Origin: Alphaproteobacteria bacterium
GTDB lineage: Bacteria > Pseudomonadota > Alphaproteobacteria > Sphingomonadales > Kordiimonadaceae
Assembly: GCA_021774735.1 (NCBI GenBank)
Contig: JAJFIS010000028.1
Span: 1-43,725 of the forward strand
Direction of reading: 5' to 3'
Length of the DNA stretch: 43,725 bases
Positions within the stretch are counted from its first letter, which is position 1, and each line of letters opens with the position of its first letter. The notes under the pieces were generated by a model. It saw only the letters and a list, made by a program, of their open reading frames with translations, ran no database searches and was not told where the DNA came from. The translations under genes and the position numbers were made by a program. Below are positions 1-43,725 of this stretch, in pieces.

Positions 1-140
1 CATCGCTTGACGGAGCCACCCCGCATGAGGCTTACTGGCAATCACGAAACGAGATTGAAATACTAGAACTGGCAGCATAACATAAAATGGATACACCTTA
101 ATTTAGCTGCCAACCTGTCCAAACAAACAGGACCACCTCA
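1..140 (+). mobile_element. Right end of an IS3-family-like insertion sequence (partial)
   Basis: Reading from position 3, the plus strand encodes the last 25 residues of a protein (SLDGATPHEAYW...LELAA, stop at 78-80). The LDG-TP-EAYW pattern is typical of the C-terminus of IS3-family OrfB transposases. About 60 bp of non-coding sequence follows and ends in CCACCTCA at 140, fitting the TG...CA termini of IS3 elements. The boundary at 140 is inferred from that terminal CA and from the coding sequence of a different gene resuming on the minus strand at 141. The rest of the element lies outside the window, so the target duplication cannot be checked. The family call rests on recalled motifs only. 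Confidence 0.7.
3..80 (+). pseudogene. C-terminal fragment of IS3-type transposase (OrfB), cut by window edge
   Basis: Only the final 25 codons are inside the window. The visible residues include the conserved DG-TP-EAYW tail that follows the DDE integrase core in IS3-family OrfB proteins. The catalytic acidic residues lie outside the window, so whether the transposase is intact cannot be judged. It is marked as a fragment because it is truncated by the window, not because damage is seen. Confidence 0.6.
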
Positions 141-245
141 TGATTTACCTGCTTTTATTTCAGATAAATGTTTGTCATCTACGAACAACTTTAATTTTCG
201 AAAGCGCCCATACCCACCTTTGTCACGACTGACAATAATTTTCAT
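138..245 (-). pseudogene. Small hypothetical gene downstream of guaA, truncated by IS insertion
   Basis: The minus strand carries a clear gene start at 245: a GAGGAAAG ribosome site that overlaps the guaA stop, then ATG and 35 codons (MKIIVSRDKGGYGRFRKLKL...). The stop TGA at 138-140 is made by the terminal bases of the IS3-type element, so the reading frame ends exactly at the insertion point. The surviving N-terminus (basic stretch, then V-D-D-K-H-L-S-E-I-K-A-G-K-S) recalls small uncharacterised proteins with a 'VDG..VG.I..GES' pattern, but this is a weak recollection. Only 12 bp separate it from guaA, so it was probably translated from the guaA message. The remainder of the gene must lie beyond the IS. 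Confidence 0.55.
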
Positions 246-257
246 ATCATTCTTTCC

Positions 258-1805
258 TCATTCCCATTCAATGGTGCCGGGGGGTTTGCTGGTTATATCA
301 TATACCACCCGGTTAATGCCGCGCACTTCATTAATGATGCGCGTGGCGACGCGGCCCAAAAATTCATGGGGGAATGGATAATAGTCCGCGGTCATGCCGT
401 CCGTACTGTTCACGGCGCGGATGGCGCAGACATGGTCATATGTGCGGGCATCACCCATAACGCCGACAGTTTTCACCGGCAGTAACACGGCAAAGGCTTG
501 CCAAATGCTGTCATAAAGCCCAGCCTTGCGAATCTCATCCAGATATATTGCATCGGCCTTGCGCAGAATATCGGCTTTCTCGCGGGTTATTTCACCCGGG
601 ATGCGGATGGCAAGCCCCGGCCCGGGAAAAGGATGCCGGGCAACAAAGTCTTCATGCAGGCCTAGCTCTCGGCCAAGGATGCGCACTTCATCCTTGAACA
701 GTTCGCGTAGCGGCTCAACAAGGTCCATTTTCATCCGCGCTGGCAAACCGCCGACATTATGGTGCGATTTTATCGTCACGCTCGGCCCCCCAATGAAGGA
801 AACAGATTCGATAACATCCGGGTACAGTGTCCCTTGCGCCAGAAAATCAGCGCCGCCAATGTTACGGGCTTCTTCGTCAAAAACATCGATGAAAAGCTTA
901 CCGATAATTTTGCGCTTCTTCTCAGGGTCGGTCACGCCAGCGAGTTCGCCGAGAAAAAGCGCTGACGCATCTCGGTGGATAAGATTGATGTGATAATGTT
1001 CGCGGAACAGGCTGATAACCTGCTCGCTCTCGCCCGCCCGCATCAAGCCATGATCAACATAAACACAAGTGAGCTGGTCGCCGATGGCTTCATGCAGCAT
1101 CACCGCCACCACCGAGCTATCCACCCCGCCTGATAGACCACAGATAACGCGCTTATTGCCCACTTGAGCGCGGATCTCAGCAATTTTGGTGTCGCGGAAG
1201 CTGGCCATGGTCCAATCCCCGGCACAGCCACAAATATTGCGCACAAAATTAGACAGTAATGCTGCACCGTCCGGCGTATGAACCACTTCAGGGTGGAACT
1301 GAACCGCATAATAGCGCTTGGCCTCATTGGCAATGGCGGCGAACGGCGCCCCTTCACTGGTGGCTACAATATCAAAGCCATCCGGCAATGCATCCACCCG
1401 GTCGCCGTGGCTCATCCATACCTGATAGTCAGCGCCAACTGTCCATACGCCCTCGAACAAAGCACAGTCGGCTTTGATCGTTACTTCTGCACGACCAAAT
1501 TCCTGGTGGTCAGATGTTGCAACGCTGCCGCCAAGCTGCTCCACCATTGTCTGCTGACCGTAACATATGCCGAGCACAGGCACCCCGAGCTGCCAAATGG
1601 CGTCTGGTGCGCGGGGCGTATCAGCGTGAGTAACAGAGGCGGGACCACCCGATAATATAATACCAGTTGGCTTAAAATCCGCGATCATATCCGCCGCTAA
1701 ATGAAAGGGGACAATTTCGCTGTAAACCCCGGTTTCCCGCACGCGCCTTGCAATCAGCTGAGTAACCTGCGACCCGAAATCAATAATGAGAATTTTGTCA
1801 CTCAT
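258..1805 (-). CDS. guaA: GMP synthase (glutamine-hydrolysing)
   Basis: Converts XMP to GMP with ATP and glutamine, the last step of guanine nucleotide synthesis in the cytosol. The 515 residues match the family length (E. coli about 525). The N-terminal class I glutamine amidotransferase domain shows the nucleophile in GICYGQQ (Cys81) and the His171/Glu173 pair in VQFHPEV. The ATP-pyrophosphatase domain carries the P-loop SGGVDS at 225-230, and the C-terminus ends in the family-typical KPPGTIEWE. The start ATG at 1803-1805 is preceded by AGGACG. It lies 77 bp downstream of aspS on the same strand. The stop overlaps the ribosome site of the truncated small gene downstream. Confidence 0.98.
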
Positions 1806-1882
1806 GGCTTACGTCCTGTGCTTCATCTATAAGCGTTGGGCTATAACAACAAACGGCGAACTGTTGTCCGCCGCATGTTTCA

Positions 1883-3658
1883 TTATTCTTTGGCCGGTTC
1901 TACCGTCCTAATATGCAGCTCACGCAGCTGTTTCATCTCAACCTCGCTTGGGGCCTGCATCATCAGATCTTCGGCTTTTTGGTTCATCGGGAACAGAATA
2001 ACCTCGCGGATATTCGGCTCATCAGCCAGCAACATCACCATGCGGTCAACGCCCGGTGCCAAGCCACCGTGCGGCGGTGCGCCGTAACGGAAGGCATTTA
2101 ACATGCCGCCAAATTCTTTCTCAACCACATCAGCGCCGTAACCCGCCATGCCAAAAGCTTTCAGCATAATATCAGGTCTATGGTTCCGGATAGCCCCTGA
2201 TGACAACTCAATACCATTACAAACAATGTCATATTGATAGGCCAGAATATCAAGCGGATCCATGGTCTCAAGCGCTTCCATACCCCCTTGAGGCATGGAG
2301 AATGGATTGTGAGAAAAGTCGATTTTCTTCGCATCTTCGTCATATTCGAACATCGGATAATCAACGATCCAGCAGAATTTAAACTCGTCGTCCTTGATCA
2401 GTTCTAATTGCGCGCCAACTTCATTACGGGCAACACCGGCCAGCTTGGCGGCTCCGGCTTCCTTATCACAGGCGAAGAAAACGCCGTCGGTTGGGCCTAA
2501 GCCAAGCTGCTCGATAAGGGCGTTCGTGCGCTCTTCCCCGAGGTTTTTAGCGATAGGTCCGCTTGGCACACCTTCTTTGATATTGATATAGCCAAGGCCA
2601 GCGTAACCTTCACGCTTCGACCAATCATTCATTTTATCGAAGAAGCTGCGCGCCTTAGCACCCGCTCCGGGGGCTGGAATAGCGCGAACACAAGCGCCGC
2701 CTTCAACCATACGGGCAAAAATACCAAAGCCAGAATCCCGGAAAATTTCTGTAACATCTTGAATTTCAATCGGGTTTCGCAAATCAGGTTTATCACTGCC
2801 GTATTTCAGCATAGACGTTTTATATGCAATGCGCGGGAATGGTGCTTCGGTTACTTTCTTGGTCGAAAATTCATTAAAGATACCAACCATAACTGGCTCG
2901 ATGGCATTAAAGACATCATCCTGAGTTACAAAACTCATTTCAACATCAAGCTGGTAAAATTCACCGGGGCTGCGATCAGCGCGGGCATCTTCATCGCGGA
3001 AGCATGGCGCAATTTGGAAATATTTATCAAAGCCCGATACCATAATCAGCTGCTTAAATTGCTGTGGTGCTTGGGGGAGTGCATAAAATTTACCAGGGTG
3101 TTGACGGGCGGGCACTAAAAAGTCCCGCGCGCCTTCTGGGCTAGAAGCGGTCAAAATCGGTGTCTGAAACTCTGTGAAGCCACTATCGGTCATCCGGCGA
3201 CGGATTGAGCTGATAACACCAGCGCGCAGCAAAATATTTTTGTGCAGGCGTTCGCGGCGAAGGTCCAAAAAGCGATACTTTAAGCGAATATCTTCTGGGT
3301 ATTCCGTGTCCCCGAAAACAGGCATTGGCAGCTCTTGCGCTGCTGATTGCACTTCCAGCTCATCGATATAAATCTCAATATCACCTGTAGCCAGATCACT
3401 GTTCTCGGTTTCAGCTGTGCGGTCTTTAACTCGGCCAGTTACTGTGATAACACTTTCAGCCCGAATGTCTTCAGCCGCAGCAAAAGCGGCGCTATCAGTA
3501 TCAAACACGCATTGGGTCATGCCATAATTATCACGAAGGTCAATAAACAAAAGACCGCCGTGATCGCGTTTGCGGTGTACCCAACCAGAAAGACGGACGG
3601 TTTCCCCTACGTGACCTTTTCTAAGATCGTTACAGCTATGTGACCGGAAGACGTGCAT
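1883..3658 (-). CDS. aspS: Aspartyl-tRNA synthetase
   Basis: Class II synthetase that charges tRNA-Asp. The 591 residues equal the usual bacterial length. An N-terminal OB-fold anticodon-binding domain ([23 protein letters not shown]) is followed by class II motif 2 ([19 protein letters not shown]) and, after the bacterial insertion domain, motif 3 ([26 protein letters not shown]). The start ATG at 3656-3658 follows TTAGGACA. It is the first gene of a minus-strand pair with guaA and diverges from rnd across about 170 bp. Whether it also charges tRNA-Asn cannot be read from the sequence without structural alignment. Confidence 0.98.
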
Positions 3659-3830
3659 TGTCCTAAAAACCCTTTAAATTTTGCTATCACTATCAACAGT
3701 GTTTGGGGCGGGAAAAGCGCATGAAAGGCCCCATTTGTCAAGAGAATGTCACATCTATAGCTGTCTTTTGATGACGTGGCGACTTTTTACCTGTATGAGG
3801 TCCCTTAAGTAAGATTGTAAGGACCCCTTT

Positions 3831-5027
3831 ATGCACCCCATTACCAGCACCGAAGAACTGAATGAAATATGCGAACGTTTAAAGACTGCGGACTTTGTTA
3901 CAGTTGACACAGAGTTTCTTCGGGTTAGCACTTATTACGCCAAATTATGCCTTGTTCAACTAGCCGATGATGATGGTGCTTTTGCCGTGGACCCACTTGC
4001 TCAGAACATCGATTTAAGCGCCTTGTGGGATCTGATGCGGGATCAATCTGTTCTCAAAATATTTCACGCTTGCCGGCAAGATTTCGAAATATTTTTTAAG
4101 GAAATGGGGGAAATTCCAACACCTTTCTTCGACACTCAATTAGCAGCAATGGTATGCGGATATGGCGATTCGGTGGGGTATGAGACGCTTGTGAACAAAA
4201 TTGCGAAGTCATCGCTTGATAAATCCGCCCGCTATACCGATTGGTCTAGGCGGCCCCTCGCGGACACCCAAATTGAATATGCCCTCGGTGATGTTACCCA
4301 TTTGCGCACCATTTACCGCAAGTTGGCGTCTGAACTGGCTGAAAATAATCGCACTGAATGGTTAAGCGAAGAGCTGGCTATTTTGCATAACCCAAAAACA
4401 TATGTTGTTGAACCATCAGAGGCATGGCAACGCATCAAAGTTAGGACCAATCGGCCACGTTTTCTGGGTATATTGCAAGAATTAGCAGCATGGCGCGAAA
4501 GAGATGCCATACGCAGAGATATGCCAAGAGGCCGGGTTGCCAAAGACGAAACCCTGCTTGAGATAGCGGCTCATCCACCGAAAAACTCAGATGCGCTAGA
4601 TAAAATTCGCGGCCTTAGTCGCAATTTTGGCCGCTCCAAAGGCGGGCAGATGATGTTGGAGGCCGTTGAACGTGGGCTGAATATTCCCGATGATGAATTA
4701 CCCAAGGTTTCGCGCTCAAAAGCCCGTCCACCAACGCCGCCGATGGCTGATTTATTGAAAGTTCTGCTCAAAATTCGCTGTCAGGAAGCCGGAGTTGCTT
4801 CCCGCATTGTTGCCAATAGCGGTGAGATTGAAGCTTTTGCAGCGGAGCCCCATAAAGATTTTCGGTTCACAGAAGGTTGGCGGCACGATATTTTTGGCAG
4901 CGACGCCGCAGAAATGTTGGCAGGCGAATTGGCCCTCGGCTCAAATGGCGGTCAAATAGCTGTTGTGGCTGTAGCACACGAGATTAATGATCAAAATACT
5001 GGGGAAATTATCACCGACAGCGTCTAA
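3831..5027 (+). CDS. rnd: Ribonuclease D
   Basis: 3'-5' exoribonuclease that trims tRNA precursors and other structured RNAs. The DEDD exonuclease domain is complete: Exo I in VTVDTEFL (Asp and Glu near residues 25-27), Exo II in KIFHACRQDFEIF, and Exo III in YALGDVTHL. An HRDC domain follows (about residues 205-285, LAAWRERDAIRRDMPRGRVAKDETLLEIA). The length of 398 is close to the E. coli enzyme (375). The start ATG has AAGGA about 8 bp upstream. It diverges from aspS and converges on ppx, with 12 bp between the stop codons. The rnd-ppx-ppk neighbourhood is a recurrent alphaproteobacterial arrangement. Confidence 0.96.
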   Translation: MHPITSTEELNEICERLKTADFVTVDTEFLRVSTYYAKLCLVQLADDDGAFAVDPLAQNIDLSALWDLMRDQSVLKIFHACRQDFEIFFKEMGEIPTPFFDTQLAAMVCGYGDSVGYETLVNKIAKSSLDKSARYTDWSRRPLADTQIEYALGDVTHLRTIYRKLASELAENNRTEWLSEELAILHNPKTYVVEPSEAWQRIKVRTNRPRFLGILQELAAWRERDAIRRDMPRGRVAKDETLLEIAAHPPKNSDALDKIRGLSRNFGRSKGGQMMLEAVERGLNIPDDELPKVSRSKARPPTPPMADLLKVLLKIRCQEAGVASRIVANSGEIEAFAAEPHKDFRFTEGWRHDIFGSDAAEMLAGELALGSNGGQIAVVAVAHEINDQNTGEIITDSV

Positions 5028-5039
5028 ATTATGTGCGCT

Positions 5040-6596
5040 TTACTGACCATTAGACAACACTCGATTTTTGGCGCCCACAAGCCGTGCGAGCTCTTTTAAG
5101 CGTTTCGCCACCACATCGCCCATTAAGTTGGTGAAGCGCTCGGACGCTTGCAAGCTAACCATTTTACCATCATAGCTCAGCTCGCATTCTTCGAGCAGAG
5201 ACAAGGTACCCGCTGATATACGCTGGGCGAGCCGTAAACCAGACCCTAGCACCCGGGCGCGCTGTACTTCATCTGCTTCTAATTGGTAAAGGCTGTGGCG
5301 AATGGGCGAGCTTTCAATTTCTGCGCCGTAAGCCTGATTAAGAACCAGACCAACAAAGCTTCGACCTTTATGCCCTACGCCAACAAAATGGCCGTGGAGC
5401 GCTTGTTCAACGGCATAGCTTGAGCGAAAATCAGGATGGGCACGCCATGCAATATCGCTTAAATAACAAGCCGCTAAATGCAGACGCTCTTCACTTTTAG
5501 AGTAGGACCCCGGCATTCCTGCCAGCAGTGGTCTGGTCCAAGCGTAAAGTTTATCAGCATGCTCGGGAAAGCGGCTACGTTCTTCCGCTAAGGCACGGCA
5601 GCTAAAAATGAATGGGTCTTCTTTCTGCTGACGTTCCGTGAGCGACCGATATAGAACCCCTTCCCTTACTCCATAAGAAGAGACCACCAAAGATGAAAAT
5701 TTAAGCTTTTTGATAAGCTCATCCAAAATGATACCCGCGAGCGGCAAAACATTACGCCGTCGGCTGGGAATATTGGCCGCATAGGGTATATCGCGCGGGC
5801 GAAGCACAGAAAGCACCTTTAAGTAACGCTGCATATCTTTGCGCTGAATGCGGTAGCCATGCAAAATTTGTAAAGGCTCCTGCTTTTCCCGCAGTAAAAG
5901 CCGGGAAATATTACGCCATGCCCCGCCGACCATATACATTTCACTGCGCGCGCATTTATCAAGCCAATCTATTTTGTTAAACTCAGTTGCCACATAAGCC
6001 CGTGCTGCGCTATAATCTTTGCCGAACATGCTATCGAGCATCAAAGGGCCAATAGGCAGACTGACCCGCTCATGAACACGTCGACGGCTAATGCGGACAA
6101 GCTCCAAGCTACCACCACCAAGATCCCCTACCAAGCCTTTGGCCGCTGGAGCTCCACAAAAAACACCTTGTGCCGCCAGTTCTGCTTCCTCATTGCCGCT
6201 AATAACCTGAACAGTGAAGCCTGTTTCTGCCTCTACTTTAGCAACAAATTCTCTGCCGTTCTTCGCATCGCGCACTGCGGAAGTGGCAAGCACCGTTATA
6301 TCTGTCACGCCGAGAGTGTCTGCAACAAGGCGAAAGCGCTTCAAAGATACCCGAGCCATTTTCATTGCAGCATTCCCGAGCAGACCCGTCTCACCAAGGT
6401 CGCGCCCAAGTCCGCAGAGGACTTTTTCGTTAAAAATAGGTTCCGGCACCCGCTTATTGCCCGAGAAGACAACAAGTCGAACAGAGTTAGAACCTATATC
6501 CAAAACGCCTTTAAGAATATCCCCCAGCTGATTGATATTTCTGTCATTATTTAATTTATTAGTTACAATATTTTCTTTCAAATTAGCCACCATCAT
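5040..6596 (-). CDS. ppx: Exopolyphosphatase / guanosine pentaphosphatase family (Ppx/GppA)
   Basis: Hydrolyses terminal phosphates of polyphosphate, or pppGpp; the two activities cannot be told apart by eye. The actin-like ATPase fold is recognisable from the phosphate-1 motif [14 protein letters not shown] (near residue 31), the [11 protein letters not shown] segment and the glycine-rich [12 protein letters not shown] loop. The C-terminal third is the alpha-helical HD-like region with [17 protein letters not shown]. Length 518 matches long PPX proteins (E. coli 513). The start ATG overlaps the ppk stop in an ATGATGA arrangement, so the two are translationally coupled; a second in-frame ATG directly follows. 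Synthesis and breakdown of polyphosphate are thus encoded together. Confidence 0.93.
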
Positions 6597-8752
6597 TCCT
6601 CCCCCTGATATGAGATAAGAGGTTCTAGGGGCTCTTCCCGTCGCAGCGCCTTTCCACGGCCAGACATCGAAGGATTTGTCATAAAATAATCATGAGCGAA
6701 AAAGGCCTTGTCTTTAGGTGGCGTTGTTAGCCGCTGATAAGTGCCATCACTGTTCATCGACCATGACTGGCTATTGTCGAGAAGATTTGCCGCCATCACC
6801 TGCCCCATAATTTGACCATGTACGGTTTCTGTCTCTACTGGTACCATGACCTCAATTCGGCGGTCGAAATTACGCGGCATCCAATCAGCGCTAGAGATAA
6901 ATACCTTTGCATTGTCCGATGGCAGTCCAAAACCATTGCCAAAGCATATTATACGGGCATGTTCAAGAAAACGACCAACGATAGATTTCACACGGATGTT
7001 TTCGCTTAGGCCTTTAATGCCTGGCCTCAACGTACATATACCACGAACCACCAGATCAATTTGCACCCCCGCGAGAGACGCTTCATAAAGTTTATCAATG
7101 ATCTCAGGGTCAAGCAGACTGTTTAACTTTGCCCAAATGGCAGCAGGCTCGCCAGCCACAGCATGAGAGATTTCAGTATCAATTAATCTTATCAGATCAT
7201 CCCGCATCGTAAAAGGCGACATGGATAATTTTTCAAGGTTTGATGGCTCAACATAGCCTGTGATATAATTAAAAAGACAATTTAGGTCTTTGGCTAATGC
7301 CTCATCTGCGGTGAAAAAAGATAGATCAGTATAAATTTTAGCCGTTACGGGATGGTAGTTACCCGTGCCAAAATGCGAGTATGTAACGAGTTTTCGCCCC
7401 TCACGGCGCATCACCATTGATGCTTTTGCATGCGTTTTCATGTGCAAGAAGCCGAAAACCACTTGTACGCCTGCCCGCTCTAGGTCCCGTGCCCATTTAA
7501 TGTTTTGGGCTTCGTCAAAGCGCGCTTTCAGCTCCACCACAGCGGTGACTGATTTACCAGCTTCCGCAGCTTCAATTAGTGCGCGAATAATGGATGATTG
7601 AGAGCCCGCTCGGTAAAGCGTTTGTTTGATGGCAACAACATTCGGGTCTTGGGCAGCTTGGCGTAAAAATTGGTGAACCACATCAAAGGATTCGTAAGGA
7701 TGATGAACGACAAAATCTTTGGCTTTTATGGCTTCAAAAATATCACCGCCGAAATCCCTCACTCTTTCCGGGTAACGTGGGTTATACGGCGTAAATTTTA
7801 AATCTGGGAAGTCACTTACAATCAATTGGCTGGTTTCATTAATGCCTAAGATGCCATCAACCACAACAACCGATTCTTCTCGCGCATCAAGCTGCTCTAT
7901 CAGCATTGCCTTTAAATCTAAGGGCATAGCGGTATCTAACTTAAGGCGAATGACCTGACCGCGCCGACGGCGTTTGAGTGCGCTTTCATACAGCCTCACT
8001 AAATCCTCAGCCTCTTCTTCCACCTCAATATCGCTGTCGCGCAAAATCCTAAAAACGCCGCAGCCTTCAACTTCATACCCGGGGAATAATTGATCCAAAA
8101 ACAGCTCTAACAGCCGCTCCAGACTTATGAAACGCACACCTTCACCTGGTAATCTAATAAAACGCTGCACCTGGTGGGGAACTGGTAATAAAGCAACAAA
8201 TTTTTTATTGTTGGTAAGACTGCTTAATTGCAGCACCATGGTAAAGCCCATGTTTGGTATAAAGGGAAATGGATGAGCAGGGTCAACAGCAAGCGGTGTT
8301 AAAACCGGGAAAACCTCAGCGAGGAAATAATTTTCCAACCAATCGCGTTCATCCGCACTAATATCATCCGTTCCAAGGATATGGATATTATTTTCACCAA
8401 GCTCCCGCAACAACTCTTTCCATGTGCTTTGCTGTTGCTGAATAAGGATATCAGCCATTTCATTAACACGGTCGAGCTGCTGTGATGGGGTAAGGCCATC
8501 ATTGGAAAGGCTATCAATACCAGCATCAATTTGGCCTCGTAAGCCAGCTACCCGCACCATAAAAAATTCGTCTAAATTATTGCCTGATATTGACAGGAAA
8601 CGTAGACGCTCAAGAATGGGATAACGAGAGTTTTCTGCTTCTTCTAACACCCGCATATTAAAATGCAGCCAGCTCATTTCCCTGTTCAAAAAACGCTCTT
8701 GGGGGCTAAAGTCCTGCACCGTCTTAGCCAAACTATGAAGATCGTTTGGCAT
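6593..8752 (-). CDS. ppk: Polyphosphate kinase 1
   Basis: Membrane-associated enzyme that polymerises the gamma-phosphate of ATP into polyphosphate. The 719 residues are the usual length for PPK1. The N-terminal domain begins [20 protein letters not shown], the head domain follows, and the catalytic core carries the autophosphorylated histidine in [13 protein letters not shown] (His460 by position). The second conserved block includes [21 protein letters not shown] and FLEHARI, and contains the second essential His. It lies 60 bp downstream of hdaA and overlaps ppx by 4 bp, so it probably belongs to one minus-strand transcript. Confidence 0.97.
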
Positions 8753-8812
8753 TTTACTTAATAAGCTTTCTGTTCATTTCATATTTCCCAAGCCCTAGAA
8801 TGAATATATCTC

Positions 8813-9499
8813 TTATATTGATTGTGCCACACTATCAGAAGATAGCTCGTTTAACACATCCCTCGCCAATGGTTTTGTTAAACGCCTACCCTTACTTAAA
8901 GCCTGACTATCTAACATTTCAACAAAGTCGTGGATTGCGGCATACCTTCGTTCAATCCGCAGTATAATATAATCAATCACACTAGGGTCAAGGCGTAACT
9001 GCCTATCAGACATAAGTTTTGAAAGAACAGATTTCATCAAAACATCATCAGGTTCTTCGATATGGAACAAAGGTATTGTTGCTAAACGAGACTTCAGATC
9101 AGGAAGGCTGACCTGCCATCTATTTGGCTCACACCTAGCCACCAACAGCATCGACCCACCGGTTTCACGGGTCCAATTATATAAATGGAAAAGCCTTTCT
9201 TGGCAATTTTCACATGATACATATAATTCTGCATCATCCACAATAACATGCAAACCCTCTGCCCAACTATCCGTGGCAAGGGATGCAATATGCACAGCAT
9301 TTGATTTTTGTTGCCAAATAAATGCTAGGTGACTTTTCCCTGCTCCTTCTGGGCCAATGAGTGCCGCAATGTTTGCAGGCCAATTCGGCCAGCGCTCAAT
9401 TGCGCCGTAAGCTTGCTCGTTGCTTGTTGTAACGATAAAATCTTCTGCCGCATTTGACGCATGATGGTTGAACGGCATAGGTATCTGGTCTTTGTGCAT
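8813..9499 (-). CDS. hdaA: DnaA-like regulatory protein HdaA (Hda homologue)
   Basis: Truncated DnaA paralogue that in Caulobacter and relatives stimulates ATP hydrolysis on DnaA bound to the replication clamp, limiting re-initiation. The 228 residues cover only the AAA+ part: a short N-terminal region with DQIPMPF, a segment that could serve as the clamp-binding site, then Walker A GPEGAGKSHL (about residues 50-59) and Walker B VIVDDAELY. The C-terminal DnaA DNA-binding domain is absent, as expected for Hda. The ATG overlaps the TGA of the upstream permease gene by one base. The position between a PerM-type permease and ppk matches the alphaproteobacterial order. Confidence 0.88.
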   Translation of the reverse strand: MHKDQIPMPFNHHASNAAEDFIVTTSNEQAYGAIERWPNWPANIAALIGPEGAGKSHLAFIWQQKSNAVHIASLATDSWAEGLHVIVDDAELYVSCENCQERLFHLYNWTRETGGSMLLVARCEPNRWQVSLPDLKSRLATIPLFHIEEPDDVLMKSVLSKLMSDRQLRLDPSVIDYIILRIERRYAAIHDFVEMLDSQALSKGRRLTKPLARDVLNELSSDSVAQSI

Positions 9500-10626
9500 C
9501 AGGAGGCAGTTTCCTTAACAATTGGCGTTTCATCTGTATCTTCAATATTATCATTTGGGAGATCACCCTCATTAGAATCATCATTTATATCATCGTCTTG
9601 GTAATGATCTAAATATTGAGCGATCCAGAAACGCACCATAACTGCAATCGCCGCAGCAGCCGGAACCGCAATCAACACGCCGACAAAGCCCATTATTTCA
9701 CTGCCTGCAAAAACCGCAAATAATACCCAAACTGGGTGCAGGCCAACTCGGTCTCCCACTAATTTGGGGGTCAAATAGCCCCCTTCGATAATTTGAACTA
9801 CGCCGTAAACCATGCCCACTTGCGCAAGTTCCCAGCCAAAGCCCCATTGGTCATAGCCAATAAGCAGGGCAATGACCGCCGCGATAACCGCTCCAATGAA
9901 AGGCACAAAGGCCATAATACCGGCAAGCACTCCAAGGAGAAGCGCGAATTTTAACCCAACGATTGACCAACCAATGGCATAAAGAACACCCATGACGAGG
10001 CTGACTAAGATTTGACCGCGCACAAAGCCCGCGAGGACCGTATCAATTTTACGGGCTTGATCGCGGATGATATCGCCACCAGATGAAGGCAACCAACTAT
10101 TGGCCTTCGCGACGATCAGATCCCAGTCGCGCAGTAAATAAAAGGCAACCACGGGTGAAATGATCATTAAAGTTAATATGTTAAATATAGCCAAGCCACT
10201 TTTTAGAAGGTCCCCAGCAGCGGCGTTCAATCGCCCCAGCGCATCTTGCATAACGTTTGTAACAACGCCGTCAGCGCCACCTTCAACGTCCATATCCAAG
10301 CTATCGGTGATGGACCGCAATATTTCTTCTAACCATGGTTTGATGCTTGCAATGGCTTTGGGCAGAGTTTCCACAGCTGATGCCAATTGACCCTGCATGA
10401 TCGGCCATAGAGCGACAAAAATCCCTACGATACCAAGGAAGAAAAAAGCAATGACAAGAGCAGCAGCAATACCGCGTGGGATACGGATAGCCTCCAATTT
10501 ATCAGTGACAGGGTCGAGGAAATAAGCAACGGCCAAACCGAACAAAAACGGCAGTAGAACGCCGCGCGTTAGGTAGAAAAACACCCCTGCGCATATTAAT
10601 AATACCCATATTGACCAACGTTTCAT
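9499..10626 (-). CDS. AI-2E / PerM family transporter (inner-membrane protein)
   Basis: The protein has 375 residues with about seven or eight strongly hydrophobic segments, starting with IWVLLICAGVFFYLTRGVLLPFLFGLAVAYFL at the N-terminus. The glycine-rich stretch LLLGVLAGIMAFVPFIGAVIAA and the later IIEGGYLTPKLVGDRVGLHPVWVLFAV are hallmark blocks of this permease family. The C-terminal tail (from about residue 340) is acidic and probably cytoplasmic. Substrates differ among members (autoinducer-2 export, Na+/H+ antiport), so none is assigned. The gene is coupled to hdaA by a TGATG overlap and lies 33 bp downstream of the DUF2066 gene. Confidence 0.9.
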   Translation of the reverse strand: MKRWSIWVLLICAGVFFYLTRGVLLPFLFGLAVAYFLDPVTDKLEAIRIPRGIAAALVIAFFFLGIVGIFVALWPIMQGQLASAVETLPKAIASIKPWLEEILRSITDSLDMDVEGGADGVVTNVMQDALGRLNAAAGDLLKSGLAIFNILTLMIISPVVAFYLLRDWDLIVAKANSWLPSSGGDIIRDQARKIDTVLAGFVRGQILVSLVMGVLYAIGWSIVGLKFALLLGVLAGIMAFVPFIGAVIAAVIALLIGYDQWGFGWELAQVGMVYGVVQIIEGGYLTPKLVGDRVGLHPVWVLFAVFAGSEIMGFVGVLIAVPAAAAIAVMVRFWIAQYLDHYQDDDINDDSNEGDLPNDNIEDTDETPIVKETAS

Positions 10627-10659
10627 AGCCTACTCCTCCCAATCAATAAACCTTGATGC

Positions 10660-11781
10660 TCAATCTTGCTTTAAAGCCACCCGCATGCCAAGCATTTCAT
10701 CTAAGGCAACTCGGTAACCCTCTTGACGCAGCGCGGAATAAAGCTGTTCATTTGTCCCACTGAATGTAATTTTAAAGTAGCTCAATGGCACACCAATGCT
10801 AATAGCCTCTACCCTATTTACAAGCGCCAGTTCCGAAATCATCGACTGAAATTGCGTTAGGTTGGTGTAATCTGGCGTATCAACCGTGATGACAACTTCT
10901 CCAAAGTCTTGCTGGAATATTTGCAAGTCTGCTCGGTAAAAATTGTCAACCCGCCCTAAGCATTGTTTTAAAACACTCAATTGAAGGTCGCGCACCGTTT
11001 CGCCCTTTAAGGCCCTTATAATGCCACTGCTTTCACTATTACCACCCTTCAAGCTGCATGAATAATTAAGCGTTAACATCTCATAACGATCAATGGGAAC
11101 AATTTCAGTCAATAATATCAATGAATTCGAGATACCTATGTCAAGTGCAATGCCCTCAAGTGCTCCATGACCATTTGTAGCAATATCGCTAGCTTTCAGC
11201 CGAATGCGTTCTTTGAAATTATTTTCTAAAAGATGGTATTTTAGAAGCCTATTTCTACCACCAACTTGGCCTAGCATTCCGGTCAGAGATTCTCGGTTCA
11301 AATTGTGCAAGCCATTGCCGTCGCGGTGTAAAAAGCTGAGCATTGATGCCCCTGCACCATCAATGGCATAGGGCACCGAAGCATCATCCAAAAAGGCCCG
11401 CACTTGGTCGCCAGCAAAGGCGAAGCTAAAGCTGGCACTATACTCGCCTTTTGATGAGCGTTCATTCTGGATTTCAAAACCACGAATCATATCGTCGAGG
11501 ACAGTTTTTTCAGGCTCAGGGACGAACATAAGGCTGTCGCTGTCCACTAATTTGGTGAGCAGTGCATACCAGCCCTGCTTTGCCGCCGTTTGCACTGCTC
11601 TTGCCCGGGCATCTGCTGATGTTCTACCCTTTTCCTCAACAAAAATATCATAAACCGTGAAATGGTCACGGCTATCAGCTGGCGTAGTTTGTGCCAAAGC
11701 CCCACTTCCAATAAGTGATAGACCAAACAAAACTGCAGCCAAACCGGTAAAAAGAGTATTTTTCTGATCAGTAAGCAACAT
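10660..11781 (-). CDS. DUF2066 domain-containing exported protein
   Basis: Function unknown. With the ATG at 11779-11781 the product has 373 residues and starts with a signal peptide (hydrophobic core LFTGLAAVLFGLSLIGSG, cleavage after ALA-Q). The N-terminal block YDIFVEEKGRTSADARARAVQTAAKQGWYALLTKLV is the part recognised as DUF2066. A GTG nine codons further out is open in frame, but the inner ATG is preceded by GAAGG and puts the signal peptide at the N-terminus, so it is preferred. The gene heads the perM-hdaA-ppk-ppx run and diverges from purM; this neighbour pairing is common in alphaproteobacteria. Confidence 0.8.
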   Translation of the reverse strand: MLLTDQKNTLFTGLAAVLFGLSLIGSGALAQTTPADSRDHFTVYDIFVEEKGRTSADARARAVQTAAKQGWYALLTKLVDSDSLMFVPEPEKTVLDDMIRGFEIQNERSSKGEYSASFSFAFAGDQVRAFLDDASVPYAIDGAGASMLSFLHRDGNGLHNLNRESLTGMLGQVGGRNRLLKYHLLENNFKERIRLKASDIATNGHGALEGIALDIGISNSLILLTEIVPIDRYEMLTLNYSCSLKGGNSESSGIIRALKGETVRDLQLSVLKQCLGRVDNFYRADLQIFQQDFGEVVITVDTPDYTNLTQFQSMISELALVNRVEAISIGVPLSYFKITFSGTNEQLYSALRQEGYRVALDEMLGMRVALKQD

Positions 11782-11947
11782 ATAGCCTTCATATTTTTGC
11801 GCAGCCACACTATAACCGCGCTGTGGTGGGATGAAAGAGCGAAATGATTTTATTCATTGCATCCCGCTGCCATTATTCGCGGGTAAATTTGCCCAAACTA
11901 TGTCATGTTTAAATGGCTATGCAATGATAGAAGGATGCGGACCCGCT

Positions 11948-13060
11948 GTGAGTGAAAACACAAAAAGCCAATATACCTATAAAGATGCTGGTGTTGATAT
12001 CGATGCTGGCGAGTCACTGGTAGAAAAAATTAAGCCCATGGCCGCCAGCACTAGGCGCGCGGGCTCTGACGCCTCCTTAGGTGGCTTCGGCGGGCTATTT
12101 GACCTGAAGGCAGCGGGTTACAGCGATCCTATCTTGGTCGCCGCCACTGACGGCGTCGGTACCAAGCTGAAAGTGGCACTGGAAGCCGGTCGCCACGACA
12201 CCGTTGGCATTGATCTTGTGGCCATGTGCGTTAATGATCTGGTTGTCCAAGGCGCTGAACCTCTATTGTTCCTAGACTATATGGCAACGGGCCACCTAGA
12301 GGTTGACCAAATGGCAAGCGTTGTCAGTGGCATCGCCGAAGGCTGTCGCCAATCAGGTTCTGTGTTAATCGGCGGCGAAACCGCTGAAATGCCCGGCATG
12401 TATTCGGGCGGGGACTATGACCTCGCAGGTTTCTCAGTTGGTGCGGCAGAGCGCGGCACCTTGCTTGATGGCGCACATGTCAAAGACGGCGATGTCCTCA
12501 TCGGTCTCACCTCCTCGGGCATTCATTCAAACGGCTATTCACTGGTGCGTCGGTTAGTGGATGATCATAAGCTTAGCTACAATGACCCTGCCCCCTTTGA
12601 TTTGGATAATACGCTCGGCGAGGCCCTGCTAGCACCGACAAAAATTTATGTGAAAAGCTGCTTAAGCGCCATTAAAGCCGGTAAAATCCATGCACTTTGC
12701 CATGTAACCGGCGGTGGCTTCCTAGAAAATCTACCGCGCATACTGCCAAAAGGTACCCGCGCCAACATCAATGCCGATGCGTGGAACCTACCACCCGTTT
12801 TTGCATGGCTGCAGCATATGGGCGGCATAGCAACGGCTGAAATGGCGCGTACTTTCAACTGCGGCATGGGCATGGTTGTAGTGGCTAGCCCAAACAAAGT
12901 GGATGAAGCCTTGAATATTTTACAAGGCGAAGGTGAGATCGCCATGGTCATCGGCCATATCAGCGCCCACGCAGGCAAAGCAGATTGCCAAGTCAGTGGC
13001 AACGCAGACACTTGGGGATCAAATAGCGATTGGTCGGTCATAACTGGCGGGCAAGGATAA
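11948..13060 (+). CDS. purM: Phosphoribosylformylglycinamidine cyclo-ligase (AIR synthetase)
   Basis: Fifth step of purine synthesis: closes FGAM to AIR with ATP. The conserved blocks [36 protein letters not shown] and [11 protein letters not shown] are all present. The frame is open further upstream (to 11831), but the family N-terminus begins near [14 protein letters not shown], so the GTG at 11948-11950 is chosen, giving 370 residues (E. coli 345). An AGAAGGA lies 12 bp upstream, a rather long spacing. An ATG eight codons further upstream is the alternative. It is followed after 3 bp by purN, forming a two-gene operon. Confidence 0.93.
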
Positions 13061-13063
13061 AAC

Positions 13064-13720
13064 ATGCGGATACTCAAGCTCGCTGTTCTCATTTCGGGTA
13101 ATGGCACAAACCTTCAGGCTTTGATTGATGCCTGTGCTGCTCCTGATTTTCCTGCCGAAATTGCCTTGGTTATTTCAAACCGACCTGATGCTTACGGGCT
13201 GGAACGCGCTGAAAAAGCTGGCATCAAAGCCATAACCATCGACCATAAAAGCTTTGATGACCGCGAAAGCTTTGAAGATAGTGTCCATGAAGCCCTCACT
13301 GAGGCTAAGGTTCAGCTTGTTTGTTTGGCTGGCTTCATGCGTATTTTAACCGCAACCTTCGTGCGGCGTTGGCAAGACCGGCTGATAAACATTCACCCGT
13401 CCCTACTGCCTGCCTACAAAGGTCTAAACACCTATGAGCGCGCCATTGAAGACGGCGTCCGTTTTGCTGGATGCACGGTCCATTATGTCCGCCCCGATGT
13501 TGATACCGGGCCTATTATCATTCAAGCAGCGGTGCCGGTGCTATCGGATGATGACCCTGACAGCCTCGCTGCACGCATATTACCGCAGGAACATATCATA
13601 TACCCCGAAGCCGTATGCCTTATCGCCAGCAGCAAAGCCCGGGTACGCGGCCACAAAGTTATCATTGATGATATGCCCGTGCCGAGCGGTGCCTATATCG
13701 CGCCAGTGCCAAAAAAATAA
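13064..13720 (+). CDS. purN: Phosphoribosylglycinamide formyltransferase
   Basis: Transfers a formyl group from 10-formyl-THF to GAR, the third step of purine synthesis. The 218 residues show the substrate-binding GNGTNLQAL near the N-terminus, the catalytic INIHPSLLPAYKG block (Asn and His), the Asp of DVDTGPII, and a C-terminal PQEHIIYPEA. The ribosome site AAGGA lies at the end of purM and the start follows the purM stop by 3 bp, so translation is coupled. It converges on ndk across a hairpin that works best as the ndk terminator. Confidence 0.96.
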   Translation: MRILKLAVLISGNGTNLQALIDACAAPDFPAEIALVISNRPDAYGLERAEKAGIKAITIDHKSFDDRESFEDSVHEALTEAKVQLVCLAGFMRILTATFVRRWQDRLINIHPSLLPAYKGLNTYERAIEDGVRFAGCTVHYVRPDVDTGPIIIQAAVPVLSDDDPDSLAARILPQEHIIYPEAVCLIASSKARVRGHKVIIDDMPVPSGAYIAPVPKK

Positions 13721-13747
13721 AAGGGCCGTGACATCGGCCACGACCCT
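13711..13747 (-). terminator. Intrinsic terminator of ndk, in the purN-ndk gap
   Basis: The arms AGGGCCGTG (13722-13730) and CCACGACCCT (13738-13747) form a stem with one mismatch and a 7-base loop. Read on the minus strand, the stem is followed by TTTATTTTTTT, a good U-tract about 27 bp after the ndk stop. On the plus strand the tail is poor, so termination of purN by this element is less likely. Confidence 0.65.
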
Positions 13748-13773
13748 CTTAAATTCGTTTAGTAAGCTAAGAC

Positions 13774-14196
13774 TTAGCCAACAATTTCATTGCCAGAGAA
13801 GAACTGAGCCATTTCAAGGGCTGCATTTTCTTCGCTGTCTGAGCCGTGCACGGAATTTTCACCGATGCTAAGCGCGAACTCTTTACGCACAGTACCGTCA
13901 GCGGCTTCAGATGGGTTGGTAGCGCCCATAACTTCGCGGTGAGCAAGAACAGCATTTTCGCCTTCAAGTACTTGCACAACAACAGGCGCACTGGTCATGA
14001 ATTCAACGAGCTCGCCGAAGAATGGACGCTCACTGTGAACAGCATAAAATGTTTCGGCTTGGGCTTGTGTCATCAGGATACGCTTTTGAGCAACAATGCG
14101 CAGACCAGCTTTTTCGAAGATGGCATTAACAGCACCGGTTAGGTTGCGGATAGTGGCATCTGGCTTAATGATAGAGAAAGTACGTTGAACACCCAT
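13774..14196 (-). CDS. ndk: Nucleoside diphosphate kinase
   Basis: Balances NTP and dNTP pools by ping-pong phosphate transfer through a phosphohistidine. The 140 residues are the normal length. The N-terminal [10 protein letters not shown] and the active-site NSVHGSDS (His117) are intact, and the conserved Arg and Thr positions in SERPFF and [18 protein letters not shown] are present. The sequence upstream contains a good promoter (14238-14266) and the gene ends in its own terminator, so it appears to be monocistronic. Confidence 0.98.
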
Positions 14197-14237
14197 GGGA
14201 AAATCCTCGCGTCGGGGTTAAAGTTTGATTCGCGGGC

Positions 14238-14266
14238 CTTATAAGCGCTATCGAGGCCCCTGCCAA
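14238..14266 (-). promoter_or_regulatory. Candidate sigma-70 promoter of ndk
   Basis: On the minus strand TTGGCA and TATAAG are separated by exactly 17 bp, about 42 bp upstream of the ndk ATG. Both hexamers match the consensus at four of six positions. No experimental support is available. Confidence 0.55.
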
Positions 14267-14323
14267 GTAGCTTTTTGTAATTAAGGGGATGCGCCCTGCG
14301 CCAAGCTATGCTAAATCGCCGCC

Positions 14324-16222
14324 ATGTTACATATTATAGACATGACTTACCGCATTGCAGACCGCCTGTTATTTGATCAGGCGACGGTCGCGATACCTAT
14401 GGGGCAAAAGGTCGGCCTTGTTGGCCAAAACGGCGCTGGTAAGTCGACATTGCTTGCTATGGTCAAGGGTGAACTAGGGGTCGAATCAGGATCCGTGAAG
14501 ATCAGGCCATCGGCAAAATTAGGCAGCGTGGCGCAAGAAGCCCCCGATGGACCTGAGAGTTTATTAGAAACTGTCTTGGCTTCAAACTTAGAAATGAGCG
14601 CACTGGAAGCTGAAGCAGAAACAGCAACTGACCCGCACCGTATTGCGGAAATTCATATTCGCCTCGCTGATATCGGTGCCCATACGGCCAATGCCCGGGC
14701 AGCGACGATTTTGTCTGGCCTTGGTTTTGATGAAGCGGCACAGGCACGGCCCTGCAACAGCTACTCCGGTGGTTGGCGCATGCGAGTGGCACTGGCATCT
14801 GTATTATTTAACGAGCCTGACTTATTGCTCTTGGATGAACCGACCAACTATCTTGACCTTGAAGGGGTCATGTGGCTGGAAAGTTTCCTCAAAAACTACC
14901 CCCATACCGTGGTTATCGTTAGCCATGACCGCGACCTGCTGAACAGCTCTGTGACCGCTATTGTGCACTTAAGCGAAGGCAAACTAAACTGGTACACGGG
15001 TGGTTATGACCGGTTCGAGAAGCTACGCCGGGAGAAGATGCAACGTCAAATGGCGCTGAAATCCAAGCAGGAAAATGAACGCCGCCATATCGAGGCCTTT
15101 GTTGAACGTTTCCGCGCCCAAGCCAATAAAGCCAAGCAGGCCCAAAGCCGCATTAAAATGCTAGAGCGCATGCAGCCGATTGCGACGATGATCAATGAGC
15201 GCACGGTTCCCTTCCGCTTTCCCAAGCCAGAACCTTTATCGTCGCCGCTGATTGCGCTGGAAGACGTTACCGTTGGCTACGGTGATGATAAGCCCATTCT
15301 GTGGAACTTAGACTTGCGCGTCGATATGGATGACCGTATCGCGCTGCTTGGGGCCAATGGTAACGGTAAATCAACTTTCGCTAAGTTGCTATCTGATCGC
15401 CTCAAACCTCAAATCGGCAAATTGCGTAAATCTAGGGTATTGGGCATCGGCTATTTTGCCCAGCACCAGCTGGACGAACTGCAAACATTAGCGACGCCGC
15501 TGGACCATATGGCCGAGCTTATGCCCGGCGTTATTGAAGCCAAAGTGCGGTCACGCCTTGGCAGTTTTGGTTTCAGTGCCGATAAAGCTGACCGACCCAT
15601 CACAAGCCTGTCCGGCGGTGAAAAAGCCAGATTGATGTTCGCGCTTGCCACTTTCCATGCGCCGCAGCTTTTAATTTTGGATGAGCCGACCAACCACCTT
15701 GATGTAGACAGCCGCGAGGCACTTATTCATGCCATTAACGACTATGACGGTGCGGTGCTGTTAATCTCGCATGACCGCCATCTGCTGGAAGCTTGCGTTG
15801 ACCGGCTGTGGATTGTGGCGGACGGAGGGGTTAAGCCTTTTGACGGCGATATGGAAGACTATAAAAAACTACTACTTAGTGAGCGGTCTGGCTCAAAAGC
15901 TAAAAAACGCGGCGCGGGCGGCAATAATAAAAAAGCAAACCGCAAGGCATCGGCTGACATTCGCAAGCAACTTGCTGATTCACGCAAGGTCGTAGAGAAA
16001 GCAGAAAAACTGGTAAGTCAGTTAGAGGCCGAAAAGTTAAAGATGGAGAGCCTGCTAGCTGACCCAACGCTTTATTCGGCCCAAGATGATGACAGCAAAC
16101 GCAAGGTGACAGGTTACCAGCAAAAAATTGCCGTGCTGACCGACCAAATAGAGACCGCCGAAGTGGATTGGGTGAAGGCTGAAGAAACGCTAGCCGCAAA
16201 AACTATCGAATTAGGTAGTTAG
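14324..16222 (+). CDS. ABC-F family ATP-binding protein (Uup-like)
   Basis: A soluble duplicated ATPase with no membrane domain. ABC-F proteins act on the ribosome or, for Uup, in genome stability. The first cassette has Walker A GQNGAGKST, signature YSGGWRMRVALA and Walker B LLLLDEPTNYLD. The second has GANGNGKST, LSGGEKARLMFA and LLILDEPTNHLD. The linker between them is charged and helical (EKMQRQMALKSKQENERRHIEAF). From about residue 525 a lysine-rich, coiled-coil C-terminal extension appears, as in Uup and ABCF3. The 632 residues fit. No strong ribosome site precedes the ATG. The 3' end overlaps the convergent GNAT gene by 20 bp. Confidence 0.9.
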   Translation: MLHIIDMTYRIADRLLFDQATVAIPMGQKVGLVGQNGAGKSTLLAMVKGELGVESGSVKIRPSAKLGSVAQEAPDGPESLLETVLASNLEMSALEAEAETATDPHRIAEIHIRLADIGAHTANARAATILSGLGFDEAAQARPCNSYSGGWRMRVALASVLFNEPDLLLLDEPTNYLDLEGVMWLESFLKNYPHTVVIVSHDRDLLNSSVTAIVHLSEGKLNWYTGGYDRFEKLRREKMQRQMALKSKQENERRHIEAFVERFRAQANKAKQAQSRIKMLERMQPIATMINERTVPFRFPKPEPLSSPLIALEDVTVGYGDDKPILWNLDLRVDMDDRIALLGANGNGKSTFAKLLSDRLKPQIGKLRKSRVLGIGYFAQHQLDELQTLATPLDHMAELMPGVIEAKVRSRLGSFGFSADKADRPITSLSGGEKARLMFALATFHAPQLLILDEPTNHLDVDSREALIHAINDYDGAVLLISHDRHLLEACVDRLWIVADGGVKPFDGDMEDYKKLLLSERSGSKAKKRGAGGNNKKANRKASADIRKQLADSRKVVEKAEKLVSQLEAEKLKMESLLADPTLYSAQDDDSKRKVTGYQQKIAVLTDQIETAEVDWVKAEETLAAKTIELGS

Positions 16223-16646
16223 AGCCTAATTTTTCCATAATCATATCGGGCTGTGACAGTTCTGAAAATCCAAATTTTTCATATAGGCTGTGCATATTGG
16301 ATGTCGCCAGCAAAAAGCGCCTGATTGTCTGCAATTCAGGATGCGCCATGATGGTTTCAACTAGCCAAATGCCAAGCCCCTGCCCTTGATGCTCGTCCAA
16401 AATATATACGTCAGCGAGATAAGCGTATGTGGCTTTATCCGTAACAACCCGCGCCCCACCAACCATAACGCCGCCAGACGTCATAAGGCCAAATGTAAGC
16501 GAATTTTTCCATGCTTTTTGCACAGTTTCTATGGGTATACCTAGGCACCAATAGGCTACATTTGATAAGTAATCATGCAGGGCATTCAAATCCAACGCCT
16601 CATAGTCACCGGTGATATAATAGGGCTTAGATGCGTGTGAAATCAT
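16203..16646 (-). CDS. GNAT family N-acetyltransferase
   Basis: Acetyl-CoA-dependent acyltransferase of unknown substrate. The 147-residue product shows the acetyl-CoA pyrophosphate loop as DEHQGQGLGIWLVETIM (the Q/R-x-x-G-x-G/A motif) and the family C-terminal LYEKFGFSEL. The frame is open further upstream inside holC, but the family N-terminus and the position 11 bp after the holC stop favour the ATG at 16644-16646. There is no clear ribosome site, consistent with coupling to holC. It overlaps the ABC-F gene tail-to-tail by 20 bp. Confidence 0.82.
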   Translation of the reverse strand: MISHASKPYYITGDYEALDLNALHDYLSNVAYWCLGIPIETVQKAWKNSLTFGLMTSGGVMVGGARVVTDKATYAYLADVYILDEHQGQGLGIWLVETIMAHPELQTIRRFLLATSNMHSLYEKFGFSELSQPDMIMEKLGSNYLIR

Positions 16647-16657
16647 CTTTGGAAGCG

Positions 16658-17107
16658 TCACGCCTTTTGCTCCCAACCACCTGACATCGGTTGCTGCCAA
16701 TAAGACATGGGAATATCGTATTCCTTGAATTTTTTCCAATCAGCGCGTGCCGCATCAACGATAACTTCATCGCGACCATCAAACATATATAAACACCGCT
16801 CATAGGCTGTCATATCATCGCAAGCGGCATTATTAACCAGCACTATAACGTTCGCGCCTGCAGGGTTTTCATCCCCTTCTGTCAGATATATCGGCTGTTC
16901 TTCCGGGAATTTACAGCCCGCCACATCATGGGGCAAAAAAGCCTCTGCATCATATGTCCAAATGGCTTTATCGAGCATTTCAAGGGTTTCACTGTCCGGG
17001 CATTTAATGACAGCCTTCATGCTCGCCTCTAACACCTTGGCCATCAGGCGCGGCAGAGCATCTGCCAACATTTGACGTTCAAGGTGGTAAAAGCGAATAT
17101 CGGCCAT
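16658..17107 (-). CDS. holC: DNA polymerase III subunit chi
   Basis: Clamp-loader accessory that links the replisome to SSB. The 149 residues begin ADIRFYHLERQMLADALPRLMAKVL, the typical chi N-terminus. FLPHDVAG, PIYLT-GDENPAGANVIVLVN and the MFDGRDE block follow the family pattern. The ATG at 17105-17107 fits the family start better than an upstream one and lies 10 bp after the pepA stop. The pepA-holC order is widely conserved in proteobacteria. Confidence 0.92.
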   Translation of the reverse strand: MADIRFYHLERQMLADALPRLMAKVLEASMKAVIKCPDSETLEMLDKAIWTYDAEAFLPHDVAGCKFPEEQPIYLTEGDENPAGANVIVLVNNAACDDMTAYERCLYMFDGRDEVIVDAARADWKKFKEYDIPMSYWQQPMSGGWEQKA

Positions 17108-17117
17108 AATAGCGCTC

Positions 17118-18587
17118 TTACTTTTCGTAATTATCAGCAACAAAACGGTCGAGCAAACGAACCCCGTGACCGGTGCCGCCTTTCTCGCTCAAAGGCAAAT
17201 TCTTGTCGGACCAAACTGTGCCAGCAATATCGATATGCGCCCAAGGCACTTTATTACTGTAACGTTTCAAGAACTGCGCCGCTGTGATGGAACCCGCACC
17301 ACGGTCACCAATATTTTTCATATCCGCGATCGCACAGTTGATCAGCTTGTCATAATTGGCGTGCAACGGCATCCGCCATACTTTGTCACCAGTGTCAGCG
17401 CCTGCAGTGGACAGGCCACCTGCAATCTCATCATCATCGGTAAAGATGCCGGCATGCTCATGGCCGAGTGAGATAATGATCGCACCAGTTAAGGTCGCCA
17501 GATCAATCATGAATTTCGGCTTAAATTCCTGCTGGCAATACCAAAGTGCATCGGCCAGAACCAAGCGGCCTTCGGCGTCGGTATTAATAACCTCGATGGT
17601 TTGGCCCGACATACTTGTCACCACATCACCCGGGCGCTGGGCGTTGCTGCCCGGCATATTTTCCACGAGGCCAACAACAGCAACCACATTCACTTTGGCT
17701 TTACGGCCGGCGAGCGCCCGCATTAGGCCAACAACGGTGCCAGCGCCGCCCATGTCCCATTTCATTTGCTCCATGCCTGCGCCGGGTTTCAGCGATATAC
17801 CGCCCGTGTCAAAGGTTACGCCCTTACCCACAAAAGCAATGGGTTGGCTATCGTCCCCCGCACCGTTCCAGCGCATGATAGCGAGCTGCGATTCACGGGC
17901 TGACCCCTGCCCAACACCAAGCAATGCCCCCATGCCAAGCTTTTCCATCTCCTCTTCACCGAGCACCGTCACCTCAATACCAACGGCGTCCAGCTCGCGG
18001 ATACGATCAGCAAAGCTTTCGGGGTAAAGAACATTCGCGGGTTCGCTAACAAGCTCACGGGTTAAGAAAACGCCTTCAACCACTTCTGCGCGGCCGACAA
18101 AGGCAGCCGCTATAGCTTCCGCGCCTTCAACAGCAACCGTTGCATTTTTCAAGGTTGGTAATTTTGATTTTGGTTCTTTGGTCCGGTAACGGTCAAAACG
18201 CCACGCCCGAAGCTTTAAGCCCTCAGCCATATCAAGGGCATGCTCTGCGAAACCCTCTGCCGCCAAGGTTACTGCTTCACTGCCGGATTTTTCCAAATTA
18301 GCATAAATGCCAGCGCCCAATGCTACCCAATCAGCATCTGATAGTTTGGCAGCGTCACCAATACCAAAAAGGACAACGCGGTCTGCGTCTATGCCTACAG
18401 GGGCAACAATTTCAACTGTTTGGCCTTTGGCACCAGTGAAACGCGCGACCTTTGCAGCCTTCGCCAAAACACCAGACACCGCAGCATCAGCAGCCTTAGC
18501 AAGACCTGTTAGCTCTGCACCTTTTTCAACGAGAAATACCAATGCACCTGAACTTGGCAGTGCGGGGGATGAAAATTCAATTTTCAT
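17118..18587 (-). CDS. pepA: Leucyl aminopeptidase (cytosol aminopeptidase, M17)
   Basis: Di-zinc or manganese exopeptidase that removes N-terminal residues from peptides; in E. coli it also binds DNA. The 489 residues include the N-terminal macro-like domain and the catalytic C-terminal domain. The metal ligands and active-site residues lie in GKGVTFDTGGISLKPGAGM and WDMGGAG, and the M17 signature NTDAEGRLVLADAL is intact. GDRGAGSITAAQFLKRY and WAHIDIAGT near the end are also typical. It is followed by holC after 10 bp. In many proteobacteria the gene diverges from lptF; here a Fic module lies on that side. Confidence 0.97.
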   Translation of the reverse strand: MKIEFSSPALPSSGALVFLVEKGAELTGLAKAADAAVSGVLAKAAKVARFTGAKGQTVEIVAPVGIDADRVVLFGIGDAAKLSDADWVALGAGIYANLEKSGSEAVTLAAEGFAEHALDMAEGLKLRAWRFDRYRTKEPKSKLPTLKNATVAVEGAEAIAAAFVGRAEVVEGVFLTRELVSEPANVLYPESFADRIRELDAVGIEVTVLGEEEMEKLGMGALLGVGQGSARESQLAIMRWNGAGDDSQPIAFVGKGVTFDTGGISLKPGAGMEQMKWDMGGAGTVVGLMRALAGRKAKVNVVAVVGLVENMPGSNAQRPGDVVTSMSGQTIEVINTDAEGRLVLADALWYCQQEFKPKFMIDLATLTGAIIISLGHEHAGIFTDDDEIAGGLSTAGADTGDKVWRMPLHANYDKLINCAIADMKNIGDRGAGSITAAQFLKRYSNKVPWAHIDIAGTVWSDKNLPLSEKGGTGHGVRLLDRFVADNYEK

Positions 18588-18746
18588 AATATTATTTGCC
18601 CTTTATTCTTTTGTGTTTCTGGCTATTAATTTCATCCACCTATGGCCTTTATTCTCCGACTTGGCAAGCCGAAGGCTGTTTTTTGTTCTTTCATTTATAA
18701 ATTGCCTGAAATTTATACAAAAATTCTTATTAATTTTGATAATCGT

Positions 18747-19346
18747 CTATTCATACAGGCTTTTGAGCATGTCAATGAAGACAGGTGTCATGATGTAATA
18801 GTCACCCGTCATAGCTGACATTGCAGCAAGAGAGTAATAACCATCCGGCCTCGGCCTCAAGCGACAGAATGGTGGCAAACCATATCTCATCGCAATAACA
18901 TTCACCCACATTCGTGAAATACGACCATTGCCATTTGCAAAAGGATGAATACGAACCCATTCCCCATGAACCCAAGAGCATACATCTAGTATATTGCCAA
19001 CATCTTCGTCGCTGAGGTCTGCGTCTAAATCAATTTCTTGATCAAGTTTTGAAATAATTCGTTGGAATTGAGCATCAAAAATTTCGAGTTCATGCGCTAC
19101 ATTATTTGGGTGCGTACCATTATAGCCGCCAATAGTTACGCCTTCATTTTCAAGTCCTTTTTCACCTCTGAAATTTCCTACAAGGAGTATATTATCTGGC
19201 TTCAAACCAAACATCACTTTACGATGCCAGTATCGGGCTTGATCACTATTTAAAGGGTGTCTATTAGAAGCTTCAGTATTAAGCTCACTTAATAAAGTTT
19301 TAAGGTTGTCAGACAGTTGGGAGCTATTTTCCTCCCAATCAGGCAT
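18747..19346 (-). CDS. Fic domain protein (putative AMPylating toxin)
   Basis: Fic proteins usually transfer AMP from ATP to hydroxyl side chains of targets such as topoisomerases. The 199-residue product contains a complete active loop HPFANGNGR at 134-142, with the catalytic His and the anion-binding Asn/Gly/Arg, and the preceding flap region VTIGGYNGTHPNNV. No clear [ST]xxxE[GN] inhibitory helix was found inside it. It overlaps the upstream ribbon-helix-helix gene by 8 bp, so the two form an operon with antitoxin-first order. Lower GC than pepA and lptD suggests acquisition. The target is unknown. Confidence 0.88.
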   Translation of the reverse strand: MPDWEENSSQLSDNLKTLLSELNTEASNRHPLNSDQARYWHRKVMFGLKPDNILLVGNFRGEKGLENEGVTIGGYNGTHPNNVAHELEIFDAQFQRIISKLDQEIDLDADLSDEDVGNILDVCSWVHGEWVRIHPFANGNGRISRMWVNVIAMRYGLPPFCRLRPRPDGYYSLAAMSAMTGDYYIMTPVFIDMLKSLYE

Positions 19347-19677
19347 TTAGAACTGACTTAACAAAAGATAAATCCTGAGAACCAAGTTTAACTAATGCCC
19401 CTTCAACAGGGTCTTCAAAATTACTAGATTCGGATTTAGCAATTGCAGCTATAGCTGTTTCAAAATTGGGGTCCGTCAATCTGTATGCCTTAAGTTTATT
19501 TGCTACATCTTCCAATTCTGTGGCAACTGCCAATGTTTGCTGATTGACAAAATTTTTAAGTGCTAAATTCACAAGGTCATTTTGAGATACACGCGTGACT
19601 TCACTAAGCTGTTCCAAGCCTGCCTTAATCTGGGGATCAATCCTAAATGTAGTAGGTTTAATTTTTGTAACTTTCAT
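19339..19677 (-). CDS. Ribbon-helix-helix protein, putative antitoxin/repressor of the Fic gene
   Basis: The 112-residue protein starts with a ribbon-helix-helix pattern (TTFRIDPQIKAGLEQLSEVTRVSQNDLVNLALKNF, about residues 8-45), the fold used by many antitoxins for DNA binding. The rest is acidic and probably contacts the toxin. An ESSNFED segment near the C-terminus partly resembles the Fic-inhibitory motif but has D where G or N is expected, so it is not claimed. The ATG at 19675-19677 follows GAAAGG at good spacing; a GTG five codons upstream is less likely. The promoter carries paired repeats that suggest autoregulation. Confidence 0.75.
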   Translation of the reverse strand: MKVTKIKPTTFRIDPQIKAGLEQLSEVTRVSQNDLVNLALKNFVNQQTLAVATELEDVANKLKAYRLTDPNFETAIAAIAKSESSNFEDPVEGALVKLGSQDLSFVKSVLNA

Positions 19678-19705
19678 TTGAGCACCTTTCACTATCGCCT
19701 ACATC

Positions 19706-19745
19706 ATAATACTGAATATGGTATCAAAAGTCAATAATGGTATCA
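19706..19745 (-). promoter_or_regulatory. Promoter of the Fic operon with paired operator-like repeats
   Basis: On the minus strand TTGACT (19729-19734) and TATTAT (19706-19711) are 17 bp apart, close to consensus, about 30 bp before the ribbon-helix-helix start. Two copies of TGATACCAT (minus-strand sequence; 19718-19726 and 19737-19745) start 19 bp apart, one in the spacer and one just upstream of the -35. Two helical turns on one DNA face is what a ribbon-helix-helix dimer pair would need. Confidence 0.6.
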
Positions 19746-19886
19746 CATATGCTATTATGGTCGTTAGTAGTTTTGCCATATTTTCTTCGCATTCCCATGT
19801 AAAAGAAAATTAGGCCGTTGCCGTGAGCGCGCTGGCTATGTATCAAGGTGTTGATTACACAAAAAAAGTGACCAAATCTTTTGCCT

Positions 19887-22079
19887 ATGACCCGACCTAA
19901 TAATAAATTTTCCAATGTCTTTCATACAGGGATGAGAAGCCTATTGGTTTGCACCTGCTTGATAGCGCCTGCCGTGGTTCTTTCTGCGCCTGCCTTTGCC
20001 TACCAACAACAGCAAGATGATGAGATTGAGTTTTACGCTGACGACTTGGTTTCTGATGGCGACTTGGGCACTGTTCATGCCAAGGGCCGCGTTGTTCTTA
20101 GGCGGGCTGGTTACACCCTAGAGGCTGGCGAGCTGATTTATTATGAAAAAACGGGTGTGGTTGAAGCTTTTGGTGCAGTCAAAATCACGGCGCCGGATGG
20201 CACATCAATTTTTGCACCCCGCGCCAGAGTGGAAAATGAACTAAAAGATGCTTTTGTTGAAAATGTACGTTTGCTCCTGACCGATGGTGCCCAAGTGGCA
20301 GCTAAGTCAGCCGAGCGCAAAGGTGACGATGGCATAACCGAGTTAGAACGTGCAGTTTATAGCCCCTGCATTGTTTGCCAAGATGGTTCCGGCAAAGCAC
20401 CGCTATGGCAAATCAAGGCGGTTAAGGTGGTTCATGATGCAGGTAAGAAACGCCTTTATTATGATAATGCAACATTGGAATTTCTAGGCATTCCGGTGCT
20501 TTGGCTGCCCTATTTTTCCCATCCTGACCCATCTGTTGACCGTGCAAGTGGCTTATTGCCCATTGGTATTAAGCACCGCCGCGAACTAGGCTTTGTTGTT
20601 GAAGTACCCTACCATCATGTTTTTTCTAAAAGCAAAGATATGACCATCACCCCCATATTAACCAGTCGTGAAGGGCTTGTTTTGGCTGGCGAATATCGAC
20701 AACGAACCCATAATGGCACCTATCAGCTTGGGGGGTCGGTAACCTACACAGATCAACGTGATAACTTTAATGTCTTAACAGGCTCGCATGAGTTTCGCGG
20801 GCATATAACCTCTAAGAACAGTCTTCAACATAATAAAGTTTGGCGTTCATCATTAGATATTAACTGGGCTTCCGATGATACATATTTACGGCGTTATGAC
20901 TTTTCCAAAGCTGACACCCTAACCAGCCAATATCGCCTAGAAGCCATTGATGGCCGAAATTATCTCGGCGCGCGCACCATTGGCTTCCAAGGATTGCGAA
21001 TCGAAGACATTTCTGGCTTAACCGCCCATGCCCTGCCCCTCGTTGACGCTGAATGGGTGCCAAACTGGAAACCCGATGGCGGCACCATCAGCGTCAAAGG
21101 CAGCGCAATGGCACTTTATCGCTCAAGCGGCCAAGACACGGAACGCCTTTCACTATCTGCCAACTGGTTTAAGCGACTGGTTAGCGACAGTGGTTTCATT
21201 CTTGATAATGATATAATGGTCCGATCAGATTTTTATAATATCAGTGAAGCAGACCAGCCTGATGATCCAGCATTTGGTGGCTCTAACGGCTCAAAAACCC
21301 GCCAAGTGGGTTATTTGTCATCTACTTTGAGCTATCCACTAGGTAAGTTCAATGCTTCCGGCAGCCAAATATTAGAACCCATCATTCAGTTAACTCTAGC
21401 CCCAACATCATCCAACTTTTTATCCCTTGGCAATGAAGATAGCCGCGCATTTGAGCTAACCGACCTCAATCTTTTCTCAGCTGAGCGCGCCGCAGGCTTC
21501 GATCTATGGGAAGATGGTAGCCGGATCACCTATGGCTTTCGGTGGCAATGGAACACTGGCGACATTAGCAGCAAAGTAACTTTTGGCCAGTCGTGGCGCT
21601 TCAGCGGTGTGAATGACTTTGTTAGGGGATCGGGCATTGAAGACAATGTCTCTGATTTCGTTGGCAGAGTTGAATTAAGCTATAAGCAAGCCTTTGATTT
21701 GGAAAGCCGGTTCCGCCTAGACCAAAAGACCGGCGCCCTTCGGCGCCATGAAATATATGTCAGGGCAAGGGGGACAAGATTTGAAGCCTCGCTTGGCTAT
21801 CTTCAACTGAACAGAAACCTAAAGTTTATAAACCGTGAGGACCGTGAAGAGCTTAGGGGTGAGGCTTTTTATAAAATAAACGATGAATGGAGCTTAAATG
21901 GCTCCTTCGTTCAAGACTTAACGCGTGGCTATGACGGGGTTGAATATGGCGTTGGGGCGTCATTTCACAATGAATGCTTTGAATTTTCTTTCCAATTTAG
22001 GGAAAACTTCACCCGAGACCGCGATATTGAACCCGGAACATCTATTTTTTTCCGGATAAAATTAAAAAGCCTGGGCTGA
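19887..22079 (+). CDS. lptD: LPS-assembly protein LptD (outer-membrane beta-barrel)
   Basis: Inserts lipopolysaccharide into the outer leaflet of the outer membrane, as the barrel of the Lpt bridge. The 730-residue product has a signal peptide (SLLVCTCLIAPAVVLSAPAFA), an OstA/LptA-like periplasmic domain (about residues 45-170, EIEFYADDLVSDGDLGTVHAKGRVV), the family block ATLEFLGIPVLWLPYFSHPDP, then a long barrel region with alternating aromatic strands ending IFFRIKLKSLG. Cysteines sit in YSPCIVC. The ATG at 19887 lacks a clear ribosome site; TTG at 19881 and ATG at 19932 are alternatives. It heads lptD-surA-pdxA-rsmA. lptF and lptG, usually just upstream, are not present. Confidence 0.93.
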   Translation: MTRPNNKFSNVFHTGMRSLLVCTCLIAPAVVLSAPAFAYQQQQDDEIEFYADDLVSDGDLGTVHAKGRVVLRRAGYTLEAGELIYYEKTGVVEAFGAVKITAPDGTSIFAPRARVENELKDAFVENVRLLLTDGAQVAAKSAERKGDDGITELERAVYSPCIVCQDGSGKAPLWQIKAVKVVHDAGKKRLYYDNATLEFLGIPVLWLPYFSHPDPSVDRASGLLPIGIKHRRELGFVVEVPYHHVFSKSKDMTITPILTSREGLVLAGEYRQRTHNGTYQLGGSVTYTDQRDNFNVLTGSHEFRGHITSKNSLQHNKVWRSSLDINWASDDTYLRRYDFSKADTLTSQYRLEAIDGRNYLGARTIGFQGLRIEDISGLTAHALPLVDAEWVPNWKPDGGTISVKGSAMALYRSSGQDTERLSLSANWFKRLVSDSGFILDNDIMVRSDFYNISEADQPDDPAFGGSNGSKTRQVGYLSSTLSYPLGKFNASGSQILEPIIQLTLAPTSSNFLSLGNEDSRAFELTDLNLFSAERAAGFDLWEDGSRITYGFRWQWNTGDISSKVTFGQSWRFSGVNDFVRGSGIEDNVSDFVGRVELSYKQAFDLESRFRLDQKTGALRRHEIYVRARGTRFEASLGYLQLNRNLKFINREDREELRGEAFYKINDEWSLNGSFVQDLTRGYDGVEYGVGASFHNECFEFSFQFRENFTRDRDIEPGTSIFFRIKLKSLG

Positions 22080-22104
22080 TTTTCCCGAAAGATATCATCT
22101 AGTT

Positions 22105-22113
22105 TGCTATAAT
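22105..22113 (+). promoter_or_regulatory. Candidate extended -10 promoter between lptD and surA
   Basis: TGCTATAAT matches an extended -10 element exactly, in the 132-bp gap, about 98 bp ahead of the surA ATG. No good -35 is visible, as is common for extended -10 promoters. It could give surA-pdxA-rsmA a start separate from lptD. Confidence 0.4.
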
Positions 22114-22211
22114 GCTGCTTGCCTTCGGCCTGCCAGCAGGATAATGAAGAGCCTTGTTAAAATTTGATGCAGTGCCATATAACTGCCTGAATGTTGAGAT
22201 GAACTAAGCTG

Positions 22212-23510
22212 ATGTATAACCGACTTGTAAAATTTGCACCTTTTGGTTTGGCAACTGCCCTAACCTTAGCCTTTAGTTTTAACGGCTCCACCCTTCAACA
22301 AGCAAGTGCCCCAGCGGTGAATGCCGTAGAGGTTTTGGTCAATGACCAACCTATCAGCACCTATGATATTCAACAACGCTTGCAATTAGCTGTCGCCCTT
22401 GTTGGTGGTGTTAAAACCCGCGAAGAATTTGATAAATTCCGCGAGCAAGTTACTGAAAGCCTGATCGATGAACGTCTTCAGCTGCTCACAGCCTTGGAGT
22501 TTGAGTTTGAAGTTCAGGCCGAGTTATTAGAAGATTTCTTTGCTCGCCGGGCACAATCCATGAACCAAACACCCGAAGGTTTAGAACAAGCCCTGCGTGA
22601 GATTGGCTCCAGCAAAAAATCGATGGTCGAGCAAATGCGCGCAGAATTCGCTTGGTCGCAAATCGTTGAAGGTCGTTTTGGCTCATCAGTGGTCGTGTCA
22701 GATGAAGAAGTTGAAGCGGTAATTGCCCGCATCCACGCCAACAAAGGTAAGCTGGAACTGCGTTTGGCTGAAATTATCCTGCGGGTTACCAATCCCACGC
22801 AGGAAGCACAGGTTAAGGCCACCGCAGACCGTATTGTCAGCCAAGTAAGGTCCGGCGCAAATTTTGCCCAACTGGCCCAGCAATTGTCACAGTCCCCATC
22901 AGCCGCCGTGAACGGGGACATCGGCTGGGTGACGGAAGTTGACTTGGACGAAAGCATCAAAGACAGTCTGATTGCTGCCAGTGTTGGTGATATTATTGAA
23001 CCCATTCGCACTGCTGGTGGATATCGTATTTTAGCCATATCTGATCGCCGCCGTATTTTAAGCGTCGATCCGCTTGATGAGCAAATTTCACTGCGTCAAT
23101 TTTATCTTACGCCCGAAACTATTGCTGCTGACCTGCCGATTAAGGCCGTATATGAACAACAAATGAAGGCTATGGAAGGCCAAGTCATTCAGTGCGAAGA
23201 AATTGATGGCATCGCCCAAAAAATGGGGTTAGAGAGCACAACAACACTCGGAACCTTGCGATTGAGAGACTTGATCGAGGACCTGCGTAACCTTGTATCG
23301 CCTCAAACCATAGGTCAGATTAGCCCTATCATTAAAAGTGAAGATGGTTGGCGCGTTCTCATTATTTGTAATCGTGCAATGCCTCAAGTGGCGGAACCTC
23401 AATTTGATCAGATCATGGGTAATATTGAGCAGCAGCGACTGGCGATGATTTCCCGTCGTTATTTGCGTGATGTTCGCCGCGAAGCAATTATCGAACACCG
23501 CGCTCAGTAA
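22212..23510 (+). CDS. surA: Periplasmic chaperone / peptidyl-prolyl isomerase SurA
   Basis: Escorts outer-membrane proteins, including LptD, through the periplasm. The 432 residues begin with a signal peptide (FGLATALTLAFSFNG...). The SurA N-terminal chaperone domain (VEVLVNDQPISTYDIQQRLQLA) contains the usual long helices. A parvulin domain follows from about residue 178 (LRLAEIILRV...SQSPSAAVNGDIGWV). A second, degenerate parvulin-like region covers the C-terminal third. It follows lptD by 132 bp and is separated from pdxA by a single base. Confidence 0.93.
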   Translation: MYNRLVKFAPFGLATALTLAFSFNGSTLQQASAPAVNAVEVLVNDQPISTYDIQQRLQLAVALVGGVKTREEFDKFREQVTESLIDERLQLLTALEFEFEVQAELLEDFFARRAQSMNQTPEGLEQALREIGSSKKSMVEQMRAEFAWSQIVEGRFGSSVVVSDEEVEAVIARIHANKGKLELRLAEIILRVTNPTQEAQVKATADRIVSQVRSGANFAQLAQQLSQSPSAAVNGDIGWVTEVDLDESIKDSLIAASVGDIIEPIRTAGGYRILAISDRRRILSVDPLDEQISLRQFYLTPETIAADLPIKAVYEQQMKAMEGQVIQCEEIDGIAQKMGLESTTTLGTLRLRDLIEDLRNLVSPQTIGQISPIIKSEDGWRVLIICNRAMPQVAEPQFDQIMGNIEQQRLAMISRRYLRDVRREAIIEHRAQ

Positions 23511-23511
23511 T

Positions 23512-24522
23512 ATGTCTGCCCACCAAACCAAACCCATACCGGTTGCCATAACGATGGGCGACCCAAATGCTATTGGGCTTGAGACAATTATTTCAGCTTG
23601 GCAACAGCGACAAGCCAATGGGCTATCCCCTTTTCTGTTATATGCACACCGAGATGCTATAGGTGCAATCGCACCTGATATGGCCGTTGAATTTATTGGT
23701 GGCCCAAATGAGGCAATTGATGTTTTTGATCGGGCCTTACCCGTTATGGAAATTGCCGGAGATTTCACACCTTCGCCCGGTGTGTCCCAGCCCAGTAACA
23801 GCCCCATAATCATAGCAGCGATTGAAAGCGCTACTCGGGCAGCAATGCAAGGTGAGGTGTCGGCGGTCGTTACGGCCCCTATCCATAAAGCTAGTATGGC
23901 ACAGGGTGGCTTTCACCACAGCGGACATACGGGGTTCTTGGCTGAACTATGCGGTCTTCCATCCGACAAAGCTGTCATGATGCTGGCAAACGAGCACTTG
24001 CGCGCGGTCCCGGTAACCATCCACTTGGGCTTAAAAGACGCAATAGCAAGCTTAAAGGCAGAAACCATCATCCACGCCGCCTGCACCACCCATGGCGCAC
24101 TAAGGCGCGACTTTGGCATAGAACATCCACGGCTTGCCATTGCGGGCCTAAACCCCCACGCTGGTGAAGAAGGTTTAATGGGGCTGGAAGATGGTTTAAT
24201 CATCAAACCTGCTATTGATATGCTTCAAGACTTCGGTATTGATGCCACCGGACCTTATCCTGCTGACACACTCTTTCACGCGGAAGCGAGAGCAAAATAT
24301 GACGCTGCGCTTTGCATGTATCATGATCAAGCCTTGATCCCCGTTAAAACATTGGACTTTCATGGCGGCGTGAATGTCACGCTTGGCCTGCCCATTATTC
24401 GCACCAGCCCAGACCATGGCACTGCCTTTGATATTGTCGGCACAGGCACCGCGCGCCCGGACAGTATGATTGCCGCCATACGCATGGCTGCTAATTGCGC
24501 CGATAAGCGCCAAAGCTCATGA
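23512..24522 (+). CDS. pdxA: 4-hydroxythreonine-4-phosphate dehydrogenase
   Basis: NAD-dependent oxidation step of the DXP-dependent vitamin B6 pathway. The 336 residues carry the metal-binding histidines and family blocks: [75 protein letters not shown]. The N-terminal motif reads [10 protein letters not shown] where TMGDPAGIGPE is usual, a mild variation. The ATG at 23512 is one base after the surA stop; an open frame extends upstream inside surA but is not used. Its TGA overlaps the rsmA ATG. Confidence 0.95.
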
Positions 24523-25388
24523 GTGATAGCATTAATGACTTATCGCCCTTGCGCGACGTTATAAGCCGTCATGATTTACGCGCAAAAAAGTCTTTTGGCC
24601 AAAATTTCTTACTCGATTTAAATCTGACAGCCCGCATTGCCCGTGTGCCAGGTGATATAACAAATGCCCATATCTATGAAGTTGGACCCGGTCCCGGGGG
24701 CTTGACCCGTGGCTTGCTAGCCGAAGGCGCGAAATCTGTCACTGCCGTCGAAATGGATAGCCGCTGCTTACCGGCACTGGCAGAAATAAATGAAGCCAGC
24801 AATGGACGCTTAACTGTGATTGAGGGCAATGCACTTGATATGGATGAGCCATCTTTGATGGGCTTAAAGCCTGGGGAAACTGCCCATATCGTCGCTAACC
24901 TGCCCTATAATGTCGGTACACAGCTCCTCATAAAATGGATGACGTTAGAGAGCTGGCTACCGTGGTATAGCTCGCTTAGTCTGATGTTCCAACGAGAAGT
25001 AGCTGACCGCATTGTCGCCGCGCCCGGCAGCAAAGCTTATGGCCGCTTGAGCGTTCTTGTTCAGTGGCGCGCCAAAGCCAAAATCGCCGTAAAAGTGCCT
25101 GCCGCTGCCTTCACGCCCGCTCCCAAAGTCAATAGCGCCGTTGTACATATTGTACCAACTGAACCAATGAACCCTGACGTTAAACTGCGTGACCTTGAAC
25201 AGCTTGTTGCCCGCGCCTTTGGTCAACGCCGTAAAATGCTGCGGGCGAGTTTAAAGGGCCTCGACGTTGCTGCGATTGAGCTGTTAGAGCGCGCTGAGAT
25301 AGAGCCAACCGCCCGCGCCGAAGAAATCTCTGTGGAAGACTTTGTCCGCATGGCACGGCATTATCGGCTCATATTAGACGCCCGTTAA
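24519..25388 (+). CDS. rsmA: 16S rRNA (adenine1518-N6/adenine1519-N6)-dimethyltransferase
   Basis: Dimethylates two adjacent adenines in helix 45 of 16S rRNA during small-subunit assembly. The 289 residues show [11 protein letters not shown] near the N-terminus, the SAM-binding [10 protein letters not shown] (54-63) and the catalytic NLPYN (127-131). The C-terminal domain contains [15 protein letters not shown]. Translation is coupled to pdxA by an ATGA overlap, a conserved pairing in proteobacteria. The 3' end overlaps the convergent gmk stop by 4 bp. Confidence 0.97.
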
Positions 25389-26038
25389 AGTGCCTTATGT
25401 TCATCTTCCAGTGCGCGGACAAAAGCCACCAAGTCCACTTGGCGCACTGTCTTGGCGCGCTCCACCGCTAAAATATTGACCAGTTTATTATATGTCTCGT
25501 CCAAGTCATCATTTACCAGTACATAGTCATATTCTGCCCAGTGGCTAATCTCGGTCATGGCTTCGCTCATGCGGGCTTGCACGACATCCTCAGGGTCCTT
25601 CGCGCGGGTTCTAAGGCGGCTTTCAAGCTCACCAATGCTGGGCGGTAAAATAAACACCCTAACCAGATCGCCCTTCATTTGGCTCTGCGACAATTGCTGG
25701 GTGCCTTGCCAATCAATGTCAAAGAGAACATCTTTGCCCGCTTCCAGCGCGTCTTCCACCGGTTTGCGCGGCGTACCATATCTGTTGCTGAAAACCGTAG
25801 CATATTCAAGCAGTTCATCGCTGTCCACCATGTCTGTGAAGCGGTCTTGGCTGACAAAGTAATAATCTTTGCCGTCAATTTCACCACTTCGGGCCGGGCG
25901 CGTGGTGGCGGACACGGACAGATCAATATCTGCGTCATCGCCCAGCAACATTCTAGATAATGTCGATTTACCAGCGCCGGACGGCGAAGAAAGTACCAAC
26001 ATCAGGCCACGCCGGCGTGAAGAATTTGCAGCAGTCAT
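25385..26038 (-). CDS. gmk: Guanylate kinase
   Basis: Phosphorylates GMP to GDP with ATP. The 217 residues carry the P-loop [10 protein letters not shown] at 17-26, the GMP-binding [23 protein letters not shown] and the lid region [17 protein letters not shown]. The ATG follows TAGGATTT; this TAG is the stop of the duplicated yicC 3' end, so before the islet arrived yicC and gmk were about 12 bp apart and probably co-translated. The islet now separates gmk from the yicC transcript, so it may need a new promoter. Confidence 0.97.
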
Positions 26039-26041
26039 AAA

Positions 26042-26074
26042 AGCGAAATCCTATTCAATATTTTGTATCTGTTC
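26042..26074. repeat. Direct repeat A (gmk side), duplicate of the yicC 3' end
   Basis: These 33 bp match 28855-28887 at 30 positions; the three differences are all transitions. The last 20 bp (26055-26074) are identical. On the minus strand the segment still reads EQIQNIE-stop, the C-terminus of YicC, directly before the gmk ribosome site. It is the distal end of an islet that entered the 3' end of yicC, comparable to an att site. Confidence 0.8.
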
Positions 26075-26240
26075 ATGGGTTGAGATAATAGAAAATTTAA
26101 ACAACGACTTATAAAATAATTTCACCTTATTTCATGCTCCATATCACCACTTCTGTCACGCATTTTATGCAGGCTAACGAAATACTTTGAACAATTCGTA
26201 TTTATTCTCATCTACATCGTGATAGCCACTTATAGACAAA

Positions 26241-26282
26241 AAGTTAAGCCATATTGATTTTTAGAAGGGCTTAACTTATACT
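26241..26282 (+). promoter_or_regulatory. Promoter with 10-bp inverted repeat ahead of the 87-residue gene
   Basis: TTGATT (26254-26259) and TATACT (26277-26282) are 17 bp apart. The perfect inverted repeat AAGTTAAGCC (26241-26250) / GGCTTAACTT (26268-26277) embraces the -35 and reaches the -10, the layout of an operator that would block RNA polymerase. The start codon follows 30 bp later. The repressor would most simply be a product of this operon. Confidence 0.6.
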
Positions 26283-26312
26283 CTTAACTATGTTTAATAT
26301 TATGGCGATGAA

Positions 26313-26576
26313 ATGAAAAAGAACTTTGCGGCATTGTTAACAACAGTGAATGCACCCTACCTAGAACAGGTTGATGGTGCAATCCTTGCTGCTTGCCTGT
26401 CTGATATTAATCTTGCAAAGTCAAAACCTGGTCATATGTCATCGTTTTTTGGTGAAGTGCCTGCTCAATCCCAAAAGATGTTTGCTCTTCATAACGGTGT
26501 GCCTTTAATTAAACTAATAGCCATCGCTGCTGAGTTCGCCGATTATTCTGGTGAAGAATACCCTCTTTACATATGA
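26313..26576 (+). CDS. Unknown small protein, partner of the AbiEii-like gene (putative antitoxin)
   Basis: Family not recognised. The 87-residue protein has no signal peptide or clear membrane segment. It is of mixed charge with a hydrophobic patch near the end (VPLIKLIAIAAEFADYSGEE). Its stop overlaps the ATG of the nucleotidyltransferase gene (ATGA), so the two are translated together, and the order small-gene-first is that of antitoxin-toxin pairs. It is shorter than, and not visibly similar to, the AbiEi winged-helix antitoxin. The role is inferred from position only. Confidence 0.65.
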   Translation: MKKNFAALLTTVNAPYLEQVDGAILAACLSDINLAKSKPGHMSSFFGEVPAQSQKMFALHNGVPLIKLIAIAAEFADYSGEEYPLYI

Positions 26577-27247
26577 ACGCTCAAACGTCTCGCACTTCTG
26601 ATTGGCCTCGCCTTTTTTCTATAGCTTGTGACCTGATTGATCAGGTTAATGAAGATATGGAGATTATCACTGATTGGACTTTTGGTGGCGGTACAGCGAT
26701 GATGCTACAAATTGAACATCGCGAGAGCCATGATGTTGATATATTTCTATCTGACCCTCAGCACTTAAGCTTCCTAAATCCAGAAACTAGGGATTTCAGG
26801 TTTCAGGTTATGCCGAACGAATATGAAGGCGATGGCACACGGTTTAGAAAATTTGCATTTAAAAATATTGGTGAAATTGACTTTATTGTTGCAAGTCATT
26901 GTTCTAGAAATCCTACTTATAAAAAAGAAATTGAAGGCAGAATAGTTTGTCTGGAAACCATAGGCGAAATAATCTCAAAAAAAGTTTGTTATCGCGGGAC
27001 ACATATCAAGCCCCGCGATATATTTGATATTGCAGCAGCCTCCCAATCCCATGAACAAGAAGTTATAGATTCTCTTAGGCAAAACCCTGATGAGCTTCGC
27101 GCTACCATAAGCTACATGAAGAAATTAAAGCCTGAGTTTGTGACCGCGGCAATTAACGACTTAATGATACGGTCTCATTTTAAAGACTTGAGAAAACATG
27201 CTTATGTTGAATGTGGTCGGGTATTTACAGAGGCATCAAAGGAATGA
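26573..27247 (+). CDS. Nucleotidyltransferase, AbiEii/AbiGii toxin family
   Basis: Members of this family act as the toxin of abortive-infection and toxin-antitoxin systems; some transfer nucleotides to tRNA ends. The 224-residue protein has the nucleotidyltransferase core FGGGTAMML (Gly38-40, Thr41) followed by HRESHDVDIF (His49, Arg50, Ser52, Asp54, Asp56), and a third acidic position probably in GEIDFIV (Asp103). The later block IISKKVCYRGTHIKPRDIFDIAA (133-155) is the K..R...RD..D motif typical of AbiEii. All residues expected for activity seem present. The gene overlaps the 87-residue gene by 4 bp. Confidence 0.82.
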   Translation: MNAQTSRTSDWPRLFSIACDLIDQVNEDMEIITDWTFGGGTAMMLQIEHRESHDVDIFLSDPQHLSFLNPETRDFRFQVMPNEYEGDGTRFRKFAFKNIGEIDFIVASHCSRNPTYKKEIEGRIVCLETIGEIISKKVCYRGTHIKPRDIFDIAAASQSHEQEVIDSLRQNPDELRATISYMKKLKPEFVTAAINDLMIRSHFKDLRKHAYVECGRVFTEASKE

Positions 27248-27328
27248 AGCCGTAAAAGAGGCCTAATAAAATTACCTACAAACAACATGAACAAAAAAAC
27301 CATCAATTATTTAAAGCAGTAAGCTTAT

Positions 27329-27406
27329 GTGTAATAGTTCCGACCTTATCTGACAGTTACCGATTTTTCAGTTAGTGACTGTCAGATAAGGTCGGAACTA
27401 TTACAC
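27329..27406. mobile_element. 78-bp palindromic MITE-like remnant of an IS481-type element
   Basis: The perfect 29-bp inverted arms (27329-27357 and 27378-27406) flank a 20-bp centre. The first 57 bp (27329-27385) are identical to the IS481-type end at 43587-43643. The remaining 21 bp are the inverted terminus. The junction falls at ACTGTCAG, which occurs internally in the IS end and as part of the terminal repeat, so a full element could have collapsed by recombination between these short repeats. No target duplication is visible. The hairpin lies between convergent genes and supplies the stop codon of the DUF2971 gene. Confidence 0.8.
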
Positions 27407-28213
27407 TTTAAAACCCGTGAGTAATTTCAAACATTTCTTTTTCTTTTCAAAAGACGCTTCTGATAACCTTGGGTCGAGCATTAATTGGTCAACAAAATCA
27501 TGAGGGTCAACTGGGTATTTATACAATGCTTCAGTTGGCTTTTGTTGCTTTGACACACGGATCAACCGAACCTCTTCTTCATGCTTAAAGGCGCACCTTT
27601 TAACAAAAAGAGTCCTTACAGTATTTACTGTTGTTACTCCGGGAGTAAAGTTTACTATTTTTGCTTTGGAATCAAATACCGTATCGCCAAATTCAACTAA
27701 CTCTTTATCGCCAAAATATTGTACTCGACCAACAAAACCATACCCAATGGCATCCTCACCCAGATGCTCATGTAAACTTTTCAAAAGTTTACGGATTGTT
27801 GTTGTCACTTGTATGCCATTTTTTCCCTGTGAGTAAATACGCCACATTGCATCTGAATTTTTGTTCAGAGTCCAGCATTGCCCATAAAAGTCATCATGAA
27901 AATCGAAAACACCTTTTTCTCCAGATGACAATTGAACCTCAGATTTTAAAATGAAATTTTCAAAAGGGTCATCCCAGTCACTTGGCTTTCTGAGAACATT
28001 TTTTTTATCTTTAAATAGGTTCAGCAAATGTTCTTCCTGCATAATACTATAAATTGGCGTGTCTGGGGATAGACCATCTGCATTTAAAAAATTTCTCATA
28101 AATTTCCAATCATTCACCTTTTTGCTTTTGCGCCAATCAACACTAGTGCACCGAAAAGGTTTCACATAATATTTCCAAGTAATATATTGGCATAATTCAA
28201 TTGTTCCCACCAT
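27401..28213 (-). CDS. DUF2971 domain-containing protein
   Basis: Function unknown; DUF2971 genes are often found in accessory and defence regions. The 270-residue protein has the family features: an early SIMQEEHLLNLF segment, LRKPSDWDDPFENF (near residues 74-87), CWTLNKNSDAMWRIYSQGKNGIQV, and the late RTLFVKRCAFKHEEEVRLIR. The final codon and stop (GTG TAA) are made by the end of the 78-bp IS remnant, so the native C-terminus may have been a few residues longer. No strong ribosome site is visible before the ATG at 28211-28213; an inner ATG (MRNFLNADG) is an alternative. It diverges from parD. Confidence 0.8.
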   Translation of the reverse strand: MVGTIELCQYITWKYYVKPFRCTSVDWRKSKKVNDWKFMRNFLNADGLSPDTPIYSIMQEEHLLNLFKDKKNVLRKPSDWDDPFENFILKSEVQLSSGEKGVFDFHDDFYGQCWTLNKNSDAMWRIYSQGKNGIQVTTTIRKLLKSLHEHLGEDAIGYGFVGRVQYFGDKELVEFGDTVFDSKAKIVNFTPGVTTVNTVRTLFVKRCAFKHEEEVRLIRVSKQQKPTEALYKYPVDPHDFVDQLMLDPRLSEASFEKKKKCLKLLTGFKV

Positions 28214-28229
28214 ATTTTAATACTCATGC

Positions 28230-28265
28230 TTGTCTATTACCAATAGTTACTATATTATGGTAATA
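28230..28265 (+). promoter_or_regulatory. Promoter and operator-like palindrome of the parDE pair
   Basis: TTGTCT (28230-28235) and TATTAT (28253-28258) are 17 bp apart. The inverted repeat TATTACCA (28235-28242) / TGGTAATA (28258-28265) has its arms on the inner edges of the two hexamers. This is a plausible autoregulatory site for the ParD-like ribbon-helix-helix protein, 16 bp ahead of its start. Confidence 0.55.
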
Positions 28266-28280
28266 ACAGGAGATTATATG

Positions 28281-28517
28281 ATGGCAAAAACAACAAGTAT
28301 TGCTTTGGGTGAACATTTTAATGGCTTTGTCAGCGAACAACTGTCCTCTGGCCGCTATGGTTCTGCAAGCGAAGTAGTGCGGGCAGGTCTTCGTATTCTT
28401 GAAGAGAAAGAGACCAAACATCAAGCCCTGCAACAGGCCATTACGGTTGGCATGGAAAGCGGCGTTGCTGAGAATTTTAGCATGGGCTCTCTCCAAAAAG
28501 AACTGGACGCTGAATAG
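28281..28517 (+). CDS. ParD-like ribbon-helix-helix antitoxin
   Basis: The 78-residue protein reads [40 protein letters not shown], the standard ParD/CopG N-terminus for DNA binding and dimerisation, followed by an acidic C-terminal helix that would wrap the toxin. AGGAG lies upstream of two tandem ATGs (28278 and 28281); the second matches the family start. parE begins immediately after the stop (TAG-ATG). It probably represses the promoter at 28230-28258. Confidence 0.88.
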
Positions 28518-28787
28518 ATGGCCTCGCACCGCATTAGTAACGCGGCAAAGAATGATATTCGAAAAATAGCTATCTTTACTCAAATGCAATGGGGCAAAGA
28601 TAAACGCCGTCAATATCTCGCTGATATGGAGAGTAAATTTACTCTCCTCGCCGAAAATCCATTAATGGTACGCGAAGATGATAGTTTTTCACCACCTGCT
28701 AGACTGTGCCCCCACGCGCAGCATTTGATTGTCTATATAATAGATGGTTCTGGCATTTTCATTATCAGAGTTTTACATGCAGCATGA
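28518..28787 (+). CDS. ParE-like toxin (RelE/ParE superfamily), C-terminus possibly frameshifted
   Basis: ParE toxins inhibit DNA gyrase. The 89 residues follow the family from HRISNAAKNDIRKIAIFTQMQWG through FTLLAENPLMVRED to HLIVYIIDGSGIFIIRVLHAA. Family members usually continue after RVLH with about ten residues ending near R-M-D-x-x-x-H-[FL]. Here a stop follows VLHAA, but the next frame reads MQHEYF-stop directly behind, as if a few bases were lost. The toxin may therefore be weakened. Its ATG abuts the parD stop. Confidence 0.8.
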   Translation: MASHRISNAAKNDIRKIAIFTQMQWGKDKRRQYLADMESKFTLLAENPLMVREDDSFSPPARLCPHAQHLIVYIIDGSGIFIIRVLHAA

Positions 28788-28854
28788 ATATTTCTGAACA
28801 TTTATAATCTGAACTATTAACGATCCTACAAATAAAAATTCATAACTATCCTCT

Positions 28855-28887
28855 AGCAAAACCCTACTCAATATTTTGTATCTGTTC
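28855..28887. repeat. Direct repeat B (yicC side) of the islet
   Basis: This is the partner of 26042-26074 (30 of 33 bp identical, the core 20 bp at 28868-28887 exact). It forms the last seven codons and stop of the present yicC gene, differing from copy A by a synonymous GAG/GAA change in the final codon and by two changes downstream of the stop. Confidence 0.8.
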
Positions 28888-29745
28888 CCTGAATTGATCG
28901 ATGGTCACTTTCAGGTCAAGGCCGGTTTTGGTTAAGTCTTTATCGCCCGATTTTGAGCAAAGCGTATTGGCTTCTCGGTTAAATTCTTGCGCCTGAAAGT
29001 CCAGCCTTCTGCCAACAGGCTTGCCGCTCGCCAGCAGTTCCCGCGCATCAATTATATGGCTCTTAAGGCGGTCAATTTCCTCGCGCACGTCAGCCTTTAC
29101 GGCTAGCAGCGCCACTTCTTGCGCCAAGCGGTCCTCTGATACCGGTGGGTCTGCCTCCAGTAATTTTGCAACATTTTGCCGCAAGCGATCTTGGATGTTT
29201 TCCAGCCTAGCGCCGGCTGACTGCTCTGCGTCCTGCACTAAGCTTTCAATAGTATCCATCTGCTCGTTTAGGAAAACTGCGGTGCGCTCCCCTTCGCTTG
29301 CCCGTGCATTTATCAAGGTCGCTACAGCTTCCCTCAGACTCTCAAGCAGTAAATTTTCTAATTTTTTGCGAGTTTCCTCATCCATCACCGGCATGTCAAT
29401 TTCAACAACACCCTTGATCGACAGCAACCCATCAAGCCGAGCGGGTTCTGCTCCTGCGGGTGCATTCTTAGCCGCTTCGATTAAGCTCGCTAGGCGGCTA
29501 TGGTTAATTTTCAGGCGATCATCCGTTTGTTCGCGGTCGATATCAAGGTTCACATAAACACTGCCCCTGTTTAGGGCGTTGTTAACATATTTCTTTACAG
29601 CAACATCAAAGCCATCAAGAAAAGATGGCACCCGGCAACGCACATCAAGCCCCTTGGCATTAACGCTTTTAAGTTCCCAATACCAATTATGGCCCGCGCC
29701 CTCACCCTTTACCCGGGCAAACCCTGTCATGCTTTTTAGTGTCAC
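28864..29745 (-). CDS. yicC: YicC/YloC family endoribonuclease
   Basis: YicC proteins are linked to RNA turnover and stress adaptation; endoribonuclease activity has been reported for the family. The 293-residue product shows the N-terminal SMTGFARVKGEG and WELKSVNAKGLDVRCRVP, and the C-terminal domain with EEIDRLKSHI, GKPVGRRLDFQAQEFNREANTLCSKSGD and the conserved end EQIQNIE. The start is the GTG at 29743-29745, 20 bp inside the open frame, with GGGAGAGA upstream. Its last codons are formed by direct repeat B, so the islet entered without damaging the protein. Confidence 0.93.
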   Translation of the reverse strand: MTLKSMTGFARVKGEGAGHNWYWELKSVNAKGLDVRCRVPSFLDGFDVAVKKYVNNALNRGSVYVNLDIDREQTDDRLKINHSRLASLIEAAKNAPAGAEPARLDGLLSIKGVVEIDMPVMDEETRKKLENLLLESLREAVATLINARASEGERTAVFLNEQMDTIESLVQDAEQSAGARLENIQDRLRQNVAKLLEADPPVSEDRLAQEVALLAVKADVREEIDRLKSHIIDARELLASGKPVGRRLDFQAQEFNREANTLCSKSGDKDLTKTGLDLKVTIDQFREQIQNIE

Positions 29746-29820
29746 TCTTCTCTCCCGCTCTACACATCTTATGCTATCAGATTTCCCCACATGAGTAATA
29801 GTCTGATCACTAAAACTATA

Positions 29821-30804
29821 TCATTTTTTCTTATCCCGCCGCCAACGGCGCACATTGGCATTATGCTCCCTCAAGGTCTCGGCAAATCGGTGACCGCCTT
29901 TACCGTCAGCAACAAAATATAAATAATCGACCGGCGCTGGGCTAAGAGCAGCCTCTATAGCGGCTTTGCCAGGGTTAGCAATAGGTGTCGGCGGCAAACC
30001 ATAAATTCTGTATGTATTATAATCAGTTACAGCCTTTAGTTCAGACTTTTTCAAGGGCCTGCCAAGCTCACCGCCACCAACAATACCATAAATAACGGTG
30101 GGATCACTATCGAGCCGCATTCGCTTATTTAAGCGGTTGTGAAACACAGCTGAAACCAAGTTACGCTCACCGTTCAAGCCGGTTTCTTTCTCAATAATTG
30201 AAGCCAAAGTCAATATCTCATCCGCTGTTTTCAATTTACCAATCGTCATCATATCTGGCCAAACTTCAGCAAGGAAACCCTCTTGCGCCACTTGCATCCG
30301 CTTTATCAAAGCGCTTGCCTTGTCACCACGCGAAAAGAAATATGTTTCGGGCAGCAAACTACCCTCAGCCGGCGTTATATCAACATCATGGTCAAGATAG
30401 TCATTGGCGTCGATTAGCGATAATACCGCCTGACTGCTGAACCCTTCCGGCACCACAAGGCGGCGCTGATAGACCTTACCTTCGGTTATCTGAACCAACA
30501 AAGCTTGTAATGTCGTGTTGGGGGCAATTTCATACTCGCCTGCGATGATGCGGCCATTAAAGCCATGATAACGCGATAAAAGCCTTAAACGCCAAGCTTT
30601 GCTGACCAGACCTTGTTGCTCGGCCTTCCATGCCACCCGAATGACGCCGCTACCGGGTTCAATATACAGATATTCAACAGTGGTATTAGTCCCAGACGCT
30701 TCTTGCATTTGATGCAAAAAGCTAATGCCCAGCCCAACCAAAATTACTGCGAAACCCAACAGCAAGATCAAACTATATTTTATGATATTCCAGCGACCAT
30801 TCAT
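29821..30804 (-). CDS. mltG: Endolytic peptidoglycan transglycosylase MltG
   Basis: Inner-membrane enzyme that cleaves nascent glycan strands and sets their length. The 327 residues begin with one transmembrane helix (YSLILLLGFAVILVGLGISFL), then a LysM-like periplasmic region (LLSRYHGFNGRIIAGEYEIAPNTT) and the YceG catalytic domain. The catalytic Glu lies in LASIIEKETGLNGER, and MRLDSDPTVIYG and GLPPTPIANPG are the other conserved blocks. It lies between fabF and yicC on the same strand, the typical alphaproteobacterial order. Confidence 0.96.
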   Translation of the reverse strand: MNGRWNIIKYSLILLLGFAVILVGLGISFLHQMQEASGTNTTVEYLYIEPGSGVIRVAWKAEQQGLVSKAWRLRLLSRYHGFNGRIIAGEYEIAPNTTLQALLVQITEGKVYQRRLVVPEGFSSQAVLSLIDANDYLDHDVDITPAEGSLLPETYFFSRGDKASALIKRMQVAQEGFLAEVWPDMMTIGKLKTADEILTLASIIEKETGLNGERNLVSAVFHNRLNKRMRLDSDPTVIYGIVGGGELGRPLKKSELKAVTDYNTYRIYGLPPTPIANPGKAAIEAALSPAPVDYLYFVADGKGGHRFAETLREHNANVRRWRRDKKK

Positions 30805-30843
30805 AAAAGCAGCCTAGTCAAAAGCCGAGACATAAACCAGTCT

Positions 30844-32115
30844 TTAGTCGCCAGTATATTCTTTCATCACCAGCGATGCATTGGTACCGCCAAAGCCGAA
30901 GCTGTTCGACAGTGCCACTTTTACCCGTCTTTCTTGGGCTTCATGGGGCACAAGGTCAATATCGCCTATACCTTCAAACGGATTATCTAGGTTCAAAGTA
31001 GGCGGCACAACACCTTCGTTGATGGCCTTGATGCAGAATATGCTCTCAACGGCGCCCGCCGCACCCAATAAGTGGCCAATCGCCGATTTGGTTGAAGACA
31101 TTGCAAGACCAGAGGCCGCGTCACCCACCAGCCGCGAAACAGCCTTATATTCAATTTCATCACCCAGCGGTGTGCTGGTGCCATGCGCATTGATATAATC
31201 GACATCCGATGGGTTCAGTTCAGCATTTTTCAAGGCTGCTTGCATAGCCCTGAAGCCACCATTGCCGTCTGGTGCTGGTGCCGTTACATGGTAAGCGTCA
31301 CCAGACATACCATAACCGACGACCTCAGCGTATATATGGGCGCCCCGTGCTTTGGCATGCTCTAATTCTTCTAAAACAACCACGCCAGAGCCTTCACCCA
31401 TAACAAAACCATCTCGGCCTTGATCCCAAGGTCTAGACGCTTTTGAAGGCGTATCATTATATTTGGTAGACAATGCCTTGGCTTGGGCAAAACCCGCCAT
31501 AGCAACCGGGCAAATGCTAGCTTCTGCACCACCTGCAATCATAACATCCGCATCACCGAACATTATCATCCTAGATGCATCGCCAATAGAATGGGCCCCA
31601 GTGGAACAGGCCGTAACAACCGCATGGTTTGGCCCTTTAAAGCCATATTTTATTGAGAGATTGCCCGAGACGAGATTAACAATGCTGCCGGCAATGAAAT
31701 GCGGGCTAACTTTACGCGGACCCCGCGTGTGCAAAATAACAGCGGATTCTTCGATCCAGCGCAACCCGCCGATGCCTGCACCAATGGTAATGCCCGTGCG
31801 CAAACATTCCTCTTCGCCCGGGTCTTCCCAGCCAGCATCGCGCACTGCCATTTGGCCTGCAGCCATACCATAAAGGATAAAGTCATCAACTCGGCGGCGC
31901 TCCCGAGGGGTCATCCAATCATCAGGATTGAAGGTCCCATCACTGCCATCACCATGCGGCACTTCACAAGCCACATTCGCGTTAATAATGGAGCTATCGA
32001 AGCGGGTAATGATGTCTGCACCAGATTTGCCAGCAACCAAACGTTTCCATGTTTCATCAAGGCTAGAAGCCAAAGGTGAAACCATCCCCATTCCAGTAAC
32101 AACAACGCGTCTCAT
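30844..32115 (-). CDS. fabF: 3-oxoacyl-[acyl-carrier-protein] synthase II
   Basis: Condenses malonyl-ACP with growing acyl chains in type II fatty acid synthesis. The 423 residues carry the catalytic triad: Cys170 in VVTACSTGAHSIG, His in NAHGTSTPLGDEIE and His in KSAIGHLLGAAGAVE, with the glycine-rich end SNSFGFGGTNASLV. The length and single-Cys context fit FabF rather than FabB. It follows acpP by 134 bp, a gap that holds a terminator-like hairpin. Confidence 0.97.
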   Translation of the reverse strand: MRRVVVTGMGMVSPLASSLDETWKRLVAGKSGADIITRFDSSIINANVACEVPHGDGSDGTFNPDDWMTPRERRRVDDFILYGMAAGQMAVRDAGWEDPGEEECLRTGITIGAGIGGLRWIEESAVILHTRGPRKVSPHFIAGSIVNLVSGNLSIKYGFKGPNHAVVTACSTGAHSIGDASRMIMFGDADVMIAGGAEASICPVAMAGFAQAKALSTKYNDTPSKASRPWDQGRDGFVMGEGSGVVVLEELEHAKARGAHIYAEVVGYGMSGDAYHVTAPAPDGNGGFRAMQAALKNAELNPSDVDYINAHGTSTPLGDEIEYKAVSRLVGDAASGLAMSSTKSAIGHLLGAAGAVESIFCIKAINEGVVPPTLNLDNPFEGIGDIDLVPHEAQERRVKVALSNSFGFGGTNASLVMKEYTGD

Positions 32116-32187
32116 CCGAAAATCCTTCTTCCGCTTCTACCTTGCGGCAGATAACTAATCTAAGAATACTATAGATAGGCATGCAAA

Positions 32188-32227
32188 TAGAAAAGGCAAC
32201 AGTTAACCATTTTGGTCAACTATTGCC
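32188..32227 (-). terminator. Terminator-like hairpin downstream of acpP
   Basis: The 15-bp arms GGCAACAGTTAACCA (32195-32209) and TGGTCAACTATTGCC (32213-32227) pair throughout except for two G-T type positions, with a 3-base loop. On the minus strand the stem is followed by TTTTCT. It lies about 22 bp after the acpP stop and would end most transcripts, giving acpP an excess over fabF. Confidence 0.7.
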
Positions 32228-32249
32228 CCTCAAAAAATTCATTCAGCAA

Positions 32250-32483
32250 TTAGCTGTTGGCGCTGATATAGTCAATCGCGTCTTTAACGGTTTGAATTTT
32301 CTCAGCTGAATCGTCAGGAATTTCGATGCCAAACTCTTCTTCAAAAGCCATAACCAATTCAACTGTATCAAGGCTGTCAGCACCCAGATCATCGATAAAG
32401 CTTGATGTATCGGTTACTTTGTCTTCATCAACACCAAGGTGCTCGATAACGATTTTCTTAACGTTCGCAGCTATATCACTCAT
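32250..32483 (-). CDS. acpP: Acyl carrier protein
   Basis: Carries acyl chains on a 4'-phosphopantetheine arm. The 77-residue acidic protein has the prosthetic-group serine in [13 protein letters not shown] (Ser37) and ends [10 protein letters not shown]. The ATG at 32481-32483 with GAGGA 7 bp upstream is chosen over an upstream ATG. It has its own promoter-like sequence and a strong hairpin downstream, as expected for the most abundant protein of this gene cluster. Confidence 0.98.
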
Positions 32484-32518
32484 TGCACAGTCCTCTGTTT
32501 TAATTAAGCGCAAAAAAA

Positions 32519-32547
32519 TTCTTATCGACTTTCTCTCATTAATTCAA
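32519..32547 (-). promoter_or_regulatory. Candidate promoter of acpP
   Basis: On the minus strand TTGAAT (32542-32547) and TAAGAA (32519-32524) are 17 bp apart, about 35 bp before the acpP start, inside the 192-bp fabG-acpP gap. The -10 match is only moderate. Confidence 0.4.
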
Positions 32548-32675
32548 CAGAAAGTCATTTATTTCGGCGGTCCTATCACAGTTCTTTTCATTTGAGAAGT
32601 TACTTTTACAAACTTTACCGAAATCATTCTTCCTCTGATGAGCCACTCCCCCACCATGTTTTTGGCCATAGCCAG

Positions 32676-33413
32676 TTATATCATAGCCATCCCACCGTTT
32701 ACATGCAACGTCTGACCGGTCATGTAACCAGATTCGTTAGATGCAAGATATAATACCGATGCAGCAATATCAGCGGGTGTGCCAAGTTTGCCCGAGGGGA
32801 TGTTTTTAACAAGTGCGCCTTTTTGGTCATCTGTTAATGCATCTGTCATTGGTGTCTCGATAAAGCCGGGAGCAACACAGTTAATCGTTATGCCCCTGCT
32901 CGCCACTTCCTGCGCCATGGACTTTGACATGCCAATCATCCCAGCTTTTGACGCAGCATAGTTGGCTTGGCCCGGATTGCCTGTTACCCCGACAACAGAG
33001 GTAATATTAATGATACGCCCCCAACGTTTTTTCATCATGCCGCGCAGCAAGCCTTTCGATAAACGAAAACAACTTTCCAAATTGACCTGCATAACCTGGT
33101 CCCATTCGTCGTCTTTCATTCGCATAGCTAAGTTATCTCGGGTTACACCGGCGTTATTAACCAATATATCAACGTTGCCCATGGCATCGCTCGCGGCCTT
33201 AACAAGTCCCGTCACACTCTCGCGGTCAGAAAGGTCTGCACTAATCACATGAACACGTTCTCCAAGTTCTTGCGCCAATGCTTCTAATCTTTCTGCCCGC
33301 GTACCCGAAATCACCACTTCGGCACCTGCCGCATGCAAACTTCTAGCTATTTCAGCGCCAATGCCGCCGGTCGCGCCGGTAATCAGCGCTTTCTTGTCGG
33401 TTAAATCAAACAT
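32676..33413 (-). CDS. fabG: 3-oxoacyl-[acyl-carrier-protein] reductase
   Basis: NADPH-dependent reduction of 3-oxoacyl-ACP. The 245 residues belong to the short-chain dehydrogenases: cofactor loop TGATGGIG (12-19), VNNAGVTRDNL, and the catalytic Ser139, Tyr152 and Lys156 (NITSVVG...NYAASKAG). It ends in the family-typical TGQTLHVNGGMAMI. It follows fabD by 27 bp on the same strand. Confidence 0.97.
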   Translation of the reverse strand: MFDLTDKKALITGATGGIGAEIARSLHAAGAEVVISGTRAERLEALAQELGERVHVISADLSDRESVTGLVKAASDAMGNVDILVNNAGVTRDNLAMRMKDDEWDQVMQVNLESCFRLSKGLLRGMMKKRWGRIINITSVVGVTGNPGQANYAASKAGMIGMSKSMAQEVASRGITINCVAPGFIETPMTDALTDDQKGALVKNIPSGKLGTPADIAASVLYLASNESGYMTGQTLHVNGGMAMI

Positions 33414-33440
33414 GTCATTTCCTTAAGATTCGCTAAAAGT

Positions 33441-34379
33441 TTAGAGGGAAGCGCTGTAAGCGTCAATATGATCGGGGTCTTGAATATTCATTGAGCTTAA
33501 ACTTTTATCAATCCGGCGCACCATGCCGCATAGCACCTTGCCTGCACCAATCTCTACCACGCTTTCAATACCGAGCGCGCCCATGCCAGCAACGCTTTCA
33601 CGCCAGCGTACCGCGCCTGTTACTTGCTCTACCAGTAATGACTTAATTTGGGCCGTATCACTAATTGGTGCGGCCACCACATTGGCAATCACGGGAACTA
33701 TTGGATCATTCATGAGCACAGCCGATAGTGCCTCTGCCATTTCCTGCGCTGCTGGCTGCATCAATGGGCAATGGAAAGGCGCCGATACTGGCAATAGTAA
33801 AGCCCGTCTGGCTCCTGCCTCTTTTGCGGCTTCGGCTGCGCGCTCTACCGCACCCTTATGACCCGAAATCACGATCTGACCACCACCATTATCATTGGCT
33901 GGAATAACTGTTTCGTCCATTGCAACTTCCATGCAGACACTTTTAACCACATCTATTTCCAAGCCCAATATTGCTGCCATGGCACCAAGGCCCACGGGCA
34001 CTGCCCGTTGCATGGCTTCTCCCCGCAAGCGCAGTAGACGCGCAGTGTCGGCCAAGCTAAAAGTACCTGCGGCACAAAGCGCCGAATATTCACCCAGCGA
34101 ATGTCCCGCCACATGGCTTGCATGCTCAGCAAGTTTTAACCCGCCTGTCTCTAATACCCTAATCACCGCCATCGAATGGGCCATCAAGGCAGGCTGCGCA
34201 TTGGCTGTTAAGCGTAGGTCACCTTCGCTCTCCCCCCACATAACTGCGCTTAGTTTATGGTTCAAAGCATCATCAATTTCTTCAAACACCAAACGGGCTG
34301 CATCAAAGTTATCAGCAAGGCTTTTGCCCATGCCCAAATATTGGCTGCCTTGCCCGGGGAAAATGAATGCGCGGCTCAT
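33441..34379 (-). CDS. fabD: Malonyl-CoA:ACP transacylase
   Basis: Loads malonate onto ACP. The 312-residue product starts SRAFIFPGQGSQYLGMG, has the nucleophile in GHSLGEYSAL (Ser94) and the catalytic His in APFHCPLM, with VVEIGAGKVLCGMVRR near the end. The ATG at 34377-34379 has AGGAG 8 bp upstream; the open frame extends further but has no family similarity. It heads the fabD-fabG-acpP-fabF run and diverges from the ribosomal operon. Confidence 0.96.
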   Translation of the reverse strand: MSRAFIFPGQGSQYLGMGKSLADNFDAARLVFEEIDDALNHKLSAVMWGESEGDLRLTANAQPALMAHSMAVIRVLETGGLKLAEHASHVAGHSLGEYSALCAAGTFSLADTARLLRLRGEAMQRAVPVGLGAMAAILGLEIDVVKSVCMEVAMDETVIPANDNGGGQIVISGHKGAVERAAEAAKEAGARRALLLPVSAPFHCPLMQPAAQEMAEALSAVLMNDPIVPVIANVVAAPISDTAQIKSLLVEQVTGAVRWRESVAGMGALGIESVVEIGAGKVLCGMVRRIDKSLSSMNIQDPDHIDAYSASL

Positions 34380-34497
34380 GGAATTCGCTCCTGCAGATTT
34401 ATACTGATTGCTCTTCGGCTGATTGGCATGAATATAGACCGAATGCAAGCCAGCATGCAGGAATATCGGCCTGATTGGCTGAACTTGTTGGTTTCGC

Positions 34498-34526
34498 TTG
34501 CCTTTAAACTGTAGCAGCGTTATAGA
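34498..34526 (+). promoter_or_regulatory. Candidate promoter of the rpsF operon
   Basis: TTGCCT (34498-34503) and TATAGA (34521-34526) are 17 bp apart. Transcription would start near 34533, leaving a leader of about 105 bases before rpsF. Confidence 0.5.
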
Positions 34527-34585
34527 GGCGCGTTCCGAGTCTCAGGCTAATGCCCATCGCATCTTGGAACACACAGAAGCAAGCT

Positions 34586-34611
34586 GGAGGTACCATGTCA
34601 TTGTGACTGGT
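34586..34611 (+). promoter_or_regulatory. rpsF leader: hairpin and three-codon mini-ORF
   Basis: A strong ribosome site GGAGG (34586-34590) stands 4 bp before ATG TCA TTG TGA (34595-34606). The same bases form a hairpin with arms ACCATGTCA (34592-34600, one bulged T) and TGACTGGT (34604-34611). S6-S18 leaders are known to autoregulate in many bacteria, but the conserved leader motif was not verified here. Confidence 0.35.
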
Positions 34612-34638
34612 GAGCGATCAGCATATATGGAGAAGACC

Positions 34639-35097
34639 ATGCCGTTATACGAGCATGTTTTTATTGCACGGCAAGACGTATCTGCCTCGCAAGTTGAAAG
34701 CATTACGGCTGACTTTACCAAGAACATCGAAGACGGTGGCGGTAAAGTAGCCAAATCAGAATATTGGGGCCTAAAAAACCTGACCTACCGGATCAAGAAA
34801 AACCGGAAGGGTCATTTTGTCCTAATGAATATTGATGCACCACACCCAGCGGTAGCTGAAATGGAGCGTCACGCCCGCCTCAACGAAGATATCATTCGTT
34901 TTATGACCGTTCGTGTTGACGAGCTGGAAGATGGCCCATCGGTCGTTCTTCGCTCTAAAGCTGACAAAGACCGTCGCGGCAACCGTGATGATCGTGGTCC
35001 TCGCGGCAACCGTGATGACCGTGGCCCTCGCCCAGATCGTGGTGATCGTGCACCGCGCGGTGACAATAAGCCAAATGCGGAGATGTCAAATGGGTAA
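34639..35097 (+). CDS. rpsF: 30S ribosomal protein S6 with repeat-containing charged tail
   Basis: Small-subunit protein that binds 16S rRNA as a dimer with S18. Residues 1-105 are the S6 fold ([14 protein letters not shown]...[26 protein letters not shown]). The tail from about 106 is rich in Arg, Asp and Gly and contains GNRDDRGPR twice (114-122 and 123-131), encoded by a 27-bp tandem repeat at 34978-35031. The total of 152 exceeds E. coli (131-135). The ATG at 34639 follows GGAG at 6 bp. rpsR starts inside its last codons. Confidence 0.97.
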
Positions 35098-35326
35098 CAC
35101 AGGTCGTCGTCCTTTCTTTCGCCGTCGTAAAACTTGTCCTTTTTCAGGTTCAGACGCCCAAAAGATTGATTATAAAGATGTGAAGCTGCTCAGCCGTTAT
35201 ATTTCTGAGCGTGGCAAAATTGTTCCTAGCCGTATTACCGCCGTTTCTGCCAAGAAGCAACGCGAACTGGCAAAAGCAATCAAGCGGGCTCGTAATATCG
35301 CCCTGCTTCCATTCATCATTAAATAA
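35090..35326 (+). CDS. rpsR: 30S ribosomal protein S18
   Basis: The 78-residue basic protein shows [62 protein letters not shown], the full S18 sequence. The ATG at 35090 overlaps the rpsF stop by 8 bp and has GGAG 7 bp upstream within rpsF, so S6 and S18 are coupled, matching their heterodimer on the ribosome. Confidence 0.98.
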
Positions 35327-35346
35327 ACCTTAGAGGAGTAAAGATT

Positions 35347-35991
35347 ATGCAAGTTATTCTTCTCGAGAGGGTCGAAAAACTCGGTCACATGGGTGACACA
35401 GTTAATGTTAAAGCTGGCTTCGCCCGCAACTTCCTGTTGCCACAGAAAAAAGCTCTGCGCGCCACCAAGTCTAATCAGGCTTTGTTTGACGCCCAGCGTG
35501 CTGAATTGGAAGCCCGTAACCTAGAAGCTAAAAAAGACGCTGAAATCGTCGCAGGCAAGTTAGACGGTGTTAAAGCCGTTCTGGTGCGCGCTGCTGGTGA
35601 AAGCGGACAGCTTTATGGTTCTGTCAGTGGCCGTGATGTCGCTGAAATTCTAGGCGAAGATGGTGTTAAGGTCGCGCGCAACCAGATCGTTTTGGATCGC
35701 CCGATCAAGACCCTTGGTCTGCACGATGTTACAGTACGCCTGCACCCTGAAGTGTCTATTTCTGTTGTTGTTAATGTTGCACGATCAGCTGAAGAAGCTG
35801 AAACCCAATTTGAAACTGGCACTGCAATGCTTAGCCGCGACGAAGCTTTCAAAGCTGAAGAGGAAGCGCTCAGTGCCGAAGAAATTTTCGAAGAAACTGA
35901 CGGTGACACAGCCAATGATTCTGATACAGATGAAGTTGAAGCTGAAATCGTTGAAAATTCTGACGACGCAGAATCTGATAAAGCTGAATAA
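35347..35991 (+). CDS. rplI: 50S ribosomal protein L9 with long acidic C-terminal tail
   Basis: Large-subunit protein at the L1 stalk base. Residues 1-50 are the L9 N-domain ([32 protein letters not shown]), joined by the long helix to the C-domain ending near residue 150 ([16 protein letters not shown]). Residues from about 155 to 214 form an extra tail dominated by Glu and Asp, absent from E. coli L9 (149 residues) but found in several alphaproteobacteria. AGAGGAG precedes the ATG. A strong terminator follows the stop by about 22 bp. Confidence 0.97.
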
Positions 35992-36013
35992 GCTTATCAT
36001 CGCTCAATGATTT

Positions 36014-36046
36014 AAAAAGGCGGTTTCATTTGGAGCCGCCTTTTTC
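36014..36046 (+). terminator. Intrinsic terminator of the rpsF-rpsR-rplI operon
   Basis: The arms AAAAAGGCGG (36014-36023) and CCGCCTTTTT (36036-36045) form a perfect 10-bp stem with a 12-base loop and a U-rich tail. The stem is symmetrical, so it could act on both strands. Confidence 0.85.
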
Positions 36047-36064
36047 TTATGCGTTTGCCTAAAG

Positions 36065-36073
36065 TTATCCACA
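36065..36073 (+). promoter_or_regulatory. Consensus DnaA box upstream of dnaB
   Basis: TTATCCACA matches the strong DnaA box exactly and is followed at once by a weaker relative, CTGTCCACA (36074-36082). It lies 84 bp ahead of the dnaB ATG, between two terminators. A chance match to a single 9-mer is possible, but position and tandem spacing favour a regulatory site. Confidence 0.5.
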
Positions 36074-36115
36074 CTGTCCACAGGGACAAAAAAGCATCAC
36101 GGGGATAAGTGCATT

Positions 36116-36138
36116 AACGGACTTACATCCGTTTTTTT
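36116..36138 (+). terminator. Terminator-like hairpin 18 bp before dnaB (possible attenuator)
   Basis: AACGGA (36116-36121), a 6-base loop and TCCGTT (36128-36133) are followed by a run of seven T (36132-36138). It is either a second terminator for the ribosomal operon or an attenuator of a dnaB transcript starting near the DnaA box. Confidence 0.65.
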
Positions 36139-36156
36139 AGTCGCTAAAACCGATTT

Positions 36157-37662
36157 ATGGAACATATAGCACCCGCAGCAAATGACAGTGATGATAGCAA
36201 GCAAGACGCGCTTGACTATAGGCAACCACCCCATAATTTGGAGGCGGAACAAGCCCTGCTTGGTGCCATTCTCGTAAATAATGAAGCCGCACAAAAAGTG
36301 CAGGGCTTTTTGCAGCCTGAACATTTTTTTGAAGACGTCCATGGTCGTATATACGATGCGGTCATCAAACTAATGGACAAAAACCAAATTGCTGACCCGG
36401 TTAAGCTGAAACCCTTCTTTGACCATGATGAAGCCTTGAAAGATGTTGGCGGGGCACAATATTTAGTGCGTTTAGCCGCATCTGCCGCCACCATTATCAA
36501 TGCTGCTGACTATGGTATGACCATATATGACCTCGCGCTCCGCCGGGAGCTGATCCAAATCGGTGAACGCATGGTCATTGATGCTTACGACGCCCCGGTA
36601 GACGCTGAAGCCAATGAGCAAATATCAGAAGCCGAAAAGCAATTATACGACCTTGCAGAACTTGGCCAAGTTGATGGAGGCTTCCAGACCTTTCAGAAAT
36701 CCTTGGTTATCGCGGTTGAAAATATCGAAAGCGCCTTCAAGGACCCTGACAATTTAGCGGGTGTCACCACCGGCCTCGCCCGCTTGAACGACCTTATTGG
36801 CGGCATGCATCCATCCGATTTAGTTATTCTTGCTGGCCGACCTGCGATGGGCAAAACTGCACTAGCGACCAATATTGCTTTTGCTGCTGCTGAGCGCTAT
36901 GCCGCTGACCGCGCTGCGGGCCATGACCTAGAGCGCAGTAAAGGTGCCGTTGTAGGTTTCTTCTCGCTTGAGATGTCATCGGATCAATTGGCGGCCCGTA
37001 TTCTGGCTGAACGTTCCGGCGTTCAAGGCCAAGACATGCGGCGCGGCAAAATAAACCAGCAGGATTTTGAAAATATCGCCCGCGCTGCGATGGACCTTTA
37101 TGAAGTACCGCTTTTCATTGATGACACGCCGGCGCTCTCTATTGCAGGGCTGCGAACACGCGCTAGACGCTTGAAAAGACAACATAATCTAGGCATGATC
37201 ATCGTTGACTACCTCCAGCTTCTGCGCGGGTCTGGTAAGGGAGGGGCCAATGAAAATCGGGTTCAGGAAATATCGGAAATTACCCGTGGTCTGAAAGGCT
37301 TAGCCAAAGAACTGCAAATTCCCGTCCTAGCGCTTTCGCAATTAAGCCGTGGTGTGGAGCAGCGAGAGAACAAACGCCCAATGCTTTCTGACTTGCGCGA
37401 ATCGGGTTCTATTGAGCAAGACGCCGATATGGTTATGTTCGTTTTCCGCGAAGAATATTACAAAGAGAAGGAAAAACCGACCGAGGGCACGCCCGAGCAT
37501 GACACCTGGATGATGGATATGGAAAAGCTTTACGGTAAAGCAGAGATTATCGTTGGCAAACAGCGCCACGGTCCAACAGGCACCGCTGAGGTACACTTTG
37601 AGCGCAGCTGTACTAAATTCTCAGACCTTGCTGATGATGCTTACTTGCCCGAGCAGATGTAA
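36157..37662 (+). CDS. dnaB: Replicative DNA helicase
   Basis: Hexameric helicase that drives the replication fork. The 501 residues have the DnaB N-terminal domain (PHNLEAEQALLGAILVNNEAA), a linker, and the RecA-like domain with Walker A GRPAMGKTALA (about 226-236), the FFSLEMSSDQLAAR block, Walker B IIVDYLQLL (about 348) and LSQLSRGVEQREN KRPMLSDLRESG. No intein is present. The ATG at 36157 lacks a ribosome site and lies 18 bp after a terminator-like hairpin, so translation may be leaderless or start from an unusual transcript. Confidence 0.97.
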   Translation: MEHIAPAANDSDDSKQDALDYRQPPHNLEAEQALLGAILVNNEAAQKVQGFLQPEHFFEDVHGRIYDAVIKLMDKNQIADPVKLKPFFDHDEALKDVGGAQYLVRLAASAATIINAADYGMTIYDLALRRELIQIGERMVIDAYDAPVDAEANEQISEAEKQLYDLAELGQVDGGFQTFQKSLVIAVENIESAFKDPDNLAGVTTGLARLNDLIGGMHPSDLVILAGRPAMGKTALATNIAFAAAERYAADRAAGHDLERSKGAVVGFFSLEMSSDQLAARILAERSGVQGQDMRRGKINQQDFENIARAAMDLYEVPLFIDDTPALSIAGLRTRARRLKRQHNLGMIIVDYLQLLRGSGKGGANENRVQEISEITRGLKGLAKELQIPVLALSQLSRGVEQRENKRPMLSDLRESGSIEQDADMVMFVFREEYYKEKEKPTEGTPEHDTWMMDMEKLYGKAEIIVGKQRHGPTGTAEVHFERSCTKFSDLADDAYLPEQM

Positions 37663-37672
37663 GGATTGCAAG

Positions 37673-38008
37673 CTACCAAGCGCCTGCATTGGCGGTCTCT
37701 TTCGGTAACTTCACCACGAGACCATCATGGGCTTCTGCCAATATTATTTGGCAGCCCAAGCGCGAAGTAGCGCATAGCCCCGGGGCAAGGTCGAGCATTT
37801 CATTTTCTTCCAGCTTTGGCGATGGCAGCTTACCAAACCATGCGTCTTCCACTATCACATGACAGGTGGAGCAGGCCATATTGCCCTCGCATGCCCCTTC
37901 AATGTCAATGTCATTATTTTGTGCTACATCGAGTAAAGTATCGCCTATTTCAGCGTTGCATTCATGCTGAGTTAGCCCGTCTGGGCTGATAAAAACCACC
38001 TTAATCAT
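37673..38008 (-). CDS. [2Fe-2S] ferredoxin, adrenodoxin type
   Basis: Small electron carrier. The 111 residues have the adrenodoxin-type cysteine pattern: Cys40, Cys46 and Cys49 in ACEGNMACSTCH and Cys86 in RLGCQI. In ISC systems such a ferredoxin supplies electrons for cluster assembly on the scaffold, which fits its coupling (ATGA overlap) to an IscS-like gene. It converges on dnaB with 10 bp between the stops. Confidence 0.92.
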   Translation of the reverse strand: MIKVVFISPDGLTQHECNAEIGDTLLDVAQNNDIDIEGACEGNMACSTCHVIVEDAWFGKLPSPKLEENEMLDLAPGLCATSRLGCQIILAEAHDGLVVKLPKETANAGAW

Positions 38009-39159
38009 GGCTTCAAGCCGCCCATTTTTGTGACTGTTTTGATCAGAGTTTCCGAGGCAAAATCAATTTCTTCGTCCGTTGTAAAGCGACCAATACCAAG
38101 CCGCAGAGATGCTTTTGCCGTGCGTTCATCAACGCCAATGGCCTTCAGCACATAGGATGGCCCCGACACTGCAGAAGCACAGGCAGCACCGCTGGATAGC
38201 GCCAAATCCCGCAAATTCGCTAGCAGCAACTCGCCGTCAAGGCCTGGGAAGCTAATGTTTAAATTCCCGACCCAGCGCATGTCTTCATCACCGTTAATAA
38301 TGACGGCAGGCATTTTAGCCTTTAAGCTAGCTTTTAAGCGCTCCATCATTGTGCGGAGACGCCCTTCTTCTTGCGCCATTTCACGCGAAGCAATTTCAGC
38401 GGCCTCCCCAAAGCCCACACACTGCGCCGGGGCAAGTGTGCCGGGGCGTAAGCCTTTTTCTTGACCCCCACCGGACATTTGAGGCGTGACAGCTACCCGG
38501 CGTTCAGCGCGTTTGTAAAGTATGCCGATGCCCTTAGGACCATAAATTTTATGACCAGATAAACTCATTAGATCAATATGTTGCGTGTCTACATTCAAGT
38601 TTATCTTGCCGAATGCTTGCGCTGCATCACTGTGGAAAACAGCGCCGCGTGCTTTGGCTATCTCTGCAATTTCCGCAATGGGTTGAATTACGCCTATTTC
38701 ATTATTGACCGCCATGACGCTAACCAAGGCGGTTTCATCACCAATAGCTGCCTCCATTACGGCTAAATCGACCAATCCATTTTCCTGCACGGGTACATAG
38801 GTGACCCTGTAACCTGAAAGCTCAACCGACCTAGCGGATTCGAGCAAACATTTATGCTCACTGACCAGCGTTACCATGTGGGGCCGCTTTGCCCCTAAAG
38901 CCTGCATCGTGCCCTTTACAGCCAAATTATTCGCCTCTGTCGCCCCCGATGTGAAATAAATCTCAGCAGCGTCAGCACCAATTACAGCAGCAATTTGCCG
39001 CCGCGCTTTTTCCACGCCCGCTTCTGCCGTCCAACCATAGCTGTGCGTGGTTGAATGGGGATTACCAAAATGCTCCAAAAAATACGGCGTCATGGCTTCC
39101 AGCACCCGTGGGTCCATAGGTGTTGTCGCTTGATTGTCCAAATAAACGGGTTTACGCAT
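38005..39159 (-). CDS. iscS: Cysteine desulfurase, IscS type
   Basis: PLP enzyme that releases sulfur from cysteine for Fe-S clusters and tRNA thiolation. The 384 residues show YLDNQATTPMDPRV, HSDAAQAFGKI, the PLP lysine in SLSGHKIYGPKGIG, and the mobile-loop cysteine in SSGAACASAVSGPSYVLKAIG. It overlaps both neighbours (TAATG with the upstream desulfurase, ATGA with the ferredoxin), making a tight three-gene operon. No IscU scaffold or suf genes are in the window, so the symbol reflects sequence type only. Confidence 0.9.
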   Translation of the reverse strand: MRKPVYLDNQATTPMDPRVLEAMTPYFLEHFGNPHSTTHSYGWTAEAGVEKARRQIAAVIGADAAEIYFTSGATEANNLAVKGTMQALGAKRPHMVTLVSEHKCLLESARSVELSGYRVTYVPVQENGLVDLAVMEAAIGDETALVSVMAVNNEIGVIQPIAEIAEIAKARGAVFHSDAAQAFGKINLNVDTQHIDLMSLSGHKIYGPKGIGILYKRAERRVAVTPQMSGGGQEKGLRPGTLAPAQCVGFGEAAEIASREMAQEEGRLRTMMERLKASLKAKMPAVIINGDEDMRWVGNLNISFPGLDGELLLANLRDLALSSGAACASAVSGPSYVLKAIGVDERTAKASLRLGIGRFTTDEEIDFASETLIKTVTKMGGLKP

Positions 39160-40292
39160 TAGTTTGCACCCGTTTGCTTGTCACGGGTTCGGTCATATAA
39201 TGCACGGTATGCCTCTATGAAGGCTCCCACATCATCTTCGCTTGTATTCCACCCCAATGACACCCGGATCGAACAACCAAGGTCCTGAGGCGCAATAGCA
39301 AGTGCTTTTAGAACCCGGCTCTCCTTGACCTTACCCGACGAGCATGCAGATCCGCTTGAGACACAAATTCCACCCAAGTCCATATGCATAACTTGGGTTT
39401 CACCCGCAACGCCCGGCAATACTATTGTGCTGGTGTTTTTTAAACGCTCAGCCCCCGCCGCAACAATTATAATATTAGGGCAATATTGGTGTAATTCTGT
39501 CTCAAGCCGATCTCGCAAAATTTGGGTCTTCTCAATATTCAGCAATGCATTAAGTGCCTCAATAGCAGCAGCACCGAAACCTGCGATACCCGGTACATTT
39601 TCCGTACCGCCACGCCTGCCAAATTCTTGACCCCCACCCGTGATTAGCGCCGCCATTGGCGATGTTGGGGCCATAATTAACGCACCAATGCCCTTTGGCC
39701 CGCCAATTTTATGGGCAGACACTGTCATGTAGTCGGCGCCTAACTGGTTGAAAGAAATGGGCATTTTACCCAGTGCCTGAACCGCGTCCAAATGCACTTT
39801 TGCGCCAGCACCATGGGCAATGCGGATAATAGCATCAACCGGCTGAATGGTGCCAATTTCATTACTTGCAAGGATGATGGACACCAAAGCCCCTTCGCCT
39901 CCTCCGGTAAGTGCTTTAGTCAGGGCATCAAGTTTAATAAGGCCGTTATTGTCCACAGGTAACTCGGTAACCGCTAGCCCACTTACCTCTGCCGCCGCGA
40001 TAATACTTTCATGCTCAATGGCTGAGACGATTATGCGCTGAGCGCCTGAGGACCGAATGGCTGCATTGTTGCTCTCTGTCCCGCCGGACATAAAAACAAT
40101 ATCCCGCGCACGGCAATCTATGAGCGCCGCAAGCTGGCTTTTGGCCATGTCAATAACCGCTTTTGCTGCCCTGCCTGCCCCGTGGACCGACGACGGATTG
40201 CCCGTCACCCTTAGGGCAGCCGTAACCGCATCCACGACACTGTCGTAAACTGGGGTCGTTGCGTTATAATCTAGATAAACAATCTTCTTCAT
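39159..40292 (-). CDS. Cysteine desulfurase family protein (NifS-like paralogue)
   Basis: A second group I desulfurase directly ahead of IscS. The 377 residues show YLDYNATTPVYDSVV, HLDAVQALGKM, the PLP lysine in SAHKIGGPKGIGALI, GGGQEFGRRGGTENVPGI and the catalytic cysteine loop SSGSACSSGKVKESRVLKALA. All catalytic residues seem intact. The ATG at 40290-40292 fits the family start; an upstream TTG is open in frame. Tandem desulfurases in this order are common in alphaproteobacteria; the division of labour is unclear. Confidence 0.9.
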   Translation of the reverse strand: MKKIVYLDYNATTPVYDSVVDAVTAALRVTGNPSSVHGAGRAAKAVIDMAKSQLAALIDCRARDIVFMSGGTESNNAAIRSSGAQRIIVSAIEHESIIAAAEVSGLAVTELPVDNNGLIKLDALTKALTGGGEGALVSIILASNEIGTIQPVDAIIRIAHGAGAKVHLDAVQALGKMPISFNQLGADYMTVSAHKIGGPKGIGALIMAPTSPMAALITGGGQEFGRRGGTENVPGIAGFGAAAIEALNALLNIEKTQILRDRLETELHQYCPNIIIVAAGAERLKNTSTIVLPGVAGETQVMHMDLGGICVSSGSACSSGKVKESRVLKALAIAPQDLGCSIRVSLGWNTSEDDVGAFIEAYRALYDRTRDKQTGAN

Positions 40293-40435
40293 ATGTGCTG
40301 GAATAGGGTGTTTCTGGTAGCTGATCAACTCAAAAACAATGCTTACCCCTTCCGTTTAGTTACTTTTGGCTATAATTTTTGTACGACATGGTCTATAGAG
40401 CGTCTTTATTCAAACAAACAAATTATCTGGATCCT

Positions 40436-41089
40436 ATGCCCGAAATCATTTTCAACGGACCGTCAGGACGACTGGAAGGTCGTTATCAACAGGGTGAAAG
40501 CCCTACATCTCCCGTCGCATTGATACTGCACCCCCACCCACAATATGGTGGGAACATGAACCAGAAAGCGGTTTATTATATGTATCATGCCTTTGCCCAC
40601 CGGGGCTTTGCGACCCTGCGCTTTAACTTTCGCAGCATTGGCCGCAGCCAAGGGGAGTTTGATAATGGCCCGGGCGAACTTTCTGATGCTGCCACGGCGC
40701 TTGATTGGGTTCAGGCTATGAACCCTAATTCTTCTGGCACTTGGGTCGCGGGTCATTCTTTTGGTGCTTGGATTGCGATGCAGCTTTTAATGCGCCGCCC
40801 AGAAATTCAGGGGTTTTTGTCAGTAGTACCCCCTGCCAATCTCTATGATTTTTCCTTCCTTGCGCCCTGCCCGTCATCGGGATTGATTGTCCAAGCTGGG
40901 GACGATGAAATCGTCACCCCCATCGCGCTGGAAAAATTGGTGGAAAAGCTCCAAACCCAAAAAGCCATCACTATCGACCATGAAATTGTGCCCAATGCAG
41001 GGCATTTCTTCGATGACCATTTGGAACCTTTGATGAAGCTTTTAAATGGCTATCTCAACAAGCGCTTAACGGGCACACCAACACGGTAA
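40436..41089 (+). CDS. Alpha/beta hydrolase
   Basis: The 217-residue cytosolic protein has the hydrolase fold: HPHPQYGGNMNQK (oxyanion region), RFNFRSIGRSQGEFDNGPGE, the nucleophile elbow GHSFGAW, the acid in GDDEIV and the histidine in NAGHFFDDH. Substrate unknown. The ATG at 40436 is preceded by TGGAT and matches the usual family start MPEIIFNGP. It diverges from the desulfurase pair, a linkage seen in many alphaproteobacteria. Confidence 0.88.
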   Translation: MPEIIFNGPSGRLEGRYQQGESPTSPVALILHPHPQYGGNMNQKAVYYMYHAFAHRGFATLRFNFRSIGRSQGEFDNGPGELSDAATALDWVQAMNPNSSGTWVAGHSFGAWIAMQLLMRRPEIQGFLSVVPPANLYDFSFLAPCPSSGLIVQAGDDEIVTPIALEKLVEKLQTQKAITIDHEIVPNAGHFFDDHLEPLMKLLNGYLNKRLTGTPTR

Positions 41090-41103
41090 TAAGCTAACTC
41101 CCT

Positions 41104-42240
41104 TTAAGGCCTGTATAAAGTCCCGCCGCTAGCGGGCCTTGCTGTGCCTGTGGTTGACGGCAAGCTTAGCGGCAAGCCACGCACTGAGCGCACGGCCAGA
41201 TAAGCAAAGGCCTCGGCCTCCAGCGCGTCACCGTGCCAGCCTAACACTTCGACCGGGTCAACAATGACCGGGAAACGACGCCGCAATCGCCGCATCAAGG
41301 TTGGGTTATGGCGTCCGCCACCGCATACATACCAAATGTCCGGTGGATGGGCGAAATGCTCCTGTGCTGCCACCACAGATTCTACAATGAATGCCGTAAT
41401 TGTCGCAGCGCCGTCATCGGCGGATAAGCCCCTGACCGCTTGAATGGAATAGTCATCCCGGTCCAATGTCTTCGGTGGAGCTTCATCAAAATAAGGGGAT
41501 GCCATCAAGCCCATCAAAATATCATCATGCATCGTGCCACGGGCGCTCATCATGCCGTCAGTGTCACAGGGTATGCCTGTATGCACTTCTGCCCAGTCAT
41601 CAAGCATGGCATTGCCCGGTCCGGTATCAAAAGCGGTTATATGGGGCTCATCAGCGTTATCCTTAAAGGAAACCCATGTAACATTTGCAACGCCGCCAAT
41701 GTTTAAAACGGCAATAGTGTCATGGCGCCGGTCGCGCTTGAGCATAGCTGCATGAAAAATAGGCACCAGTGGCGCCCCCTGCCCGCCGCCAGCCATATCA
41801 TTACTGCGCAGGTCATTAACAACCGGAATGCCGGTAGCCGCCGCGAGACGCGCGCCGCAACCGATTTGCCATGTCCAGCCAAGGTCCGGACGGTGAGCAA
41901 TCGTTTGGCCGTGAAAGCCGATCAAATCCACAGCGCTACTATCGAGCTTTGCCTGTGCGAGCAATGCTGTAACGGCCTCAGCGTGCAAGTCGGTCACCGC
42001 CATCTCTGCGGCGTGGATTGCATCCAAACTATTATCAGGCATCCCGCAGGCACTTGCCTTTTGAATGGCAACTTTCACCAATTCACGAGTTTCTGGAGTG
42101 TACGCAATGGTCAAGGACGGGCCAAAACGCTCCACCGCATCACCGTTGGTATATAATATCGCTGCATCAATACCATCCATTGAAGTGCCGCTCATTAAGC
42201 CAATCACGCATTTAACCGCGTCATTATTCAGATCATCCAC
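41104..42240 (-). CDS. anmK: Anhydro-N-acetylmuramic acid kinase
   Basis: Phosphorylates 1,6-anhydro-MurNAc recovered from cell-wall turnover. The 378 residues show the ATP-binding LMSGTSMDGIDAAI, VNDLRSNDMAGGGQGAPLVPIFH, LNIGGVANVTW, FDTGPGNAMLDDW and YVCGGGRHNPTLMRRL. All are standard family blocks. It diverges from tyrS, a neighbour pairing found in many alphaproteobacteria, and works in the same recycling economy as MltG products. Confidence 0.95.
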   Translation of the reverse strand: MDDLNNDAVKCVIGLMSGTSMDGIDAAILYTNGDAVERFGPSLTIAYTPETRELVKVAIQKASACGMPDNSLDAIHAAEMAVTDLHAEAVTALLAQAKLDSSAVDLIGFHGQTIAHRPDLGWTWQIGCGARLAAATGIPVVNDLRSNDMAGGGQGAPLVPIFHAAMLKRDRRHDTIAVLNIGGVANVTWVSFKDNADEPHITAFDTGPGNAMLDDWAEVHTGIPCDTDGMMSARGTMHDDILMGLMASPYFDEAPPKTLDRDDYSIQAVRGLSADDGAATITAFIVESVVAAQEHFAHPPDIWYVCGGGRHNPTLMRRLRRRFPVIVDPVEVLGWHGDALEAEAFAYLAVRSVRGLPLSLPSTTGTARPASGGTLYRP

Positions 42241-42345
42241 TAATATCGCCCTTTCATCAATTCGGCGTTTCCTGCTTTGCGTTTATCCTACCCTATGCTA
42301 CATCAGCGCCTTCCTTGAAGTATTCTTTTAAATTATGGAAAAATA

Positions 42346-43611
42346 ATGGTCGGTTTAAAATCAGAATTCTTACAAACCCTCAGCGAACGCGGATTTATCC
42401 ACCAAGCAACAGACTTGGAAGGGCTGGATGAGCGCATGGCTGAGAGTGCCATTAAGGCCTATATTGGCTTTGACTGTACCGCGCCTTCGCTGCATGTGGG
42501 CTCGCTCGTGCAGATAATGATGCTGCGCTGGTTGCAGAAAACTGGTCATAAACCGATTGTTCTGCTGGGCGATGGCACAACCAAAATTGGCGACCCGACG
42601 GGCAAAGATGAAGCCAGAAAACTGCTCAGCGACGAAGATATTGAAACTAACTTAACTGGGATACGCTCTATTTTTGAACAATTCATCACCTTTGGGGATG
42701 GCACAACCGACGCCGAAATGGTGCGCAATCTAGACTGGTTAGGTGGTCTTGGCTATATTGAAATGCTGCGTGATGTGGGGCCTCATTTCACAATCAACCG
42801 CATGCTTACCTTTGAAAGTGTCAAGCTACGCTTGGACCGTGAGCAGCCATTAACCTTCCTAGAATTTAACTATATGATTATGCAGGCCTATGATTTTCTT
42901 GAGCTAGCGCGACGCGAAAATTGCCAGTTGCAGCTTGGTGGCTCTGATCAATGGGGCAATATAATCAATGGCATCGAGCTTGGCAGGCGGATGGAGGGTA
43001 AAACCCTATACGGCGTTACCTCACCGCTTATCACCACCGCTGACGGCAAGAAAATGGGCAAGTCAGAAAATGGTGCTATTTGGCTTAATGAAGACGCGCT
43101 AAGCGCATATGATTACTGGCAGTTTTGGCGCAATACACAGGACGCTGATGTGGGGCGGTTCTTACGGCTATTCACCGAATTGCCCTTGGATGAGATTGCG
43201 CGTCTTGAAGAGCTTGAAGGCCAAGAGATCAATGAAGCCAAGAAAATTTTAGCTGGTGAAGCAACCAGGATGTGCCGCGGCGAAGATGCCGCACTGCAGG
43301 CAGCTGCCACCGCCCAGAAAACATTTGAGCAAGGCGGCGTGGGCTCTGACCTACCCACCACCACAATTAATCATGACCGTTTAAAAGCTGGCATCAATGT
43401 GGTTGATTTGTTCTTAGAAGCCGGGCTCGGCAAATCAAAAGGGGAGCTTCGCCGCCTCGTCAAACAGGGCGGCGCCAAAATCAATGATGAAAAAGTTGAT
43501 AGTGAAGAGCTTTTGGTGAGTACGGACAATTTGAAAGAAGGCCTGATTAAACTATCCGCAGGCAAAAAGCGCCATGCGCTTATAAAGTGTAATAGTTCCG
43601 ACCTTATCTGA
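42346..43611 (+). CDS. tyrS: Tyrosyl-tRNA synthetase, last residues supplied by an IS element
   Basis: Class I synthetase that charges tRNA-Tyr. The 421-residue frame has the HIGH-type motif LHVGSL (His50), [13 protein letters not shown], the tyrosine-binding [13 protein letters not shown], the KMGKS motif at 236-240 and a C-terminal S4 domain ([22 protein letters not shown]). The chromosome-encoded part ends with GKKRHALIK at residue 414; residues 415-421 (CNSSDLI) and the stop at 43609-43611 come from the IS481-type terminus. Since homologues end within a few residues of this point, the enzyme should remain functional. Confidence 0.95.
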
Positions 43612-43725
43612 CAGTTACCGATTTTTCAGTTAGTGACTGTCAGTTTAAATCTGGTCTACAAATTTGTCTTTCCAGATTTGTTTCCCGTCAAGAAGCGTCT
43701 GCATAGGCGTTCTGCCTTGGCATCG
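43587..43725 (-). mobile_element. Terminus of an IS481-family-like element, cut by window edge
   Basis: The element begins with GTGTAATAGTTCCGACC at 43587, inside the end of tyrS, and continues beyond the window. A short inner inverted repeat (CTGACAGT / ACTGTCAG, 43608-43615 and 43636-43643) lies before the transposase stop. The first 57 bp are identical to the 78-bp remnant at 27329. The family call rests on the transposase C-terminus. Confidence 0.8.
43645..43725 (-). CDS. C-terminus of IS481-family-like transposase (partial)
   Basis: The minus strand encodes the last 26 residues RCQGRTPMQTLLDGKQIWKD...FVDQI and a stop at 43645-43647. The RTP-M-QTL-DG tail is characteristic of integrase-core transposases of the IS481 type. 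The DDE catalytic core lies outside the window. Confidence 0.7.
   Translation of the reverse strand, partial: RCQGRTPMQTLLDGKQIWKDKFVDQI

Follow-up and report, generated by a model that had tools for sequence, protein, structure and literature searches.

A perfect palindrome of two IS481-family left ends: a proposed deletion scar of an inverted pair of insertion sequences

Results

The insert between gmk and yicC

The DNA studied here, the window, is a whole stretch of 43,725 nucleotides that constitutes contig C21 of a genome assembled as 51 contigs (2.78 Mb). At 26039-28863, between gmk and yicC, it carries an insert of 2.8 kb, which holds an AbiEii-like nucleotidyltransferase gene on the forward strand (26573..27247; PF08843, E 4.6e-10) and, on the reverse strand, a DUF2971 gene (27401..28213; PF11185 at 24.4 bits against a cut-off of 22) that matches the PADLOC family PDC-S31 (E 5.9e-75) and is a candidate defence gene. 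In 10 of the 11 relatives examined (22 had a match) gmk lies directly after yicC, and in the eleventh (G007, locus L199) about 1.4 kb separates the two; this adjacency marks the insert as acquired DNA. A search with the DUF2971 protein across 59 genomes gave a match in one relative besides the genome itself, and found no relative with both window flanks or with the same insert.

Between the two genes of the insert lies a palindrome at 27329-27406, with perfect arms of 29 bp (27329-27357 and 27378-27406) around a loop of 20 bp. No other inverted repeat of the window combines perfect arms of 14 bp or more with a loop no longer than 60 bp, and the longest arm in each of three mononucleotide shuffles of the window was 10 bp. 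Folded as RNA it reaches -57.6 kcal/mol (z -13.7). Its first 57 bp (27329-27385) are identical to 43587-43643, the left end of an IS481-family element, and its last 21 bp are the terminus of that element, inverted. The two parts join at ACTGTCAG, an 8-bp repeat common to both left ends, which occurs on the forward strand at 27378-27385, recurs within the IS left end at 43636-43643 and is present inverted in its terminal repeat. The preliminary description of this DNA was accurate on the perfect arms, the 57-bp identity, the inverted terminus and the site of the switch; it had also given the unit as 78 bp, and here the inverted repeat stands and the size does not. Because a G is lacking at the outermost position in three of the genome's six IS left ends, the outer G/C pair is flanking DNA that pairs by chance, and the element proper, thus delimited, is 76 bp (27330-27405). 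Its left arm (27330..27357, forward) is the first 28 bp of the IS left end and is identical to 43588-43615; its right arm (27378..27405, reverse) matches the same left end in inverted orientation.

The parent element

The left end in the window, that is the 3' end of the transposase gene, occupies 43588..43725 on the forward strand and is cut off by the contig end. Six such ends are present in the genome, each at most 141 bp from a contig end, and counted from its second base the 57-bp segment of the palindrome is identical to all of them. The terminal fragments also bear pieces of the transposase, with its C-terminus in the contig ends that hold left ends, while contigs C26 and C27 end in its N-terminus. 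From these two contigs the right end could be read, as TGTATTAGTTCAGACATGATCTGACAG in C26 and as a variant form in C27. A full-length copy is not present in the assembly. Relatives carry complete elements with ends of this type, and the transposases of two of them (L031 and L033; 351 and 376 aa) score 285.7 and 290.9 bits with NF033577 transpos_IS481 against its cut-off of 224 bits, so that the initial assignment to the IS481 type holds. A relative's right-end pattern found no match in the genome itself, which has a differing right-end variant. A search for the exact 27-bp left repeat in the genome_contigs collection, from which this genome's own records may be missing, returned no match either.

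Several side observations concern these ends. The assembly has six left ends (C21, C24, C30, C31, C34 and C50) and only two right ends (C26 and C27), an imbalance that may reflect either missing contigs or copies stripped of their right ends. At 43588-43725 the left end has taken the place of a gene's 3' end and provides this gene, which by eye we take to encode a tyrosyl-tRNA synthetase, with a new stop codon; the PDC-S31 gene likewise has its stop codon inside the palindrome. The starts of contigs C7, C8, C10 and C11 (L043, L044, L046 and L047) have another repeat of about 140 bp in common, probably of a different IS. In the relative G004, several solo elements (L024-L027 and L029) resemble diverged left ends and have weak inverted arms.

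Both arms of the palindrome correspond to the left end

The left and right ends of the resident element differ at 4 of 27 positions for the right end in C26 and at 6 of 27 for that in C27. Compared with the left end, the inverted arm of the palindrome has no difference in 27 positions, and it departs at 4 positions from the right end in C26 and at 6 from that in C27. The comparison identifies the inverted arm as another left end. Had this IS lost an internal segment, the letters of the right end would have been kept, and a left end joined to the element's own right end is accordingly rejected for the window. The preliminary description had taken the inverted arm to be the far end of the same element and had proposed that this end should contain the terminal repeat: the motif CTGACAG is indeed present in the own right end (L051), and the end as a whole does not match the arm, a mismatch which that description had itself named as refuting it. 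Its view of the unit as MITE-like and open to mobilisation by the parent is likewise not supported, given that the palindrome is the only copy in the genome and lacks a 7-bp target duplication (GCTTATG on one side, CTTTAAA on the other). Collapse at a short repeat, as the kind of event it had invoked, is supported.

The same build in other bacteria

A pattern scan for IS ends, with search patterns that contained the left-end motif, yielded 84 stretches, which were scored by script. One is a perfect palindrome (L085), six are imperfect (18-23 of 27 positions), among them L132 (18 of 27), which by eye resembles a continuing IS, two are truncated, and 75 run on into an IS, a class that includes L089 and L102, solo-looking by eye. 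Even alone, the left end is quasi-palindromic, with 13-17 of 27 positions pairing in 75 of the 84 hits.

With loci that are identical between related records taken as one, and with that of the window included, we recovered seven independent perfect palindromes. The others are in a Thiothrix nivea MAG (L085), Arsenophonus nasoniae pArsFIN2 (L174), Klebsiella michiganensis p8BG (L176), Burkholderia glumae p79s2p (L184) and two IMG/VR contigs (L178 and L179). For four of the seven systems the parent IS is known at either end, namely those of the window, of Klebsiella (parent L180/L181, with left and right ends differing at 7 of 27 positions), of the ISVvu4 type (contig L178, parent the ISVvu4 copy L182; 6 of 27) and of B. 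glumae (parent L212; 5 of 27), the differences thus ranging from 4 to 7 of 27. Each of these palindromes consists of left end plus left end, and in the three systems other than the window's an exact search found no right arm of the parent in the palindrome. For L085, L174 and L179, perfect symmetry leads us to infer the same composition.

The pattern occurs in one of 385 genomes of the class, which is the genome studied here, and in none of a second sample of 369 genomes from another centre, so the palindrome is rare; in viral_contigs one search returned none and another two, which a third recovered again. The occurrence of the same build on the closed plasmids L174, L176 and L184 led us to reject an assembly artefact as its sole cause. 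Two further loci of other bacteria, L111 and L166, combine a left with a right arm, are imperfect and are bounded by 7-bp duplications (GTTGATG and GCTTATT); these are ordinary miniatures, and in them the model of the preliminary description is realised in other genomes.

Target sites and missing duplications

From 83 distinct left-end flanks, with the palindrome loci excluded and nine loci with solo or odd ends dropped before counting, we derived the target motif NNTNANN with its T-N-A centre, T being found at -5 in 74 of the 83 flanks and A at -3 in 73. The palindromes fit this motif at 12 of their 14 flanks, each within about the top 5% of the 7-mers of the window; the two flanks off the motif are the right ones of L174 and L179. 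In the window the left flank GCTTATG (27323..27329, forward) is in the top 0.3% of 7-mers, and the right flank CTTTAAA (27406..27412, reverse; TTTAAAG when read inward) is in the top 0.4%. These two putative insertion sites agree in 3 of 7 bases and are not copies of one another. A 7-bp direct repeat is missing from all seven palindromes, the agreement between flanks ranging from 0 to 5 of 7 bases (5 in L178, 4 in L184). Taken alone the absence of a duplication is a weak sign, because two of the six full-length IS copies tested also lack one and four have one, of 7 bp; most IS481 elements are described as generating 6-bp duplications in the available text of PMC10045372. Given flanks that fit the target on both sides and the absent duplication, each side looks as though it bounds a left-end insertion of its own.

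Relatives without the palindrome

With a 1,081-bp Klebsiella query spanning the palindrome, coverage of at least 80% was reached, among the matches listed, only by the plasmid's own record, and the 24 other matches listed, from 1,014 matching records, stop at the left edge of the palindrome. Beyond that position L188 has different DNA, and the right flank runs undisturbed in the two Klebsiella plasmids examined (L191 and L192). A. apicola (L189) has the Arsenophonus right flank intact. As a separate observation, the Arsenophonus plasmid paPv1 (L190, about 2638-2650) has the left flank of the palindrome followed by 12 left-end bases and then unrelated DNA, which makes it another end of this IS at a junction. 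A search of 5,426 E. coli genomes with the flanks of L179 found none that covered 80% of the query.

The B. glumae system is the only one with both flanks on one molecule. Its right flank is undisturbed in the BGR1 and R2 plasmids, and the related B. glumae plasmids CP033670 and CP100135 hold both flanks in the same orientation (243-254 bp matched on the left, 975 bp on the right), uninterrupted and 2,008 and 1,999 bp apart, with two genes in the interval and no IS481 left end in either record. On these alignments the B. glumae palindrome stands in place of about 2.0 kb of uninterrupted DNA of its relatives. As in the Klebsiella relatives, and for the right flank in Arsenophonus, the flanks are not adjacent there. 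The BGR1 plasmid bglu_1p also carries, at 107348-109909, an inverted pair with left ends outward, formed by a truncated and a full copy with 804-bp arms of 99% identity.

Discussion

A proposed deletion between two inverted copies

We propose, with a probability of roughly 60%, that the palindrome is the deletion scar of two inverted IS481-family copies whose left ends faced outward. The starting state would be [L..R]-X-[R..L], each copy at its own target site. The internal CTGTCAG of one left end would then form a direct repeat with the inverted CTGACAG in the left terminal repeat of the other copy, which is why such a pair can collapse and yield precisely the observed palindrome. By slippage or annealing at these repeats, aided by pairing of the two inverted copies, both IS bodies would be lost along with the DNA between them, and the product would be 57 bp of one left end followed by the last 20 bp or so of the other, a perfect double-left hairpin devoid of a target duplication. 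The observed junction falls on a short direct repeat shared by the two inverted outer ends, ACTGTCAG for the resident IS (8 bp), and the corresponding repeats measure 9 bp in the Klebsiella and ISVvu4 types and 11 bp in B. glumae. In B. glumae the flanks come from two sites of one molecule; in the window they are different target 7-mers. At the window's own locus, where the state before the collapse was not seen, the event is presumed by analogy. The acquired insert fits a junction of two foreign pieces, which falls short of proving a deletion there. The molecular route would be replication slippage or annealing at a break.

The model of the preliminary description, in which a single IS collapsed from its internal CTGTCAG to its own right end, would additionally need its arms equalised by hairpin repair or gene conversion and its duplication decayed, two extra events in every case. 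In its favour, L111 and L166 document left-plus-right collapse at the same junction, with imperfect arms and 7-bp duplications, and the own right end L051 has CTGACAG too. It has to contend with seven perfect double-left units of which none has a 7-bp duplication, with Klebsiella and ISVvu4 right ends that lack the repeat (they read CTGACAC), and with the 2 kb of host DNA that is also gone in B. glumae, and we regard it as quite improbable. Fold-back copying of one left end, a quasi-palindrome template switch, could also yield a double-left mini-element, which then moved or, through transposase, caused an adjacent deletion. The left end is already a quasi-palindrome, both flanks fit the transposase target, and IS150 adjacent deletions that lack target duplications are reported in the available part of PMC11708052; yet neither an IS whose left end had been perfected, nor a mobile double-left unit bearing a 7-bp duplication, nor any other intermediate was seen, and a separate deletion is needed in every tested case. 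This route is improbable in our estimation.

That the hairpin is maintained by selection, as a bidirectional terminator or a structure stabilising mRNA, is suggested by its position between two convergent genes and by its very stable fold. A role is not an origin, however, neither arm is followed by a run of T, and the other palindromes sit in unrelated contexts, all of which makes this a very doubtful account. Capture of IS ends at a double-strand break during rearrangement has been proposed for IS5 and IS481 moves that leave no duplication, and the available text of PMC11708052 reports duplication-free events, one of them with an IS481-family element in P. fluorescens; but capture leaves unexplained both the target motif on the flanks (12 of 14) and the fixed CTGTCAG junction, and of the alternatives it strikes us as the most far-fetched.

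The best reading of the double-left palindromes is thus as recurrent deletion scars of IS481-family elements, through a variant of a known deletion process. In the general form, for which we would offer even odds, the left ends of IS481-family elements have built into them a direct repeat of their inverted terminus, and any left-outward inverted pair would therefore be primed to delete itself and the intervening DNA, leaving a perfect double-left palindrome of 75-77 bp as a fossil of the deletion, readable in any genome with the family. If right, this provides a short, searchable DNA signature of past deletions between two inverted IS copies, which would tell which IS end faced outward and where each copy had been inserted. 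It would also separate miniatures (left plus right, with a duplication) from look-alike scars (left plus left, with none), and would account for the way one IS family remodels plasmids and, in this genome, an insert with two putative defence genes. In the available text of the literature searched we found no description of double-left IS481 palindromes.

Comparison with known systems

The palindrome is IS481-derived, in that its terminal sequence is identical to an IS481-family end. Its parent resembles the IS481-family elements ISSod13 and ISVvu4 in the terminal repeat TGTA...ATCTGACAG, the transposase type and the T-N-A target centre, and a 7-bp duplication is present at ISSod13 (L177) and at an ISVvu4 copy (L182); unlike these elements, the palindrome has neither a transposase nor a right end. 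With IS-derived MITEs, such as MITECca01 of Cardinium, which according to the available part of PMC9769881 derives from an IS982 element, it has in common short length, inverted repeats, absence of genes and origin from an IS. It differs from them in being single-copy, in having two left ends and no duplication, and in showing no sign of spread. We reject it as a mobile IS481 MITE, since both arms are left ends, there is no target duplication and only one copy exists.

The closest process known from an assay is nearly precise excision, a RecA-independent deletion linked to replication. For a Tn10-related transposon it has been ascribed to slippage of replication at short direct repeats (d'Alencon et al., cited in the available text of PMC12524634). 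The likeness lies in inverted IS copies that favour deletion between short direct repeats close to their outer ends. In contrast to Tn10, the copies here would be two independently inserted IS481-family elements, with loss of the intervening host DNA, and the evidence consists of natural scars rather than an assay. Deletions adjacent to an IS that lack a target duplication, as reported in the portion of PMC11708052 available, are similar in having IS sequence at the deletion junction and no duplication; there the whole IS stays in place, whereas here only two ends are left.
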